DNA of 64,000 nt. It comes from Bacillus sp. FSL K6-3431. Its GTDB lineage: Bacteria > Bacillota > Bacilli > Bacillales > Bacillaceae_C. The stretch lies in NCBI RefSeq assembly GCF_038002605.1, contig NZ_JBBOCT010000001.1, positions 4,402,001 to 4,466,000 on the forward strand. Reading direction: 5' to 3'. The notes beneath the pieces are model-generated. The model ran no database searches. It saw nothing but the letters and a program-made list of their open reading frames with translations, and was not told where the DNA came from. Positions 1 through 64,000 of this stretch are shown here, in pieces (the first letter of the stretch is position 1; each line of letters opens with the position of its first letter). Made by a program: the position numbers and the translations under genes.

Positions 1-212
1 GTAAAAATTGTAGGAGTGAGTAAAGAAACAGGAGAATCCTTAACTATTTTTGAAATCCCTCAAGGTCAATCATCATTAGCTCCTCTTTATGGAGCTGACC
101 ATACAATGCCATCTTCGATATAAAATTACCAAGTGTAGGTTTATGGCGATTAGAAGTTTACTTTGGTGAAAAACTTTTTGGAAGTGTTGTTGTAAATGTA
201 GAAAAAAAGTAA
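1..212 (+). pseudogene. 3' end of a frameshifted, unrecognised exported-type gene (partial)
   Basis: The window opens inside a reading frame that runs to a TAA at 121-123. It continues, one frame away, to a TAA at 210-212 with sensible protein sequence (ending LFGSVVVNVEKK). The two pieces read as one protein tail interrupted by a frameshift near 119-122. The tail, with GLWRLEVYFGEKLFG, resembles the C-terminal beta-rich end of Bacillus DUF4871-type lipoproteins, but this is only a motif impression. The upstream part lies outside the window. A terminator follows at 258. Confidence 0.4.
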
Positions 213-238
213 AGAATTTTATTCAACAAATGGGAACT

Positions 239-350
239 TTAGTTAAAGAAGCAGCATAAAAGGATCTTCCAATTGGAGATCCTTTTTCAATGCCGATAAC
301 ATGAAATTATGTTAACTAGGTTTGTATAAAATATTCATTTGATCCTTAGA
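239..350 (+). repeat. Dispersed gene-end repeat, copy A
   Basis: This stretch shares order and sequence with 3754-3866 and 5438-5540. Each copy has a GCAGC start, a GGATCTTC/GAAGATCC-type hairpin with a T-run, then ATGCCGATAA-like sequence, then a TATGTTAACTAG-like block. All three lie in noncoding DNA, and two of them directly follow a gene end. It may be an old mobile or duplicated 3'-end element. The name of the family is unknown to me. Confidence 0.6.
258..287 (+). terminator. Intrinsic terminator
   Basis: AAAGGATCTTCC and GGAGATCCTTT form a stem with an AATT loop, followed by a T-run. It ends the broken gene at 1-212 and forms the core of repeat copy A. Confidence 0.8.
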
Positions 351-364
351 GGTTTTCTTTAATT

Positions 365-426
365 AGGGGTATCGTCAGGAAAATGCGGATTTACAACGCT
401 AAGCCCATTTTCCTGACGATACCCCT
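365..426. repeat. REP-like palindrome with perfect 21-bp arms
   Basis: Positions 365-385 and 406-426 are exact reverse complements over 21 bp and enclose a 20-nt spacer that contains CGGATTTACAACG. One arm plus the spacer recurs in opposite orientation at 3231-3263 with about 30 of 33 matches. There is no T-run, so it is not an ordinary terminator. It is best described as a REP/MITE-like intergenic element. Confidence 0.75.
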
Positions 427-558
427 CTTTGAAATAGCTTTAACTTGAATTCGGTAAGTAACCGCTTAGAAAGTTGAAGAAACTGCGTTAAATCAAGGTT
501 TGTCGGTCACAAAAAATTATTAATTTTTTTGCAAAAAAACCAGGACACGATGCACCTT

Positions 559-587
559 TTGTCAAATGGTAAAATTTGTGTTAGGAT
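559..587 (+). promoter_or_regulatory. Candidate sigma-A promoter for the leader region
   Basis: TTGTCA at 559-564 and TAGGAT at 582-587 are separated by 17 bp, about 40 nt upstream of the small leader frame at 627. The -10 match is weak. Confidence 0.4.
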
Positions 588-626
588 TGATTTGCTGTAA
601 AAATAAATCGTAACGAGGTGAGGACA

Positions 627-674
627 ATGAAAACAAAAAAATATACGTCTTATCCTCATCATATTGCTTTTTAG
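627..674 (+). CDS. Possible 15-residue leader peptide
   Basis: An ATG at 627 is preceded by GAGGTGAGG at good spacing and opens a frame of 15 codons (MKTKKYTSYPHHIAF). It is followed by a 10-bp hairpin with a short T-run (696-736) and, 40 nt later, by a strong terminator. A strong ribosome binding site, a very short frame and a hairpin is the arrangement of translational or transcriptional attenuators upstream of antibiotic-response genes. No resistance gene follows directly; the next gene is the ATPase at 1132. The controlled gene may have been lost, or the ATPase may be the target. The function is inferred. Confidence 0.4.
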   Translation: MKTKKYTSYPHHIAF

Positions 675-695
675 TTATTTTTTTACTAATACACT

Positions 696-736
696 AGGCT
701 CTGAGGGTAGGATTTACTCTCAGGGCTTTTATATTT
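696..736 (+). terminator. Hairpin after leader peptide (possible attenuator)
   Basis: Bases 696-705 pair with 719-728 (ten pairs, two of them G-U) around a 13-nt loop, and a short T-rich run follows. It sits 22 nt after the stop of the leader frame. Confidence 0.5.
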
Positions 737-773
737 AGGCAAAAGGAACGTTTAAGCTTTCTTGCCGATCTAT

Positions 774-806
774 GACAGCCACTTACAGAGTGGCTGTCAT
801 TTTTTT
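774..806 (+). terminator. Strong intrinsic terminator
   Basis: GACAGCCACT at 774-783 and AGTGGCTGTC at 789-798 form a perfect 10-bp stem with a 5-nt loop, followed by seven T residues. It ends the short leader transcript. Confidence 0.85.
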
Positions 807-1131
807 AGGACAAAAAGTTGGTCAAGTCAACAATATTAGTTTTATTTTGAAATTGGTAAGAATTTAATCTTTTTCTTACAAATTGATCTGAACTCTATTA
901 GGGGGTTATGTATTCAACTTAAATTACTTAGGATGGAATTCATTTTTCACGGAAAATTTCAAACAGTGCCAGTTTAAGTTTGAGCAGGCTTATACCTGGA
1001 GATTTGGGGTCGATCCGTTTTGTCGTTACCTTGTTCCAAAGGATAAGGGGCCCCCTTCTTGAGATATCGTTTCAACTTCGGAATCGTTTTCCGTTATTCA
1101 CCGATTTCCAAATATGAAAGGATGATACTTT
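807..1131. other. Intergenic stretch, nothing recognised
   Basis: I see no gene, hairpin or clear promoter here beyond a ribosome binding site (AAAGGATG, 1118-1125) just before the ATPase gene. Confidence 0.5.
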
Positions 1132-2829
1132 ATTAAAAGACTCGCTCAATATTTTCGCTCATTACAATCCGGACAGTCATCTTACAGTAAGATTTATGAA
1201 GACCCAATCTATTGGAATAATGATGTTGCCTATTACATTGAAAAGACAAATAAACTCACACCGGATAAACCATGTATCACCATAAAAATACCTTTTGACC
1301 GTCTCGGCTTAGATGAAAATATGGATCAAGTTGTTCTCTCAGATGTTGCATTAAGACAATGGGTTGATCATACTGAGACATTAAATGAATTGATTTATAA
1401 CCGGTCACGTACTGATAAAGAAAATGGTGCTTTTTATTGTTTTCGTCCAACCAATGTGTTGTTGCAACGTAATGCATCCTATGTCGAAGTCATCTCGGAA
1501 AAATGGTATTTATGCTTAATGATTACAGTTCAACTTCCATTCAAGGATAATAATAAAGCTATGCGCATGCTCTGCAAAATGCTTCCAAAAGAAGTGGAGG
1601 AGTTTACTGCCAAGTTTGATCTCATGAAATTAAATGCTGCCTATGAATTGGTAAAAAAACAAAATATGATTCGCAAATGGCTAAAATCCAATGGTTATTG
1701 TGCGTTTATTGGGAATGGCAGCATTTTGCCAAGAAATAAAGACAACAGTGGGCCACTAGAAGGTGCCTTGCCTTTTACATCCCCGGAAGATGTTGAAGTT
1801 GAAATTTGTGGTTTGCGGGGAATGGGAATAAAACATGGTGTGACGGTCATCACCGGCGGTGGTTATTCGGGCAAAAGCACATTGCTGGATGCACTAAATT
1901 CGGGGATTTACAATCACATCATAGGCGACGGACTAGAATTTGTGATTACAGATCAAAGTGCAATGGAAATATCTGCAGAGGAAGGCCGTACCATAAAAAA
2001 TATCAATATTACGCCTTTTATAAAATGGATACCCAATAGTTCGGCTGAACAGTTTTCGACTGACTACGCCTCAGGTTCCACATCTCAAGCTGCAAATATT
2101 ATGGAGGCAATCAACTTCGGGTGTAAGCTTCTTCTTATTGATGAAGACAGAAGTGCGACCAACTTTATGATTCAAGACATCAAAATGCGGTCATTAATCA
2201 AGCATGAACCCATTACACCTTTTACGGAACGCGTCAGGGAGCTTTATGAGACTGTTGGCGTATCTTCCGTTCTTGTTATTGGAGGTAGCAGTGAATTTTT
2301 ATCCGTAGCCGATCAAATCATCCTAATGGACAATTTTGTGCCAAAAAACGTAACCCAGGAAGCAAAAAATTTATGTGAACCACGCGAACGTATCCCCCTT
2401 ACAAAATGGGAGATAGAAAGAAAAATAACCACCGATCGCTTTTCGAGCTATCCACAGGGCAGTGGTACAGAAAAGCTGATGGTTTCAACCATGGGATACA
2501 TGATGATAGGTGATGAACAAATTGATATCAGAGGGCTTTACAATATCACATCACACGCCCAGCTTGCAGCTATAGCCTTTTTAATTCGAAAAATAGCTAT
2601 AAGTAATCAGGGTCGCCCCATCTTTCTTCATGAAAAGATCAAAAAAGCTCTCGAAGATATGGAGAGAGAAGGAGTGGATATTGTATTTTCTTCCTTTTTT
2701 CCTGGTTTCGAAAGATGGCTTGAATTACCTAGAATTAATGAAGTATTATCTGTCATAAACCGAATGAAACATTTGAATTCTATTCAGATTGAGCCCTCTG
2801 AACACCTCTATTTACGACATAAATATTGA
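1132..2829 (+). CDS. Predicted ATPase of the ABC class (COG3044 type), apparent ATT start
   Basis: The frame is open from 1126 and encodes about 565 residues from 1132, the usual length of this family. The first ATG is at 1321 and would remove 63 residues of good sequence. Position 1132 is ATT, seven bases after AAAGGATG, and the next codons read KRLAQYF. This resembles the MKRL-type N-terminus of the family as I recall it. Either ATT is a genuine rare start or an ATG was lost by mutation. The P-loop is GGGYSGKST (about residues 242-250). An ABC-signature-like SGSTSQ and the Walker B LLLIDED follow. The family is cytosolic and its role is unknown. A broken chorismate mutase fragment abuts its end. 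Confidence 0.8.
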   Translation: MKRLAQYFRSLQSGQSSYSKIYEDPIYWNNDVAYYIEKTNKLTPDKPCITIKIPFDRLGLDENMDQVVLSDVALRQWVDHTETLNELIYNRSRTDKENGAFYCFRPTNVLLQRNASYVEVISEKWYLCLMITVQLPFKDNNKAMRMLCKMLPKEVEEFTAKFDLMKLNAAYELVKKQNMIRKWLKSNGYCAFIGNGSILPRNKDNSGPLEGALPFTSPEDVEVEICGLRGMGIKHGVTVITGGGYSGKSTLLDALNSGIYNHIIGDGLEFVITDQSAMEISAEEGRTIKNINITPFIKWIPNSSAEQFSTDYASGSTSQAANIMEAINFGCKLLLIDEDRSATNFMIQDIKMRSLIKHEPITPFTERVRELYETVGVSSVLVIGGSSEFLSVADQIILMDNFVPKNVTQEAKNLCEPRERIPLTKWEIERKITTDRFSSYPQGSGTEKLMVSTMGYMMIGDEQIDIRGLYNITSHAQLAAIAFLIRKIAISNQGRPIFLHEKIKKALEDMEREGVDIVFSSFFPGFERWLELPRINEVLSVINRMKHLNSIQIEPSEHLYLRHKY

Positions 2830-3077
2830 TTATCTTGATAATCAAATAGTTAAGTTAATTAGTGAAAGGTAGATACGTTGAACAAGCTGCAAAATTCAAA
2901 AAGGATACTGAAGATGTTAAAGTACCAAAAAGAGTTGAAGCTGTAATTAAAAAAGTTAGAACAATTGCTGATGAAAATAATGTAAATCCTGATATTATTG
3001 AAAAAGTATATAGAACAATGATTTCTTGCTTTATAAATCACGAATTAATCCATCATTCAAAAATAGATAATATATAA
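2821..3077 (+). pseudogene. Chorismate mutase (type II) remnant, N-truncated and frameshifted
   Basis: Frame-by-frame reading gives IDYLDNQIVKLISER up to 2868, then, after a one-base shift, GRYVEQAAKFKKDTEDVKVPKRVEAVIKKVR and VEKVYRTMISCFI to the TAA at 3075. The pattern D-x-Q-I-V-x-L-I-x-x-R followed by Q-A-A-x-F-K and V-P-x-R is that of small AroQ-type chorismate mutases. The start codon and first helix residues are missing, because the homology begins inside the last codons of the ATPase gene. I infer a deletion junction near 2820. Confidence 0.75.
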
Positions 3078-3165
3078 GGGTAAATTACAAGATGCAATAC
3101 AATAATTTGTCGGAAAATTATTATATCCTATATATTCAGCAATCGGGCTCTTTAATGGAGCAATG

Positions 3166-3211
3166 AAAAAAGCCTAATTTCTTCACATTAAATTAAAAAA
3201 TTAGGCTTTTT
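3166..3211 (+). terminator. Intrinsic terminator
   Basis: AAAAAGCCTAATTT and AAATTAGGCTTTTT are complementary and end in a T-run. It lies downstream of the chorismate mutase remnant. Confidence 0.8.
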
Positions 3212-3230
3212 AATATTGAAATTTCCTTAA

Positions 3231-3263
3231 CGTTGTAAATCCGCAATTTCCCGACGCTACCCC
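3231..3263 (-). repeat. Half copy of the 365-426 palindrome
   Basis: This 33-bp segment is the reverse complement of 366-398 with about three mismatches. The second arm is absent, so this copy cannot fold. Confidence 0.7.
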
Positions 3264-3268
3264 AATTA

Positions 3269-3388
3269 ATGGGGCAGGTTAGTGAAATACTGAAATTCAA
3301 AAAAGGTTTTACCAAAGTTAATCCAGAATTAGGAAAGAAAGATATAAAATTGAGAGAAATGAATTATGAATTAGAATATATTATATAA
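3269..3388 (+). other. Short open frame (39 codons), possible remnant
   Basis: An ATG-initiated frame with a lysine- and glutamate-rich product runs between the half repeat and the next gene. It has no convincing ribosome binding site and no family I recognise, and may be the tail of a lost gene. Confidence 0.2.
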
Positions 3389-3411
3389 TACTAAAATTTA
3401 GGAGTGATTTC

Positions 3412-3708
3412 ATGAAAATTCTTTATTACATAGTAGTACATGTTATAAATTTTTTCTTCCTAGTTGTAGTAGGATTTGTTTCACTTGCTTTTTTTTCCAA
3501 TCCATCAGCAGGTTCATTGTCACCTTTAAGCCCTGCAATCCTAGCTCCTGTAATTTTCTTACTATTACTTTTGGTTGCTAACTATATTTATCAACTAAGG
3601 AAAAAGAATTGGCAGGCACTACTTAACGGAAATGTCATTTACATAGTAGTTTTATACGTCGTAATAACCGTGGTAATGCCATTTCTAAATGCACTTGTCT
3701 TATATTAG
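3412..3708 (+). CDS. Small three-helix membrane protein
   Basis: The 98-residue product starts at an ATG preceded by TAGGAGTGA. It has three hydrophobic helices (about residues 5-28, 42-60 and 73-95) separated by a short loop with RKKNWQ. It appears to be an integral membrane protein of unknown function. It stands alone, with repeat copy B behind it. I do not recognise a family. Confidence 0.7.
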   Translation: MKILYYIVVHVINFFFLVVVGFVSLAFFSNPSAGSLSPLSPAILAPVIFLLLLLVANYIYQLRKKNWQALLNGNVIYIVVLYVVITVVMPFLNALVLY

Positions 3709-3753
3709 ATAATGCCACAGCCACAGACTCTTTTATCATACCCCTGAAATTCC

Positions 3754-3866
3754 GCAGCAAACAAGCATCCTCGATTTGAAGATCCCTTTTTAATGCCGAT
3801 AAGAAACTTTATGTAAACTAGTCTTGTATAGAGTATACTTTGGAATCTTGTTCAACGTCTGGTTTA
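3754..3866 (+). repeat. Dispersed gene-end repeat, copy B
   Basis: Matches copies A and C in block order (GCAGC, GAAGATCC then a T-run, ATGCCGATAA, TATGTAAACTAG, TTGTATAGAG). The hairpin has decayed in this copy. Confidence 0.55.
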
Positions 3867-3914
3867 TAGTGGTAAAATGTTATTAGATATTTTGTTGTAC
3901 AAGGTGGGAATACA

Positions 3915-4580
3915 ATGTTAAATAAAAATGTGCTAATCACTAGTGGAGGCTGTCTAGAAAAATGGGATAATGTTAGAGGACATACTAACATGGCAAAAGG
4001 TACAATAGGAAAAATGATTGCTGAAGAGGCGTTATCAAAAGGAGCAAATGTTACATACCTACATGGATATTTTGCAGTTAAGCCGAAGATTAAAGATACA
4101 CAAAACTTAAAGTTAGAAAGTTTTGAAGGAATTATTGATCTCCAAGAAAAAATGAAGAATATTATTTTAAATAAAAAAATAGATGTGGTTATTATGGCTG
4201 CTGCCGGATCTGATTGGATAGTAGATAAAATGATAGGAGAAGATGGAGAAGTTATATCTCAGCAAGGGAAAATATCGAGCGATAACCCACCAATCATTCA
4301 TTTTAAAAAAGCCCCGAAAATTTTAAAATAAATTAAAGAATGGAATCAAAATGTAATATTAGTGGGCTTTAAACTCGAAAGTAATGCAGATAAAATAATG
4401 CTTTTAGACAGAGCAAAACTAAGAATGAATACCTCTAATGCTGATTTTATGATAACTAATTCATCAGATTCTTTATATTCGACTATGGCAACGCATTATA
4501 TAATCAATAAAAATAATGAAATTTATGAATGTCCTAGTAAAGAAGAAACAGCAAAAACAATTGTACAATTTATTGAATAA
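3915..4580 (+). pseudogene. CoaB-like phosphopantothenoylcysteine synthetase, split by one stop codon
   Basis: A 222-codon frame starts at ATG 3915 after AAGGTGGG and is interrupted only by an in-frame TAA at 4329-4331; the sequence is open and consistent on both sides. The N-terminus VLITSGGCLEKWDNVRGHTN matches the CoaB (DFP) start, in which a glycine-rich turn binds CTP or ATP. MAAAGSDWIVDK corresponds to the A-A-V-x-D-(W/Y) segment, and ITNSS to the late conserved region. Stand-alone CoaB-like proteins act on phosphopantothenate plus cysteine or on related acids. Here no CoaC domain is present. One base change would restore it, so it is a recent pseudogene or a sequencing error. Confidence 0.75.
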
Positions 4581-4642
4581 TTGTTTTTACAAAAAAAATC
4601 ATAATTTCTTACAGACTCAACAAAATAGGAGGTATAAATTAT

Positions 4643-5404
4643 ATGAAAGTCACTGATTATTCAAAGATTGCCAACAAATATGAGAAAAACCAGTATAGAT
4701 TAGACGAAGTTCAATTTGATAACAATTTAAAGGAATATATTAATAATAATCCTAAATCAATGTATCAGGTTTTAGACTTGGCTTGTGGAACAGGTATTTA
4801 TCTTGATAACCAAATAAAATATTTTGATAACTTCGATATTGATTGGAATGGGCTTGATGCCTCGAAAGACATGCTAATAAAGGCAAAGGAAAAGTTGAAA
4901 AATGTCTCTCTAGTTCACGGTCTAGCTGAAGATATGCTCTATGAAGATGAGAAATTTGATTATATTTCAAATAACTATGCTTTTCATCACTTTATAAATA
5001 AAGAACCAGCTCTTGATGAAGTTTATCGTGTTTTGAAGAAAAATGGCGTGTATAAACTACATAATATCGCTATACATGATATGAAGAAATGGTGGATTTA
5101 TAATTACTTTCCATCCGCTTATTATGAAGATCTAAAAAGATTTTGGGAAAAGGAAGTTATTTTTCATGAACTTTCAATAAGAGGGTTTAAAGTGAATATG
5201 CAGATTGGATATCGTTCAGAGAAAGTTAAAGTATCAGATTATCTAGGATACGCAGAGAATCGAGACATATCCATATTAACTTTGATTGATGATCAGGATT
5301 ATCAAGAAGGGTTAGAGAAAATGAGATATGATGTTAAAAATAACCCTGACAAAACTATAGTGAATGATTTTGCAGAAATGTTTTGTATTTCCATGAAAAT
5401 ATAA
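4643..5404 (+). CDS. Class I SAM-dependent methyltransferase
   Basis: The 253-residue protein starts at ATG 4643 behind a strong AGGAGGT. Motif I of the Rossmann-like SAM site is VLDLACGTGIYL (about residues 44-55). The acidic ribose-binding position follows in NGLDASKDML, and a post-motif segment FDYISNNYAFHHF fits motifs II/III. The C-terminal third (KKWWIYNYFPSAYYEDLKRF onward) is probably the substrate-binding part. The substrate cannot be told. It follows the CoaB-like pseudogene by 62 bp, so the two may once have been one unit. Confidence 0.85.
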   Translation: MKVTDYSKIANKYEKNQYRLDEVQFDNNLKEYINNNPKSMYQVLDLACGTGIYLDNQIKYFDNFDIDWNGLDASKDMLIKAKEKLKNVSLVHGLAEDMLYEDEKFDYISNNYAFHHFINKEPALDEVYRVLKKNGVYKLHNIAIHDMKKWWIYNYFPSAYYEDLKRFWEKEVIFHELSIRGFKVNMQIGYRSEKVKVSDYLGYAENRDISILTLIDDQDYQEGLEKMRYDVKNNPDKTIVNDFAEMFCISMKI

Positions 5405-5437
5405 AGGTTCATCAACTATAAGGCGCTTTAATTAAAC

Positions 5438-5540
5438 AAGCAGCTAAAAGGATCTTCCAACCGAAGATCCTTTTTCATTTCCGAAAACTGGCGTTATGTT
5501 AACTAATACAAGCTAATAGTTGGAATTTTTATAATGTGGT
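5438..5540 (+). repeat. Dispersed gene-end repeat, copy C
   Basis: Shares the GCAGC, hairpin, TTTTTCAT, CCGA-AA and GTTATGTTAACTA blocks with copies A and B. It begins 34 nt after the methyltransferase stop. Confidence 0.6.
5446..5475 (+). terminator. Intrinsic terminator
   Basis: AAAAGGATCTTC pairs with GAAGATCCTTTT, with a short loop and five T residues. It ends the methyltransferase transcript. Confidence 0.8.
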
Positions 5541-5578
5541 TAAAGTCAAAAACTATCATTATTATTCCAAAGTAAAGA

Positions 5579-5839
5579 CTATTTTTGGACTTCAAATAAC
5601 ACTTTTCTCAGTTTGTTTAATAAAACTAAAACAAAATAGAAGACAAAAAAGTTAAGTAATAAACCTAATAATTCAAAACTGAACTGTCCACCTCCATAAT
5701 ATCCTAACCACTGGGCTGGAAAACCAAAATGGCGATAAGGTTCTTCAATTCGGATCCCAATTCCAGGAATGAAAGAAAGGATAATCGTTGCAATGAGACT
5801 AAGAAAGTATAATGATCTTTTGCTAGTTAATAATTTCAT
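5579..5839 (-). CDS. Small membrane protein, two helices
   Basis: The 86-residue product starts at ATG 5839 behind AAAGGGG on the minus strand. Hydrophobic segments lie at about residues 10-27 and 55-77, with an intervening loop rich in aromatic residues and glycine (FPAQWLGYYGGGQF). It probably spans the membrane twice with both ends inside. The family is not recognised. A remnant of another minus-strand gene lies just upstream. Confidence 0.65.
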   Translation of the reverse strand: MKLLTSKRSLYFLSLIATIILSFIPGIGIRIEEPYRHFGFPAQWLGYYGGGQFSFELLGLLLNFFVFYFVLVLLNKLRKVLFEVQK

Positions 5840-5857
5840 ATTATCCCCTTTCGTAAG

Positions 5858-5992
5858 CTAGTGTTTCAGCAGTTTGACTAACCCAAAGATGCTTACATCA
5901 TTTTTATAAGATTGATTAAATTCCTTCAATACTTCTTGTGATTTTGGATATTCGAGAAAATACTGGAATCTTTTCAGGAAATCTATCGTCAT
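5858..5992 (-). pseudogene. C-terminal remnant of an unrecognised minus-strand gene
   Basis: The minus strand reads as 44 codons of normal-looking protein ending FGLVKLLKH at 5860. Upstream, in another frame, PYLRNYWDCGPITNDDRFPE is also protein-like (up to about 6040). This suggests a frameshifted gene whose 5' part has been lost. No ribosome binding site precedes the first ATG. Confidence 0.35.
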
Positions 5993-6228
5993 TAGTTATA
6001 GGGCCACAATCCCAATAGTTTCTTAAATACGGTTTTGACTCTTTATTATATCAAATAAGAGGAAACTTTCTCGGAAAAATATGGGGGGATTACTACATTA
6101 TAGAATGGAAGTAGAGTTATAAAAGTCAAAAAATTATCTTCATTGTTAACTAATCTAGCAACAAGTTATTATTATTTGCACAGCCCCCCATTAACCTCAA
6201 GTAGTAAAAAAACAAAGGAGTGAGTCTT

Positions 6229-6654
6229 TTGAAGATAAAAATAGTTAAATCATTCTTTACATTGGCCACAATTTGTTTCTTGTTACTTGGTTCGATGACA
6301 TCAGAAGGAGTTGCATCCGCAGCAGACTCTAAGATTACAAGTGAAAAATATAATATTAGTATAAATATCAACCTCCCTACAACTTGGGAAGTAGAAGATA
6401 AAGAAGGAAATATGACCGTAAATCAAATTTGTGAAATTACAAATGTATCTAGAGCTTCATTATATAGAAAGCTATCGGAAGAGAACCAATAGTACTTCCA
6501 TATTCCATTAAAGGGCCATTTAATCGAGTACAGGGCAGGAATATTTTGTGGGGAAGTCGAAGTTGTTTTATCGAATAGCAACTACGGTATCGAATTTTTG
6601 AAACTATTTGAACATGATGGCATTCACAAAATAAGGTTCGTGAATATTCCATAG
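6229..6654 (+). pseudogene. Chimeric relic: signal-peptide protein joined to a recombinase helix-turn-helix
   Basis: Translation starts at TTG 6229 after AAAGGAGTGAG. The first 35 residues are a typical export signal (KSFFTLATICFLLLG, cleavage near ASAADS). About residue 60 the sequence changes abruptly to MTVNQICEITNVSRASLYRKL. This is the C-terminal helix-turn-helix of Tn3/Hin-type serine recombinases, which never follows a signal peptide. A TAG stops the frame at 6490-6492, but the same frame stays open and protein-like (VLSNSNYGIEFLKLFEHDG) to 6654. I infer a deletion that fused three unrelated gene pieces. Confidence 0.6.
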
Positions 6655-6658
6655 TAAA

Positions 6659-6713
6659 GGGTTTACGAAGTGTTGTTCGTTAACAAGATGTTATATGACA
6701 TACCCGTAAACCC
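6659..6713. repeat. Hairpin remnant related to the 7398-7569 element
   Basis: GGGTTTACG at 6659-6667 and CGTAAACCC at 6705-6713 are exact inverted arms. Inside, 6689-6706 matches the reverse complement of 7400-7417 at 16 of 18 positions. This copy therefore lies in inverted orientation to the left edge of the downstream element, with the VOC gene between them. Confidence 0.65.
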
Positions 6714-6852
6714 AATTTCACATTTTCCTATACTGTGACTTTTCTGTTATCATGAACTGTGACAAGGTGTTTTTTTGGAATTTGCAACTTTTTAATAGAA
6801 TAATTATGAAGATAATCAAATAATAAATTTTTACATATAAGGAGATAAAACT

Positions 6853-7305
6853 ATGGAAAAAAACAAATTACTAAGAATGGACAATGTCGGCATCGTTGTA
6901 GAATCCCTTGATGACGCAATCTCTTTCTTCGAGGAGATTGGCTTGAACCTCGAAGGGCGAGCCACTGTCGAAGGTGAATGGGCTGGTCGCGTAACCGGAT
7001 TGGGTTCTCAGTGCGTAGAGATTGCTATGATGGTTACCCCAGATGGCCACAGCCGACTTGAACTTTCGCGATTTCTCACCCCACCTACTATATCAGATCA
7101 CCGGACTGCTCCTGTAAACGCCCTCGGTTATCTACGCGTCATGTTCACCGTTGAAGACATTGACGAAATGGTATCCAGACTCACTAAATATGGTGCTCAG
7201 CTCGTTGGCGAAGTGGTTCAGTACGAGGACTCGTATCGGCTCTGCTACATTCGTGGAACCGAAGGACTTCTAATCGGTTTGGCGGAACAACTCGGTAACA
7301 AATAA
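6853..7305 (+). CDS. VOC (glyoxalase/bleomycin-resistance fold) family protein
   Basis: The 150-residue product starts at ATG 6853 after AAGGAGA. It shows the two beta-alpha-beta-beta-beta halves of a vicinal oxygen chelate protein: LLRMDNVGIVVESLDDAISF at the start, then SRLELSRF, and in the second half LRVMFTVEDIDEMVSRL and YIRGTEGLLIGLAEQL. Metal-binding positions are plausible but not certain. Typical roles are isomerisation, dioxygenation or drug binding; the substrate is unknown. Its codons are visibly richer in G and C than those of the neighbours, and it is bracketed by inverted repeats, both of which suggest transfer as a cassette. Confidence 0.85.
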   Translation: MEKNKLLRMDNVGIVVESLDDAISFFEEIGLNLEGRATVEGEWAGRVTGLGSQCVEIAMMVTPDGHSRLELSRFLTPPTISDHRTAPVNALGYLRVMFTVEDIDEMVSRLTKYGAQLVGEVVQYEDSYRLCYIRGTEGLLIGLAEQLGNK

Positions 7306-7397
7306 GTAAGTGACGTTTTTTAAAAATCCTTTACTGAAATATACATTACTGAAGTAAAAATTGAAACAGAAAAGAAGTGTGAAAGTAACTCGAAGAA

Positions 7398-7569
7398 GTC
7401 GGGTACGTCATATAACGCAGCATTCACGCTGCGGGACTCTCCGAGCCCCTTGGTCGCCAGGAGAAGAAGCAGGAAAGCAGAGATTCAGGCGACAACCCTG
7501 CGAGCCTTAGAACTTCGTTCTAAAGCTCGCAGGGTTCGTGAATGCGAAAACGTTATATGCCAATCCGAC
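7398..7569. repeat. Large imperfect cruciform element (about 170 bp)
   Basis: Nested inverted arms are visible: GTCGG/CCGAC (7398, 7565), CATATAACG/CGTTATATG (7409-7417, 7551-7559), GCATTCACG/CGTGAATGC (7420-7428, 7537-7545), and a central hairpin whose 12-bp arms are 7494-7505 and 7525-7536, with an inner TTAGAA/TTCTAA stem. Length and folding resemble the mobile bcr1-type palindromes of the B. cereus group. That identity is inference. Confidence 0.7.
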
Positions 7570-7614
7570 TCGATTTGAAGAAAATTCTTATTCAATACAA
7601 GGGCGCTTTTCTGG

Positions 7615-8397
7615 GTGCGACACGTTCTTGGCTCAAATGAGATGTGGTTAACACAATCTCGATAAAGGTCGGGCAATTTATGATTTAAATTGAAGGATAT
7701 TATCGAGAAGTCGAATGAAGAGGTAACGCTCTGAAAGGCTTCCACTGCGTCGAGTAGCACGCTGTTTAGTAAGGAAAAGCGTGTTATAAGCTCGGCTAAT
7801 AGGCGTGAGAATTTACCGTAACAGTCCGGCTGACGCAACCCTACCGATGGGGTGGAGTAAATCATGGTGCTTGGGTTGAACAGGTATGGTGAGAATGCAA
7901 TGTAAAATACAATAATACTGTATTGCTGACAAATCTTCGAATGTACGGGTCTAGAATGGCGTTATATAGAAATGTATTTACTACTAGATGTAGGGTTAGA
8001 TGTGGATGAGTAAGAATCCGGAATATAAAAGTCCATCTTGTGTTACAGGCACATGCAATGTTAACAGGCTCATAGGAAGCACCTAAGTTTGTTCCAAAAT
8101 AGATATAATTCGACGTTGTAAGCTGATAACGTGGAGGGATAGCCACTAGACTAATAGAAGATTCATTCATCATGCAAGGCAGTTCTTCAACGATTAATAA
8201 GGTTCTTGTAAGACTAATAGATGTTCACCCTCCACTGGACGGTACCAACTTATTGAAACGAAAGAATTGAGGCACACAAAGTACCGATGATTAATTGAAA
8301 TTGGATTAGTTGGAGCGCCGTATGCGGTGAAAGTCGCACGTACGGTGCGAAGTGGGGGAAAAGCTGGAGATAACGTCAAAAGCTTAGCTATCACTAT
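7615..8397 (+). ncRNA. Group II intron RNA without an encoded maturase
   Basis: The 5' end is GTGCGAC, matching the GUGYG rule for group II introns. A domain V hairpin lies at 8313-8350: GAGCGCCGTATG, a GAAA tetraloop at 8329-8332, and CACGTACGG closing the stem. It is followed by a domain VI-like stem (AAGCTG / AGCTT with unpaired A residues) and the end CTATCACTAT. At about 783 nt it has only the ribozyme; no reverse transcriptase frame lies in domain IV or nearby, so it depends on a protein made elsewhere or is a relic. The sequence style fits bacterial class B introns. The flanking exon half-sites TTATTC and GAATAA form an inverted repeat when joined, so it sits inside another palindromic intergenic element. 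Confidence 0.8.
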
Positions 8398-8410
8398 AAT
8401 AAAACTACGC

Positions 8411-8452
8411 AAAAAAGTCGATTTTCCTATGTTGAGGAAATCGACTTTTTTT
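8411..8452 (+). terminator. Intrinsic terminator, probably bidirectional
   Basis: AAAAAAGTCGATTTTCCT and AGGAAATCGACTTTTTT form a long stem with a T-run on each strand, 14 nt after the intron end. Confidence 0.85.
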
Positions 8453-8511
8453 AGATTGAGGTTTGCATTATTATAAAATTTTTCACAGTATATTCTTCCG
8501 ATTAATTTTTG

Positions 8512-8564
8512 TTGACTATTCAGTTGAACTGTAATATATTGTTATTAAGTCGAACTATATAGTT
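8512..8564 (+). promoter_or_regulatory. PadR promoter and operator
   Basis: TTGACT (8512-8517) and TATATT (8535-8540) are 17 bp apart. A perfect palindrome AACTATATAGTT lies at 8553-8564, between the -10 box and the ribosome binding site. Flanking copies of AGTTGAACT extend it. PadR proteins commonly bind such dyads in their own promoter, so autoregulation is likely. Confidence 0.6.
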
Positions 8565-8584
8565 GAACTGAATGGAGCGAGGAT

Positions 8585-8902
8585 ATGAAACATCAATTAT
8601 TACCATTGTCTGAAACGATGCATTATATTTTATTAGCTCTGCGTGAGCCACTTCATGGCTATGCTGTGATGCAAAAAATCGAGAAAATGAGCAATGGAAC
8701 TGTTATTTTAGCAGCTGGTACATTATACGGCGCGATTGAAAACTTGAATAAGCATGGTTGGATTGAACCTGTTGCAGAGTCAGGTCGGAGAAAAGTTTAT
8801 ATGATAACTGCGGATGGAAGCGCCATTTTGGAAATGGAACAAAACAGGTTATTGCATATTTTATCCCTGTACAAAGGAAGTGAATCGAATGAAGAAATTT
8901 AA
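8585..8902 (+). CDS. PadR family transcriptional regulator
   Basis: The 105-residue protein starts at ATG 8585 after GGAGCGAGG. It has the PadR winged helix: HYILLALREPLHGYAVMQKI is helix 1-2, LAAGTLYGAIENLNKHGWI the recognition helix, and GRRKVYMITADG the wing. The C-terminal helix is short, as in PadR-s1 proteins. These repressors respond to small lipophilic or cell-envelope stress molecules and usually control an adjacent membrane protein. Here the next gene is a DUF2812 protein overlapping by 14 bp, a well-known pairing. Confidence 0.9.
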   Translation: MKHQLLPLSETMHYILLALREPLHGYAVMQKIEKMSNGTVILAAGTLYGAIENLNKHGWIEPVAESGRRKVYMITADGSAILEMEQNRLLHILSLYKGSESNEEI

Positions 8903-9458
8903 GATGTTTTTTGACATTGAAAAAGAGGAGCAATGGCTGAACGAGCAATTACAAAAAGGCTATCGTTGTACAAATATTAGTGGATTAGGAATATACACTT
9001 TCGAAAAAACCGACGAGAGATATGTGATGCGACTGGATTGTCAAGATTATTTATCAAAGAAAAAGTTCAAAGATTACAAAGGTATATATGAAGACTTCGG
9101 TTGGATTTATATAAATGGCTCCTGGCTTGGCGGAATTCGATATTGGCAAAAAGAAAATGATGATCAAAATGAAATCTTCTCGGATCGCCAGTCAAAGAGT
9201 AATTATTATAAAAGATTAATGGGTTATTCATTTATGTTGGGTATGCTGTGTTTGGCTTATTCTTATATGCTCTACAAGGATTCGGGATTATATTTAACTG
9301 AAGGTCTTTGGAGTATGAAAGGTGAATTATTTTGGAAAGCATTTTTATTTGAGACTCCATTTGTTCTTTTGAGGTCGCTTCCCGCACTTATAGTTATTAT
9401 TTTTGGTAGCAGTTTCTATAAAGCTTATAGAAAGTATTCAATGTTAAAAGAAAAATAA
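8889..9458 (+). CDS. DUF2812 domain membrane protein
   Basis: I chose ATG 8889 because GGAAGTGA precedes it and the sequence MKKFKMFFDIEKEEQWLNEQ is the DUF2812 N-terminus; an upstream ATG at 8814 lies inside padR. The 189-residue protein has a soluble N-terminal domain of about 110 residues (TFEKTDERYVMRLD, GWIYINGSWLGGIRYW) and two hydrophobic helices at about 116-135 and 160-180. Genes of this family sit directly behind padR and are its regulatory targets. The biochemical role is unknown. Confidence 0.85.
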   Translation: MKKFKMFFDIEKEEQWLNEQLQKGYRCTNISGLGIYTFEKTDERYVMRLDCQDYLSKKKFKDYKGIYEDFGWIYINGSWLGGIRYWQKENDDQNEIFSDRQSKSNYYKRLMGYSFMLGMLCLAYSYMLYKDSGLYLTEGLWSMKGELFWKAFLFETPFVLLRSLPALIVIIFGSSFYKAYRKYSMLKEK

Positions 9459-9477
9459 TAAACGAGGGGATTTAAAG

Positions 9478-10746
9478 ATGCACTTTTCTAAAAAGAAACC
9501 TTTCTTATTGGCTGTTATTTGTCTCATAATTGTTTTATCAGGGTGCAGTAATAATAATAAAGTGTTTGATGAAGCTGAAAAATATATTTCCTCTGTTAAA
9601 AAAATTAATATTCCGGATGATGTAAGAATAATTGGCTTGGGAGAGGCAACACATGGGAATTTAGAACTTCAGAAGTTGAAAAAAGATGTATTTGCAGCAT
9701 TAATTAAAAATGAACATGTCCGTGTGTTTGTAATAGAAGGGGATTTTGGAGGCGGACAGGAAATTAATCAGTTCATTATAGATGGAAAAGGTACTGCAGA
9801 AGAAGCTGTGAACGCACTTGATTACAGCATTTATAAAACGGAGCAAATGATCGATCTTGTTCAATGGATGCATGATTATAACGTTACTGCCAGTAACGAT
9901 GAGAAAATATATTTTTACGGAAATGATATGCAGCGATATGATTACAGTAAAAAAGGTCTGCTTGACTATTATGAAGTTGCTAACAAGGATGCGAAACAAA
10001 AATATGCAGTTCAACTGGAACATGCTTCAAATAATACAATGAGATCGTTATCAACGAAGCAACTGAATAAAATTTATGAAGTGCTCGATAATATCATTTT
10101 TGATCTGCAATCGAACGAAGTAGCATATACGGAACATTCATCATCGGATACGTTTGCCTTTGCTTTAGAATACGCACAACTTATGAAACAACGAACAGAG
10201 CTATTTTTAAATGAGGGGGACTACCAACAACTTCGCGATCAGTATTTAGCTGACAATTTGCACTGGATTGTTGAATTTGAGGCTGCTCGTGGTCATGATA
10301 AGGTATTCTTCTCCGGACATAATGGGCATATCGAAAAAACGTCTGCTTCATTAGCTGGTTATAAATCGATGGGAAGTTATTTAGATGAGTTATATGGGTC
10401 CAAGTATTTTGCAATTGGTACCGACTTAATGAATAGTAAATTTCAAGCCTTAAACCGCAGAACTGATAAAAGAAAGAGTTATAAGATAAAGAATCATAAT
10501 GGTTTAGTTGGTGCATTTAGGGAAGTAGAGCCAAATATCTTCTACGTTGATTTTGAAAAAGCCAGTGAGTCAAAGGAATTGTTGGACATTTTAAGAAGTG
10601 AACAAAAAATGGTAAACGTAGGTGACGACTTTCGTTCTTGGCAAAAGCTTTTAAAAATTTTTTACACAATTGAAATGATACCCAATAAGGCCTATGACGG
10701 CATAATTATTTTAAAAGAAGCAACACCAACAGATGTAATTGATTAA
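9478..10746 (+). CDS. Erythromycin esterase-like lipoprotein
   Basis: The 422-residue product has a lipoprotein signal (IIVLSGC, Cys23) and the family motif GLGEATHG (about 53-60) with the catalytic-type histidine. VRVFVIEGDFGGG follows at about residues 81-93. A second conserved block is FFSGHNGHIEK, followed by GSYLDELYGSKYFAIG. EreA/EreB-type enzymes hydrolyse macrolide lactones, but most members of the superfamily have unknown natural substrates. A lipid-anchored, extracellular form points away from the classic cytosolic resistance enzymes. It lies 19 bp after the DUF2812 gene, in the same apparent operon, and so is probably under PadR control. Confidence 0.85.
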   Translation: MHFSKKKPFLLAVICLIIVLSGCSNNNKVFDEAEKYISSVKKINIPDDVRIIGLGEATHGNLELQKLKKDVFAALIKNEHVRVFVIEGDFGGGQEINQFIIDGKGTAEEAVNALDYSIYKTEQMIDLVQWMHDYNVTASNDEKIYFYGNDMQRYDYSKKGLLDYYEVANKDAKQKYAVQLEHASNNTMRSLSTKQLNKIYEVLDNIIFDLQSNEVAYTEHSSSDTFAFALEYAQLMKQRTELFLNEGDYQQLRDQYLADNLHWIVEFEAARGHDKVFFSGHNGHIEKTSASLAGYKSMGSYLDELYGSKYFAIGTDLMNSKFQALNRRTDKRKSYKIKNHNGLVGAFREVEPNIFYVDFEKASESKELLDILRSEQKMVNVGDDFRSWQKLLKIFYTIEMIPNKAYDGIIILKEATPTDVID

Positions 10747-11318
10747 AACAAAATATTTTATTGCCTTTTTTCAAAACAGGTTCTTATTTTAAGTAAAATA
10801 TGCATTAGCTAAAACTGTATATTTTTGAAGGTGAAAATAAAGTTATTCCATTATCGGCCGCGATTGTTGAAAAAACAAATGATAATTTGTTGCGGTAAAC
10901 ACTTTGGTATTGTAGTAGTAAATGAGGTCATATATTGTACAAAAAGGATAGATGTATGCAGGTACACTCCCCTGTTCATCTACCCTTCCATTTACCCTAC
11001 ATGATGTGTGACATTATAATAAATTGTTTAGTTATAGGGTTTTATTATTATTTACTTGACTTTTAATTAATAAAAATGATTATCTAAAGGGGTTTTTAAG
11101 TCTCCCAAAAGTACATCTGAAATTTGGAAATGGATTAAGAAGGTCGGGCCTCAGGTATGGGTGTTGAGTATGATCGTTTAAATTCATCCAAACCGGATCT
11201 TTTATGACGGGGCGGGAAAAATAAGAGTTTTTTAACGGTACAGTTGTGTCTAAATAAAAATCTACATTTCAATTCAGATCAATCTCACATGAAAAAAGCC
11301 GTAGAAGTGAGGGAAGGC
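10747..11318. other. Intergenic stretch, mostly featureless
   Basis: A small AACAAAT/ATTTGTT hairpin lies near 10880. A short plus-strand frame around 11105-11180 (TSEIWKWIKKVGPQVWVLS) looks protein-like and may be a relic, but I cannot assign it. Nothing else is supported. Confidence 0.4.
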
Positions 11319-11921
11319 TCAACTATGGTTCTCTTTTAACTGTGGAATTTGATCCATTACTTCTTTCATCGTGAAAGAAATACAGGAGATATTGGGAGAG
11401 GTAATTTGTTCATCCCCTTGGAAGATATTAATGATTTCATAACGATCATTAGTTAAAATATATTGCTCTAAAAACCCAGAGTTTGGATCTACAATCCAAT
11501 ATTCAGGAATATTGAATTCAGCATATGTTTTTAACTTTTCAATTTTATCACGCTTTAAAGAAGAAGGGGAGAGGATTTCAACGACTAGATCTGGTGCCCC
11601 CTCTATTCCCCGATTGGATAAAATATTTATGCAGCTTTTGTTAACAAGTGCTAGGTCGGGTTGGCGCACTTCTGTAGAAGAGAAAATAACATCAATTGGA
11701 GAGAAAAAGATAAAGTAGTTTGATTTACAATTTAAAGAGATCTGCTCATTTATTTCAAAAATGAGCAGTTGATGGATGGTCGATGGGGAAGGGCTCATCA
11801 ATTCTAATTGTCCTTGTACTAATTCGTAACGTCTCTGATCGTCTATTTCAGCGTAATCATCATAAGTAAGATTGTTTTCTTTTATCATATTTCGTTTTTC
11901 GTCTTTGTTTTTATGATTCAT
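11319..11921 (-). CDS. Uma2 family (DUF820) putative endonuclease
   Basis: The start at 11921 follows AAGGAGGATGT directly; longer versions would begin inside that site. The 200-residue product has the Uma2 PD-(D/E)XK layout: LTYDDYAEIDDQRRYELVQG at the N-terminus, then VRQPDLALV carrying the catalytic aspartate, then PDLVVEILSPSS with the glutamate, then KLKTYAEFNIPEYWIVDP. Uma2 proteins are abundant in cyanobacteria and scattered in Bacillales; some are suspected transposon-derived nucleases. Function in this host is unknown. It stands alone. Confidence 0.85.
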   Translation of the reverse strand: MNHKNKDEKRNMIKENNLTYDDYAEIDDQRRYELVQGQLELMSPSPSTIHQLLIFEINEQISLNCKSNYFIFFSPIDVIFSSTEVRQPDLALVNKSCINILSNRGIEGAPDLVVEILSPSSLKRDKIEKLKTYAEFNIPEYWIVDPNSGFLEQYILTNDRYEIINIFQGDEQITSPNISCISFTMKEVMDQIPQLKENHS

Positions 11922-12109
11922 TTGTACATCCTCCTTACAAGCAATGAAATAAAGCAAATTTTGGGTTTGCTACTCAATCGTTTTCTAAGGGTTGCGGTAC
12001 CTGATTGTATTTTAATTAATTTTTCAAGCTAGATTCATTCCAATACTGTCAATAAACGAAAAAAAAAATCCCCCTTTGAGCTTAACGTACCATAGAGCGG
12101 AAAGGACTA

Positions 12110-12295
12110 ATGCCTGAAGGGATTCCATTGGAAAATATTTCTTATTTAACAATACTCTTTCCTATTATAATTATAGCACAAAGGAATTTTTCGAACATAG
12201 AACTTATTTTGATGATGATATCTATTTTCATTTTTTTCTGGATTGGAAAAAGTGGTCAAACGATTGGATTGTGTTGTTTCCCCATAGGATGGTAA
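12110..12295 (+). CDS. Possible small membrane protein
   Basis: A 61-codon frame from ATG 12110 follows GGAAAGGACT. It contains two hydrophobic stretches (ISYLTILFPIIIIA and LILMMISIFIFFWIG). It could be a real small protein or the truncated start of a membrane gene. No family is recognised. The rest of 11958-12529 shows nothing I can name. Confidence 0.3.
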   Translation: MPEGIPLENISYLTILFPIIIIAQRNFSNIELILMMISIFIFFWIGKSGQTIGLCCFPIGW

Positions 12296-12529
12296 CTTAC
12301 TACGGATAAGGTTCTATTTAATAATTCTCTCACGCAACTCCTCCCAAGCCCTACAATTTTGTGAACCATTGCCAAATTTACATACGATTAGAAATATTTA
12401 CAGATCTGTTCAGCCAGTTTTATGAGTGAAAATTAACCTTTTGTAGATACTATCATGTAAATAAACACATTTATATGGCATATTCATGATTATGTAAGAA
12501 TGAGTCATTCAATGATAAGGAGTAGTTTA

Positions 12530-13117
12530 ATGAGTTGGTATAATAAATTAAATGAATACTTTCCAGCCGAGGAAATGAAATCAAAAAAGCATATGGATAA
12601 ACTATTAAGTGAAAAAGGGGATATTTATCATAAAGATGAAGGTTTATACCATGTGATGATGTATGCAGAGTTCGATAAATTTGTTTTTATTGATTATATA
12701 TGGGTATCGTCGAAGGCAAGAGGCGAAGGAATTGGACATAAATTAATGGAAAAAATGAAAGTGAAAAACAAGCCCATATTGTTAGAAGTGGAACCGATTG
12801 ATTACGATGATTCTGATACGGAAAAAAGATTACGCTTTTATAATCGAGAAGGTTTTATTCATGCCCAGTCAATTGGTTATAATCCCCGTTCATTAGCTAC
12901 GGATAAGCCATTGACATTAGAAATTTTATATTGGTCACCGAATGAAAGCGATACAGAAGCAAATATTTATAAACAAGTGCAAACAATCTATGAAACGATA
13001 CATTCATATAAGGCAGAAGAAATATATGGTAAGCCCGAGCAAAAGGTAGATGAGGTGGTAACATTTGATGAACAGCGAAGGGATGATTTCACAGGAGAAA
13101 TGGAGGCTCGTGATTAA
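12530..13117 (+). CDS. GNAT family N-acetyltransferase
   Basis: The start at 12530 follows ATAAGGAG; the earlier ATG at 12500 has no such site. The 195-residue protein has GNAT motif A as WVSSKARGEGIGHKLMEKM (about 57-75), with R-x-x-G-x-G/A for the acetyl-CoA pyrophosphate. Motif B is RLRFYNREGF, typical of the late beta-alpha of the fold. The C-terminal 50 residues are charged and may form an extra helix (YKQVQTIYETIHSYKAEEIYG). The substrate is unknown. It is monocistronic. Confidence 0.85.
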   Translation: MSWYNKLNEYFPAEEMKSKKHMDKLLSEKGDIYHKDEGLYHVMMYAEFDKFVFIDYIWVSSKARGEGIGHKLMEKMKVKNKPILLEVEPIDYDDSDTEKRLRFYNREGFIHAQSIGYNPRSLATDKPLTLEILYWSPNESDTEANIYKQVQTIYETIHSYKAEEIYGKPEQKVDEVVTFDEQRRDDFTGEMEARD

Positions 13118-13342
13118 TATTTTCATAAGATTATCTCACTGATACTTTAGCTTTCCCTCGGCTTAAGATGTGGGTACTTACTGCTAAATAGTCGCAGTAG
13201 GATTCTAGGGCAGGAACAGCGAGAGAAAGAATATGTATCGGGGATATACAGGAGTGATAATCAAAAGAAATTCGAGATCGGGTCCAGGTGTGGATTCGGT
13301 CTCATTCCCATTCGGAATCACTTAATGCTTCGTCCCTAATGG

Positions 13343-13501
13343 TTCGGATGTTTTAGTATTGCTTCTTTATGTGAGGAAACATACGAGATAGAAGAGGTAC
13401 GATGGCACGTGAAGCAAGGGTTTGAGGGGGATTCACAAAACAATGAAGTAGTGAATTGGTGTACATTTAATCCATCTTCACCAAAAGTTTGGTTAGAGTA
13501 A
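13343..13501 (+). pseudogene. C-terminal gene remnant, unrecognised
   Basis: A 52-codon open stretch without a start reads as normal protein (EVRWHVKQGFEGDSQNN, then WCTFNPSSPKVWLE) up to a TAA at 13499-13501. The upstream DNA (13118-13342) contains stops in all frames. This is probably the last part of a lost gene. Confidence 0.35.
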
Positions 13502-13583
13502 GGTATTAAGAGATTGAAATTAAATGTCGGAATGTTATGGTTATTATGGATAGATTAATAAGTTTAGGAGTGAGGGAGAATAA

Positions 13584-14108
13584 ATGGCAGAAATACAAGC
13601 AGTGTTTATCGATCGTGATGGAACAATTGGGGGTACAGGTCACTTTATTCATCCCAAAGACTTTAACCTATATTCCTTTAGTAAAGAGGCCTTTAAGATG
13701 TTAAAAGAAAATAATATTCGGATGTTTGCCTGTACCAATCAACATAGAATAAGTAGAGGCCAAGCCACGGTTGAGGACTTTTATAGTGAGTTTATGTCCT
13801 ATGGATTTGATGACGCCTTCATTTGTCCGCATAATCATGAGGAAAAGTGTAAATGTCATAAGCCGAAACCAGGAATGTTAATTGAAGCATCTAAAAAGTA
13901 TCATTTGGATTTAAAGAAAACTGCCTTTATTGGTGATGTTGGTGGAACGGATATGTTGGCAGCACATTCAGTTGGAGCTAAGAAAATTTTAGTATTGACT
14001 GGATGGGGAGAGGACTCACTTAAAAAATATCGCTATACATGGGATGAAGTAGAACCGGATTATATTGCCAAGAATTTATTAGATGCTGTTAAGTGGCTTA
14101 TAAAATGA
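13584..14108 (+). CDS. HAD-IIIA phosphatase, GmhB/HisB-N type
   Basis: The 174-residue protein begins at ATG 13584 after AGGAGTGAGGG. HAD motif I is DRDGT (residues 10-14). A zinc loop (CPHNH and CKCHKP, about 82-96) is characteristic of the GmhB/HisB-N group. Motif III lysine lies in KCHKPKPGML and motif IV is FIGDVGGTD. Relatives dephosphorylate heptose bisphosphate or histidinol phosphate. With no heptose pathway nearby, the natural substrate is open. Motif II is TNQ rather than the usual TNQS. Confidence 0.85.
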   Translation: MAEIQAVFIDRDGTIGGTGHFIHPKDFNLYSFSKEAFKMLKENNIRMFACTNQHRISRGQATVEDFYSEFMSYGFDDAFICPHNHEEKCKCHKPKPGMLIEASKKYHLDLKKTAFIGDVGGTDMLAAHSVGAKKILVLTGWGEDSLKKYRYTWDEVEPDYIAKNLLDAVKWLIK

Positions 14109-14147
14109 AAAGTTGTACCCATTTTAGGAGAAAGGGTGAGTAATAAG

Positions 14148-14643
14148 TTGCAATATTATATAGGAATTGTCCCTCCAGAGAGCATTATTGAACAGATAAA
14201 CCAATTAAGACGAGATTGGGACTACAAAGCTACTGAACCACATATTACTATAAAGGCTTCTGGACATCTTAATGATAATAAAGGTTATCAGTTATAAAGC
14301 ATTTGATATTTTAGTGGACGGAGTTGATCGTATCGGAGATTCGGTACTTTTTTATAAGGTTTCATCAGAGAGGATCCTGGATTTGCATAAGAGATTAGTT
14401 GAGGCAGTTTCTCCCACTGATGCAGAAATAAAAAGCGGTTTTGAATTAGATCATTATATTCCCCATTTAACGATTATGAAGCATAAAAAAGGCTACAAGG
14501 ATCTTCCACTTAATCAAATAGCATTAGAATCTAGTAAAATATTAAACGATCAATATTTGTTCAAGGCCCATTCAGTAAGATTTTATGGTCGTCATAATGA
14601 AGGTAAAAATTATGAAAGAATCATTGATATGCCCCTTAGTTAG
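14148..14643 (+). pseudogene. 2'-5' RNA ligase-like (2H phosphoesterase) gene, frameshifted
   Basis: From TTG 14148 (RBS GGAGAAAGGGTGAG) the frame gives LQYYIGIVPPESIIEQI and the first 2H motif PHITIK, then stops at 14297. From about 14272 the adjoining frame continues with FDILVDGVDRIGDSVLFYKV and the second motif PHLTIM to 14643. Compared with intact relatives, about 15 residues are missing between the halves. A small deletion therefore caused the shift. The 2H enzymes act on cyclic phosphodiesters or RNA ends. It lies 39 bp after the HAD gene. Confidence 0.75.
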
Positions 14644-14753
14644 AAGCACTCTTCAAGTAATGAAGATGAACGATAAATAGTTAACCAAGTGCTTACTCTT
14701 TTCCATCTAAAGCAGAATTTTGAAAAAGAATTACCAAAAAAGGAGTGCGCCTG

Positions 14754-15707
14754 TTGAAAAGTTTTATACTAAGTGTATCTAGTGTGATAATAATCGCTTT
14801 AATTATTGCTACAGTAATTTATGAACGAAATTCCAATGAAGTCACACATCCACAACTGGGACAGTTAAATAATGTGAGGGATAACCAAGAATCACAAAAC
14901 GAACCAGAACAACCTCAGTCCGAGCAGTTACAACCGATTAATATAAATGATACGATTACTTACACTTTACAAAATAACGAACTAAACATAACGTACAATA
15001 AGGGAAAAGATTGGATTAGGGTTCCAGTTGAACAGGATCAATTATTTGCGGGGGAATATAACGGGAATAAACAAGAACTGATTGAAAATAGCTATATTTT
15101 AACGGAAGATCGAGTTGCATTTTTATATTTGGATGGATTTAACTCGGATGAAAAAAGGATCTTATTAACCTATTCACTTGATCAAGGGAAAACGTGGGAG
15201 GAGTCAGTGGTTACAGAACCATTTCCATCCATGCGTTTTAGAAAAGTAGATTTTCTAAATGATCATTTTGGATATGCCATTATTTCTGGTGATCGAACCA
15301 TGTCACAGGAGTCTTCACATGTCTTTTTAACACTGGATGGTGGAGAGAGTTGGAACGAGACAAATAATTCAGGGGTAACGAGATTACTTTCGAATGGTGG
15401 ATTTTTAGATGAATCAACTGGGTTTTTGTCCTTTGGAACCATTAATCCTGAGGAGCCGGATCTATATGTTACCCAAGATGCTGGGAGTACTTGGAGTGAA
15501 GCAACTATTAATATTCCAGAAAAATATGATAAAATCTTTGTTTCTGCTGAAACTCCAGAAAAAGAGGAAGACCATTTGGCAGTTTTAGTTAATCAAGGCC
15601 CTAACGGTGATTATGAAGGTGGAAAGGTGAAAGGTAAATTTATTTCAAAAGACAGCGGTAAAACATGGGGGTTTTTAAAGGAGGTACAGCCAAATGAAAC
15701 AGAGTAG
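14754..15707 (+). CDS. Membrane-anchored Asp-box (sialidase-like propeller) protein
   Basis: I chose TTG 14754 after AAAAAGGAGTGCG. The 317-residue product has one N-terminal helix (SVSSVIIIALIIATVI), a Gln/Glu/Pro-rich linker, and an extracellular domain with four Asp-box repeats of the S/D-x-G-x-T/S-W kind: DQGKTWEES, DGGESWNET, DAGSTWSEA and DSGKTWGFL. Such repeats cap blades of beta-propellers, as in sialidases and YCF48-type assembly proteins. No enzymatic residues can be claimed. Its last 14 bp overlap the next membrane gene, so they are co-translated. Confidence 0.75.
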   Translation: MKSFILSVSSVIIIALIIATVIYERNSNEVTHPQLGQLNNVRDNQESQNEPEQPQSEQLQPININDTITYTLQNNELNITYNKGKDWIRVPVEQDQLFAGEYNGNKQELIENSYILTEDRVAFLYLDGFNSDEKRILLTYSLDQGKTWEESVVTEPFPSMRFRKVDFLNDHFGYAIISGDRTMSQESSHVFLTLDGGESWNETNNSGVTRLLSNGGFLDESTGFLSFGTINPEEPDLYVTQDAGSTWSEATINIPEKYDKIFVSAETPEKEEDHLAVLVNQGPNGDYEGGKVKGKFISKDSGKTWGFLKEVQPNETE

Positions 15708-16557
15708 GGATAAACTAACTAAAATAATTGGCTGGATTCTATTCTTTTTAGCAATCGGATCTTTTTGTTTACAAATGGGATATTTATTCGTTCATGCAAG
15801 ATTTCAAGTAGAGTACATTGACAATCGGTTATTTTACATAATAAATATTTTCTGTGTTATTTGTTTATCACTAGCAGTTTTGTTTCTGCTTAGACTGACT
15901 AAACATTTCAAATTGATTGGTGCAGGTATTGTGGGTGTATTCATTATTGTTCATATTGTAATACTTGTTGCCAGTAACCAGGAAATCAAAAACATAACAA
16001 ATATATCGCCTGATTTGAAGCATGTCTTATCTATAAAAGAAAATATAGCGACTGGAGATACTGTTTACTATAGATCATATTATGGTATTCTGGCTCGACC
16101 AAAAGAAAAATTACCAGATAAAACAATTGGCGAATTTAAAGTAAAATGGTTAGCTAATGATGTCACAGCTGTTACATATAAAGCAGTAGATAATACCATT
16201 CAGCAATATATCGGTACTTACGGCGATCGTGGTAGCGGCGGCTCCTATTATTATGTGGGAGCGGAAATTCGCGGAATATGGCAAAGTAATAACATTGAGG
16301 TGTTAAGTGACAAAGAGGGAATTACTGTGACTGAAAATGCTATAAGCGAGTTATTTGAATGGGACAATATTTATCAGTTTGGTACCCTTGCTGTTGTTTT
16401 AAAGAAAAATAACGAAGCCGTTTGGACAATATCGTTAAACGAAAATTTTGAGGTTGATTCTGCTGCTTCTGAGGCAACTGTAGGAAATATTAGTTTGTAT
16501 AAGGCTACGATGGAAAAAAATCAGCCAATAACACTTCACTATAAAGATTCTAATTAG
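15694..16557 (+). CDS. Three-helix membrane protein with extracytoplasmic domain
   Basis: ATG 15694 lies within the end of the Asp-box gene, preceded by GGAGGTA, so translation is coupled. Of 287 residues, helices occupy about 10-31, 42-66 and 74-92, and the rest forms a soluble domain outside the cell. That domain has a Gly/Ser/Tyr-rich loop (GDRGSGGSYYYVG). I do not recognise a family. The tight pairing suggests it forms a surface complex with the Asp-box protein. Confidence 0.65.
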   Translation: MKQSRDKLTKIIGWILFFLAIGSFCLQMGYLFVHARFQVEYIDNRLFYIINIFCVICLSLAVLFLLRLTKHFKLIGAGIVGVFIIVHIVILVASNQEIKNITNISPDLKHVLSIKENIATGDTVYYRSYYGILARPKEKLPDKTIGEFKVKWLANDVTAVTYKAVDNTIQQYIGTYGDRGSGGSYYYVGAEIRGIWQSNNIEVLSDKEGITVTENAISELFEWDNIYQFGTLAVVLKKNNEAVWTISLNENFEVDSAASEATVGNISLYKATMEKNQPITLHYKDSN

Positions 16558-16685
16558 ATTATATCAATTAATGCTTAAGAGAAATCAAGTAATGGGGTTT
16601 AGTTTTAAAGAGTTCCATATATAGTAGAAAGAGAAAAATTTATGGAATTTTAAATTAGATAACTTCTTAAAAAGTAGGTGTTTTT

Positions 16686-17126
16686 TTGGAAAATAGTATG
16701 GACATGGTGTCATTTCTTAGAAGTAAGAAAGTAAAGGTAATTGAAATACCCAAATGGGGAAAGTATTTGCGTAAGAAATGGGAGGACAATTTCGCCAACA
16801 ATCTTAGTGATAAAGAAAAGAAATCTATTTACCTTTATGACGATGACGGAGCATGTGGTTACTTATGGCATATATTTAGCTATGAAAGAAGAGATTGTCT
16901 ACAAGAGGAACAAGCGGATATTGCATTAAACAGAAAACCAAAGAAATCCTGTTATGTTTTTTATCAACATTCCGATGAAGCGTTCATTCTTGAAAATGCT
17001 ACAGCACTTACAGCTGACGACCTAATAAGTGAAGAAGATATATACGTTGTAGATAAAGAATTTAATTGGACTTATGTAAGAACGCATGAAACGGGATGGT
17101 ATGGGCCTTATTTTTGCCGGCAATAG
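16686..17126 (+). CDS. DUF4275 family protein
   Basis: The start is TTG 16686 after AAGTAGGTG. The 146-residue cytosolic protein carries the family signature KKWEDNFANNLSDKEKKSIY, then YLWHIFSYERRDCLQEEQA. The C-terminal part is FILENATALTADDLISE, VDKEFNWTYVRTHE and GWYGPYF. DUF4275 genes are common in Bacillus near toxin or immunity loci, but no function is established. It has no obvious operon partner. Confidence 0.8.
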   Translation: MENSMDMVSFLRSKKVKVIEIPKWGKYLRKKWEDNFANNLSDKEKKSIYLYDDDGACGYLWHIFSYERRDCLQEEQADIALNRKPKKSCYVFYQHSDEAFILENATALTADDLISEEDIYVVDKEFNWTYVRTHETGWYGPYFCRQ

Positions 17127-17278
17127 AGTGCATTCTGAATAGATTTACATATTAAGCTTTATAGATTGCAGTATCACTAGCAAACTTTAATAAGAAACAT
17201 CCTTTTAAATATCCCCTAACTTAGGAATTAGACCCATGGTTATATACAATCGATAATGTGTATAAAGAGTAGGCCGAA

Positions 17279-17413
17279 ATGACTTTTCGTATTTCTTCCC
17301 CCTTTGATTTTGCAATGATTGGAAAAGAAATATCGGGTTATACAAATCAAGAAGAAAGGACTGTTAAGGATGTGGGATATAACTTTTATATTTCCCACTC
17401 ATTTACAAAATAG
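17279..17413 (+). CDS. Short frame (44 codons), possible remnant
   Basis: ATG 17279 opens a frame with protein-like sequence (MTFRISSPFDFAMIGKEIS) that stops 14 bp before the next gene. Only a poor Shine-Dalgarno sequence precedes it. It may be the N-terminal part of a decayed immunity-type gene. Confidence 0.25.
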   Translation: MTFRISSPFDFAMIGKEISGYTNQEERTVKDVGYNFYISHSFTK

Positions 17414-17427
17414 ACTTTGACTTCAAG

Positions 17428-18342
17428 ATGAAGGAAAAAAGTTGTGTAACGATCTTAGAATATTTAATCGTTGTTGTAATAAAACTGTTTGAGAGAGTGA
17501 TTCCTATAGAACTATTAGAATTGTATTACAAAAGATATACAGGAACCTTACAGGCTTCGGATTATGTAGAGTGGGCAAAGCATAATTTGTATATGGATGT
17601 AGTTGAAATGAAAAAATTAGCCAGTATGGGTATGAAAGGGAAATTAAATATATTTGAAATTGAAAAGATGTTTGTTGATGCGATGAGAGCAGCACAAAGA
17701 GAAGCCCCTTCTAAAGAACAATGCGTGAACTATCATATAAAATTTCTTCACTCAAAACTGTTAACTCCGGTTGAAAATACTATGATGATTGTGAAAGAGA
17801 TTTATGATTGTACAATCGCATATGACTTATTTGAGGAACAAATGAATTGGCAAGAAGTTAGTGATGCCGTTGATGATTTTCAGTACGGAGATAATCATTA
17901 TAGTTATACAATGGACGAGATTAATGAAATGATTGTTACGCATGCACGTAGGCTATGGCATATGAAAATAAGCAAAATTACCTTTAAGGAATTTATTGGA
18001 CAAAAAGTTATAACTATCGAATCAGAGCCTAACTTTATTATTGAATTTGAAAAAGGGGCTATTATTATTGAATGTCCTTGGCGAATTCGAGATGCTGATG
18101 AAATATTATTGGGTATAACAGATATCCAATCAAACCAAAGGGAATGGAAATCAGTCAAAGAGTTATTGATAGGTAAAACAATTGAAGATGTCCAGTTATT
18201 AGAACAGTGTCCACTACTTATCGTACAATTTGGTAATATGTTTTTAGACGTATTTCATGCCAGTTCCTTTTTCGATGGTTGGATTTTAACAGACCAAAAA
18301 GATTTCTATATGTTTTCAATGCATGGGGGAAGCATTGCATGA
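17428..18342 (+). CDS. Two-domain protein with DUF6188-like C-terminus
   Basis: The 304-residue product has a mostly helical N-terminal half (1-175) with a hydrophobic start (ILEYLIVVVIKLF). The beta-rich C-terminal half contains IGQKVITIESEPNFIIEFEK, IIIECPWRIRDAD and KELLIGKTIEDVQLL. It ends FDGWILTDQKDFYMFSMHGG. This order (strand, W-R, G-x-x-I/V, E/DxW, GG end) is that of DUF6188. Many such proteins are encoded in immunity-gene arrays of Bacillales, but the assignment is from pattern only. ATG 17428 has a weak ribosome binding site (TCAAGATGAAGG overlaps it). Confidence 0.55.
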   Translation: MKEKSCVTILEYLIVVVIKLFERVIPIELLELYYKRYTGTLQASDYVEWAKHNLYMDVVEMKKLASMGMKGKLNIFEIEKMFVDAMRAAQREAPSKEQCVNYHIKFLHSKLLTPVENTMMIVKEIYDCTIAYDLFEEQMNWQEVSDAVDDFQYGDNHYSYTMDEINEMIVTHARRLWHMKISKITFKEFIGQKVITIESEPNFIIEFEKGAIIIECPWRIRDADEILLGITDIQSNQREWKSVKELLIGKTIEDVQLLEQCPLLIVQFGNMFLDVFHASSFFDGWILTDQKDFYMFSMHGGSIA

Positions 18343-18355
18343 AAATGGATTTAAA

Positions 18356-18502
18356 ATGTTGGAGATTTTTTACCAATTCCAAGTACCTGATAAAGTAAAG
18401 ATAACGAAAGAAGAAACATATGGAAAAATCAAAGATTGGTTTAACGTTTTTCCAAAAGAAGTCCCCCTCTTCAAGCATGTAACGGTCGGAGCCCAATGGT
18501 AA
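18356..18502 (+). pseudogene. C-terminal remnant of an unrecognised gene
   Basis: The frame reads LEIFYQFQVPDKVKITKEET, then KIKDWFNVFPKEVPLFKHV, to a TAA at 18500. It is open back into the end of the previous gene, but without start or ribosome binding site. It may be the distal part of a second gene in the same array. The remainder to 18780 is featureless. Confidence 0.35.
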
Positions 18503-18782
18503 GGGGGAGATGAATCTTGGTTAGGATTCTAGCCTAGAAAGCTTGCGTAATAAAAACGTACGTTCTGTAAGGGTTATAAAATCCTCTGATTAACTTTAGT
18601 ATAGGTGGTCGTTTAAGAATCTACTACACATCATCTTTGGCTGGATAACGATCGACTTTCTTTGACTCTAAAGAGAGAACCAGTTTCTGTGTTGGAAAAT
18701 CAAACTAAAAACACATATCTAGATTAGATAATTCTTTTTTGATGTGTGTGCGGAATTTGGCGTTGCTAATATAGGGCTATAG

Positions 18783-18815
18783 ACAACTTTTATCAGGCGA
18801 TGAAAGTTGTTTTTT
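18783..18815 (+). terminator. Intrinsic terminator
   Basis: ACAACTTT and AAAGTTGT form a stem followed by six T residues. Confidence 0.75.
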
Positions 18816-18885
18816 GGTTATGCACTTACACAGTTTGGAGTAGAAAACATCTATCAGAAAATTACTGGGGCTAAAAAAATAAGCC

Positions 18886-18916
18886 TTGCACCTCTAGTTA
18901 CGTAAGGTTTTATAAT
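18886..18916 (+). promoter_or_regulatory. MerR-type promoter with 19-bp spacer
   Basis: TTGCAC (18886-18891) and TATAAT (18911-18916) are separated by 19 bp, the over-long spacer used by MerR activators. An ACCT...AGGT dyad (18890-18908) fills the spacer. The downstream MerR gene is probably autoregulated. Confidence 0.75.
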
Positions 18917-18947
18917 AAACTTATACTTTTTTTGAGGAGGAATGTTG

Positions 18948-19715
18948 ATGAAAGGGAATAACATGTATTCCATTGGAGAATTTTCTGAAAAGGCAGGAGT
19001 ATCTATTCGCACTTTGCATTACTATGATGAAATCGGTCTTTTACGGCCAGAAAAGCACCCGACGTCAGGTTACCGCATTTATAATCATCAAGATATCGTA
19101 ACCTTACAGAAAATCATAAGTCTAAAGTTTCTCGGGTATAGCCTAGATAAAATCACTAACCTATTACATGAATCGAGTTTTACTGTTGATTTGAATGAAA
19201 CTTTAAATCTCCATTTGCAAGCATTGGAAAAGGATAAAGAACGAATCGAACAATCAATGACTGCTATTAGTAGAATTATTAAGTTACTGGAGGAAGAAGG
19301 AGAAGTGGATAGCAATATATTGTTCAGCCTTACCCATAATATGCATACGGAAAATATGCAAAAGGAATGGATGGAACGGCACATGCTAATGGATGTGGTG
19401 GAAGGATTATCAAAGAAATCGGAAGAAGAAAAAAGCATTTTAGATCAAACCTTTGTTCAATTGACTAAAGAAGTAAAACAATTATATGGTAAACCTGTAG
19501 AGGATCCAAAAATACAAGAAATGATTAAAAAATATCTAGAAGCGTCTTTTGCGTTTCTGGGTGAGGATTTGGTAGAAAAGCTAGCTGATGCTGATGTGGA
19601 AGAAATGGATATTCAAGAACTTGAAGATATGGCACCTTCTCCCTTCACAGAAGATGAACAGAAATGGCTTAATCAAGCGATGGAATATTATATGAAACAA
19701 ACAGAATTGGAATAA
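18948..19715 (+). CDS. MerR family regulator with TipAS-like effector domain
   Basis: ATG 18948 is preferred over 18942 because of the seven-base spacing to GAGGAGG. The 255-residue protein has the MerR helix-turn-helix (YSIGEFSEKAGVSIRTLHYY, then LLRPEKHPTSGYRIY) and a coiled coil around residues 80-115. A C-terminal helical domain (KKSEEEKSILDQTFVQLTKE ... EDEQKWLNQAMEYY) resembles the thiopeptide-binding TipAS domain. Such proteins activate drug-response genes by untwisting the 19-bp spacer, which is present here. Confidence 0.85.
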   Translation: MKGNNMYSIGEFSEKAGVSIRTLHYYDEIGLLRPEKHPTSGYRIYNHQDIVTLQKIISLKFLGYSLDKITNLLHESSFTVDLNETLNLHLQALEKDKERIEQSMTAISRIIKLLEEEGEVDSNILFSLTHNMHTENMQKEWMERHMLMDVVEGLSKKSEEEKSILDQTFVQLTKEVKQLYGKPVEDPKIQEMIKKYLEASFAFLGEDLVEKLADADVEEMDIQELEDMAPSPFTEDEQKWLNQAMEYYMKQTELE

Positions 19716-19719
19716 AAGG

Positions 19720-19771
19720 ACATTGCAAGTTTGGCTAGAAGGAGAAACATTAAAAAGACAAGCAACTGAGG
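19720..19771 (+). pseudogene. Fifty-base relic of the APH-fold kinase gene
   Basis: This segment matches 22534-22585, inside the phosphotransferase gene, almost base for base (encodes WLEGETLKRQ) and then diverges on both sides. It begins five bases after the MerR stop. It is the leftover of a duplicated or recombined kinase gene. Confidence 0.7.
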
Positions 19772-19829
19772 ATTGCATAAACAGGATCACCAAATGTCGA
19801 TGATATATTTAGGTTTTTTTATGTGATGT

Positions 19830-20130
19830 TGTGTCAGTGCGTTCTAAGCCTTGCTGAATGTACTTATTTAACAAGGGGATCTTCCATGGATAACAACAAG
19901 CGGTGGTGCTAATATTGCGTATGTAAACGCAGTTTAGCAGTACATGGACTGTGGACGTAGGTACCGACCTTGATGGAAGTAGACAGTTCATTGAGGCAGT
20001 TCCCTCTGAAGATAAAACCCTCCATTTGGTTGAGGGAGGGCTTTCATATCTTTTTGGAGGACAAGGGCCTAGACGAGCCCCTACAAGTCGCTTACATGGT
20101 TGGAGCGGGAGTTTCCCAGCAAACAATTTA
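19830..20130. other. Structured noncoding stretch, possible IS200/IS605-type end or RNA
   Basis: Several stems occur in order: CCATG/CATGG (19884, 19943) enclosing GCGT/ACGC, then CCCTCC/GGAGGG (20018-20023, 20035-20040) with an 11-nt loop, then GGGC/GCCC (20065, 20077). Base composition is richer in G and C than the surroundings. The open frames in it lack ribosome binding sites and protein-like sequence. It resembles the structured 3' ends of TnpB-type elements, but no tnpB is present. The identity is open. Confidence 0.3.
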
Positions 20131-20204
20131 GAATAATTTCTTGTAGATAATAAATAAGTTCATTTATTTCCTAAATTTTTAGGTTGATGCGTTAGAACAG
20201 AACA

Positions 20205-20236
20205 AGCAAGCTACGAAAAAGTAGCTTGCTATTTTT
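20205..20236. terminator. Intrinsic terminator
   Basis: AGCAAGCTAC (20205-20214) pairs with GTAGCTTGCT (20221-20230) around a six-base loop, with T residues after it on the plus strand. It overlaps the 3' end of the minus-strand DUF2798 gene and may serve it from the other side. Confidence 0.8.
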
Positions 20237-20717
20237 AAACGTTCAATCCTGGCTTTTGTGTTGATGGTTTAACGTATCTAGTTAATAGCCTCCGTGAGAT
20301 TGGTCCAACAATTAGTAACTGAGATGGAAACGCCACGATAAAGTTCAGACCAACTGTTTTAAGGTAAGCTGTGAAAATAGAGCCTTCAATTCCTACCATT
20401 AACTCCGTTAAAACAAGTCCATATACTGACATAATAAGAACCATCATAGGGACCATACAAAAAGCAATCGCCACAATAAAGTTGATTTCTTTTGATTTAT
20501 CATAGGGCAGTGATAAGGCAAGTTTCCGCGCTTTCGGCTCAACGAATGACTCAACGATAAAAGCGACGATAAATGTGATGACAAATTGAATCACTGCACT
20601 TCCTACTGTAAATGCTGAAAATCCGTGTAAAGCTGTGTTATAAACTGTCATAATAAGAACCATTCCAAAACACATGAATAGTCCGAAAATAATGCCTTCT
20701 TTTTTATTACTTGGCAA
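20235..20717 (-). CDS. DUF2798 membrane protein
   Basis: The start is TTG at 20717, eight bases after AAAGGATG on the minus strand. The 160-residue protein contains two copies of the DUF2798 unit. Each has two helices: IIFGLFMCFGMVLIMTVYNT with FVITFIVAFIVESFVEP, and FIVAIAFCMVPMMVLIMSVYG with VGLNFIVAFPSQLLIVGP. The repeated M-x-x-M-S/T-V-Y core is visible in both. It is a four-helix membrane protein of unknown function. Confidence 0.85.
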   Translation of the reverse strand: MPSNKKEGIIFGLFMCFGMVLIMTVYNTALHGFSAFTVGSAVIQFVITFIVAFIVESFVEPKARKLALSLPYDKSKEINFIVAIAFCMVPMMVLIMSVYGLVLTELMVGIEGSIFTAYLKTVGLNFIVAFPSQLLIVGPISRRLLTRYVKPSTQKPGLNV

Positions 20718-21276
20718 ATCAAAACATCCTTTCGTATAGCGAATAAATGTAATTATATATGCCTGAAATTTTTTGCATAAGTGAAATATTTGTGAACCTT
20801 TTTAGACGAAGTTAAATTATACGTTGTTTTGATACGAAAATAGAATGTTTTAATTTGAGGGAAATGTTTCCCTTTTTAATTTTATCGAATCAATAAGAAC
20901 TTCTTAGGTAGTGAATACCAGAAGAGAAAGATTATTAAAACGGACCCTATGCCTCAATAGGATTTTACTTTATTGAGATTGCTAGGATCTCTACCTAAAT
21001 TCAAGTCATTAAACACTTGTGAAAATTATTATCGTTTTTTAAACGTGAAAAAATCCAATTCTTTATTCACAAAGAAATGGGATAAATATACTTATCTATT
21101 GCATCAATCCCTATCACTTTGATATGTCTTGTTCCCGCTGTGGCTTTGTATAAATGCATAAAAGTATTGAATTTCAACGTTTATTATTGCATAATTACAT
21201 CAAGTATATGTATTTTTATGCTAAATTATATATATACAGACATATGAAACTATTAATTTTGAAAGAAGTGAATTTG
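20718..21276. other. AT-rich intergenic stretch
   Basis: I see no gene here. A small CTCAATAG/TTATTGAG-like inverted repeat around 20950-20980 may be a weak terminator. An in-frame ATG at 21246 (upstream of lysE) lacks a ribosome binding site. Confidence 0.4.
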
Positions 21277-21909
21277 TTGAGTTTATTTTTCGCCTATCTG
21301 CTAGTAGGTCTTGCGATCGCATTACCTGTAGGGGCAGTAACAGTTGAAATGACGAAGCAAGGTTTGAAAAAGGGCTTTATGCATGGTTGGGCTGTAGGAT
21401 TAGGTGGGATGACGGTTGATTTCCTATTAATTATTGCATTATATATGGGACTGGCTTCTGTACTTGCACTACCTTATATTCAAATACCAATGTGGCTCAT
21501 TGGTGCGGGTTTCTTAATATTTCTAGGTTATGATTCTATAAAAAATTCGGATCAAGATATTACTCTAGACGGTGAAAAGCCAAACAAATCATTTTTAAGC
21601 TCCTATCGTAATGGTTTACTGGTAGCTATTTCGCCAGGAAATCTCGTGTTTTGGATTTCTGTTTTTGGCGCTGTCCTTTCTGATTCGTATGATATGACAC
21701 AACCAACAAAATTTTTAATCGTCGGGGCTGGTATTTTAGCCGGAATTCTCGTCCATGATCTAGGTCTACTTACAATTGTTGCGGTGACAAGGAAAGTAAT
21801 GAGTCAAACAATGATCAAATGGACATCTATAATCGCTGGTGTTATTTTAATCGGTTTCGCCGGATACTTCTTATATGAGTTTGTCATGGCGATCAAAGGA
21901 ATAACGTAA
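21277..21909 (+). CDS. LysE/RhtB family amino-acid exporter
   Basis: I take TTG 21277 as the start because GAAAGAAGTGA precedes it and the mature N-terminus is hydrophobic from there. The 210-residue protein has six predicted helices. The family sequence is GLAIALPVGAVTVEMTKQGL near the N-terminus (the usual P-G-P-x-x-x is P-V-G-A here) and NGLLVAISPGNLVFWISVFG in the fourth helix. Members export lysine, homoserine, threonine or similar solutes by proton antiport. The substrate is unknown. Confidence 0.85.
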   Translation: MSLFFAYLLVGLAIALPVGAVTVEMTKQGLKKGFMHGWAVGLGGMTVDFLLIIALYMGLASVLALPYIQIPMWLIGAGFLIFLGYDSIKNSDQDITLDGEKPNKSFLSSYRNGLLVAISPGNLVFWISVFGAVLSDSYDMTQPTKFLIVGAGILAGILVHDLGLLTIVAVTRKVMSQTMIKWTSIIAGVILIGFAGYFLYEFVMAIKGIT

Positions 21910-21940
21910 TTTCCATACTTAATGGACACTTATGGGGAGG

Positions 21941-21972
21941 AAGCACACCTTGATTTAAGGTGTGCTTTTTCC
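21941..21972 (+). terminator. Intrinsic terminator
   Basis: AAGCACACCTT and AAGGTGTGCTT form an 11-bp stem with a T-run, 31 nt after lysE. Confidence 0.85.
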
Positions 21973-22219
21973 TGTTATATTTATTTGATTTCTTAGTTTT
22001 TTTCTTGATGAAATTCATTTTTCTTTGTTATTAGTAATTTAAATATTTGTATAAACAGGTACTAAAGTATTCCAGTTCTCTTCCTTCTAGCGTTTGGTTA
22101 CAAATAAATGTGATTTTCCTAATGCCTGTCTTCATTGCTAGCAATGAACAAAAAAGGTATTCACTAATAAAGTGGCGAAAAGATATAGGAATTGGGAATG
22201 TTTTTAAGGGGGAGAGCAA

Positions 22220-23185
22220 GTGAATAGTGAAATACCAAGTGTTCAAAAAGTTAAAGATGAACTGAATAAATATTACTGCTTAAATATACAAAAAGTAGCA
22301 TACTTAGGAAAAAGTGATAATGTTACATATTGTATCCATACGAAGGATGAAAATAAGTTTTTACTTAAACTTCACATGGGAAGTAATTCAAAAAACATGA
22401 TTGTATCTGAGCTTCTATGGCTTGAATCATTAGAAACAAACACAATCCTAAAGGTTCAAAGACCGATAAGAAATAAAAACAATGAATTAACGACTAATAT
22501 TATTAATGAAAATACAGGTAATAGTTCTTACTGGACATTACAAGATTGGCTAGAAGGAGAAACATTAAAAAGACAACCAACTGACATGGAGTTAGAAAAG
22601 TTGGCTCATTTAATGGTTACTCTGCATGAACATACAGTTCGTTGGAATGTGCCAGGAACATTTGAAAGACCTTACTACAACGATGAAAATTTACTATATT
22701 CCTTGAATCAATTAAAACAATTATTGTATATAAATGTTATGTCTACAGATGATTATGAAATTATGAAGAAAACTACTGATAAAATATTAACAATAATAAA
22801 ATCACAGCATTTAGGCTGTGATACTTGGGGCGTCATTCATTCTGACCTTCATGAGAGTAACTATATCTTTTGCCAAGGACAAGCATTCGCTATTGACTTT
22901 TCCTCCTGTGGTTTCGGGTTTTATTTATTTGATATTGCTGAGACTTGTTTACACCTTATTCCAGAGAATCGAAAGAAACTTATAACTTTCTATCAAAAAG
23001 AAAGAAATCTACAAAAAAATTATCCTGAAGTATTAGAGGCATTTTTCTTATGGGCTATAATACGCAATTTTGCATTTCTATCTATTAATAATGATGAACA
23101 CAAGGAGCTAGCAAATGCGATTCCATTCATAGTTGAAAAGTTTTGTATCAAATACCTAAAAGGAGAAAGTTTCATGTTTAGCTAA
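22220..23185 (+). CDS. Aminoglycoside phosphotransferase/choline kinase-fold kinase
   Basis: The start is GTG 22220 after AAGGGGGAGAG. The 321-residue protein has the APH fold: a nucleotide lobe with FLLKLHMG (ATP-binding lysine), hinge TLQDWLEGETL, the Brenner-type catalytic loop VIHSDLHESNYIF (about 204-216), and the metal-binding AIDFSSCGFG. Relatives phosphorylate homoserine, choline, spectinomycin or sugars. The closest appearance is to the homoserine kinase II/spectinomycin group, but the substrate is not defined. A 50-bp relic of the same gene lies at 19720. Confidence 0.85.
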   Translation: MNSEIPSVQKVKDELNKYYCLNIQKVAYLGKSDNVTYCIHTKDENKFLLKLHMGSNSKNMIVSELLWLESLETNTILKVQRPIRNKNNELTTNIINENTGNSSYWTLQDWLEGETLKRQPTDMELEKLAHLMVTLHEHTVRWNVPGTFERPYYNDENLLYSLNQLKQLLYINVMSTDDYEIMKKTTDKILTIIKSQHLGCDTWGVIHSDLHESNYIFCQGQAFAIDFSSCGFGFYLFDIAETCLHLIPENRKKLITFYQKERNLQKNYPEVLEAFFLWAIIRNFAFLSINNDEHKELANAIPFIVEKFCIKYLKGESFMFS

Positions 23186-23550
23186 CTGACCCTTTGGAGC
23201 CGATATATAATATAGAAGGGCTTGAAACTCTTTTTTACGTTTCCCAAGCTGATTTAATTGCGATTTGCTGTTTTGTGCATCGAAAATGGAAAAGAGAACG
23301 GAGTACTATTGAATAATGGATTTTAGAGGTAGCCAAGTGAAAAGACAAGCTGAATAATCAGCTAACTTTTGAGTTATTTGCGTTTTCGTATTTTATTGGA
23401 TATTTTGTTAAAGTAACTATGAGATTGTAAGTTAGAAGAGTAGCCATACTATTTAACTAGGTAATACGGACTGGTTGGGTGAACAAGAATATGGATTAAA
23501 ACGTTAATATAGATAAAGAATGCAAATAAACTATGCAGAGGTGAACTATT
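23186..23550. other. Intergenic stretch with a possible gene relic
   Basis: A plus-strand open stretch at about 23211-23317 reads LETLFYVSQADLIAICC, protein-like but without start. It cannot be assigned. No promoter or terminator is clear. Position 23536 onward carries the AGAGGTGA site of the next gene. Confidence 0.3.
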
Positions 23551-25029
23551 TTGAAGCTAAAAGAGATTGCAGAACTTTTTACGGTTAAGAGTACGGTAGG
23601 TAATTTTGACGTCGAAATTACAGGTTTACAAATGGATTCAAGAAAAATAGAAAAGGGAAATTTATTCATTTGTGTACCTGGAATTAAAGGATTTCTTAAG
23701 GACAGACATCTTTTCGCAGATGATGCGGTTAAAAATGGTGCAGCAGCGCTTATTGTCGAACGAGATGTAAATATTGATGTTCCAAAGATATTTGTTAAAG
23801 ATGCAAGACATGCAATGTCAGTTATCTCATCACACTTTTTTAATTATCCATCACATGGGATGAAACTTATAGGGATTACAGGAACGAACGGTAAAACCAC
23901 GACTTCTTACATAATTGATAAAATTTTTTCAGACTATGGATTTAAAACAGGATTGATGGGAAATAACGGGATAAAAATTAACAGTAGAATATACCCCACC
24001 GATATTAATACTCAGGAGTCTCCAATATTGCAAAGAAATCTCCGAAAAATGAGGGATTGCAACACAGATTATTGTGTTATGGAAGTTACATCTCAAGGAT
24101 TAGACATGAAACGAGTATTAGGCTGTAACTTTAGAACTGCTGTATTTACAAACCTTACTCAAGACCATTTAGATTATCATGGTAGTTTCGATGAATATAG
24201 AAATACAAAAAGTCTTTTGTTCTCGAGGCTTGGTAATACATTCTACCCTAATGAAAGGAAATATGCTGTCCTAAATGCAGATGACCCAGCTTTTGATTTT
24301 TTTCGCAAAGTAACTTCAGCAGAGATAATTACATATGGGATAAACAATGAATCTGATGTTTCTGCAAAAAACATCAGCATGACATCAAAAGGAATAAGTT
24401 TTTTGCTTACTTCATTTAAAGGTGAAATAGAAATAGACCTTCAATTGGTTGGACAATTTAATATTTATAATGCATTAGCAGGTATAACATCATCTTTAAT
24501 TGAAGGAATACCACTTGAAAGTATTAAAAATAGTTTATCTCAACTAATAAGTATCGCTGGTAGGATGGAAATAGTTGATGAAGGTCAAGATTTTCTTGTT
24601 TTAGTAGATTATGCTCATACACCAGATGCTTTAGAAAATGTACTAAAGTCAATTAAAGATTTTTCAAATGGTAAGATAATTACTATATTTGGTTGTGGTG
24701 GAGATAGAGATACAGCCAAACGGCCAATAATGGGTGATATTGCAAGCAGGTATAGTGATATTGTTTTTGTTACTTCTGATAATCCACGTTCTGAAGATCC
24801 AATTAAGATTATGAATGACATCGAAAAGGGAATAAGGAAGTCTACTTCTTTCCAATATGAATTATTAGTTAATCGAGAAGAAGCTATTTATAAAGCTATT
24901 AAAGTGGCTTCTAAAAATGATGTTGTTATTATAGCTGGTAAAGGACATGAAACATATCAAATACTTAAAGATAAAACAATTCCATTTGACGATAAAGACA
25001 TAGCTAAAAAGGCTATTTCAAGAAAGTAG
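23551..25029 (+). CDS. murE: MurE-like UDP-MurNAc-tripeptide synthetase paralogue
   Basis: The 492-residue protein starts at TTG 23551 and has all three Mur ligase domains. They include the ATP site GTNGKTT (111-117), the carbamylated-lysine position (K220, RNTKSLLF), NLTQDHLDYH, VDYAHTPDALENVL, and the meso-diaminopimelate-type DNPR (410-413). Two usually invariant stretches are altered: the UDP-substrate segment TTPES is NTQES (153-157) and EVSSH is EVTSQ (178-182). Unlike the housekeeping murE it lies alone, outside any division and cell-wall cluster. It may add a different amino acid, modify a specialised glycan, or act in a secondary pathway. The symbol refers to the family, not proven function. 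Confidence 0.8.
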   Translation: MKLKEIAELFTVKSTVGNFDVEITGLQMDSRKIEKGNLFICVPGIKGFLKDRHLFADDAVKNGAAALIVERDVNIDVPKIFVKDARHAMSVISSHFFNYPSHGMKLIGITGTNGKTTTSYIIDKIFSDYGFKTGLMGNNGIKINSRIYPTDINTQESPILQRNLRKMRDCNTDYCVMEVTSQGLDMKRVLGCNFRTAVFTNLTQDHLDYHGSFDEYRNTKSLLFSRLGNTFYPNERKYAVLNADDPAFDFFRKVTSAEIITYGINNESDVSAKNISMTSKGISFLLTSFKGEIEIDLQLVGQFNIYNALAGITSSLIEGIPLESIKNSLSQLISIAGRMEIVDEGQDFLVLVDYAHTPDALENVLKSIKDFSNGKIITIFGCGGDRDTAKRPIMGDIASRYSDIVFVTSDNPRSEDPIKIMNDIEKGIRKSTSFQYELLVNREEAIYKAIKVASKNDVVIIAGKGHETYQILKDKTIPFDDKDIAKKAISRK

Positions 25030-25328
25030 AAATCTCTTCTTCTATCATAAAAATTCACATCCAAAATATCGACACAGCTCATTCGTTTTTATTAAGCGAA
25101 AGGCGCCAGATTCTAAGAACTATTGAAGTTGACTGGGTTCAGTTTAGGCCGCTTCTGGTTTCATAATTGAAACAGTGTAACTAGATTTTTTCATGCATCA
25201 GGTTTGGATCCCACATCCAGTTTCGCAATTAGAATTTGAGGTCAGAATCTCTTGGGTATTAAACGAAAAGCCAGATGACTAATACTAATTTAACTAAAGG
25301 GATCGCAATGGATTGGAGACAATAAATA

Positions 25329-26006
25329 ATGAAATTAAGAGAATATATCAATGCTACTTTCCCTGGCCTTGTTTTGAAGCCAAATCTTTATCATCAATGG
25401 AATATTGGTATTCATTTCGAACTAGCTAATGGACTTTATCCATTTAAGTGTGGTTCAGATGAACTTAATGATGAGTATTTCAATCTAGTATATGATCAAG
25501 CGCTATCTCTTTTTAATGATATTATTTCTGAGGAAGATAAAATTATTTTGGTAACGAATATGTATCAGCATAAAAGTTATGTAAGAAGAAGTAAAAAGAA
25601 AATGAAGGTTTATAGTCATTACTTAAAAAGTAAAAATATAAGATTTCATTTAAAGCAAGAAACTCTTCCCTATATGTTTGATGATGAAGAAGAAGCGGAG
25701 GAGAATAGTACATCCCAGTTTTCATTATATTGCAGTAAACAAGATATTCACTACCCTTTGCTAATAAAAGCCATTTGTAATCAAGACTTCCCATCATTAA
25801 AACCGAGGTTACATAATCCTTTTCGTTTATACGATCCAGATTTATTTATTATTAATGTTAATCAAAATGTAATTTTTTACATTTATGATGATAGAGGCTG
25901 TGAGGTGGTTGCAAATGATATTGAGACGATACGCCCATTATATGAGAAATATGCAGGATGGGTTGATGAATATTGCCGTGATGAGATTGAAAAGCGGTTT
26001 AAATAA
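25329..26006 (+). CDS. DUF3885 family protein
   Basis: The 225-residue protein has the DUF3885 landmarks: the N-terminal WNIGIHFELANG, and the C-terminal LHNPFRLYDPDLFIINVNQN, IFYIYDDRGCEVVA and IRPLYEKYAGWVDEY. The middle (residues 115-135) is an acidic linker (FDDEEEAEENS). Function is unknown. The family is frequent in Bacillus gene arrays next to small immunity-like genes, as here. The ATG at 25329 has a poor ribosome binding site. The 300 bp before it hold nothing I can name. Confidence 0.85.
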   Translation: MKLREYINATFPGLVLKPNLYHQWNIGIHFELANGLYPFKCGSDELNDEYFNLVYDQALSLFNDIISEEDKIILVTNMYQHKSYVRRSKKKMKVYSHYLKSKNIRFHLKQETLPYMFDDEEEAEENSTSQFSLYCSKQDIHYPLLIKAICNQDFPSLKPRLHNPFRLYDPDLFIINVNQNVIFYIYDDRGCEVVANDIETIRPLYEKYAGWVDEYCRDEIEKRFK

Positions 26007-26042
26007 AAGTTGGAGTGTTTTATATAAAGGAGAGATAGATCA

Positions 26043-26528
26043 TTGTATTCTTGGAGAGTAACCAAATATGATCCATTATATAGAGATACTGATGGCAGTT
26101 ATTTTAACCAAGAGGAATGGACTTGTTTTTCAGAAGTAGGGACTAACGTTAGTATAGATGAAGATCTAATGACAGAGGACAAATACCTTAATGCCATTAG
26201 TGCTTTTATGGTCGAAATGGGCTTGAATGTGCTTTATATAAATGCCTTAGAGCAGTGGTCAGACGAGGTTAAAAGTCAACATGCGAATAAACTTTGGATT
26301 GGCAAAGCCATAACTGCCCAGGAAGTACTTGAGTTAGCCAAGATGACGTTACAGAATGCTATTTGGTGCAAATTGGGTGTTGAAAAGGAATTCTTTGTTC
26401 ATTTTGGAAACGATTATTATATGTACATTGGTGCGAGTAAAGACTGTGTGAAAGCCATTGATGCTGTTTCACAATCTGGTTTATTTGTTGAGGATTTTGT
26501 TTCACCTTATTTAGCGGAATTCTGGTAA
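26043..26528 (+). CDS. Conserved Bacillus-type hypothetical protein
   Basis: The start is TTG 26043 after AAAGGAGAGA. The 161-residue product opens YSWRVTKYDPLYRD, then EEWTCFSEVG. I recall this beginning from other Bacillus proteins of unknown function found beside DUF3885 and SMI1-type genes. The C-terminal half (VHFGNDYYMYIGASKDC) is mixed alpha/beta. Cytosolic. It follows the DUF3885 gene by 36 bp and is probably co-transcribed. Confidence 0.6.
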   Translation: MYSWRVTKYDPLYRDTDGSYFNQEEWTCFSEVGTNVSIDEDLMTEDKYLNAISAFMVEMGLNVLYINALEQWSDEVKSQHANKLWIGKAITAQEVLELAKMTLQNAIWCKLGVEKEFFVHFGNDYYMYIGASKDCVKAIDAVSQSGLFVEDFVSPYLAEFW

Positions 26529-26647
26529 ATGATAAGTGGTTTTTCTTGGAGCCCTCCCTTGCCCTGCTTGAGTTTGGAATTGCTTTAAGAAGATGGGATA
26601 GAAAAAGAGATTTTTTTAAAAAACAAAAAGAAATGGGAGTAGTTTAA
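26516..26647 (+). pseudogene. Truncated gene tail
   Basis: A start-less frame reads WFFLEPSLALLEFGIALRRW and DRKRDFFKKQKEMGVV to a TAA at 26645. It overlaps the end of the previous gene in another frame. It looks like the last 40 residues of a small cytosolic protein whose 5' part was deleted. Confidence 0.4.
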
Positions 26648-26824
26648 TTGAAACGATTTTTCATTAAGTTTTTGGTATATTTCCTATTTTTTTTCACAAT
26701 AAATTTATTTGGGAGTGCTATTTTAAAACCTAATTTGAATGTATTAACATCTTTTTCCGTCGCTTTTGGCGGCTCTTTTGGGATGTCATTTTTCGAATAT
26801 TATATAGGTAAGAAATCAAAATAG
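26648..26824 (+). CDS. Small two-helix membrane protein (58 residues)
   Basis: TTG 26648 directly follows the stop of the remnant and is preceded by GGGAGTAG. The product has hydrophobic helices at about 5-24 and 35-50 and a basic tail (YIGKKSK). No family is recognised. Size and position between immunity-like genes suggest a small membrane immunity or accessory protein, which is inference. Confidence 0.5.
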   Translation: MKRFFIKFLVYFLFFFTINLFGSAILKPNLNVLTSFSVAFGGSFGMSFFEYYIGKKSK

Positions 26825-26843
26825 TTGAAGAAGGATATATCAT

Positions 26844-27087
26844 AGTGGCGAAAGATCTATAAATGCAACAAGAAAAGAGCTTGTATCAATTGATAATGTT
26901 TCTGTAGAAAGGATTGAAAGGGATGACAAGTCATTATTTCATTGCAACATGAAGGACAATTCCTGAATATCATACAGATGAAAATGAATATCCATTTGAA
27001 AGTGGTGAATCGTATAAAAAGGATTTACCACTTTCTTTTCCATATGTTTATGAAGCTGGAGGAGTAAATATCGTTATTATAGCCTAG
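26844..27087 (+). pseudogene. Frameshifted gene remnant
   Basis: Two adjoining frames are protein-like: RSINATRKELVSIDNVSV with ERIERDDKSLFHCN up to about 26950, then IPEYHTDENEYPFESGES and LPLSFPYVYEAGGVNIVIIA to a TAG at 27085. They suggest one gene of about 80 residues broken by a frameshift and lacking its start. Unrecognised. Confidence 0.4.
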
Positions 27088-27277
27088 CGGTGGTTATCAC
27101 TGAATAATATAACATATTCCGGTTATTATAATACTGGTTATTGTTGATATATTAAACATTGGTAAAGCCAAAGGAGATTATCTCCTAGCATTTTTATAAT
27201 ATATCACCAATATCTAATCAGTGTGTAACAACAATGTTTAAGATGTGTAATTACTATACGTAAGTGGAGGGAATAAC

Positions 27278-27388
27278 ATGGTTAAAGACTCAGAAGCGCA
27301 CAAAGAAAACAGAAATGGTGAAGCTAAAAGACCAAAAGAACAACAAAAAGGTAAAGGTAAATCAAATGCTCGAGGCGGAAGAAATTAA
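27278..27388 (+). CDS. Small hydrophilic protein (36 residues)
   Basis: ATG 27278 follows TGGAGGG. The product is very polar, rich in Lys, Glu, Asn and Gly, and ends GKGKSNARGGRN. Its composition is like that of small spore or stress peptides of Bacillus, but it matches none that I can name. Transcription appears to be its own, with a terminator at 27499. Confidence 0.55.
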   Translation: MVKDSEAHKENRNGEAKRPKEQQKGKGKSNARGGRN

Positions 27389-27498
27389 ACCGTCTTGTTA
27401 GGCCTCTAGATTCTAGCGCATATGAACTATTTAATATTATAAAATGTGTGCAAAACATGAAGTAGGGCCCAGCAGTATCATTTTTTTTGAAAGAAATG

Positions 27499-27530
27499 AG
27501 ACAGGATGATTAAATTCCTGTCTTGTTTTT
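27499..27530 (+). terminator. Intrinsic terminator
   Basis: AGACAGGA and TCCTGTCT pair around a nine-base loop, followed by T-rich sequence. Confidence 0.75.
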
Positions 27531-27536
27531 GTTTTT

Positions 27537-27612
27537 AGTGCCTGTGTCACCACTCGAAAATAATCGAATGAACTCTTGATTATTCGACAAAACCCGAAGA
27601 GTGACAGGCACC
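27537..27612. repeat. GTGCCTGTCAC-type palindrome
   Basis: The left arm (27537-27555) contains GTGCCTGT-TCAC-ACTC with two single-base bulges. The right arm (27599-27612) is GAGTGACAGGCACC. An inner ATAATC/GATTAT stem completes a long hairpin of about 76 nt. The arm resembles dispersed intergenic palindromes common in Bacillaceae. Confidence 0.6.
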
Positions 27613-27615
27613 ATT

Positions 27616-27744
27616 TCACTTCCTTCTATACTTAATAAGGGTATTAGCGATTGTCAACGCTTCTTTTGGCAATTTACCCCGTTTATAATACATATGACTT
27701 TTTTTAGGGTCGATATTGCTGCCATGTTCCTGTACGTGAGTCAA
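27616..27744 (-). pseudogene. Minus-strand gene remnant
   Basis: The minus strand from 27744 reads THVQEHGSNIDPKKSHMYY, then KRGKLPKEALTIANTLIKYR, ending with TGA at 27616. It is protein-like but lacks a proper start. It directly abuts the palindrome. Unrecognised. Confidence 0.3.
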
Positions 27745-28185
27745 TCGAACGCAAATGTAATGACAAAAGACAAAAAATACAAAGGAACGCAGCTATTTTG
27801 GCTACCTTCCTTTGTTCTTGCATTGGGTAATGGATTCATATCTTTTCTAAAATAGGAAGATAAACTACAAATGGGTACTGTTATTGCGGGTTATGCAGCT
27901 GAAAATGGTGTAATATTAGAGGATGATGAGTGGCGTAAAGAATTTTGATAAATAAATGAATGAGATTACTAACGAACAGGCCCTTTACTTCAATTAGGTA
28001 AAGCTTTTGGGACGGAAAAGTGGAGGAGTTTACTTTGTAAAAGGTGTGTAATAACTCTCGGACTCCCTTCGTCTTTTATTTCAATCTATTCGAGTTTATG
28101 AAAGAATTCTTTGTCATATGGTTTAAAGGTATATAATAATGTAGAAGCTACTGTACAAATAGGCAATGTTATTGGAGGTTTATAT

Positions 28186-28713
28186 ATGGAAAATACTGAT
28201 ATATTAATTAGATTAAGATATGCTCTAGATATAAAAAATACGGATATGGTAGAAATATTTAAACTTGGTGGTATTGAAGTAACAAAAGAAGAAGTGCTAA
28301 AGATGCTTACAAAATCAAATGACAATTACGATAATGAAGCTGACAATGATGGGGATATAGCTGAAAGTGAAGAGATAATAAAATGCAATAATATTACGTT
28401 AGAGTCATTTTTAAATGGCTTTATTACTTTTAAAAGAGGAAAGCAAGATCCAAAACCGGGACAACTTGAAAGACCAGAACTGTCAACAAAGAATAATGAA
28501 AGTGTGAATAACATCCTTTTAAAGAAATTGAAAATAGCCCTGACTTTAACAAGCGAGGATATGCTTGATATATTAGAAAATGCAGGGGTCATTATCACCA
28601 AAGGGGAATTAGGCGCTTTATTAAGAAAAGAAGGGCATAAGAACTATAAAAAGTGCGGAGATAAATACGCTCGGAATTTCTTAAAAGGATTAACTATAAG
28701 ATATAGAGGATAA
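28186..28713 (+). CDS. DUF1456 (YehS-like) family protein
   Basis: I chose ATG 28186 because TTGGAGG precedes it; the frame is open further upstream without a site. The 175-residue protein contains two copies of the DUF1456 unit: LIRLRYALDIKNTDMVEIFK followed by LGGIEVTKEEVLKML, and LLKKLKIALTLTSEDMLDIL followed by ENAGVIITKGELGALL. An acidic spacer separates them. The second unit ends in CGDKYARNFLKGLTIRYRG. The family is widespread and uncharacterised. Confidence 0.9.
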   Translation: MENTDILIRLRYALDIKNTDMVEIFKLGGIEVTKEEVLKMLTKSNDNYDNEADNDGDIAESEEIIKCNNITLESFLNGFITFKRGKQDPKPGQLERPELSTKNNESVNNILLKKLKIALTLTSEDMLDILENAGVIITKGELGALLRKEGHKNYKKCGDKYARNFLKGLTIRYRG

Positions 28714-28769
28714 AATAAACAAAATTGTGGGTTCATAAGTAAATTCATTATTTTAGGTTTTACTGCTAA

Positions 28770-28805
28770 GGTACCAGGTTCTTGTTGAATTCAGAACCTG
28801 GTACC
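28770..28805. repeat. Perfect 13-bp inverted repeat
   Basis: GGTACCAGGTTCT (28770-28782) and AGAACCTGGTACC (28793-28805) are exact complements around a 10-nt loop. No T-run follows. It recalls the GTGCCTG-type palindromes and could be a degenerate member. Confidence 0.65.
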
Positions 28806-29081
28806 CAGGATTTCCGCCGTTACTTAAAAGAAATCGATCAATCGGTCAATATATTCATTTCATTTTTCAAACTGATTAGATAGGTATTGCTTATGGAACG
28901 ATTTTCGTAGGATTTAGATATTACTTTCAAAAATAAAATCATATTAATCCGAAGGAAGCCAATAAGGACTAAGAAATGGAATAATGAATGCAATTCGCAA
29001 CATTATCGAGGAAGACTAAGACGACGAGTACTCAGTTCAGAATATTAAGGATGGGAAAGTACGAGTGACTTCCTCTGTATG

Positions 29082-29132
29082 AAAAATAACCATAAGTACG
29101 AGAATAACTTCCTCGGCTATGGTTATTTTTTT
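29082..29132 (+). terminator. Intrinsic terminator
   Basis: AAAAATAACCATA (29082-29094) pairs with TATGGTTATTTTT (29118-29130), followed by more T residues. Confidence 0.75.
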
Positions 29133-29271
29133 TGCTTTAATACGAAATCAGGAGCGAGTTTTTTTAAATTAATATGAAACATATCAGTCGATAAGAACGT
29201 ACAGTATGAAGGATTTCTTTATCTAACTATAACGCAGGATATAGATTAGCAGGAAAGGAGATTTACCATCT

Positions 29272-29679
29272 ATGTGGAAGGGTTATATCCAATCGGTCAC
29301 ATCTGGTTATCATTTTAAAGCGCCTGCAAAATCCGATATTAGCCAAATAAAAGAGAAGCTATATGTAGAATTACCAGCCGATTTGTTAGGTTTATTAAAT
29401 GAAACGAATGGGGTGTTTGACGAGTATAATAGTCCACTAATTTGGTCAACCAATCAAATCGTCAAGGACAACTTGTTTTTCAGAAATTTCGCCAAGTATA
29501 AAGATATATACATGCCGTTTGATCATTTACTCTTTTTTTCTGATGCGGGAAATGGTGATTTATTCGGGTTTCCAATATTAAATGGGAGTATTCAGAGAGA
29601 GGATATTTTTGTCTGGGATCATGAATCGGATAGTCGAAAGTGGGTTGCTTCCTCTTTAAAGGATTTTATTAAAGGGTAG
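29272..29679 (+). CDS. SMI1/KNR4 family protein
   Basis: The 135-residue protein starts at ATG 29272 after AAAGGAG. It has the SMI1 fold landmarks: ISQIKEKLYVELPADLLGLL near the N-terminus, then NETNGVFDEYNSPLIWSTNQ, then FFSDAGNGDLFGFPI, and FVWDHESDSRKWVASSLKDF at the end. In bacteria this family is a major immunity protein of polymorphic toxin systems. No toxin gene is in the window, so it may be an orphan immunity gene. Confidence 0.85.
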   Translation: MWKGYIQSVTSGYHFKAPAKSDISQIKEKLYVELPADLLGLLNETNGVFDEYNSPLIWSTNQIVKDNLFFRNFAKYKDIYMPFDHLLFFSDAGNGDLFGFPILNGSIQREDIFVWDHESDSRKWVASSLKDFIKG

Positions 29680-29758
29680 GCGAATGGTAGAATTTCTGTT
29701 TAATTGTTTGGTTTTGAATTGGGATAGAATTATTTGATGAAGTTTTTGAGGTGATGAA

Positions 29759-30205
29759 ATGGAATATTGGGATTTAGTTGAAAATCCTACAGGTGAAACG
29801 TATCGTCAGTTAATAAAAATTTTATGTAATTATTCGGACATGTTTTATTTTGTGACAAGAAAAGAGTTGAGATACGATCAAGAGATTTTGGCGAAATTTG
29901 AACCTTACACTATTGAAACCTATCAAACAAAAAAGTGGGCAAATACAGAAACAGAAGGACCAGCTGCAACGGTGTATGTAATAGAGGCAAATCTAAATAC
30001 TTGTAGGCTGCTACAACAATCAGCAAAAACGCTATACGATTGGGTAGCTCCAAAATTGCCCGAAGACTTAACGTTTATGAAAAATAATTTTGCTTGGTTT
30101 TCTTGTACGACCCATGAAGAATTTGGCGGTTTTTCTATTCGATCCGAATATTATAGAAGCTTACTTGAACAAGTCCCAAGTTTGAAAATAGCAAAAGTAG
30201 AATAA
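29759..30205 (+). CDS. Conserved hypothetical cytosolic protein
   Basis: ATG 29759 follows TTGAGGTGATG. The 148 residues form a mixed alpha/beta protein (YFVTRKELRYDQEILAKFEP, ATVYVIEANLNTCRLLQQS, FAWFSCTTHEEFGGFSIRSE). I do not recognise the family. The position, 79 bp after the SMI1 gene and before a zinc-ribbon-like gene, suggests membership of the same small-gene array. Confidence 0.6.
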   Translation: MEYWDLVENPTGETYRQLIKILCNYSDMFYFVTRKELRYDQEILAKFEPYTIETYQTKKWANTETEGPAATVYVIEANLNTCRLLQQSAKTLYDWVAPKLPEDLTFMKNNFAWFSCTTHEEFGGFSIRSEYYRSLLEQVPSLKIAKVE

Positions 30206-30257
30206 GTAGGCAAGGTGAATTAGCCTAGCCGAAGAGATAGATATAAGGGGGATAAGC

Positions 30258-30614
30258 ATGAACTGTTTTTGTGAAAGTGGGGGAACAACTGAATTAAAAA
30301 TAGAAGGAGATGTTGGAGCAGATCCATTTTGGTGCAATAAATGCGATTGCAATCTCGACATAGATAATGTTCCGATATCAGGTGAATTAGCTGAGGAATT
30401 GTTGTCTTGGGCAATGAATTATGGAGAATGGATAGATTGGGAAAAAGATCGATTGATACCTAAAGGACTTGACCTTGAACAGGAATTTAACAAATCGGGA
30501 GTCATATTAACTGAAAAAGTTAAACGAGAAATTGGCGGTAATTATAAAATAAAATTTATGCCATCTACCAGTGCTAGTGTTTATGCACAAATGAAAAATG
30601 GTGCTAACTACTGA
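30258..30614 (+). CDS. Small protein with zinc-ribbon-like N-terminus
   Basis: The 118-residue protein starts at ATG 30258 after GGGGGATAAG. Four cysteines in C-x-C...C-x-x-C-x-C order (CFCESGGT and WCNKCDCN) could bind zinc. The remainder is helical, with LAEELLSWAMNYGEWIDWE. Unknown function. Next in the array of small genes. Confidence 0.6.
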   Translation: MNCFCESGGTTELKIEGDVGADPFWCNKCDCNLDIDNVPISGELAEELLSWAMNYGEWIDWEKDRLIPKGLDLEQEFNKSGVILTEKVKREIGGNYKIKFMPSTSASVYAQMKNGANY

Positions 30615-30635
30615 ACTACCAATTGGGTGAAGTAC

Positions 30636-30755
30636 ATGAATAAGCAAATGTATTTAAATACGGAGAGTTTTACAGGAAAACATCTGTATGTAGGGGGTTG
30701 GGAAGATGTGTTCAAGCTATTAATTGAGCGGATTAAGTTCAATAACGGATACTGA
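30636..30755 (+). CDS. Short frame (39 residues), possible truncated gene
   Basis: ATG 30636 follows GGGTGA. The product MNKQMYLNTESFTGKHLYVG is protein-like but short and may be an N-terminal fragment of an immunity-type protein. Unrecognised. Confidence 0.3.
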   Translation: MNKQMYLNTESFTGKHLYVGGWEDVFKLLIERIKFNNGY

Positions 30756-30792
30756 GTATTCATAAGAATGAGCTATAGTGGAGAGATAATTT

Positions 30793-30987
30793 ATGAAAAT
30801 ACATTGTTGTGAAAATATGTCTTATCATGCAAATTTTAAGTGCGAGATACATGAAAGCCCATTTGAATGCCCGGATAAAATAATCATATTTGATGAAAAA
30901 GATAATGACTATGGTTTGGTAATTCATGACGGTGGTTCTTCCAGTATTGGGATGATTTTTTGCCCATGGTGTGGTAAAACATTATGA
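30793..30987 (+). CDS. DUF6980 family protein
   Basis: The 64-residue protein has the DUF6980 pattern: HCCENM, CEIHESPFECPDKIIIF, YGLVIHDGGSSSIGMIFCPW and a final CPWCGKTL. Paired cysteines and histidines suggest a small zinc site. It is common in Bacteroidetes and Bacillus next to polymorphic-toxin immunity genes. ATG 30793 follows GGAGAG. Confidence 0.8.
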   Translation: MKIHCCENMSYHANFKCEIHESPFECPDKIIIFDEKDNDYGLVIHDGGSSSIGMIFCPWCGKTL

Positions 30988-31209
30988 CAGGAAAGTAATC
31001 AATTGAAATTATTATTGCATTAATTGGGCAAACCAGTTTAGGAATGTGTGTAAAATAAGAATAAATTAGAATCAGTGTGTAAGTGTCATGGCGAGATTCG
31101 CAAAAAAGCTCTGTTCGTTTTGTGTGCTAAAGATTTTAAATCGTGGAACAAGGTAGATATCAGCCCGTGGATGTCTATGTTTTTAGGAAACTGAAATATA
31201 GTCGAGGAA

Positions 31210-32040
31210 GTGTCTTTTATGGATATATATTTAAAGCCTGATTGCAAAAATTGTTTTGCCCTGTGTTGTGTTGCTTTACCTTATGCCAAATCAGCAGATT
31301 TTGCTTTCAATAAAGACGGTGGGGAGCCTTGTCGTAATTTATGCATTGATAACCGCTGCAGCATACATGACAAATTAAGCGATAAGGGCTTTCGCGGATG
31401 TGTCTCCTATGAATGTTTTGGAGCTGGGCAACATGTTTCGCAGAGTATATATAAAGGTAATGATTGGCGAAATAACATGGAAAAGTCAAGTGAGATGTTT
31501 GCGGTATTCCCCATTGTTCAACAGTTACATGAAATGCTCTGGTATCTCACCCAAGCCTTAGGGCTAACAGAAACGAAGCCATTTCAAAAAGAATTAAAAA
31601 ACGCTTATGACGAAACAGTACAAATGACAAACAGAACATCAGAGGAAATTTTAAGCTTAGACATACCTTCTCATCGAGAAACTGTTAACGATTTATTAGT
31701 CACGACAAGCGATTTAGTTCGTAAAGACTTTGTTCAAATGAATACAAAAAGAAAGATTAAAAAAGGACTAGACTATTTAGGAGCAAACTTAAAAGGTGCT
31801 GATCTAAAAGGAGCAAATTTTAGAGGAGCACTTTTAATTGCAGCTAACTTAAGTAATACAGATTTAAGAAAAGTGGATTTTATCGGTGCAGACTTAAGGG
31901 ATACAGATTTAAGTAATGCGGATCTAACTGATTGTATATTCTTAACACAATTCCAAGCTAATTCAGCTAAAGGGAATCAATATACTAAATTACCTTATTA
32001 TTTAAATACTCCTGATCATTGGCTAAGTGTTACCAAATAA
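31210..32040 (+). CDS. Pentapeptide-repeat protein with cysteine-rich N-terminus
   Basis: The 276-residue protein starts at ATG or the preceding GTG near 31210 (GAGGAAGTG upstream). Residues 10-80 carry a Cys cluster (CKNCFALCCVALPYA, CRNLCIDNRCSIHD, FRGCVSYECFG) of the kind that may bind a metal. Residues 185-255 contain about ten pentapeptide repeats of the A(D/N)LxG type (GANLKGADLKGANFRGALL ... GADLRDTDLSNADL), forming a right-handed quadrilateral helix. This two-part layout is seen in Bacillus proteins of unknown role. DNA-gyrase protection as in QnrB is possible but not shown. Confidence 0.85.
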   Translation: MSFMDIYLKPDCKNCFALCCVALPYAKSADFAFNKDGGEPCRNLCIDNRCSIHDKLSDKGFRGCVSYECFGAGQHVSQSIYKGNDWRNNMEKSSEMFAVFPIVQQLHEMLWYLTQALGLTETKPFQKELKNAYDETVQMTNRTSEEILSLDIPSHRETVNDLLVTTSDLVRKDFVQMNTKRKIKKGLDYLGANLKGADLKGANFRGALLIAANLSNTDLRKVDFIGADLRDTDLSNADLTDCIFLTQFQANSAKGNQYTKLPYYLNTPDHWLSVTK

Positions 32041-32240
32041 TAATAGAAAACATGAACCAAAGCGAAATGAATGCTATGTACTACAAATAAACACTTTTAT
32101 GAAGGCCAAATAATAGATTCATATTTTTATGGCAGTAAATGCGTTAATAAGTGAATGATGCAAAAGAAAAACAGCCACTTTCTATTGAACTGCACCCCAA
32201 TTGTTAGACACACTCTAACAATTGGAGGTGTAGTTTTTTT

Positions 32241-32761
32241 ATGACAAAATTTAATTTAGAACAAAAATTAGAGGCTGTAATTAAGTATCAAAATGATTTT
32301 GAAAGTGTAAGGGATTTCGCTAGATCTTTAGGAGCGAATCATGAAATCGTTCGTATGTGGATAAAACAATTTGATTATCACGGTGTAAAAGCATTTGAAA
32401 AAACTATACATCTTACACTTTGCAGTTTAAACTAGACGTACTTAATTATCTGAACGAACATGGGACGTCTCCAAATGATGCTGCAGTCATTTTTAACAAT
32501 TCTTCGCCTGCGCTCATTAGAAAATGGCGAATGCAACTGTGCACAGTCGGAATCGGCGCCCTAAATCAAAAGAAAAAGGGGCGTCCATCCATGAAAAAAG
32601 ACCATCAGAAACAAAGCAAGAAAGCCGCACTAGCTGAAGGATCGGTAGAATCTCTACAGGCAGAATTAGAGCATTTACGTATGGAAAATGCGTATTTAAA
32701 AAAGTTGAATGCCTTAGTTCAAAACAAGGAAAAATCACCAAACAAGACAAAGCACAAGTAG
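32241..32761 (+). pseudogene. IS3 transposase orfA, frameshifted
   Basis: The first frame starts ATG 32241 (TKFNLEQKLEAVIKYQNDFE, a helix-turn-helix) and loses phase near 32400-32412, in a run of A residues. It resumes as YTSYTLQFKLDVLNYLNE, a second helix-turn-helix, then KKGRPSMKK and a leucine-zipper-like EELEHLRMENAYLKK-type helix. OrfA binds the IS ends. The lost base makes it nonfunctional. Confidence 0.8.
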
Positions 32762-33601
32762 TCTTTGAATTAGGGCATGAGTTTACGGTGAAATCATTAG
32801 TTAAACTGGCTGGGATTCCACGCAGTACGTACTACGATTTAGTGGAAAGAATGAATCGTCCTGATCCAGATACCGATTTAAAAGTGACAATTAAAGCGAT
32901 CTATGACGAACATGAAGGACGCTATGGCTATCATCGTATTCGTGATGAGTTAGCGAACCGTGGACAGCAAGTGAACCATAAAAAAGTACAGCGGATTATG
33001 AAGGAATTGGGCTTGAAATGCCAGGTGCGCATTAAAAAATATCGCTCATACTAAGGAGCGGTTGGCAAGATTGCTCCCAATATTTTGAACCGCCAATTTA
33101 CAGCCGAAAAGCCAAATGAGAAATGGGTGACGGATATAACGGAGTTTAAATTATTTGGGGAAAAGCTCTATCTTTCGCCTGTTTTAGACTTATTTAACGG
33201 CGAAATTATTACCTATACAATCGGTTCCAGACCAACTTATTCCCTTGTTTCAGAGATGTTAGACATGGCTTTTAACCGCTTGTCTGAAGAAGACGAACTC
33301 CTGATACATTCGGATCAAGGCTGGCATTACCAAAATGAAGCAATATCGTTATGCCTTAAAAGAACGCGGGATTACACAAAGCATGTCACGAAAAGGAAAC
33401 TGTTATGATAATTCTGTGATGGAGAATTTTTTTGGAATCATGAAATCGGAGTTCCTCTATTTCAAGGAATTTAAAAGCGTAGAGCATTTTAAAGTAGAGT
33501 TAGAAAAATATATAAATTACTATAACAACAAACGAATCAAGGCAAAATTAAAAGGTATGAGCCCGGTGCAATACCGGACTCATACCTTACAAGCCGCCTA
33601 A
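32701..33601 (+). pseudogene. IS3 transposase orfB (DDE), stop codon and frameshift
   Basis: Read by -1 frameshift from orfA, it has the HTH_21 region (SRSTYYDLV-like, YDEHEGRYGYHRIRDEL) and the integrase core with D in WVTDITEF, D in SPVLDLF and E in [18 protein letters not shown] at 33052-33054 replaces a sense codon after KYRSY, and one extra A near 33333 shifts the frame after HSDQGWHYQ. The catalytic triad can still be read, but the protein cannot be made. Confidence 0.85.
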
Positions 33602-33823
33602 TGAAATAACGTGTCTAACTTTTAGGGGTCACTTCATTTGAGGCTGGCTGTTTTCCTATTAAGCACCAGAACTAAATGGTATTACATCCGCATCAAGACC
33701 CATAAAATTAAAGGACAGTTTCAGCGGCAAATTCTTTGTTAGAATGCACTTTTTATCCTTACTTATATAATTGATAAATGAATTAATATTATTCGTGTAA
33801 TGAAATAGTTAGAGATTTCACCC

Positions 33824-33854
33824 TTGACTTGGAGTCAGCTCGAGGTTATAGAAT
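33824..33854 (+). promoter_or_regulatory. MerR-type promoter
   Basis: TTGACT (33824-33829) and TAGAAT (33849-33854) are 19 bp apart. The spacer holds the dyad CTTGGAGT/GCTCGAGG, typical for MerR activators of the SoxR/AdhR kind. It drives the broken merR gene and the dehydrogenase. Confidence 0.6.
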
Positions 33855-33889
33855 GAAGTTCAGCCGACCTGAGAGGAAGAGATGCTAAG

Positions 33890-34273
33890 GTGAGTGATAC
33901 GTTCACAATAAAAGAAATGTCGCAGATAAGCGGTTTGAGTGAGGATACTATTCGCTACTATGAGAAAATTCGACTTCTCCCACAAGCCAAACGAAAAGAT
34001 AATGGGCATCGGTACTATGGCTTAACTGATAAAGACATCATGCTTTTAATTACATGTTTGAAAAAGACAGGAATGACACTAGACGAGATAAAGCCATTTT
34101 TGTCTCTTCCATATGATGTAAACGTTCAATTGGATGATAATTTAAAAGGTCTTCTGCAAAGTCACAAGAAAAAAGTCGAAGTTTAAATCAAAGAAATGCA
34201 AAAAGTTTTGGAACTCATTAATTATAAATTAGAAAATAATGAAAACTTCGGGAAAGTACCTTACACCAAATAA
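33890..34273 (+). pseudogene. MerR family regulator, split by a stop codon
   Basis: The frame from GTG 33890 encodes a MerR helix-turn-helix (FTIKEMSQISGLSEDTIRYY, RKDNGHRYYGLTDKDI). After 98 residues a TAA at 34184-34186 interrupts it. The same frame then continues with IKEMQKVLELINYKLENN to a second TAA at 34271. The lost part is the dimerisation helix, so activity is doubtful. It probably regulated the SDR gene 18 bp downstream, as AdhR-type regulators do. Confidence 0.75.
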
Positions 34274-34291
34274 AACATGGAGGCATGCTAA

Positions 34292-35140
34292 ATGCATTCT
34301 AAAAAGCAAAATACGATAGCTCTTGTTACAGGCGCAAAGTCTGGAGTTGGTTTCGAATTAACAAAACGATTGCTTTCTGAAGGAATGCAAGTAATCGCTT
34401 TAATTCGATCTGAATTTCAGAGTGGCGATAGTCTTATTCAAGAATCTCTAGAGACTAATAACCTTCGAGTCTATAAAGCGGATTTAAGCGACTTCAAAAG
34501 TTTGAAAGCAGCGCTGAAGGATATCAAATCGAGCGAAGAACGAATAGATTTGATTTTTAATAATGCAGGTGTTATGCCTGAGAAGATAACATACTCCAGC
34601 CAGGGACGGGAAATGCAATTTGAGATACATGCTGTAGTTCCTTATATCATCTTTATGGAATTAAGAGAACTACTGTTAAACGGAGGGATGAAAACAATTG
34701 TCAATACTTCTTCCAATACTTTGCTGATGGTGAAACAATTTGAACTAGAGACGCTGGAGAAACCGACCAAATTCAAAAAATTACTTGGCGGGTATGCAAC
34801 TTCTAAACTAGCTCTTTCTCTATGGACGCAAGCAGCATCACAGACAGATTTTGCAGAAGGTATCGAAATAAGGAGTGTTTGCCCAGGACCAAATAAAACT
34901 CCAATGAGCGGAAGTTCAGGCATGCCTATATTTATGATTCCCATTCAGAATTTATTCTTTTCCCCTCCAAGCACGGGGGCAGCACGTCTATATGAGGCAG
35001 CATTCGGAGAATTTAAAGGTAAAACGGGCGTCTTCCTCAACAAGGGAAAAATTACTCCTATAAAATTTATACAAAAAAGTCAGAGTGTTTTAGAAAAAGT
35101 AGATTCTATTTATAAGCTGGATTATATTAGAAGTAGATGA
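34292..35140 (+). CDS. Short-chain dehydrogenase/reductase
   Basis: The 282-residue protein starts at ATG 34292 after TGGAGGC. It has a classical SDR core: NAD(P) site TGAKSGVG (13-20), NNAG (about 91-94), catalytic serine in TIVNTSSNT and YATSK (Tyr and Lys of the triad), and PGPNKTPMSG after the substrate loop. The arginine after the second strand favours NADPH. The substrate is unknown. It is adjacent to a MerR-type promoter, suggesting aldehyde or electrophile stress. Confidence 0.85.
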   Translation: MHSKKQNTIALVTGAKSGVGFELTKRLLSEGMQVIALIRSEFQSGDSLIQESLETNNLRVYKADLSDFKSLKAALKDIKSSEERIDLIFNNAGVMPEKITYSSQGREMQFEIHAVVPYIIFMELRELLLNGGMKTIVNTSSNTLLMVKQFELETLEKPTKFKKLLGGYATSKLALSLWTQAASQTDFAEGIEIRSVCPGPNKTPMSGSSGMPIFMIPIQNLFFSPPSTGAARLYEAAFGEFKGKTGVFLNKGKITPIKFIQKSQSVLEKVDSIYKLDYIRSR

Positions 35141-35784
35141 TTCAGTAAGTGACAACATTAACTTATTAATCGTTGCATAAGGTCAATCCTAAAAACGTAA
35201 CTCTAGATAATCAGGGACCCTGGACATTTAAAAAGTGTGCAAATAGCGATTCTTAATAACAATGAAGAGAAGATTAAGCGTGATGCGAATTCTATGTTCT
35301 CCCATGATTGCTTAATGAATAAGACGTCAGACGTACATTTCGCAAATTGGAATTACTCGTATCTTCGTACGGATTCACTTCATTCGACCAGTTATGATCG
35401 GTCTTGCCAATAATTTTTATTAAACCTTTTAATTGAACAATAAAAAGTGAAGCCCCTTCTTTCGTTGGCACACAACGTTCGAATGGGTTTTCTTTATCTA
35501 TTTATGTAGATTAAGTTTTTTAGAACAAGGGGAAATATGGTAATAGGTTTATTTTTAAAAAGGAAATACAAACAGCAGAAGGAATAAATATTATTGATCC
35601 TATTACGATTGTACATAATCTAATGGATGAAATGATGTTCCTGAATGAGTTTTATAGAAAATATATGAGAATCATAAAATGAATAATTCGCGAAGAATTC
35701 ATATATGTTATTGTTAAGAAGTAATGGTGGGACAAGGAACTTGACCACATATATTAGAAAACATGAAGTAGAGGTATATATAAT
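35141..35784. other. Intergenic stretch with two relics
   Basis: On the minus strand, 35497-35292 is open and protein-like (FERCVPTKEGASLFIVQLKG, IIGKTDHNWSNEVNPYEDT) without a start. On the plus strand, about 35535-35681 reads in two frames (MVIGLFLKRKYKQQ, then GINIIDPITIVHNLMDEMMF). Both look like remnants of lost genes that I cannot assign. Confidence 0.35.
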
Positions 35785-38166
35785 ATGGATGAAGAGCTAA
35801 TAAAAAATGCCGATGCATGCTATCGGCTTGCTGAGCAGAAGGCTGCTCAGTATTTTCAATCCCTTTATGTGCAAGTTATAGACAAGACCTATGTTCCTAC
35901 TTTAACAAAAGATATAAAATTATGGAAATACAACCATATTCATCATTCATTATTATCTCTTTTTTCGCGTGGAAAAAGAACCCCTGATTCGCAAGAGTAT
36001 TACAATTATATTCGATGGTTGGATTACGCAGGCAAACTAGATAATTACCTAGATCGAAGCGTCTCCTATATTTACATGCGTGATTTAGGTAAAGCCCTGA
36101 ACTCAACTGACACACAGATCAGGGTTGGACGAATGGTTGACAGTTTAAAAAAACATCTGATTCATTCCACGGCAGCAGACCGAGGTGACAGAACTGAAAC
36201 GATCAGTATGGCTGGGTTATACCGGATAGCCCAGAAGGAAGGTATTGAATCCACCATGATCTGGGTGATAAACAAACTAAAGACTGTATCCTCCAATATT
36301 CCAAAAGGGATGGATGCTGAGCAAGCCCAACGAAAACTAATCAAAGTCATTGCCGGGGTAATCATGCACGAGGTTGAAGAGATGAACGATGAGATATCTG
36401 CTGAAGAACGTGCTCAAAAACTTGATGAAGCTATTAGGCTTGGGTATTCCTATGGTTTGACATATCCCTTTATTGACGATCTTCTAGATGCCAAAATCTT
36501 ATCCGCTAAAGAGGAAAAGCAATATTCCGATTTAATACGTACCACGCTTATCACAGGAACTGTACCGGAATTGGGTGAGTGGACTGGAAATAACATGGAT
36601 CTGATCCAATATATTCATTCAGAACTTCGAGATGCCTTTGAGTATATTAATGCACATCAGCGACAAGAGACGAGGAAAAAGTTTGCTGAGCAATGTTATG
36701 TATTTTTTAATTCACAGGAAGTAGACCGTAAGAAGGATCTATCCAATGCGAATTACACCAATGAAGAGCTTTATATACCCGTCATTTTAAAATCCTCTTC
36801 TTCACGATTGATTGTCCGTTCAGTAATAAGTGCTTCAGGGGATGAAGGATTTGACAACAGAACATTCTTCTACGGTATTTATAACCAGTTGGCTGATGAT
36901 TTTGCAGATATGTTTGATGACATGAAGAATGGTGCGGTAACGCCCTATACCTACTATATGAAATATCATGATAAACGCCCGGATCTTATAAATCCTTTTG
37001 AATTATATTGGACGGTCATTTCCAATTTGATCCATAACGTATATCATTCAGATGCCAAATCCTGCGAGTTGATTCTGGATCGAGCAATAAACGGATTGAA
37101 ACGGTTTAAAGAACGAATGGGAACTAAAAAATATAACGAAGTTATGGAGCTATTTGCTTCTGGAAATCCAAAATTCAATAAAGTCATCCAAAATGTAGTT
37201 CGGAAAGCGGATGATGTCGATTTTTTTGATAAACTGCTCCGAGACCATATGATTACCATTCTAAAAAATGAACGGAAGGAGCAGGAAGACTTTTTAAATA
37301 CGGTCGAAACCGTACGTAATAAGATCAACAACATCTTAATAATCCCTAAAATCGAGAATGATTCTTTGATGGAAGAGCCATTGATTGATGCGGCAAATTA
37401 CAGTTTGGAAGGTGACGGAAAGCGAATCCGGCCAATAGTTACTTGGGTTATGGGCGTTAACGAATATGGAATAAAAAGTTCAGCAATCGTACCACTTTTG
37501 AAATCATTAGAATATATGCATACGGCATCCCTAATCTTTGATGATCTACCATCCCAGGATAATGCGTCCATTCGTAGGGGGCGTCCAACTCTACATCAGG
37601 TGTATAACACTGCTATAGCAGAATTAACCGGCCTCTTTCTGACTCAGAAGGCAATCTGGGAACAAGCATCTCTTGACCAGTTTGATTCGAAAACTGTGCT
37701 TAACTTGGTTCAATACTCAGCCAAGGTGACAGGGGATATGTGTATGGGACAGGCGATGGATTTGGATTCCAAAGGGCAACAATTGACACTGGAACAATTG
37801 AATATGATGAGCTTTTATAAAACTGGGTTAGCATTCGAGGCATCCCTCATAATGCCTGCAATTCTCGCCCATGCGAAGGATTTAGAAATGGAAGCTTTAA
37901 AAAAGTTCGCCTATCATGCCGGCATTGCTTTTCAGATTAAAGATGACTTGCTTGATGTTGAAGGAGATTTGATCTTACTCGGAAAATCGATTGGAAAAGA
38001 TGCTGAAAACAACAATTCGACATTTGTGTCAATCCTTGGAGTTGTTGGCGCCAGAAAAGAGATGTGGGAACATTACTGCCTTGCGATAGAAGCGTTGCAA
38101 GAGGTGCCACGCAATACCACTTTTCTGAAGCAATTATTAAAGTATATTGTGAACCGGGACCATTAA
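35785..38166 (+). CDS. Two-domain class I isoprenoid synthase: N-terminal terpene-synthase-like domain fused to a prenyl diphosphate synthase
   Basis: ATG 35785 opens a 793-codon frame. Residues about 500-793 form a complete trans-prenyl diphosphate synthase: GDGKRIRP (543-550), the first Asp-rich motif DDLPSQD (586-592), RRGRPT (597-602), QAMDLD (656-661) and the second Asp-rich motif DDLLD (720-724) with KSIGKD after it. Four-residue spacing within DDLPSQD fits a short-chain bacterial enzyme making C15-C20 chains from isopentenyl and allylic diphosphates. The first 490 residues are also all-helical and carry DDLLD (231-235) and DDFAD (371-375), metal-binding-type motifs of class I terpenoid enzymes. 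I infer that one domain makes a prenyl diphosphate and the other converts it. It stands alone, followed 36 bp later by fosB. Confidence 0.8.
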   Translation: MDEELIKNADACYRLAEQKAAQYFQSLYVQVIDKTYVPTLTKDIKLWKYNHIHHSLLSLFSRGKRTPDSQEYYNYIRWLDYAGKLDNYLDRSVSYIYMRDLGKALNSTDTQIRVGRMVDSLKKHLIHSTAADRGDRTETISMAGLYRIAQKEGIESTMIWVINKLKTVSSNIPKGMDAEQAQRKLIKVIAGVIMHEVEEMNDEISAEERAQKLDEAIRLGYSYGLTYPFIDDLLDAKILSAKEEKQYSDLIRTTLITGTVPELGEWTGNNMDLIQYIHSELRDAFEYINAHQRQETRKKFAEQCYVFFNSQEVDRKKDLSNANYTNEELYIPVILKSSSSRLIVRSVISASGDEGFDNRTFFYGIYNQLADDFADMFDDMKNGAVTPYTYYMKYHDKRPDLINPFELYWTVISNLIHNVYHSDAKSCELILDRAINGLKRFKERMGTKKYNEVMELFASGNPKFNKVIQNVVRKADDVDFFDKLLRDHMITILKNERKEQEDFLNTVETVRNKINNILIIPKIENDSLMEEPLIDAANYSLEGDGKRIRPIVTWVMGVNEYGIKSSAIVPLLKSLEYMHTASLIFDDLPSQDNASIRRGRPTLHQVYNTAIAELTGLFLTQKAIWEQASLDQFDSKTVLNLVQYSAKVTGDMCMGQAMDLDSKGQQLTLEQLNMMSFYKTGLAFEASLIMPAILAHAKDLEMEALKKFAYHAGIAFQIKDDLLDVEGDLILLGKSIGKDAENNNSTFVSILGVVGARKEMWEHYCLAIEALQEVPRNTTFLKQLLKYIVNRDH

Positions 38167-38202
38167 GAATTTGTTATACCTGTATATAATTGAGGTGATA
38201 CG

Positions 38203-38625
38203 GTGTCTGTAAAAGGTTTAAATCATTTTTTATTTTCTGTGTCTAATTTAGAGAACTCTATTGAGTTTTATAAAAATGTGTTTGATGCAAAGTTGTTAGT
38301 TAAAGGTAGAACTACTGCTTATTTTGATTTAGATGGTATGTGGCTTGCTCTTAATGAAGAAAAAGATATTCCTCGTAATGAAATAAGCCAATCATACACA
38401 CATATAGCTTTTTCAATTGAAGAGACAGAATTTGATTATATGTATGAGAAATTAAAGCAATTGAACGTAAACATCCTATTGGGACGTCAAAGAGACAAAA
38501 GAGATAAAAAGTCAATTTACTTTATTGACCCAGATGGTCATAAGTTTGAATTTCATACGGGTACTTTAGAAGATAGACTGGAATATTATAAACAAGAAAA
38601 AGCACATATGGAGTTTGATGATTAA
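38203..38625 (+). CDS. fosB: FosB metallothiol transferase (fosfomycin resistance)
   Basis: The start is GTG 38203 after TGAGGTGA. The 140-residue protein is a VOC-fold FosB: metal ligands H8 (GLNHFLF), H67 (YTHIAF) and E116 (HKFEFHTG) are all present, as are the K-x-x-R-D-K-K loop and the DPDGHK motif. It opens the fosfomycin epoxide with a thiol such as bacillithiol. Length and C-terminus ([14 protein letters not shown]) match FosB rather than FosA. A terminator follows. Confidence 0.92.
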
Positions 38626-38710
38626 CGGATTTCTCTTTAACAGATGTTATTGCAAAATGGACACGAAAATGATCAATTTTTTATATGTGAATAAACCGAT
38701 TGAATAATAT

Positions 38711-38759
38711 AAGAGTATGTTTTGATCAGTCTTTATTCAAAATATACTCTTTCTATTTT
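38711..38759 (+). terminator. Intrinsic terminator
   Basis: AGAGTAT and ATACTCT, extended by TTTTGA/TCAAAA, form a stem around a T-rich loop and are followed by TTTCTATTTTT. Confidence 0.75.
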
Positions 38760-38988
38760 TCCTTACATAAGATTATTAGTATTAATGCAACCAACCTTTA
38801 ATTCAAAACATTTACCAACAATAAACTTGGTTAAAAAATAGATACATTCCTTTTAAACAGACTAGGTAGGAGAGTAGTATAAGAATATTTTTAATAGTTC
38901 GGCTAGTTTTGGGATAATTCTGATGTTAAAACTCAAATTTTCGTGTAAAATTACAAAGATATCCCATCTTAGAGAGGAGCATGGCCTG

Positions 38989-40341
38989 GTGATAAAAGAC
39001 ATGACAGAGGGCCGCCCGCTTAAACTAATATTTGCGTTTACAATGCCAATGTTGATCGGCGGAGTGTTTCAACAGTTTTATAATGTGGCGGACACCTTGA
39101 TTGTAGGAAACTTTGTAGGATCTCGTGCTCTTGCTGCTGTAGGTGCTACAGGTTCCACTTTATTTTTTATACTTTCTCTTACTTTGGGGCTTACAAATGC
39201 TTTTTCTATTGTGATGTCCCAGTACTTTGGTGCTAAAAATGAAGAAATGGTCCGAAAAACAATGGTCAGTTCTATTTACATCACAATGCTATGCATAATT
39301 GTATTGTGTTTTGTGGGGATATTTGGAGCTAGATCGCTTATGGAATTATTGAAAACGCCACCTGACATTATCAACGATGCCACTCTATACATTCAAATTT
39401 GTGTTGGTGGTAGTGTGGGATTACTTATTTATAACGGTGCTGCTGCAGTTCTTCGGGCAGTTGGTGATAGTAGAACGCCTTTATACTTTTTAATTCTTTC
39501 TTCTATTCTAAACGTATTATTAGATTTACTATTTGTAATCGTTTTCGATATGGCAGTAATGGGTGTAGCAATAGCAACAGTGATAGCCCAGGTTATTTCT
39601 GCTGTACTTTGTGTAATTTATATATACAAAAAGTTTCATATTTTTCGCGTATCACGTTCAGAATGGGGCTTGCATTGGGGAAATATCGGATTGATTTCTA
39701 AAATTGGCGTGCCCATGGGGTTACAAAGTTTGTTAATATCTATTGGTGAAATGGCCGTCACAGGAGTTGTGAACGCTTATGGAACGAATGCAGTTGCAGC
39801 TTATACAACTAGTTTGAGAGTGCAACAGTTTGCTACTCTTGCCTATCTTAATATTGCCCAAGCATTTGCCACCTTTGCCGCACAAAATCTAGGTGCTAAG
39901 AAGCCGGCACGGATACAAGATGCTTTTAAAAAGGTTGCACTTATTACGGTTGGTCTAAGTATTTTTTCTTCGATATTGATCTTCCTGTTTGGAGATGTAA
40001 TTATAAGATGGTTTATTTCTGATCAAGATTCCCATCTTGAAACAATAGTAGAAATGTCCGGAGAATTCTTGCTTATCAGTGCCTGCTTCTTCCCTTTTTT
40101 AGGACTTATATGGCTTTACAACAATACATTGCGTGGGATGGGCGTTGTCACTATTCCATTAATATCAAGTGTTGTTGAGTTAATATCTAAGGTAGGGCTC
40201 TCCTTATTACTTGGGATGATGTTTGGCTATATTGGTGTATGGTATGCAGGGCCAATCGGATGGGCGCTTGGATTAATCCCGTCTTTTTTTGAATATCATA
40301 GTGGCAGATGGAAACGCTTGGCTGATCGGATTGTAGGGTAG
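38989..40341 (+). CDS. MATE family efflux transporter
   Basis: GTG 38989 follows GAGAGGAGC. An upstream in-frame ATG (38923) would add residues not seen in the family. The 450-residue protein has twelve helices in two MATE halves. The N-terminal half has DMTEGRPLKLIFAFTMPML, FQQFYNVADTLIVGNFVG and GAAAVLRAVGDSRTPLYF. The second half has GVPMGLQSLLISIGEMAVTG and LAYLNIAQAFATFAAQNLGA. Such pumps export cationic drugs or natural products using sodium or proton gradients. It follows fosB, so the region is resistance-like. Confidence 0.9.
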   Translation: MIKDMTEGRPLKLIFAFTMPMLIGGVFQQFYNVADTLIVGNFVGSRALAAVGATGSTLFFILSLTLGLTNAFSIVMSQYFGAKNEEMVRKTMVSSIYITMLCIIVLCFVGIFGARSLMELLKTPPDIINDATLYIQICVGGSVGLLIYNGAAAVLRAVGDSRTPLYFLILSSILNVLLDLLFVIVFDMAVMGVAIATVIAQVISAVLCVIYIYKKFHIFRVSRSEWGLHWGNIGLISKIGVPMGLQSLLISIGEMAVTGVVNAYGTNAVAAYTTSLRVQQFATLAYLNIAQAFATFAAQNLGAKKPARIQDAFKKVALITVGLSIFSSILIFLFGDVIIRWFISDQDSHLETIVEMSGEFLLISACFFPFLGLIWLYNNTLRGMGVVTIPLISSVVELISKVGLSLLLGMMFGYIGVWYAGPIGWALGLIPSFFEYHSGRWKRLADRIVG

Positions 40342-40558
40342 ATAAGACTATAAATCTTCTATTAGCACAAACTTAAAACAACTTAAACTTTCTAATATTC
40401 ATCTTCACGATAATCAAGGTTAATAGATAGATACACAATCAATATTTTATTTACTAAAATGGAAAGGAATATTATAGATGTTGATTGGAAGAATGACATG
40501 CATGTTGCCAATACTTAATATGAACATCATTCATAATCGATTCGAAGGGGAGTAAAAA

Positions 40559-41932
40559 TTGAAAAGAGAGACAAATAGAAAGTTCGTTGTCATCGCATTA
40601 TTAATTTCAACGTTTCTAACTGCAATAGAAGGAACGATCGTAAGTACAGCCATGCCAAAAATCGTTGGAGATTTGGGTGGCAGTCACTTATATACTTGGG
40701 TAATTTCTGTATACTTATTAGCCGTCGTAATTAGTACCCCTGTTTTTGGGAAAATGGCAGATTTATATGGAAGAAAGCTGATGTTTACGATAGGTACGAT
40801 CGTATTTTTAGTAGGATCCGTACTTTCGGGGCTTTCACAAACGATGGAACAGCTCGTTTTATTCCGCCTAATTCAAGGAATCGGCGGAGGAGCATTAGCA
40901 ACAATACCATTTACAATTATTGGAGATGTTTTTGAATTTAAAATGCGTGCAAAAATGCAAGGATGGATTAGCAGTGTATGGGGAATTGCGGGGATCATTG
41001 GTCCGCTTGCTGGTGGATTTATAGTTGACACGATTTCTTGGCATTGGATCTTTTTTATGAATATTCCTTTCGGGATTATTTCATTAATTTTTTTATGGAC
41101 ATCTTTGCATGAGCAAATAGAAAAGAAAAAGCAAATTATTGATTATGGTGGTATTTTGACGTTTGCAATTTGTATGACCGCCTTTTTATATGCATTAACA
41201 TTATTAAAAGAATATAAACAGGTTACAGGTAATATTTCTATATTATTTATTGTAGCACTCGTGGGACTTTGTTTATTTATTTGGATTGAGGCTAAGGGGA
41301 AAGAGCCAATGTTGCCACTTTCTCTATTTAAAAATAGCTTTATTACAATATCAAATATTGCTGGGTTTTTATTAGGCTTCATCCTTGTAACCGTTACGTT
41401 TTATATTCCATTATGGGTTCAGGGCGTAACGAATTTGAATGCGACCTTTTCCGGGATAGCCATGTTGCCAATGTCACTTACATGGCCACTTGGAGCAGTT
41501 TTTTCGGGGAGATGGATGAGCAGGAAACCAATTGCTCATATTACATTGATAGGTATTGCAGTCATTATCATTGGATGCATCGGCTTAGTATTTTTTCGGA
41601 CTGATACAACGGTGGCATGGATGATGGTCGTCACGGCTATTTTGGGGCTGGGTTTTGGGCTAGCCTTTACAGCATTCACAGTTGCAGTTCAATCATCAGT
41701 AGATTGGAATATGCGTGGAGCGGCAATGGGATCGAATAATTTATTAAGGAATTTAGGACAAGCAATTGGAATTGCCATTTCAGGCTTATGGTTAAGTGAT
41801 GAGTTAAAAGGGCATGCATTAGAGTCAAGTTTGCACACAGTCTTTATTATGTTAGTAGTGCTGGCAGTATGTGCATTTGCTGTAACGGGAATATTACTAA
41901 ATAAAAAAGAAATGGCTCTATCCACTGATTAA
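40559..41932 (+). CDS. MFS drug efflux transporter, DHA2-like 14-helix type
   Basis: The start is TTG 40559 after GAAGGGGAG. The 457-residue protein has the DHA signatures: TAIEGTIVSTAMPKIVGDLG in helix 1 (motif D1), GKMADLYGRKLMFTIG (motif A), RLIQGIGGGA (motif B) and GPLAGGFIVD (motif C, the antiporter motif). Two extra central helices (YGGILTFAICMTAFLYALTL and ILFIVALVGLCLFIW) give 14 in total. It is a proton-coupled multidrug pump. It is separated from the MATE gene by 217 bp with no clear terminator. Confidence 0.88.
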   Translation: MKRETNRKFVVIALLISTFLTAIEGTIVSTAMPKIVGDLGGSHLYTWVISVYLLAVVISTPVFGKMADLYGRKLMFTIGTIVFLVGSVLSGLSQTMEQLVLFRLIQGIGGGALATIPFTIIGDVFEFKMRAKMQGWISSVWGIAGIIGPLAGGFIVDTISWHWIFFMNIPFGIISLIFLWTSLHEQIEKKKQIIDYGGILTFAICMTAFLYALTLLKEYKQVTGNISILFIVALVGLCLFIWIEAKGKEPMLPLSLFKNSFITISNIAGFLLGFILVTVTFYIPLWVQGVTNLNATFSGIAMLPMSLTWPLGAVFSGRWMSRKPIAHITLIGIAVIIIGCIGLVFFRTDTTVAWMMVVTAILGLGFGLAFTAFTVAVQSSVDWNMRGAAMGSNNLLRNLGQAIGIAISGLWLSDELKGHALESSLHTVFIMLVVLAVCAFAVTGILLNKKEMALSTD

Positions 41933-42215
41933 AATAAAAGAATTCAGCTATAAGAGGATCTACTCATAAAAATAATTTGCTTTATAATAATAATCTACAT
42001 ATCTTTTGAGGTCTAAGGGCTTGAGGAACAACTGGGTGATCTTTAGCAGCAAATTGAAATACTTTTAACGTATAGATGAACTCAATAGACAGAGTAATAC
42101 ATCTTATTAAGCAATCGAGGTGCTAATCTACTATTCTAGAAGCTGGGGCACCTTTATTACAAGCAGAAGTTTTTTGCTAATCAAATTAAATTAATTAACA
42201 GCAGGTGAGTATCCA

Positions 42216-43040
42216 ATGAAGAAGCTGTTATTCGTAACAGACTTGTACTATGAAGCAAAAGGACGTGCATATTATGAGGAAGATTTATTCCTTACTTCAA
42301 AGCTTAGAGAAAATTTTCAGTTGCTAATTTGTCATCCAGAAGACGTTGAAACATTTGAAAAAGATTTTGACTTAATTGTATTTCGAAATGCTGGACCAGT
42401 AGCGAATTATAAGGATAAATATCTTACATTCCGAAATCGAGTAGTTTCAAATTGTTTGAAAACATATAATTCATTTGATGGAAAGGCCGATATGAATGGA
42501 AAAGAATACTTAATCGAGCTAACAGATGCCAAATTTCCTGTTATTCCAACGATTGATACACTCCATTCTTTAGATAAACTCCCTAATGTAGAAAACTATA
42601 TTTTAAAACCAAAAGATGGGGCTGATTCCATCGGGATGGAAATTGTCTTCAAAAATGAATTGTCCATAAAAGTGAACCCAAATAAAAAAGATACTTTAGT
42701 ACAGCCTTTTATTAACTTTGATTATGAGGTGTCTTTCTATTTCATCGACCATGAATTTCAATATGCTCTTTATGCACCAGATATAGAAAATAGATGGGAT
42801 CTAAAAGAGTATGTTCCTACGAAGGAAGATTTATTATTTGCGCAACGTTTCATTGAATGGAACAATCTTGATTGGGGAATTCAACGAGTGGATGCATGTC
42901 GAACTAATAAAGGCAATCTTTTATTAGTTGAACTTGAAGATTTAAATCCATATCTTTCTCTATTGGAATTATCATCTGAAACGCGTGATACATTCATAGA
43001 AACATTGAAAAAATCATTACATAAGGCTCTTCAATCCTAA
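42216..43040 (+). CDS. ATP-grasp fold protein
   Basis: The 274-residue protein starts at ATG 42216 after CAGCAGGTGAG. Its central region has the ATP-grasp pattern: ENYILKPKDGADSIGMEIVF holds the phosphate-loop lysine, LVQPFINFDYEVSFYFID the adenine side and metal-facing strand, and LLVELEDLNPYLSLLEL the ELNPY-type magnesium site. The first 110 residues are a Rossmann-like pre-ATP-grasp domain. It resembles glutathione-synthetase or RimK-like ligases in outline. The acid and amine substrates are unknown. Confidence 0.75.
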   Translation: MKKLLFVTDLYYEAKGRAYYEEDLFLTSKLRENFQLLICHPEDVETFEKDFDLIVFRNAGPVANYKDKYLTFRNRVVSNCLKTYNSFDGKADMNGKEYLIELTDAKFPVIPTIDTLHSLDKLPNVENYILKPKDGADSIGMEIVFKNELSIKVNPNKKDTLVQPFINFDYEVSFYFIDHEFQYALYAPDIENRWDLKEYVPTKEDLLFAQRFIEWNNLDWGIQRVDACRTNKGNLLLVELEDLNPYLSLLELSSETRDTFIETLKKSLHKALQS

Positions 43041-43127
43041 GAGGTAAATGAAAATATTGTACCCAATAAAAGAAAATTACGGATAGTAGTTTGGGTGAAA
43101 TTAAAAAATAGAAGTAGGCGTTTATCC

Positions 43128-43697
43128 ATGGAGATTTCATTGATTAGACATGGTAAATCTAAGTTTACCGATAGGCAGCTTATAACATGTAATGAGTTTA
43201 ATGATTGGGTAAAAAGGTACGATGATAAAGGGGTGTTAGAAGAAAGTTCCTATCCTATGGATACACTTAATAAGATACAATCAGCCAGTATTGTGATGAC
43301 TAGCGATTTGAAAAGGTCAGTTGAGTCAGCGATGCTATTGCATCAACATGCTAAAGTGACTTCGATGCCAGTCTTTCGCGAAACAGAGCTGCCTGTTTCT
43401 TCTTTAAAATGTAATGCGATAAAATTACATCCAAATATATGGGCAGTTGTTTTAAGGTGTTTGTGGTTTAGTGGATATTCAATAGGGTGTGAATCTTACA
43501 GCGATGCAAAGCAAAGGGCACAAAAGGCAGCGCAAGTATTAATTGAACACTCTCAAGAATATAAATCAAGTGCCTTAGTTGGACATGGTTTTTTTAATAT
43601 GTTAATAGCGAAAGAACTACAAAAAAGAGGATGGAAAGGTAAAAGAAGAACGAGTAGTAAACACTGGAACTGTACCACTTATTATTTTCATAATTAA
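43128..43697 (+). CDS. Histidine phosphatase family protein
   Basis: I start at ATG 43128 so that the phosphohistidine motif LIRHGKS begins at residue 5, as in the family; an upstream GTG at 43095 lacks a ribosome binding site. Arg in TSDLKRSVESAM is the second phosphate ligand and LVGHGFFNML the second catalytic histidine. The 189-residue protein is cytosolic. Relatives are broad phosphomonoesterases; specificity cannot be told. It lies 87 bp after the ATP-grasp gene. Confidence 0.85.
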   Translation: MEISLIRHGKSKFTDRQLITCNEFNDWVKRYDDKGVLEESSYPMDTLNKIQSASIVMTSDLKRSVESAMLLHQHAKVTSMPVFRETELPVSSLKCNAIKLHPNIWAVVLRCLWFSGYSIGCESYSDAKQRAQKAAQVLIEHSQEYKSSALVGHGFFNMLIAKELQKRGWKGKRRTSSKHWNCTTYYFHN

Positions 43698-44117
43698 TGA
43701 ACTTTTAGTTACCTTTATCGGTTGTTAGAAAATCAAAAAACTAATAATAAAAACAGATAGTATAGAGCCAATCCAATTTGGAATGGCTCTATATTTTTTA
43801 TGGATAAAAACCTTAATAAATGCGTTTTGGATGAGTATATCAATCCAGACTTTTTATAGTATCTTAAACATTTATCATAATCCAGCTTTTAAAAAAATGC
43901 TAATTATTATTCTTCTATAATATTAATATTGCTTTGGCTTTATTAACATTGTGTGACTTACCACTGTATTATTTCATGAACACTTTGTGACATTAATCAC
44001 AAAGAATTGTTTTTAGCATTCTATGAGAATAAAATAATCTATGTAGTTTTTCATTATCACTATATACGTCTTACATCATGTAAGTTAGCTTTTAAAATAA
44101 AAGAAAGGGGTACTTTA
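43698..44117 (+). other. Intergenic region before the qox operon
   Basis: A terminator lies at 43762-43798. The remaining AT-rich sequence presumably holds the qox promoter, but no -35/-10 pair is convincing to me. A TGTGAC-like motif is repeated (43952-43957 and 43987-43991, each in an ACA/TGT context), which could be an operator. Confidence 0.35.
43762..43798 (+). terminator. Intrinsic terminator
   Basis: ATAGAGCCA (43762-43770) pairs with TGGCTCTAT (43784-43792), followed by six T residues. Confidence 0.85.
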
Positions 44118-45050
44118 ATGAAAATGAAATGGGCTCTTTTAAGTTTGGTTATCACTAGTATCGTGGCGTTAACGGGTTGTGAATCATTAATGGTTTTGGA
44201 TCCTAAAGGGCCACAAGCTGAAACGCAAGCGAATGTCATTTGGATTTCGATTGCGACCATGGCGGTCGTTGTGATTGTCGTTTTCGCTCTATTAATATTT
44301 ATTGTAACAAAATACCGTGCATCGAAACAAAGTGATGATTATGAACCACCACACATTGAAGGGAATCCGATTGTTGAATCAATTATTGTCGGGATTCCAG
44401 TTTTAATCATCATCTTTCTTTCAATCGTAACTGTTAAATCCACATATGAAGTGGAGGCAACACCGAAAGGCTATGAAAATCAAGAACCATTGATTGTTTA
44501 TGCCTCATCTTCTAATTGGAAATGGCATTTTAGTTATCCTGAAGAGGATATAGAAACAGTTAACTACTTATATATCCCCACAGATCGGGCATTGGAATTT
44601 AAACTGTATTCATACGGACCGATCACGAGTTTTTGGATTCCACAACTTGGGGGACAAAAATACGCGATGTCGGACATGGTGACCACATTACACTTAGCAG
44701 CCAGCGTCCCTGGTGAATACATGGGACGAAATGCAAACTTTAGTGGGAAAGGATTCGCCGAAAATACGTTCCAAGTGAAGGCAATGCCAGAATCAGAGTT
44801 TGATCAATGGGTGGAAGACGTGAAAACAACAGCTGATCCGCTAACAGAAGAAAAATTCAATGAGTTACTAGAACCGGGTCATCTTGGACAGTTGACGTTC
44901 AGTGGAACACATTTAGAATTCTTGCCTGCTCCAGAAGGGGAACATGGTGGCCATAATCATGGATCAAATGATTCTCAAGAAGAATCAGGAGATGAGCATG
45001 ACGGACATAAACACGATACAGGCGATTCTCATGAAGAATCGAACGAGTAA
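44118..45050 (+). CDS. qoxA: Cytochrome aa3 menaquinol oxidase subunit II
   Basis: ATG 44118 follows GAAAGGGG. The 310-residue lipoprotein has a signal with lipobox LTGC, two helices (IWISIATMAVVVIVVFALLI and SIIVGIPVLIIIFLSIVTV), and a cupredoxin domain outside the membrane. The domain has WKWHFSYPEED and TSFWIPQLGGQKYAM but lacks the Cys and His ligands of the CuA site. It is therefore a quinol rather than cytochrome c oxidase. The tail is unusually rich in His and acidic residues (HGGHNHGSND...HDGHKHD), which may bind metals. It is the first gene of qoxABCD. Confidence 0.93.
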   Translation: MKMKWALLSLVITSIVALTGCESLMVLDPKGPQAETQANVIWISIATMAVVVIVVFALLIFIVTKYRASKQSDDYEPPHIEGNPIVESIIVGIPVLIIIFLSIVTVKSTYEVEATPKGYENQEPLIVYASSSNWKWHFSYPEEDIETVNYLYIPTDRALEFKLYSYGPITSFWIPQLGGQKYAMSDMVTTLHLAASVPGEYMGRNANFSGKGFAENTFQVKAMPESEFDQWVEDVKTTADPLTEEKFNELLEPGHLGQLTFSGTHLEFLPAPEGEHGGHNHGSNDSQEESGDEHDGHKHDTGDSHEESNE

Positions 45051-45139
45051 GATTCAAACAAAATCATAACTAGGTTCTAAGTTTGTTAACTACTAGTTTT
45101 AGATGACAGGAAATATTCCTTGAAAGGAGTCTAAGAAGT

Positions 45140-47089
45140 ATGAATTACTTTGATCGATTTGCCATTCCACACCCAAGTCCTGCAATTTATGCAGCGATGG
45201 TTGCTATAGGCCTTACGGTTATTGCAGTTATTGCAGGCTTAACATATTTTAAAAAATGGGGTTATTTATGGCGTGAATGGTTAACAACCGTAGACCATAA
45301 ACGGATCGGGATTATGTATTTGATTTCTGCTTTGCTCATGTTATTTCGTGGCGGAGTGGATGCACTAATGATGCGGGCGCAAACTGCCGTACCCGAAAAC
45401 ACGCTATTAGATGCCCAGCATTACAATGAAGTTTTTACTACCCATGGAGTGGTTATGATCATTTTTATGGCAATGCCGTTTATTTTTGCCTTAATGAACT
45501 TCGTTGTTCCATTACAAATTGGTGCTCGTGACGTAGCATTTCCGCGCTTAAATGCACTAAGTTTTTGGACATTCTTTATGGGTGCGATGTTATTCAATAT
45601 TTCTTTTGTTGTTGGTGGTTCTCCTGATGCAGGTTGGACTTCCTACTTCCCGCTCGCTGGCAATGATTTCAGTCAATCTGTCGGGACAAATTATTATATG
45701 CTAGCAATTCAGATTGCTGGAATTGGTACATTAATATCCGGTATTAACTTTATTACGACTATCTTAAAAATGAGAGCACCTGGTATGACATTAATGAAGA
45801 TGCCAATGTTCACATGGACTGCATTTATCACGAATGCAATTGTCGTTTTTGCATTTCCAGTACTGACTGTTACACTTCTTTTGGGAACAATGGATAGGCT
45901 ATTCGGCGCAAACATCTTTACAACAACAAATGGCGGCATGGATATGCTCTGGGCGAATCTATTCTGGGTTTGGGGACATCCAGAAGTGTATATCTTAGTT
46001 TTGCCGGCATTTGGAATATATAGTGAGATTATCTCTACTTTTTCACAACGTAATCTATACGGGTATAAATCAATGGTTGGTTCCATTGTAATTATCTCGT
46101 TTTTGTCCTTCTTAGTTTGGACACACCATTTCTTTACAATGGGGCAAGGACCACTGACAAATAGTATTTTCTCGATTACGACAATGGCGATTGCAGTTCC
46201 TACGGGTATTAAGATTTTTAACTGGTTGTTTACGATGTGGAAAGGGAAAATTAAATTTACGGTTCCCATGCTTTATGCGGTAGGATTCATTCCGATTTTT
46301 ACTATAGGTGGGGTTACTGGGGTTATGCTTGGCATGGCAAGTGCTGACTATCAATACCATAATACAATGTTTTTAGTCGCACACTTTCACTATACAATTA
46401 TTCCTGGTGTAGTATTCGCAATGCTTGCTGGACTTACTTACTGGTGGCCAAAAATGTTTGGCTTTATGCTAAATGAAAAAATCGGAAAATGGGCATTCTG
46501 GTTTATTGCTATCAGTTTTAACGTAACGTTCTTTCCAATGTTCTTTACTGGTTTAGATGGGCAAGCACGTAGAATGTACACATATTCTGAATCAGCTGGG
46601 TTTGGACCACTTAATTTACTTTCGTTTGTGGGAGCACTAGGACTTGCAGTTGGCTTTGCTTTAATTGTATATAACGTCTATTACAGTACTCGCTATGCTT
46701 CAAGAAATATCAGTTCAGATCCCTGGGATGCACGTTCTCTTGAGTGGGCTACACACAGCCCGGTACCATCATACAACTTTGCGATCACACCGCAGGTTAA
46801 TTCTATTGAAACATTCTGGGATTATAAGAAAAAGGATCATCCATTATTCAAAGGTAAAATAGAAAAAATTCATATGCCAAATAATAGCGGTGTTCCATTT
46901 ATCATTGGTTGTATTTTCTTTGTATGGGGATTTTCATTGGTATTTAGTATGTGGATTCCAGCAGTCATTACAACAATTGCTATATTTGCTTGTCTGGCTC
47001 ACCGTTCATTTGAAAAAGATGACGGCCATTATATTTCCGTTAAGGAAGTTGAAGATACAGAAAAAAAACTGCGAGGTGTTAGCAAATGA
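45140..47089 (+). CDS. qoxB: Menaquinol oxidase subunit I
   Basis: The 649-residue integral membrane protein starts at ATG 45140 after GAAAGGAG. Heme and copper ligands are visible: FTTHGVVMI (low-spin heme), [11 protein letters not shown] (CuB His and the cross-linked Tyr), WTHHFFTMG (two CuB His) and LVAHFHYTI (heme a3 and low-spin heme His). The K- and D-channel segments of heme-copper oxidases of type A are in place. With about 14 helices it reduces oxygen to water while pumping protons. Four-base overlap with qoxC. Confidence 0.95.
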
Positions 47090-47682
47090 AAATAGATCAC
47101 TCGCTTCCACTTGAATATAGCACGGAACAAAATAAACTAAATATTTTAGGGTTCTGGATTTTTATCGGAGCCGAAGTTATGCTGTTTGCCACACTTTTCG
47201 CAACCTATTTCACATTAGCGAATCGCACTGGAAACGGGCCTTCTGGAGCAGAGATTTTTGAAATTACTCCAGTGCTCATTGAAACGCTTGTGTTGTTAAC
47301 AAGTAGCTTTATGATCGGTCTTGGTGTTCATGCTATGCGCATCGGTAAAAAGAATGCAATGATCACATTCTTTGCGATCACACTACTTCTTGGCCTCGTA
47401 TTTTTAGGCGTAGAGATTTATGAGTTTACTCATTATGTTCACATTGGGGCAGGACTTCAAACGAGTGCATTCACGGCCATCCTATTAACCACTTTAGGCA
47501 CACATGGGGCACACGTGACACTAGGTTTGTTCTGGGGATTATTTATCATTCTTCAAGTGAAAAAACGAGGACTAACGCCTGAAACAGCCAATAAATCATT
47601 CATTTTTTCACTTTACTGGCATTTCTTAGATATAGTTTGGATCTTTATTTTCAGCTTTGTCTATTTGAAAGGAATGATGTAG
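47086..47682 (+). CDS. qoxC: Menaquinol oxidase subunit III
   Basis: The start overlaps the qoxB stop by four bases (ATGA), the usual translational coupling. The 198-residue protein has five helices with [20 protein letters not shown], the family acidic residues [15 protein letters not shown], and [19 protein letters not shown] at the end. It belongs to the heme-copper oxidase subunit III family without redox centres and stabilises subunit I. Confidence 0.93.
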
Positions 47683-47684
47683 AT

Positions 47685-47966
47685 ATGAGCGAATTATTCC
47701 CGCGCAAGCAAGTAATGGGTTTTTTATTTTCGCTGATACTTACTGCAATTGCTCTTACTGTTTATTTCTTTGACATGTCATTTGCAGTAGGTATGACCAT
47801 TCTTTTAGTTACAGCATTTGTGCAAGCAGCAGTGCAGCTCGTTGTATTTATGCACGCTGGTGAAACTGGAGATAAAAAATCAATATATATAAATATCTAT
47901 TACGCATTTGCTATAGCTTTAGTTACTATCTTTGGTACATTACTCATTATGATTTGGGATATGTAG
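47685..47966 (+). CDS. qoxD: Menaquinol oxidase subunit IV
   Basis: ATG 47685 is two bases after the qoxC stop; the Shine-Dalgarno AAGGAATGAT lies in the end of qoxC. The 93-residue protein has three helices (VMGFLFSLILTAIALTVYF, VGMTILLVTAFVQAAVQLVVF and AFAIALVTIFGTLLIMIW). The sequence QAAVQLVVFMHA is typical of bacterial oxidase subunit IV. Confidence 0.92.
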   Translation: MSELFPRKQVMGFLFSLILTAIALTVYFFDMSFAVGMTILLVTAFVQAAVQLVVFMHAGETGDKKSIYINIYYAFAIALVTIFGTLLIMIWDM

Positions 47967-47981
47967 CATAAATGAATCACG

Positions 47982-48008
47982 AGGAGCGTCTAAAATGGCG
48001 CTCCTTTC
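47982..48008 (+). terminator. Intrinsic terminator of the qox operon
   Basis: AGGAGCG (47982-47988) pairs with CGCTCCT (47999-48005), followed by T-rich sequence. Confidence 0.75.
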
Positions 48009-48166
48009 ATATATATATTGCGGATGAACAGGTAGTTGATTCATTAAGCAATGTTCTAGTAAAATTGATTGCTTTCTTTTCATATGATGTTAACATCGAC
48101 ATTTATATCCTCATGTCTATTGTTTAGTAAAACTCACATTGATATAAGTTTCATTGGACCGGACCT

Positions 48167-48385
48167 TTATTCTTTAGCTGTTTTATTCTGCATCTCTTCT
48201 GTAGCCACGAAAAATACACCCATTAGAAAGATAAAAATAGCCCCCATAACTGTACCAATACCAATGCCTGTTACTGCACTGTAATCGCTTAGAAAAAAGC
48301 CGTATAAGAAAATGATAATTCCGATAGTAAGTATTGTGAAACCAACAAACTTCGCCGCATTAAGTATTTTCAAATTAGCTACCAT
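48167..48385 (-). CDS. Small two-helix membrane protein
   Basis: I start at 48385 because AAAGGGGGGCGG immediately precedes that ATG. The 72-residue protein has helices at about 12-31 and 38-60 (FTILTIGIIIFLYGFFL and GIGTVMGAIFIFLMGVFFVA). Similar small proteins occur widely in Bacillus with unknown function. It points towards the qox operon. Confidence 0.65.
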   Translation of the reverse strand: MVANLKILNAAKFVGFTILTIGIIIFLYGFFLSDYSAVTGIGIGTVMGAIFIFLMGVFFVATEEMQNKTAKE

Positions 48386-48613
48386 TTCCCGCCCCCCTTT
48401 GTACTTATTATTCATCTTGTTCACAAAGTTGTCAAATGTTTTTTGAACATTGTTTTAAGCACTTACATTACAATATGAAATTAATTGCTATTTCGTTTAA
48501 ATTGTGATTAATTTCATCAATCATATATGATGGTTCTACTATTCCACTTTCTTTTTTCCATTGGTATAAGGGTTTCGTTTCATTAAAAATATTTTATAAA
48601 GGAGCATTATTTT

Positions 48614-49039
48614 ATGATGAAACCACGAATTACAGTGATTACATTAGGTGTAGATGATTTAGAAAAATCGATGCTATTTTATCGCGATGGACTTGGACTA
48701 CCGACTCAGGGCATAGTGGGCCAAGAGTTTGAGCATGGTGCCGTTGCTTTCTTTGACTTACAGGGAGGCTTGAAACTCGCCATATGGAATCGCAAGGATA
48801 TTGCACATGATGCAAAGATCAGTCAAACTGTATCAAGTCCTACTGAATTTACTATTGGTCACAATGTAGGAAGTAAAGAAGAAGTTGACAATGTAATGGG
48901 ACAAGCAAGGATAGCTGGTGCTCTTATAACTGTTCCACCTCATGATACTTTTTGGGGTGGATATTCTGGTTACTTCCAAGATCCAGACGGCCATTTGTGG
49001 GAAGTTGTCTGGAATCCACAATGGGATATAAATGAATAG
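48614..49039 (+). CDS. VOC (glyoxalase) family protein
   Basis: ATG 48614 follows AAAGGAG. The 141-residue protein has the VOC pattern: RITVITLGVDDLEKSMLFYR, GLGLPTQGI, GAVAFFDLQGGLKLAIW, and in the second half FTIGHNVGSKEEVDNVMGQA and YFQDPDGHLWEVVWNP. The glutamate in LWEVVWNP is a likely metal ligand. Function unknown; unrelated in sequence to the VOC gene at 6853 and to FosB. Confidence 0.88.
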   Translation: MMKPRITVITLGVDDLEKSMLFYRDGLGLPTQGIVGQEFEHGAVAFFDLQGGLKLAIWNRKDIAHDAKISQTVSSPTEFTIGHNVGSKEEVDNVMGQARIAGALITVPPHDTFWGGYSGYFQDPDGHLWEVVWNPQWDINE

Positions 49040-49638
49040 AGGGCATTTGAACTGCAATCTTGCTTTACAAACATGTATAAGGATCTAAAAGATAGAAAGT
49101 AAGTAATAAATAATTACTTATAAGTGGATATTTTTAACTTAAACACAGCCTTTCTCGATATGACTTCTATTGAATCATGGGAGATGACAGGCTCTCACTA
49201 AATCCATATAGATTTAGTGAGAAGCAAAACCCTGATGATTGTATAGTTGAAAATATTTAAGTAATGATCAAAGAGTCTTTCTATTATAAGAAGGACTCTT
49301 TCATTTATAAAAAGCTAGGTAATATTTCCCGGGAAACAAAAAATGACATCTATACATATTAATCTACAAGTTTTTATTTAAAGTAGTGAAAAAGAACAGT
49401 ATGGATGGTGGTTCCCTCTGAAGTATCGAGCCAAGTTAATCCAAAATAAGAACTGGGAAAAGGAAAATATGATTTTTACTTTTCTAGGTGAATTTTCGTA
49501 TATCAAAAATAATTAGATTATTTAGAATGTGATTTATGTGGAAAAAAAGAGATGAAATTCCAAGAAAGATTATTAGCATGAAAATTATCTCTAAGGTTAA
49601 TCTATTATGGATTAACTTTAAAAAGGGGGGCTTATCGA
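49040..49638. other. Intergenic stretch with hairpins and a relic
   Basis: A 12-bp stem without a T-run is at 49193-49222 (CTCACTAAATC/GATTTAGTGAG), and a terminator is at 49270-49305. Around 49405-49515 one frame is protein-like (WWFPLKYRAKLIQNKNWEKE), probably a relic. Confidence 0.4.
49270..49305 (+). terminator. Intrinsic terminator
   Basis: AAAGAGTC (49270-49277) pairs with GACTCTTT (49294-49301); T-rich sequence follows. Confidence 0.7.
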
Positions 49639-49770
49639 ATGACTCAATCTAAACGCCAGAAAGAGCGACAATGGAAAGAACGGAAACAATCGCAAAACCC
49701 ACATGGCAAAGTTAAGTCTTTTGAGCAATTAGTTGACGGTGCAGGAAAAGGTGAATCTGAAAACAAGTAA
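49639..49770 (+). CDS. Small basic protein, DUF6254-like (43 residues)
   Basis: ATG 49639 follows AAAAAGGGGGG. The product begins MTQSKRQKERQWKERKQ and continues NPHGKVKSFEQLVD, the pattern I associate with the short DUF6254 family of Bacillus. It is very basic at the N-terminus and is likely cytosolic. Function unknown. A weak hairpin (CCAAG/CTTGG) follows. Confidence 0.6.
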   Translation: MTQSKRQKERQWKERKQSQNPHGKVKSFEQLVDGAGKGESENK

Positions 49771-50261
49771 ATCTATCAAGTAAAGGCCAAGGCAAAATAG
49801 ACTTGTCTTGGTCCTTTATATTAAAATTTGAGTGAAAGTTAAGCAAAAGTAGACAAGACTCATAACACGCTTAACGTAGATGTTAGCGCTATTATTAGCG
49901 AATTTGAAGGTTGTTTGTTTATAGAGTATTTATTTAAATAAGGTAAACCTTTGTTTGTAACTGATCGCACAGTTATTACGGCATATATTACCTATTTTTA
50001 TTAATTATTTTTCGACAAACTAATCAATTTAACCTTTCTTTATAGTATAATTTTGAATATATACAGAATTTCGCCATATTAGGCTTGAAATACGGATTAT
50101 CTGTGAATACTATGATTTTTTTGATGGCTCTACATATATGAGAGAATGATAACTTTACATTCTTGTGAAAAAAGTATTGGAGCTTGCTTCAAGGATTTAT
50201 ACTAAAATTGAATTGACACATATTCAACATAATTTAATCACATAGGAGCGTAATAATATTA
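49771..50261. other. AT-rich region upstream of the Agr-like locus
   Basis: No gene is seen. It probably holds the promoter of the downstream operon, but I cannot choose one with confidence. The ribosome binding site of the kinase (AGGAGCG) is at its end. Confidence 0.35.
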
Positions 50262-51059
50262 ATGAACTGGTTATTGATCAAAAAAATACTTCGGAAAAAG
50301 AAAATTCACTCGTTAAATAAGCGAGTGACAGAAAGCATAGATTCATTGCCAGACAAGCCAAACGAACAGAAATCTCCAGAAAACTACGACGAAGTCATTG
50401 GGCGAATGGCTGCTTTTTTTGCCCATGAAATCCGTAATCCACTAACATCCATAATCGGTTTTGCTCAGTTTCTCGAACAAGATCAAGTAGTCCAATCCAA
50501 TCATAATATTAGTCAGTACCTATCCATTATTAAAGAGGAAGCTTTACGAATGGAGTCGTTAATTAAGGAGCTTCTGAGTTTATCAACGACCGATTTTCAT
50601 CAAGATAATCTTTCTATCATTGATATGAAATACAGCATCGAAAAAGTAATTACTATTTTTTCTATGCAACCAAATCATGCGAATGTCCAATTCTCAACGA
50701 GTTTTTCAGATGAAACCTATATCAATGGAAACGTAGGTCGGTTTGAGCAATTGCTCATTAATTTAATTAATAATGCAATTGAAGCGTCGAACGATGATTG
50801 TATCATTGATATTCACATTGAAAAAGAAAACGAATATGCATCTGTCTTGATTAGTGACAATGGTATAGGTATTCCAGTGGAACAACTTGAACAGATTTTC
50901 TTTCCTCTGTATACAACGAAAGATGAGGGTACTGGAGTGGGGCTGCCTATTTGTAAAGCAATTGTGGAAACGTTAAATGGGACGATTTCTATTCAGAATA
51001 ATCTACCTAAAGGCACTCAAGTAAAGTTAAGGATACCTTTAATGAAGGATCCAGCGTGA
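50262..51059 (+). CDS. Soluble sensor histidine kinase, first gene of the Agr-like locus
   Basis: The 265-residue protein starts at ATG 50262 after AGGAGCG. It lacks membrane helices and a sensor domain. The H box is FFAHEIRNPLTS (phospho-acceptor H55), followed by the HisKA helices, N box LINLINNAIEAS (N170/N171), G1 DNGIGIP, F box FFPLYTTK and G2 GTGVGLP. It looks fully active and is like the kinases of the sporulation or Kin group. No response regulator is nearby, so the partner must be elsewhere (Spo0F-like candidates). It lies 38 bp upstream of the AgrC-like gene. Confidence 0.9.
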   Translation: MNWLLIKKILRKKKIHSLNKRVTESIDSLPDKPNEQKSPENYDEVIGRMAAFFAHEIRNPLTSIIGFAQFLEQDQVVQSNHNISQYLSIIKEEALRMESLIKELLSLSTTDFHQDNLSIIDMKYSIEKVITIFSMQPNHANVQFSTSFSDETYINGNVGRFEQLLINLINNAIEASNDDCIIDIHIEKENEYASVLISDNGIGIPVEQLEQIFFPLYTTKDEGTGVGLPICKAIVETLNGTISIQNNLPKGTQVKLRIPLMKDPA

Positions 51060-51097
51060 AAGTGAGAGACCACTAAATAATATAGGAGTTATTGCAT

Positions 51098-52360
51098 ATG
51101 AATGGCATTATTACCTTTTTTATGTCCATATTTGAATGGACATCCCTGTTAATCTTTCCAATTGTTTTATTAGGCTATCCATTTCGTAGATATTTTAAAT
51201 CGATTATGATTATTTCAGTGATTATAGGTCTGTTTTCCTATGTGCTACACATGACATCACTTCACATATTAGTTATTATAGCTTTTCAAATGGTCACTTT
51301 ACTGCTGCTAATTAAGTGGTTATTTCGGGCGAAAAAACTTGAAGCTTTGGTCATCACTAGTATGGGATATGGTTTTTATATATTTATACAAATGCTTCTC
51401 CTTGAAATTATTGCGCGATTATTTGAATTTGAACATTTCCAACTATTTTTTACATTTAATGCAAAAACAATGATACAAATAGTTGGATTTACCTTTATTT
51501 TTACAATTAGCTTAGCTATCTATTATTCAAAATATCAATTGGATGAGTTACGTCATTATATTATTGCCCCATCTGTTAATAAGAAATATCAGACAATCAT
51601 CATCCTGATCTCTTTCTTAACCTTTATCTTTTCTTGGTTAATCATATTTTCGATGGTGGTAGTAGATTCAACCTCTAAAAATATGCTCATACTTTCTATC
51701 ATGGTATTCAGTTTTATTATCTTATCATTTTATTTAATATTACATACGCAGTTTCAAAGGAAACGAATCGTTGAGGCAAGAAAGTTTTTTCTCGACCAAG
51801 ATCAACAAGCATCGTTACTTATGGAAAAACTGAAGAAGGATGAAAGCACGCATTTTCAAGTTATTGTAAAGCTTGCGGAACGTCAAGCACCACAACTTAT
51901 TAAAGAATATATTAAAGCGAATCAATTAGACGAAGGCCCGGCACAAATAAATGTACAGGCCGATCTTACACCCTCAATAGACGAGTTACTCTATGCTTTC
52001 CTGATTAATAAAAGAAAACTTGCTAGTTTATTCGGTATTTCAATTCAAGTATCTAAACAAATTGAATACGATGCACCTACTGCACTCCAGCAAATACGTT
52101 GTCTAAGCATTATTATCGATGACTTAATTTATATGCTTTACGAATCATCTGTAACCGTGGATAAAACTATTTACTTTCATATAGAAGCAATGAACAATGA
52201 AGGTATATCCTATACAATTTCTTGCTCTCTTTACATCAAGGAACAGACTCACACAAATTTACAGCTGTTTGATGCGCTTGTACAATTCAAACAGCTAGGA
52301 GCGGTCATTCAATCAGAGTGGCAACCAGTACACTTAACGATTCGCACGCCTATAAAATAA
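51098..52360 (+). CDS. AgrC-like polytopic sensor with eroded kinase domain
   Basis: I use ATG 51098 because AGGAG lies nine bases before it. The 420-residue protein has seven hydrophobic segments in the first 215 residues, as in peptide receptors of the AgrC/ComP type. A coiled linker is followed by a helical C-terminus where FLINKRKLASLFGISIQVSK matches the family's cytosolic core. The H box is absent (no H-E/D-x-x-N sequence), and the N-box position reads LSIIIDDLIYMLYES with aspartates. G boxes cannot be recognised. It therefore appears to be a receptor without kinase activity. Confidence 0.7.
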   Translation: MNGIITFFMSIFEWTSLLIFPIVLLGYPFRRYFKSIMIISVIIGLFSYVLHMTSLHILVIIAFQMVTLLLLIKWLFRAKKLEALVITSMGYGFYIFIQMLLLEIIARLFEFEHFQLFFTFNAKTMIQIVGFTFIFTISLAIYYSKYQLDELRHYIIAPSVNKKYQTIIILISFLTFIFSWLIIFSMVVVDSTSKNMLILSIMVFSFIILSFYLILHTQFQRKRIVEARKFFLDQDQQASLLMEKLKKDESTHFQVIVKLAERQAPQLIKEYIKANQLDEGPAQINVQADLTPSIDELLYAFLINKRKLASLFGISIQVSKQIEYDAPTALQQIRCLSIIIDDLIYMLYESSVTVDKTIYFHIEAMNNEGISYTISCSLYIKEQTHTNLQLFDALVQFKQLGAVIQSEWQPVHLTIRTPIK

Positions 52361-52373
52361 AGGAAGTGGCGCT

Positions 52374-52964
52374 ATGTTTGAAAAATGGGCGATCACTCTT
52401 GCTAATCAAATCAAAAAAATGAACCCAGAGGAAACAGCACCACACGATGTGCTAGTTTTCGGTTTTACTATCTTATTCAATTTAGTATCTACCATCATAC
52501 TATTAATCGTTACAGGATGGCTGTTAGGTATATTTCTAATCACCTTGCAAGTAGGCTTGTCTTTCATGATTCTACGAATGTTATCTGGTGGTGCTCACTT
52601 AGACCATTCCTTAGCTTGCTCGATTACAAGCTTAATAGTAATAGTTGCTTGTGCTTGGCTACCAGCTTCTCCTTCTATGGTTTACAGCTATATTGTTATT
52701 AGTATCGTACTTGTCCTTCGATATGCTCCATATTATGAAAAACATCAAATGAAGCATTCACTATTATGGGAGCGGAAAAAGAAACGTGCCGCTATTATAT
52801 GGCTTGCTCTCTCTCTTGTTATTTATGAATATTTTGGACAACCTGGATTCGTTTTTGGGGCGTTTCTCCAAGCTGGTTTACTTACGCCAATAGGTATCAC
52901 ATTTATCCATAAGTTAAACGCGATAGTAATGAAAGGAGGTGAAGGCGTTGAGAAGATTAGCTAA
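52374..52964 (+). CDS. agrB: AgrB accessory gene regulator, peptide-processing membrane protease
   Basis: ATG 52374 follows AAAGGAAGTGG. The 196-residue protein has the AgrB layout: four to six helices and the catalytic pair H75 (SGGAHLDH) and C82 (SLACS), seven residues apart as in staphylococcal AgrB. It cleaves AgrD at its C-terminal side and forms the ring of the signal peptide. Its last 17 bases overlap the start of agrD. Confidence 0.9.
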   Translation: MFEKWAITLANQIKKMNPEETAPHDVLVFGFTILFNLVSTIILLIVTGWLLGIFLITLQVGLSFMILRMLSGGAHLDHSLACSITSLIVIVACAWLPASPSMVYSYIVISIVLVLRYAPYYEKHQMKHSLLWERKKKRAAIIWLALSLVIYEYFGQPGFVFGAFLQAGLLTPIGITFIHKLNAIVMKGGEGVEKIS

Positions 52965-53070
52965 GATTGTTTCAGAAGTAACACATGTTCTTGCTTCATC
53001 ATTTGTTACAGCCTCAAGTCCTGTGATTCATGCACCAAAAATCCCGGAAAGCTTGAAGAAAACGAAATAA
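52948..53070 (+). CDS. agrD: AgrD-like peptide precursor with serine instead of cysteine
   Basis: The frame begins at TTG 52948 after AAAGGAGGTGAAGG and encodes 40 residues. An N-terminal amphipathic helix (RRLAKIVSEVTHVLASS) is followed by TASSPVIHAP and a charged recognition tail PKIPESLKKTK. Aligned with clostridial AgrD (A-C-x-x-x-x-H-Q-P-x-x-P-x-S-L), the ring residue is S23 instead of cysteine. The predicted signal is a five-membered lactone, Ser-Ser-Pro-Val-Ile. AgrB would cut after Ile27. No cysteine occurs anywhere in the peptide. The exact ring is inference. Confidence 0.7.
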   Translation: MRRLAKIVSEVTHVLASSFVTASSPVIHAPKIPESLKKTK

Positions 53071-53131
53071 TATCTGGGTAATCTCAGCCGCAATTTGTAT
53101 AAACTGTACTTTTTGAAATCGATAGACATAA

Positions 53132-53183
53132 CAAAACAGTAGCGTCTCCTTAATCATATAAAGGGGTGTTACTGTTTTTTTTT
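53132..53183 (+). terminator. Intrinsic terminator of the Agr-like locus
   Basis: A long imperfect stem pairs AAAACAGTA and TCTCCTT with AAGGGG and TACTGTTTT, followed by a T-run of about nine. Confidence 0.8.
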
Positions 53184-53240
53184 ATGAGGATGTTTTATTA
53201 CCACAAGATGTAATGGTTGGATAGAAGGGAGAATACTGAA

Positions 53241-53324
53241 TTGAAAATCTTAATAATTGTTTATTATTTCATTATCGCTTATTTTAGCTTTCAACAATAC
53301 GTGAAGCTGTTTTTACTAATGTAG
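53241..53324 (+). CDS. Possible 27-residue membrane peptide
   Basis: TTG 53241 follows AAGGGAGA. The product is a single hydrophobic helix (KILIIVYYFIIAYFSF) with a short polar end. It may be a small membrane peptide, or chance. Confidence 0.3.
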   Translation: MKILIIVYYFIIAYFSFQQYVKLFLLM

Positions 53325-53452
53325 TGGTTAATAAAAGATAAAAACAGGATTAAAGTTTATTAATAGAGAATAGATATAAGGGGTGTGATTAAAATATAAA
53401 AATTAACAAATTAAGTTTAAATAATCCTAATATGTATTAGAAAGGATAAAAC

Positions 53453-53992
53453 ATGACAATTTATATTGCACTGTTACGGGGGATTAACGTAGGTGGACAC
53501 AATGTGATCAAAATGAAAGATTTAAGAAACTCATTTGAAACAATGGGCTTTGGTAATGTTAAAACATATATTCAAAGTGGAAATGTTTTGTTTGAATCTA
53601 GTGAGGAAGCAGATATATTATGTAAGCGAATGGAGCAAGAGATACAAGATACTTTTGGTTTTTCAGGGACTGTTATCTTGAGAACTGCTATGGAACTGGA
53701 AAAGATTATCAAGAACTGCCCATTTCAGGCAGATACTTTGTCAGAAGGAGAAGGCTTGTATATATCATTTTTATCTGAAGCTCCTTCTAGGGAAGCTATC
53801 AATCAAGTACTCATCAATAATAGTGAAACCGAAGAGTGCAAAATTATAGGTACAGAAGTATATCTATTTTTACGTCAAAGTATTCGCAATTCCAAGCTGA
53901 CAACACATCTTAAGAAGTTAAAGGTGCTAGGGACATTACGTAACTGGAAAACAATAAATAAGTTAGTGATGATGGCAAGAGCGATGGGATAA
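53453..53992 (+). CDS. DUF1697 family protein
   Basis: The 179-residue protein opens TIYIALLRGINVGGHNVIKM, the hallmark of DUF1697, followed by GFGNVKTYIQSGNVLFES. Later it has FGFSGTVILRTAMELEKIIK and LTTHLKKLKVLGTLRNWKTI. ATG 53453 follows GAAAGGA. Function is unproven in this family. It stands alone. Confidence 0.92.
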   Translation: MTIYIALLRGINVGGHNVIKMKDLRNSFETMGFGNVKTYIQSGNVLFESSEEADILCKRMEQEIQDTFGFSGTVILRTAMELEKIIKNCPFQADTLSEGEGLYISFLSEAPSREAINQVLINNSETEECKIIGTEVYLFLRQSIRNSKLTTHLKKLKVLGTLRNWKTINKLVMMARAMG

Positions 53993-54108
53993 AAACAAAA
54001 TGGTATCTAATGAATTTTTACTGATTAAACAAAATAAATATAGTTAATGTAAGAAACTTATCATTTAGGTTTAATTAATCAGTAATAAATAAAGGGAGTG
54101 AAGGTAGA

Positions 54109-54612
54109 ATGATACATCCTACAATTAAAATGTACGACTATCACGTATGGGCAAATGGGGTTATTATTGATCGTTTAAAAGAGCTGCCAGAAGACATTTA
54201 TCATAGAGATATTCAAAGTGGCTTTTCTTCGGTATCAAAGGTCTTATCCCATATTTATCTAGTAGATTCCGGGTGGTTTGATATTGTTGTAGGAAAAAGC
54301 ATGAATAAAGCATTTGAATCTGCAGAACAAAAAAGAGAAGAGATGGAAGCAAAAAGTGTTAAAGAAATGGAGGTTTCATTTTCTGAATTATCCGGTAGAT
54401 ACAAAGAGTTACTTACTTCGGGGATGGATACGGAAAAGATGATTATAGTGAATAATCCATACGCTGGACTGCTTGAAACTTCTTTTTCTGAATCGATATT
54501 ACATATTGTTACTCACGGATCTTATCATCGTGGAAATATAGCCACTATGTTGCGACAAATGGGGCAGACTTCTGTTATGCAAGATTATGGACTTTATCTT
54601 TATAAAGCCTAA
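54109..54612 (+). CDS. DinB family putative metalloenzyme
   Basis: ATG 54109 follows GGGAGTGAAGG. The 167-residue four-helix bundle has the three metal-binding histidines: SKVLSHIYLVDSGWF, and THGSYHRGNIATML near the C-terminus. The YDYHVWAN start is typical of DinB/YfiT-like proteins. Many members are thiol transferases that use bacillithiol. The substrate is unknown. Confidence 0.88.
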   Translation: MIHPTIKMYDYHVWANGVIIDRLKELPEDIYHRDIQSGFSSVSKVLSHIYLVDSGWFDIVVGKSMNKAFESAEQKREEMEAKSVKEMEVSFSELSGRYKELLTSGMDTEKMIIVNNPYAGLLETSFSESILHIVTHGSYHRGNIATMLRQMGQTSVMQDYGLYLYKA

Positions 54613-55445
54613 TGGTTTTAAACACCACCCCTTATAACTCAGCTAGTAACTTAATAAAAGAATCGTTTTTAAATAAAATCTGAAGAACATAAACAACTGG
54701 TGGTTTATTTAAAATCAGATGTATATTGTTAATGGTATATGGCATTAGGCTTTCATCTAGACTGATATCCGTTAACGGTGGTAAAGGAAGAAAAACATTT
54801 TAAGGTCATGGAAATAGCTTCTTGAAACACCTAGGTTAAAGGGCCTGGAATTCAAGTTATCATACAAAAGTAAAAAGGCTTGTCTGTGCGCATGAAAACA
54901 CCAAATGTCTCTGACCACCCATTCCAAAATCGTTACATGATATGAATTTTGAGAAAGAGCCTGTTAATCCGGTAAAGCTAGAGAACAAGTAGGGGAGCGT
55001 AGCCAAACAAAAAAGATTATCTTCATAATTGGATCGTTTGCTTGGTTTGCGGGAATCTCTATAGTGATTGTGATCTAATTATGATAATCTAAAAAACAAC
55101 GTCAAATGAAAACCTTACCCCTTTATTCATGGATATCGAATGATAATTTCTAATATAAATAAAAAAAGGCGAATCATCTACCCACCTCATAGGTTGGAGA
55201 CGATTCGCTTTTTTGAATAAAATTTGTTAAAAAATTTACTGTTTAGTTTAAATTCGTGAAATTTTTCTCCAACCTTAGTCAATCATTCTCGTTTTATATG
55301 TAGGTTTGTATGCTTAACAACTCCCATTTAAGAATCAAACTTTATAAATGACACTGTTAATTGGAAATTGACATTAAGAATGTGTATTTTTTTCCTTTCG
55401 CTGTAAATAATAACTTTTAACTCTTATTGTGAAAGGGGCAGTGTA
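54613..55445. other. Intergenic stretch, mostly featureless
   Basis: A plus-strand stretch at 55005-55078 encodes KKIIFIIGSFAWFAGIS and ends VIVI-stop: a one-helix relic with no start. A terminator is at 55161. Nothing else is recognised. Confidence 0.4.
55161..55216. terminator. Intrinsic terminator
   Basis: AAAAAAGGCGAATC (55161-55174) pairs with GATTCGCTTTTTT (55202-55214) with CCCACC/GGTTGG inside; T-run follows. Confidence 0.8.
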
Positions 55446-56210
55446 ATGAGTGAGAAAAAACAAAAGAAAGAAATGACGCGAAGAGAGTTTTTAAGGAAAG
55501 GTAGCTATGTAGCTGGTGGTGCCATTGGCGGTGGTGTTTTAGGAGGCTTGATTACTCAGCAAGTAATAAAACCAACAAAAAATATTGGTGTTGATCCCAA
55601 TAAATCTAGTGATGAAAGATATACTCAAGCATTGATGTATTTTTCAAATCCTGAGGAATTTAAAGTTCTTTCTCAGGCAACTGAAAGGATTTTCCCCACT
55701 GACGATCTTGGACCGGGTGCAATAGATTTAGATGTTCCTTATTATATTGATCATCAATTGGCTGGGGCTTGGGGAAATAATGCGCGAGATTATATGCTGG
55801 GACCGTTTTATCCTGGACTTGAAACACAAGGCTTTCAGTCTCACCTAAGAAGGAATGAAATTTTCAGTCAAGGGCTTGCGAAAATCCAAGCATATAGTAA
55901 GGAAAAATATAAGAAGAAATTCACCGAACTCAGTGATCAAGAACAGGACGAAGTATTAATTGCATTTGAAAAAGGTGATGTCCCTATGGAGGGGATTACC
56001 TCAAACAATTTCTTTACTTTATTTCGTATGGCCGTATTAGAAGGTGTATATGCTGATCCACTTTATGGAGGAAACCGAGATATGGCTGGATGGAAAATGA
56101 AAAGCTTCCCAGGCAATCAGATGAGTTACCTAGATAAAATTGAAGCAAAAGATTTCTTGGAAATTGAACCTGTTAGTTTAAATGCTCATATGTCCTCGCA
56201 TAAAAAATAA
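55446..56210 (+). CDS. Gluconate 2-dehydrogenase subunit 3-like protein with Tat signal
   Basis: ATG 55446 follows GAAAGGGG. The 254-residue protein has the twin-arginine motif MTRREFLRKGS (R12, R13) and a hydrophobic h-region with glycines (GAIGGGVLGGLI). After that come the family features: SNPEEFKVLSQATERIFPTD, GAIDLDVPYYID, and VYADPLYGGNRDMAGWKMK near the end. Such small subunits carry a large flavoprotein lacking its own signal through the Tat pore. The next gene is exactly such a flavoprotein. Confidence 0.9.
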   Translation: MSEKKQKKEMTRREFLRKGSYVAGGAIGGGVLGGLITQQVIKPTKNIGVDPNKSSDERYTQALMYFSNPEEFKVLSQATERIFPTDDLGPGAIDLDVPYYIDHQLAGAWGNNARDYMLGPFYPGLETQGFQSHLRRNEIFSQGLAKIQAYSKEKYKKKFTELSDQEQDEVLIAFEKGDVPMEGITSNNFFTLFRMAVLEGVYADPLYGGNRDMAGWKMKSFPGNQMSYLDKIEAKDFLEIEPVSLNAHMSSHKK

Positions 56211-56245
56211 TATATTTTTTAATACAGACAGAAAGGAAGAATAAA

Positions 56246-57958
56246 TTGGCGAAAACCTTACCTAAAGTCAATGTTGTAACTGTCGGAGTTGGTTGGACTG
56301 GGGGAATTATTGCAGCTGAATGTGCCAAAAAAGGTTTGAAAGTTGTTGGTCTAGAAAGAGGCGGCAATCGAAACACGGAAGATTTTTCAATGATTCATGA
56401 TGAATTGCGATATGCTATTCGTTATGATTTGATGCAAGATGTGTCCAAAGAGACAATTACCTTCCGAAATAAACGAGATCAACGAGGCCTACCAATGCGA
56501 CAATTGGGGTCGTTTCTTCTTGGTAATGGGGTTGGTGGTGCTGGGGTCCACTGGAATGGACATACATTCCGTTTCCTTCCATATGATTTTGAAATTAAAA
56601 CAAAAACAATTGAAAAGTACGGAGCATCAAAAATTAAAGATGGTTATTTACTTCAAGATTGGGGTATTACATACGACGAGCTAGAGCCCTATTTTGACCA
56701 GTTTGAAAAAACATGTGGTATTTCAGGTGAAACAAATCCGCTTGGAGGTAAACGGAGTAATGATTATCCCACACCTCCAATGAAAAATACTGTGATGACA
56801 AATAAGTTCAGAGACACAGCAAAAAAGCTGAATTTACATCCTTTTTCTATGCCTTCAGCTAATTTATCTGAAACGTATACAAATCCTGATGGAGAAACAA
56901 TATATGCTTGTCAATATTGTGCATTTTGTGAGCGATTTGGATGTGAGTATGGAGCAAAGTCTTCGCCTAATGTTACCGTCATTCCAACCGCAACCAAAAC
57001 AGGGAACTTCGAGCTGAGAACGCATTCTAATGTAATCGAAATTCTGCATAGTGGCGGAAAAGCAACAGGTGTAAAATATATTGATACGATGAAAGGTGAG
57101 GAAGTCATTCAGCCTGCAGATGTGGTTGTATTAACAAGCTATGTGTTAAATAACGCTAAACTTTTGCTTGTATCAAAACTTGGAAAACCATACGATCCAA
57201 AAACGGGCACAGGCGTTATCGGAAAAAACTATTGCTATCAGCTTAATCCAGGTAGTACCGGATTTTTTGAAAAAGAAAGATTTAATTCTTATATGGGTGC
57301 GGGTTCGCTTGGTCAAGTTGTTGATGATTTTAACGGGGATAACTTTGACCATAGTGATCTCGATTTTATTCATGGAGGTTCTCTCGTCGTTAGTCAATCT
57401 GGTTTTCGCCCGATTGCAAGCAATCCAGTCCCACCTGGAACGCCATTATGGGGAAAAGAGTTTAAAGCGAAATCAATTAAATATTATACAAGAACGATTG
57501 ATGCATGGTTTGAAGGTGCTTCTATGCCACATCGAGATAATTTTCTTGATTTAGATCCTACTTTCAAAGATGCATATGGTGTTCCATTGTTAAGAATGAC
57601 ATATAATTTCACTGAACAAGACCGCAAATTAAACGATTATTTAAATAAACAAAGTGACAAAGTAATGAAAGAAATGGGCGCAGATACACTCATGAATTAT
57701 GGCGAATTACAAGATTATAATATTGTTCCATACCAGACAACCCATAATGTGGGTGGCGTAGTTATGGGAGATGATCCAGCGATATCAGCTGTGAATAACT
57801 ATTCACAAATGTGGGATGCTGATAATGTATTCGTTGTTGGTGCTTCTGCATTCCCACATAATAGTGGCTATAATCCTACAGGGACACTTGGTGCGCTTGC
57901 ATATAGAGCAGCGGAAGGGATTGTGCAATACAGTAAAAATGGGGGCCAACTAGCATAG
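56246..57958 (+). CDS. GMC family flavoprotein oxidoreductase
   Basis: The start is TTG 56246 after GAAAGGAAG. The 570-residue FAD enzyme has the dinucleotide site VGVGWTGGIIAAECAKKG and GLERGG. It also has GGAGVHWNGHTFRF, a four-cysteine patch (YACQYCAFCERFGCEYG, possibly a cluster or disulfides), and the C-terminal active-site region VGASAFPHNSGYNPTGTLGA with the GMC His/Asn pair. The family oxidises sugars or alcohols such as gluconate and passes electrons to the membrane chain. It has no signal of its own, so it probably hitch-hikes with the Tat subunit. Confidence 0.9.
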   Translation: MAKTLPKVNVVTVGVGWTGGIIAAECAKKGLKVVGLERGGNRNTEDFSMIHDELRYAIRYDLMQDVSKETITFRNKRDQRGLPMRQLGSFLLGNGVGGAGVHWNGHTFRFLPYDFEIKTKTIEKYGASKIKDGYLLQDWGITYDELEPYFDQFEKTCGISGETNPLGGKRSNDYPTPPMKNTVMTNKFRDTAKKLNLHPFSMPSANLSETYTNPDGETIYACQYCAFCERFGCEYGAKSSPNVTVIPTATKTGNFELRTHSNVIEILHSGGKATGVKYIDTMKGEEVIQPADVVVLTSYVLNNAKLLLVSKLGKPYDPKTGTGVIGKNYCYQLNPGSTGFFEKERFNSYMGAGSLGQVVDDFNGDNFDHSDLDFIHGGSLVVSQSGFRPIASNPVPPGTPLWGKEFKAKSIKYYTRTIDAWFEGASMPHRDNFLDLDPTFKDAYGVPLLRMTYNFTEQDRKLNDYLNKQSDKVMKEMGADTLMNYGELQDYNIVPYQTTHNVGGVVMGDDPAISAVNNYSQMWDADNVFVVGASAFPHNSGYNPTGTLGALAYRAAEGIVQYSKNGGQLA

Positions 57959-57973
57959 AAAAGGAGGTAGTTG

Positions 57974-58201
57974 ATGTTGTTTCAATCTATTGGAATTCCA
58001 GGTTTAATTATTATATTAGTCATAACACTTATCGTATTTGGTCCAAAAAAACTTCCCGAAATTGGTGCTGCATTTGGGAAAACTTTATCAGAGTTTAAAA
58101 AGTCAGCTAATGAGATTATGAGTTCTGATGAAGTTAATAAACAAGTAAAGATAGAAACAGAAGAAGCAATTCAGGCAACATCTGATCCAATCAAAAAGTG
58201 A
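57974..58201 (+). CDS. tatA: TatA twin-arginine translocase component
   Basis: ATG 57974 follows AAAGGAGG and is 16 bp from the flavoprotein gene. The 75-residue protein has the N-terminal helix [20 protein letters not shown], the hinge [10 protein letters not shown], then the amphipathic helix ([16 protein letters not shown]). It is typical TatA. Confidence 0.95.
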
Positions 58202-58210
58202 GGGTTCATT

Positions 58211-58942
58211 ATGGATGAAGAAAAAGTATTAACAGAGCATTTGGGAGAATTACGAGTGGTAATCATTTATTCATGTTTATTCCTCATCATTTGCTTTGCC
58301 ATTTTTTTAATCTTTATTCAGCAAATGATTCCGATTATCACAATGGATCAAAAGTTAACAATGCTTGGTCCATTAGACGTAATTCGTTTTTATACAGGAA
58401 TTGCAGGCAGCCTAAGCATAGGTGTGTCTGCTCCCTTTATTGGCTTTTTACTTTGGCGTTTTATCCGACCTGCACTTACTGAGAATGAAAGTAAAAAGAC
58501 AATAAGGTATATTCCTGCAATGCTCATTAGCTTTATTATTGGCATTTCATTTGGCTACTACATTGTGTTTCCCTTCGCCTACCAATTTTTAATGCTACTT
58601 GGTACTGCGAATTTTGATATGATGATTACGACTCAAAGCTATTTTTCGTTTTTGTTAATGACAACGATACCAATGGGTTTTCTATTTGAAGTTCCATTTG
58701 TCTTAATGTTTTTAACTTCCATTGATATTGTAACGCCAAGTAAATTAACGAGTATCCGAAAATATGCTTACATTGTTATGGCAATAGTTTCTGCTGTTAT
58801 TACACCACCCGATTTTATCTCAAATATAATTGTGTTAATTCCGTTGGTCATCCTTTATGAAATCGGTATAGGACTTTCTAAATATGTTTTTGAAAATAAG
58901 CAGCGTAAGGAAATGCACGCACAACGCCTTCCACAGCTTTGA
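58211..58942 (+). CDS. tatC: TatC twin-arginine translocase component
   Basis: The 243-residue protein has six helices and the TatC signature: TEHLGELRVVIIYSCLF at the N-terminus, FIRPALTENESKKTIRYIP and FEVPFVLMFLTSIDIVTPSK. The conserved glutamate in EHLGELR recognises the twin-arginine signal. ATG 58211 overlaps no gene but lies ten bases after tatA. Confidence 0.95.
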   Translation: MDEEKVLTEHLGELRVVIIYSCLFLIICFAIFLIFIQQMIPIITMDQKLTMLGPLDVIRFYTGIAGSLSIGVSAPFIGFLLWRFIRPALTENESKKTIRYIPAMLISFIIGISFGYYIVFPFAYQFLMLLGTANFDMMITTQSYFSFLLMTTIPMGFLFEVPFVLMFLTSIDIVTPSKLTSIRKYAYIVMAIVSAVITPPDFISNIIVLIPLVILYEIGIGLSKYVFENKQRKEMHAQRLPQL

Positions 58943-58986
58943 AACGGGATAAATGATTATGTTATTTCATATCCTCGATCTGAGCA

Positions 58987-59024
58987 AAAAGACATTCCTA
59001 GTAATACTAGGGATGTCTTTTGCA
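58987..59024 (+). terminator. Intrinsic terminator of the tat/GMC operon
   Basis: AAAAGACATTCCTAGT (58987-59002) pairs with ACTAGGGATGTCTTTT (59006-59021) with one mismatch and a three-base loop. Confidence 0.8.
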
Positions 59025-59126
59025 TTAATAAAAGAAGATCAATCAAGAAAGGAATGCTGTTTCCACCTCGTATAACGCAATTTCCCCAAAGGTCATCCAT
59101 TTATTCCTCACACTTTAATGGCGATA

Positions 59127-59248
59127 TTATGATACAATCCCTTCCTCTAAGTTTCTCCATAAGTGATGAGCTTCCCTGGCTATATGCTCTAATAAATCAG
59201 GTGGTGATGTTGTAGCGATTGCACATTTTTTGATTAGGTCATCTAGTT
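59127..59248 (-). pseudogene. C-terminal relic of a helical protein
   Basis: The minus strand reads ELDDLIKKCAIATTSPPDLL, then HIAREAHHLWRNLEEG, to a TAA at 59127. The H-I-A-R-E-A-x-H pattern recalls the DUF2935 C-terminus. It is joined end to end with an ABC ATPase fragment, so the two pieces come from different genes. Confidence 0.4.
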
Positions 59249-59460
59249 CTATGCTATACCAACCCTTTGCTGTTGACCCCCAGATAATTGAGACGGATAA
59301 AAATCATATTTATCCGATAGACCAACTTTATCAAGTGCCTTTTTTCCAACTTCATTCGCTTCAGCTTTGCTAAAGTAAATCTTTACTCGACTAGATTCAT
59401 AATAAATGGGCGATAAAATCCATTTAGTCAGATTGATTAGTGTCTGATCAATAATAGAGA
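59249..59460 (-). pseudogene. ABC transporter ATPase relic
   Basis: The minus strand encodes [18 protein letters not shown] and [20 protein letters not shown], the signature motif of amino-acid-type (GlnQ-like) importers, then a stop where RALA should follow. Only the helical subdomain remains. It is fused to the unrelated relic at 59127-59248. Confidence 0.75.
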
Positions 59461-59509
59461 TCAGCTACTTTGAAATGTTTGCTAATTTCCTTAATAAAAC
59501 ACTTCAGAA

Positions 59510-60203
59510 TTGAAGAGTATTTATCTTACAGGAAGTGCATGTGCTGTGGCAATATTATTCAAAGTGAAGGCAATAACTATGGCTCTCGTTTTTTCATTTA
59601 TAACTTATTTTAACTTTGTGTTGAAGCCAACGAAGGCAAGATTAATGCTTTTCCTGATGATAGGCCTTTTTTCGCACTATACTATTTTATAATAAAAATG
59701 TATTTGACTTATTTGGAGTCCCTTATCCAGACTCGACTACACCGATGAAATGGCAACAGGTGATTGATCTAGCAGCAAAGATGACAAAAGAAAGAAATGG
59801 TGTACAGTATGTTGGATTGACTCACGGTCCCTTTGCCGGCTTTGTCCCAGATGAATGTCCGTTAAGTGAAAATGTTGCGAACATGACGGATCCGGAAACA
59901 GGAGAAGTGATAATTCAAGAAAATCCTTTACTTAGGAAATACTTCGACCTGATAGCATTCCAGGGATCCACGACCCAGATCGGGAAGGCGATTGGTTTGG
60001 TGAAGGAAAAGCTGCGATGTTTCTTGCTGCAGGGGGCTTATCTGGATGGTATTGAAGACAGCAGTAGTCTTGAATCTATTGATATGGTTCCAGTTCCTAT
60101 ATGGAAAGGTAACCAAGATCAAGGGCCATATCATGGGTTATGGTCGATGATCATTGCGAATTATAGTGAACATAAAGAATGGCATGCCCCCTACTTGTCT
60201 TAA
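59510..60203 (+). pseudogene. Sugar ABC transporter substrate-binding protein, multiply frameshifted
   Basis: Several frames form one solute-binding protein: GKINAFPDDRPFFALYY (about 59637-59687), then YNKNVFDLFGVPYPDSTTP (59690-59750), then KWQQVIDLAAKMTKERNGV (from 59749). Near 59990-60040 a second frame gives DWFGEGKAAMFLAAGG, the canonical block. The first frame resumes as IEDSSSLESIDMVPVPIW up to 60203. At least three shifts are needed. It probably belonged to the sugar uptake operon of the downstream regulator. Confidence 0.65.
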
Positions 60204-60277
60204 GACAACTTACGTATTTGCTTGCTTTTGTGGAAAAGAGACATGCCAAGCAAGAGGATACATGAAAATATATAGAA

Positions 60278-61363
60278 TCATTCTATTTTACTTGGGGAAG
60301 CCGTTGATTCTCGAATAATGAGGCTTGTAGGCAATAAAACTTTTTTAGGTTCGATCTGAGTATTTTTGTGGATATCTAGCAATAATTTAGCTGCTTCATA
60401 GCCAAGTATATCAAAGTGCTGTTTGACTGTACTTAGGGATATCTTAGCATATTTGGAGCTTTCCAGGTCGTCAAAACCGATAATTGAAATATCTTGTGGG
60501 ATACTTATACCCATTTTGGTCAGTTGGTCGATGACTTCAAGGGCTCTACGATCATTTACGCAGAATAATGCTGTTAGGCAACCTTTTTTAATCTCTGTCA
60601 CGAGTTCTTTGTAATTTAGATTCCGCTCCTCAAAGAAGATAGTGGAGTCAGTCGACAGGTTGGCATTCATCATTGCATGCTGGTACCCAAGATACCGCTC
60701 CTTTTCTGAATTTAAAAAAAAGTCATAAGCGCTAAATCCAATTTTTGTGTGACCTAAATCAATTAGATATTTCACTGCCTCATAAGCTCCATCATGATTA
60801 TTACAAGTGATACATGGTAAGGGAATACCCATTGGAAACCTATCCAATAACACAACAGGAAGTCTTTTTAACTGAATATCTTTTAGATATTCTTTAGCTG
60901 CTTCCGGATCTGAGGAATATATTAATAGTCCGCCACAATCTGTTTGAATTAATTTTTTTACCAACTCTATTTCCTGGTCGATATTGTTTTCAATAAACTC
61001 AATGATTAACTTATAATCATGCTCTGAAAGATATGACTGAACTCCTTTAATAATTTGGATATAAGAATTGTCATACATTTCATTTCCTGATAATACGAAA
61101 GTGATTAGTTTTGATCTTGTTTGATTTGTTGGCTTTTGATCGGAAATAAAGCTACCTTTCCCTTTGATTCGATAGATCACTCCTTCGTCTACTAACTCGG
61201 CTAAGGCTCTTCTAACTGTAATTGAGCTGACTCCGAGTTTATCAATAAACTCGCTCTCACTTGGTATACGATCATGGGCGGGTATATCTTTATTTTGAAT
61301 AAAATTGAGTATATAATCTCTTGCTATTTGATACTTTGGAACGGAGGGATTTGACTCTCTCAT
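60278..61363 (-). CDS. GntR-type DNA-binding plus LacI-type effector regulator (AraR-like)
   Basis: I take ATG 61363 because AAAGGAAG lies seven bases before it. The 361-residue protein has the GntR winged helix (PKYQIARDYILNFIQNK, RIPSESEFIDKLGVSSITVR, VIYRIKGKGSFI) and a LacI/periplasmic-binding-fold effector domain: FVLSGNEMYDNSYIQIIKG, LGHTKIGFSAYDFF, ISIPQDISIIGFDDLESS and LLPTSLIIRESTA. This fusion is that of AraR and relatives, which repress sugar operons until an oligosaccharide or monosaccharide binds. It is divergent from the GH38 gene, so mannosides are the likely inducer. Confidence 0.9.
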   Translation of the reverse strand: MRESNPSVPKYQIARDYILNFIQNKDIPAHDRIPSESEFIDKLGVSSITVRRALAELVDEGVIYRIKGKGSFISDQKPTNQTRSKLITFVLSGNEMYDNSYIQIIKGVQSYLSEHDYKLIIEFIENNIDQEIELVKKLIQTDCGGLLIYSSDPEAAKEYLKDIQLKRLPVVLLDRFPMGIPLPCITCNNHDGAYEAVKYLIDLGHTKIGFSAYDFFLNSEKERYLGYQHAMMNANLSTDSTIFFEERNLNYKELVTEIKKGCLTALFCVNDRRALEVIDQLTKMGISIPQDISIIGFDDLESSKYAKISLSTVKQHFDILGYEAAKLLLDIHKNTQIEPKKVLLPTSLIIRESTASPSKIE

Positions 61364-61505
61364 ATTATAACTTCCTTTCATAATTGGTATATCTTTAATT
61401 ATGCAGTAGCCTTTTAAAGAAGATATTTTAACTACTGGGCTATTAGTAAGCACTTTATATAACACATAGGGTGAATAATATTAATGTTGAAAAGTAAAAA
61501 AGCAC

Positions 61506-61629
61506 TTGACTTCTTTATTTTTTCATAATAAGGTGTACGTATACTTTGTGTACGAACATAGTATACCAGATATATTAGAAACTTTCTATGTTGATGTTAA
61601 TAATCTTTTTTTAAATGTAAGCGCTAACG
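61506..61629 (+). promoter_or_regulatory. Promoter, repeated operator and catabolite site before the GH38 gene
   Basis: TTGACT at 61506-61511 is a good -35 box, but the matching -10 (TAAGGT at 17 bp) is weak. Two direct copies of GTGTACG lie at 61533-61539 and 61548-61554, 15 bp apart. GTATAC occurs at 61539-61544 and 61561-61566. TGTAAGCGCTAACG at 61616-61629 matches the catabolite-responsive (cre) consensus at 13 of 14 positions. This fits control by the divergent regulator and by CcpA. Confidence 0.6.
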
Positions 61630-61659
61630 AAAAACAAGAATATTAAAGGGGGGTTGAAA

Positions 61660-64000
61660 GTGACAGAACTGAAGAAGGCTTATTTTGTTGATGGCTACCA
61701 TGGTGGAATAAAAGGTCATATGCCACTTGGATCTTGGACAGATGTTATTAAAACTATGAAGAATTACCCGAAATGGAAAATTAGTCTAGACATAGAACCT
61801 ATATCCTGGGATGAACTGAGAAAAACAGATCCTGACTCTTATCTGATTATGAAAAATCATTTAAAAGATAATGGTATCCATTCAAGAGTAGAAATGCTTG
61901 CAGGCAGTTATGCCCAACCCTTCGGATGGGTCATCGGAGGAGAAAGTAATATTCGGCATTTACTGATGGGAAGAGAAGTAATTCAAGACCATTTTCCGGA
62001 AGTAGTTGTGGATACGTATGCTACTCAAGAACCGTGCTGGAGCAGCTGTTTTCCACAAATTCTTCATTCGTTAGGGTATACACGTGCAGTACTAAAGAAC
62101 CCCGGGACTGGCTGGGCAGGATATGCTTCGGGAATTGAACACGAAACTGTAATGTGGGTAGGTCCCGATGGGTCTTCTATTCCCTGTGTCCCCCGATATG
62201 ATTGCGAAGAGCTTCTCAATTGTTGGGAAACAGAGGCTGGCTATATGGATAAGGAATTCGTCGAGAAATGTGTAATCAATAGTATTACTCATCCAGTTGG
62301 AAGCTTTTTGCAAGACTTAGGTTGGCCTGCGCACCCAAAGCTTGGCAATATGGATATTCAGTATGTGACGTGGCGGGAATATTTTGAAAGTATCGCCGAA
62401 AAAACCACCTATGAATGGTATTTTACTCAAGAAGATATACGCTGTACACTTCCATGGGGAGAAGGAACATTGCAACAAATGGCAAGACAAGTACGATCAG
62501 CGGAAAATAAAATATTGATCACTGAAAAGATAGCGGCGTTAGCTAGTGCGTCGCGTGGGTTTGCTTATCCACGTGAACAATTTAGAAAGGCCTGGGATCA
62601 ACTATTATTATCTCAACATCATGATGCATGGATTTGCGCGACCACCGGGGAGGGGAGGGATAAATGGGCATGGCAAGCGGGGACGCAATCATGGAATGCA
62701 GAAGCCATATGTAATGAAATACTTGATCAAGCGACAGATAGTTTCCGGAGTGTTTCGGATGACGAAACAACGGAAAAAGGTATTCTTGTTTTTAATACTT
62801 TAGCTTCAAACAGAATAGATATTGTAGAGATTGAACTCCCTACTCCGGAAGGAACAACTGCTATACGTGTCACAGATTTGTATGGGCATGAAGTAAAAAG
62901 TCAGATTATTCCGACGAGAACATATGACAATGGTAAAAGTGTTAACGCGTGTAAATTACTATTTAAAGCGAATATACCTTCATTCAGTTATAGTACGTAT
63001 TCTGTTCAGCCAATACACAAAAAGCAGGAAGTTACTTCGTCCCCAATAATACAGATGGAAGAAAATACTTTGCGAATGATAACAGATATCTATGAGATCA
63101 CTTTAGATACATCTCGTGGCGGTGTGATAACAAGACTCTTTGAAAAAACGATGAATAAGGACTTTGTTAGAGGGTTAGATGCATCAATTAATGAATATAC
63201 GGGGTATTTTATCCAGCAACAACGTTGGATCAGTAGTACTGACTCAGTGGTATCCGTTGATATCAAGGAAAATGGTCCATTACGTGCACATGTTCAATTA
63301 AAGGGAAAGATGGATGATACGGATTTTACAACTGAGATAACTGTCACAAAAGGAGAGAAAAGAATTGACTTTCATGTCCGGTTCCATTATAAGGATGAAA
63401 CTTGGATAGGTGACCCATGGGATATCGAACCGGAAAATAGAAGAACAGAGCGGAGAAAATCCCATCATAACGATAAATATAAATTAAAGGCTTTATTTCC
63501 AGTATCTCTTGAAAATCGCAAACTGTATAAAAATGCAGCATTCGATGTAGTTGAAAGTAGACATGTAAGTACGTCCTTTACACGGTGGGACGAAATAAAG
63601 CACAGTGTTCTTTTAAACTGGGTCGATGTGTATGATGAACAGCAAAATTGCGGGTTAGCCCTTTTCACTGATCATACAACTGGCTATTCACATAGTAAAG
63701 ACGAACCATTAGCTCTAACTTTGGGATGGGGGTGGGAAGGTGGATTTTGGTGGGGAAAGCGTCCGCTAGTCGGACAGAAGGAATTAAATTATTCGATTCT
63801 CCCACATGCTAATTGTTGGAATAATGCGGAAGTACAGCTGGAATATGTACGGTGGGCAGAACCTTTACTACCGATTTATACGATGCTCAAGCCAGGACTA
63901 GTTAATTATTCATTTCTTTCTATAAGTGACTCCTCTATTGAAATTCCAACCATTTTACAGGAGGGGGAAGATCTACTCGTTCGTTTATTTAATTCTGGAT
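61660..64000 (+). CDS. Glycoside hydrolase family 38 (alpha-mannosidase-like), partial
   Basis: The start is GTG 61660 after AAAGGGGGG. The frame stays open to the end of the window (about 780 residues so far); GH38 enzymes are usually 850-1050 long. Features are an N-terminal substrate segment (AYFVDGYHGGIKGHMPLGSW), QPFGWVIGGESNIRHLLMGR, then DTYATQEPCWSSCFPQILHS and the SQHHDAWIC motif (zinc- and substrate-binding in GH38). The beta-rich C-terminal domain starts near residue 370. It has no signal peptide, so it acts inside the cell on imported mannosides. It is a diverged member, not the vacuolar type. Confidence 0.75.
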   Translation, partial: MTELKKAYFVDGYHGGIKGHMPLGSWTDVIKTMKNYPKWKISLDIEPISWDELRKTDPDSYLIMKNHLKDNGIHSRVEMLAGSYAQPFGWVIGGESNIRHLLMGREVIQDHFPEVVVDTYATQEPCWSSCFPQILHSLGYTRAVLKNPGTGWAGYASGIEHETVMWVGPDGSSIPCVPRYDCEELLNCWETEAGYMDKEFVEKCVINSITHPVGSFLQDLGWPAHPKLGNMDIQYVTWREYFESIAEKTTYEWYFTQEDIRCTLPWGEGTLQQMARQVRSAENKILITEKIAALASASRGFAYPREQFRKAWDQLLLSQHHDAWICATTGEGRDKWAWQAGTQSWNAEAICNEILDQATDSFRSVSDDETTEKGILVFNTLASNRIDIVEIELPTPEGTTAIRVTDLYGHEVKSQIIPTRTYDNGKSVNACKLLFKANIPSFSYSTYSVQPIHKKQEVTSSPIIQMEENTLRMITDIYEITLDTSRGGVITRLFEKTMNKDFVRGLDASINEYTGYFIQQQRWISSTDSVVSVDIKENGPLRAHVQLKGKMDDTDFTTEITVTKGEKRIDFHVRFHYKDETWIGDPWDIEPENRRTERRKSHHNDKYKLKALFPVSLENRKLYKNAAFDVVESRHVSTSFTRWDEIKHSVLLNWVDVYDEQQNCGLALFTDHTTGYSHSKDEPLALTLGWGWEGGFWWGKRPLVGQKELNYSILPHANCWNNAEVQLEYVRWAEPLLPIYTMLKPGLVNYSFLSISDSSIEIPTILQEGEDLLVRLFNSG

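What the first reader, a model, noticed from the sequence alone, without database searches (positions are those of the whole stretch)
35785..38166. Fused isoprenoid synthase with two class I domains in one polypeptide
The C-terminal 290 residues hold every motif of a prenyl diphosphate synthase (GDGKRIRP, DDLPSQD, DDLLD). The preceding 490 residues are all-helical and carry their own DDLLD (231-235) and DDFAD (371-375). Fungal chimeric terpene synthases have this logic (prenyltransferase plus cyclase in one chain), but in the opposite domain order, with the cyclase first and the prenyltransferase last as here only in some. A stand-alone bacterial version next to fosB and two drug pumps could make a new terpenoid. 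If real, it is a one-gene pathway from C5 units to product.
Basis: partly seen in the sequence, partly recalled or inferred. Interest (0 to 1): 0.8.

Follow-up and report, generated by a model that had tools for sequence, protein, structure and literature searches.

The report
Bacterial two-in-one terpene-making enzyme
Many Bacillus-related bacteria carry one gene that fuses a chain-building isoprenoid enzyme to a second, unrecognised enzyme that looks like a terpene synthase, an arrangement described in print as unique to fungi, so a whole small terpenoid pathway may sit unstudied in a gene labelled simply "polyprenyl synthetase".

The parts
35785..38166 (+). Fused isoprenoid synthase gene, 793 aa
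   Evidence: ORF; homologues of the same architecture
35785..37254 (+). N-terminal class I terpenoid-synthase-like domain (residues 1-490), no curated family
   Evidence: AF2 pLDDT 85.6; fold search; no Pfam/NCBIfam match over cut-off
36331..36345 (+). Invariant basic cluster R183-K184-x-x-K187 before the first Asp motif
   Evidence: 108 of 108 rows
36475..36489 (+). First Asp motif of the N-terminal domain, D231DLLD235, at the end of helix 227-235
   Evidence: 108 of 108 rows for D231, D232, D235; DSSP
36790..36792 (+). Invariant K336, proposed diphosphate-binding Lys (aligned with the EKGG Lys of the stand-alone relatives)
   Evidence: 108 of 108 rows; hhalign
36895..36921 (+). Second Asp motif of the N-terminal domain, D371xxxD375xxxD379 (spacing of NSE/DTE, letters D-D-D), from the end of helix 354-374 onward
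   Evidence: 108 of 108 rows; DSSP
37225..37335 (+). Long helix 481-517 joining the two domains
   Evidence: AF2 full-length model
37270..38163 (+). C-terminal trans-prenyl diphosphate synthase domain (residues about 496-793)
37411..37434 (+). GDGKRIRP, IPP-binding motif
   Evidence: K546, R547, R549 invariant
37525..37527 (+). A581, position -5 before the FARM (chain-length position); Tyr in the same genome's IspA-like protein
   Evidence: A 103, S 4, G 1 of 108 rows
37540..37560 (+). FARM DDLPSQD 586-592
37942..37956 (+). SARM DDLLD 720-724
   Evidence: D720, D721, D724 invariant

Best explanation
A bacterial bifunctional (chimeric) terpene synthase. Step 1 (inferred from strong homology): the C-terminal domain condenses DMAPP/IPP with Mg2+ to an all-trans allylic diphosphate, probably longer than C15 (most simply C20) because the bulky aromatic residue that stops chains at C15 is replaced by Ala. 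Step 2 (inferred from fold and motifs): the N-terminal class I domain binds that diphosphate through D231DLLD and D371xxxD375xxxD379 with Mg2+ and basic residues (K336, R341, R345 and others), ionises it and releases a linear or cyclic terpene hydrocarbon or alcohol. Tethering would pass the intermediate from one site to the other. Shown here: one ORF, two intact invariant motif sets, predicted folds of both halves, conservation of the fusion. Not shown: activity, chain length, product, channelling, biological role.
Confidence: 0.57

Rival explanations
1. The N-terminal domain is a second elongating or transferring prenyltransferase (longer chain, or prenyl transfer to an unidentified acceptor), so the protein is a two-stage chain builder and not a cyclase.
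For: PF00348 is the only family that recurs beyond two of 18 N-terminal sequences (7 of 18, weak). The N-terminal second motif aligns best with the C-terminal SARM, without significance (probability 0.6%, E 0.1); the stand-alone relatives do so a little better (probability 28%, E 6e-4). K336 sits 35 residues before D371, much as K679 sits 41 before D720. Invariant R183/K184/K187 precede the first Asp motif.
Against: The IPP-site motifs GKRxRP and RRG, invariant in their key residues in the C-terminal half, have no counterpart; VIA ranks terpene synthases above prenyltransferases (one prenyltransferase, rank 45 of the 50 rows shown), although Foldseek's list is mostly prenyltransferases.
Confidence: 0.18
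2. The N-terminal domain joins two prenyl diphosphates made by the C-terminal domain head to head, as squalene/phytoene synthases do, giving a C30 or C40 hydrocarbon.
For: SQS/PSY enzymes also have the class I fold with two Asp motifs (recalled), and the Q-x2-D-x3-D-x2-DD pattern at 368-379 resembles their second motif (recalled); there are many invariant basic residues.
Against: PF00494 is not among the 14 families matched by 18 N-terminal sequences at E 0.1; no SQS in the fold rows shown (absence there is weak). The genome has a PF00494 protein elsewhere.
Confidence: 0.13
3. The N-terminal half is a catalytically dead partner that sets the chain length or oligomeric state of the C-terminal synthase, like the small subunits of GPPS or heptaprenyl diphosphate synthase.
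For: Class I-fold small subunits that tune prenyl synthases are known (recalled).
Against: Both Asp motifs and many basic residues are invariant in 108 of 108 rows; the stand-alone relatives keep both Asp motifs; similar purifying selection in both halves.
Confidence: 0.07
4. The fusion is an annotation or assembly accident, or a decaying gene.
For: None found.
Against: Same architecture in 43 of 398 Bacilli genomes without internal stops and in many named species; dN/dS about 0.1-0.2.
Confidence: 0.01

Closest known systems
Fungal chimeric terpene synthases (PTTS; e.g. fusicoccadiene synthase PaFS)
   Same: N-terminal class I synthase domain, C-terminal prenyltransferase, one chain, two Asp-motif sets (PMC8307374 passages; PMC8190136 passages).
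   Different: Bacterial; the N-terminal domain has no terpene-synthase Pfam match and no NSE/DTE letters; the C-terminal domain is of the bacterial FPPS/GGPPS type with DDLPSQD where the fungal example has DDIED; the domains are joined by a predicted long helix rather than the ~70-residue flexible linker of PaFS; an independent origin is likely but not tested by a tree.
Bacterial farnesyl/geranylgeranyl diphosphate synthases (IspA, CrtE; PF00348)
   Same: C-terminal 300 residues: motifs, fold, about 30% identity.
   Different: Ala instead of Tyr at -5, below the FPPsyn cut-off, and fused behind about 490 extra residues.
Stand-alone ~420-aa proteins, some named 'class 1 isoprenoid biosynthesis enzyme' (mostly from clostridia where a source names the host)
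   Same: Core 222-390 with both Asp motifs and the upstream Lys.
   Different: Not fused; no prenyltransferase gene in the 14-18 kb around three of them; N- and C-terminal parts not aligned; no function known to me or found in the paper searches.
Class IB large-terpene synthases (YtpB/TeaS, DUF2600 PF10776)
   Same: Class I enzymes acting on long prenyl diphosphates in Bacilli (recalled; reference titles seen); D-xxx-D-xxx-D second motif.
   Different: No profile similarity (hhalign probability 0.5%); the window's genome has its own separate PF10776 gene.

Membership tests
trans-prenyl diphosphate synthase (C-terminal domain) | PF00348 over gathering score; GKRxRP, FARM, RRG, SARM | tested here: met
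   172.5 bits against cut-off 27; key motif residues invariant
farnesyl diphosphate synthase NF045485 | Score over curated cut-off 275 | tested here: not met
   226.5 bits; Ala at -5
Fungal-type chimeric terpene synthase (PTTS) | One chain, N-terminal class I synthase domain, C-terminal prenyltransferase | tested here: met
   Architecture only; definition from PMC8307374; the activity of the first domain is untested and its fold match is remote
Fungal-type chimeric terpene synthase (PTTS) | DDxxD/E plus NSE/DTE in the synthase domain | tested here: not met
   D231DLLD present; second motif is D371xxxD375xxxD379, NSE spacing but not NSE/DTE letters
Fungal-type chimeric terpene synthase (PTTS) | Makes di- or sesterterpenes from IPP and DMAPP | not testable with these tools
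   Needs enzyme assay
Class I terpenoid synthase fold (N-terminal domain) | Predicted fold matches class I enzymes | tested here: met
   The 50 rows shown in each are class I isoprenoid enzymes by title or recall; remote (no Foldseek E under 0.001), so met with reserve
Known terpene synthase Pfam families | Match over gathering score | tested here: not met
   None among the 14 families matched by 18 N-terminal sequences at E 0.1
Class IB large-terpene synthase (PF10776) | Sequence or profile similarity to DUF2600 | tested here: not met
   No Pfam hit; hhalign probability 0.5%. Structural relation not tested.
Stand-alone class 1 isoprenoid biosynthesis enzyme | Profile-profile similarity over the motif core | tested here: met
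   Probability 94.7%, E 5.9e-8 over 222-390 only; reverse search finds one fused protein at E 6e-4
Squalene/phytoene synthase (PF00494) | PF00494 match | tested here: not met
   Not among families matched; chemistry untested

The most novel reading that the evidence does not exclude
An independently evolved bacterial class of chimeric terpene synthases: a new, prenyltransferase-derived terpene synthase family, fused to a C20-or-longer prenyl diphosphate synthase, spread by horizontal transfer through Bacillaceae, Caryophanaceae, Paenibacillaceae and clostridia as a self-contained one-gene pathway to an undescribed terpenoid.
Probability: 0.45. Interest if true: 0.82.

Novelty: new variant of a known kind. 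Interest (0 to 1): 0.7.

Why it matters
Chimeric prenyltransferase-terpene synthases are described as unique to fungi (PMC8307374, passage). A bacterial family with the same order but a sequence-unrelated synthase domain would be convergent evolution of an assembly-line enzyme. It would add a terpene synthase family that current Pfam/NCBIfam models do not see: where a source names the ~790-aa homologues it is mostly as 'polyprenyl synthetase family protein' or 'geranylgeranyl pyrophosphate synthase'. It would give one-gene access to terpenoids from Bacillota, and a first handle on the more than three thousand uncharacterised stand-alone relatives.

Tried and rejected
Gene neighbourhood: in 97 loci (the window plus L031-L126; several are second copies of one contig, e.g. 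L041/L083) the commonest neighbour cluster is in 33, at scattered positions, and among the 30 clusters printed none keeps one relative position and strand in more than 6 loci. Sporulation link: strict sigma-E/K patterns in 0-1 of 97 upstream regions; the bare CATAnnnTA in 11 of 97 against a shuffled mean of 4.9 (maximum of 200 shuffles 11), a slight excess; TATAAT, the housekeeping -10, in 26 of 97 against a mean of 13.7 (maximum 22) (start codons were chosen by alignment). SpoIVA is found in 40 of 43 carriers against 228 of 355 non-carriers (cross-tabulated by hand; Fisher p 5e-5, not corrected for relatedness), but three carriers of one unnamed genus (g62: G046, G269, G358) have no SpoIVA match, so the gene is not strictly tied to sporulation. 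Mobile carriers: no match in 72,556 plasmid or 50,697 phage records. Link to class IB synthases: no profile support. Recent internal duplication of the C-terminal domain: no significant profile match. Prenyltransferase next to stand-alone relatives: none in three loci. Profile searches of PDB sequences: for the N-terminal profile unrelated chains first and a heptaprenyl diphosphate synthase component only at E 2.6; for the stand-alone profile an octaprenyl diphosphate synthase first, but only at E 0.04. The full-length fold search filled up with the C-terminal domain, so the N-terminal half was predicted alone.

In print: library searches listed no paper that I recognised as being on this fused bacterial protein; the library is open-access PMC only and I saw listings, so this is weak. 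Papers seen as passages only: PMC8307374, PMC8190136, PMC7839719, PMC12654598, PMC11165630; all others as search listings.

Dropped rows: one search picked wrong ORFs for four loci (L037, L038, L040, L046) and was redone. The tree used 90 rows: the window, 8 of the 16 loci L031-L046, L047-L126 and L134. A2 holds 27 of the 120 listed stand-alone proteins; A3 holds 108 of the proteins listed.

Full report

The first half. Residues 1-490 match no Pfam or NCBIfam family over cut-off; PF00348 recurs weakly in 7 of 18 N-terminal sequences (best 3.2e-4). Yet the half is strongly conserved. In an alignment of 108 full-length proteins (the query and 107 homologues at 48-87% identity) D231, D232, D235, D371, D372, D375, D379, K336, R341, R345, R183, K184, K187 and many others are invariant. 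The Asp motifs lie at the ends of predicted helices, 140 residues apart; those of the C-terminal domain are 134 apart. The second reads D-xxx-D-xxx-D, the spacing of the NSE/DTE motif of terpene synthases with different letters.

Relatives of the first half. A profile of it found a 399-aa open frame, cut by a contig end, in another Bacillota genome (E 1.4e-10). That protein belongs to a large family of ~420-aa proteins without Pfam domain, which NCBI names 'class 1 isoprenoid biosynthesis enzyme' or 'hypothetical protein' where it names them (3,243 proteins at E 0.001 among 7,553 candidates, 120 listed). Profile-profile comparison links the two over residues 222-390, covering both Asp motifs and the upstream Lys (probability 94.7%, E 5.9e-8); the reverse search finds one fused protein at E 6e-4. 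The stand-alone profile also aligns its Lys and second motif with the KTG and SARM of the C-terminal prenyltransferase domain (probability 28%, E 6e-4), which hints at a prenyltransferase-like ancestry. No prenyltransferase gene lies near the stand-alone gene in three loci. There is no profile link to the DUF2600 class IB synthases.

Distribution and evolution. The 120 best homologues listed, the window's own protein among them, are all 781-811 aa and 96-100% covered. The fusion is in 43 of 398 sampled Bacilli genomes, and in 7 of 16 genomes of the window's own genus including itself, the other six at 61-80% identity over the first half. In a phylum-wide draw 9 of 398 genomes match the first half: eight with the fusion, one of these outside Bacilli, and one with the stand-alone relative. 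A scan of GTDB contigs found 443 of 476 pattern matches to encode a relative; 80 loci were returned. Named carriers include Neobacillus, Metabacillus, Psychrobacillus, Sporosarcina, Paenibacillus and Clostridium. In a 90-row tree three Clostridium proteins form one starred group within a Bacillaceae-dominated part (the enclosing forks have SH-aLRT 81-91, unstarred), and the closest protein to the window there is from Clostridium polyendosporum (83%): a patchy distribution with likely horizontal transfer. The two halves evolve under similar constraint (dN/dS 0.12-0.16 and 0.10-0.19 in 8 pairs). No neighbour gene is conserved (97 loci) and no plasmid or phage record searched carries it.

Likely mechanism. 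The genome also holds an IspA-like protein (Tyr at -5 of the FARM), a HepT-like protein (both labels by motif and recall), a PF00494 protein, a DUF2600 synthase and a squalene-hopene cyclase C-terminal domain protein, so the fused protein is additional to the housekeeping set. In its prenyltransferase half the -5 position is Ala in 103 of 108 rows, Ser in 4 and Gly in 1, never aromatic. By the chain-length rule for these enzymes (recalled) this predicts a product longer than C15, most simply GGPP; the exact length is inference. The first half has both metal-binding motifs but no GKRxRP and no RRG, so a role after elongation is more likely than a second IPP condensation. I therefore favour a bifunctional terpene synthase, at 0.57. 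The main rivals are a second prenyl transfer (0.18) and head-to-head condensation (0.13); the invariant R183/K184/K187 and the weak PF00348 signal keep these open.

Comparison with the known. Fungal chimeric terpene synthases have N-terminal synthase and C-terminal prenyltransferase domains and were described in 2021 as unique to fungi (PMC8307374, passages); PaFS joins them by a flexible ~70-residue linker (PMC8190136, passages). It resembles a chimera in architecture, but should not be filed as a member of the fungal family. No paper on it was recognised in the listings of ten searches of an open-access library.

Noticed in passing
window 32420-33601: IS3-family transposase spread over several short frames (IS3 model matched at 104-191 in one frame and 289-369 in another), apparently a broken insertion element about 2 kb upstream of the fused gene.
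   Followed up: partly
window 38203-38625, 38923-40341, 40559-41932: FosM/FosB-like fosfomycin resistance protein, MATE transporter and an MFS efflux-type transporter in a row; not conserved next to the fused gene elsewhere.
   Followed up: yes
window 31210-32040: Protein with a C-terminal pentapeptide-repeat stretch and, by eye, a Cys-rich N-terminal part; family scores all below cut-off.
   Followed up: no
window 51092-52360: 422-aa protein without NCBIfam match at 1e-4, by eye with a hydrophobic N-terminal half, right after an ORF (50262-51059) that by eye looks like a histidine kinase.
   Followed up: no
L081 and protein P0289: Carriers labelled Arthrobacter beigongshangensis and Rhodococcus qingshengii; L081 nests with Sporosarcina in the tree and its label is probably wrong; P0289 was not placed.
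   Followed up: partly
L171 (G490): The match to the stand-alone relative in G490 is reported with one TAA inside, yet a 411-aa ORF covers most of it.
   Followed up: no
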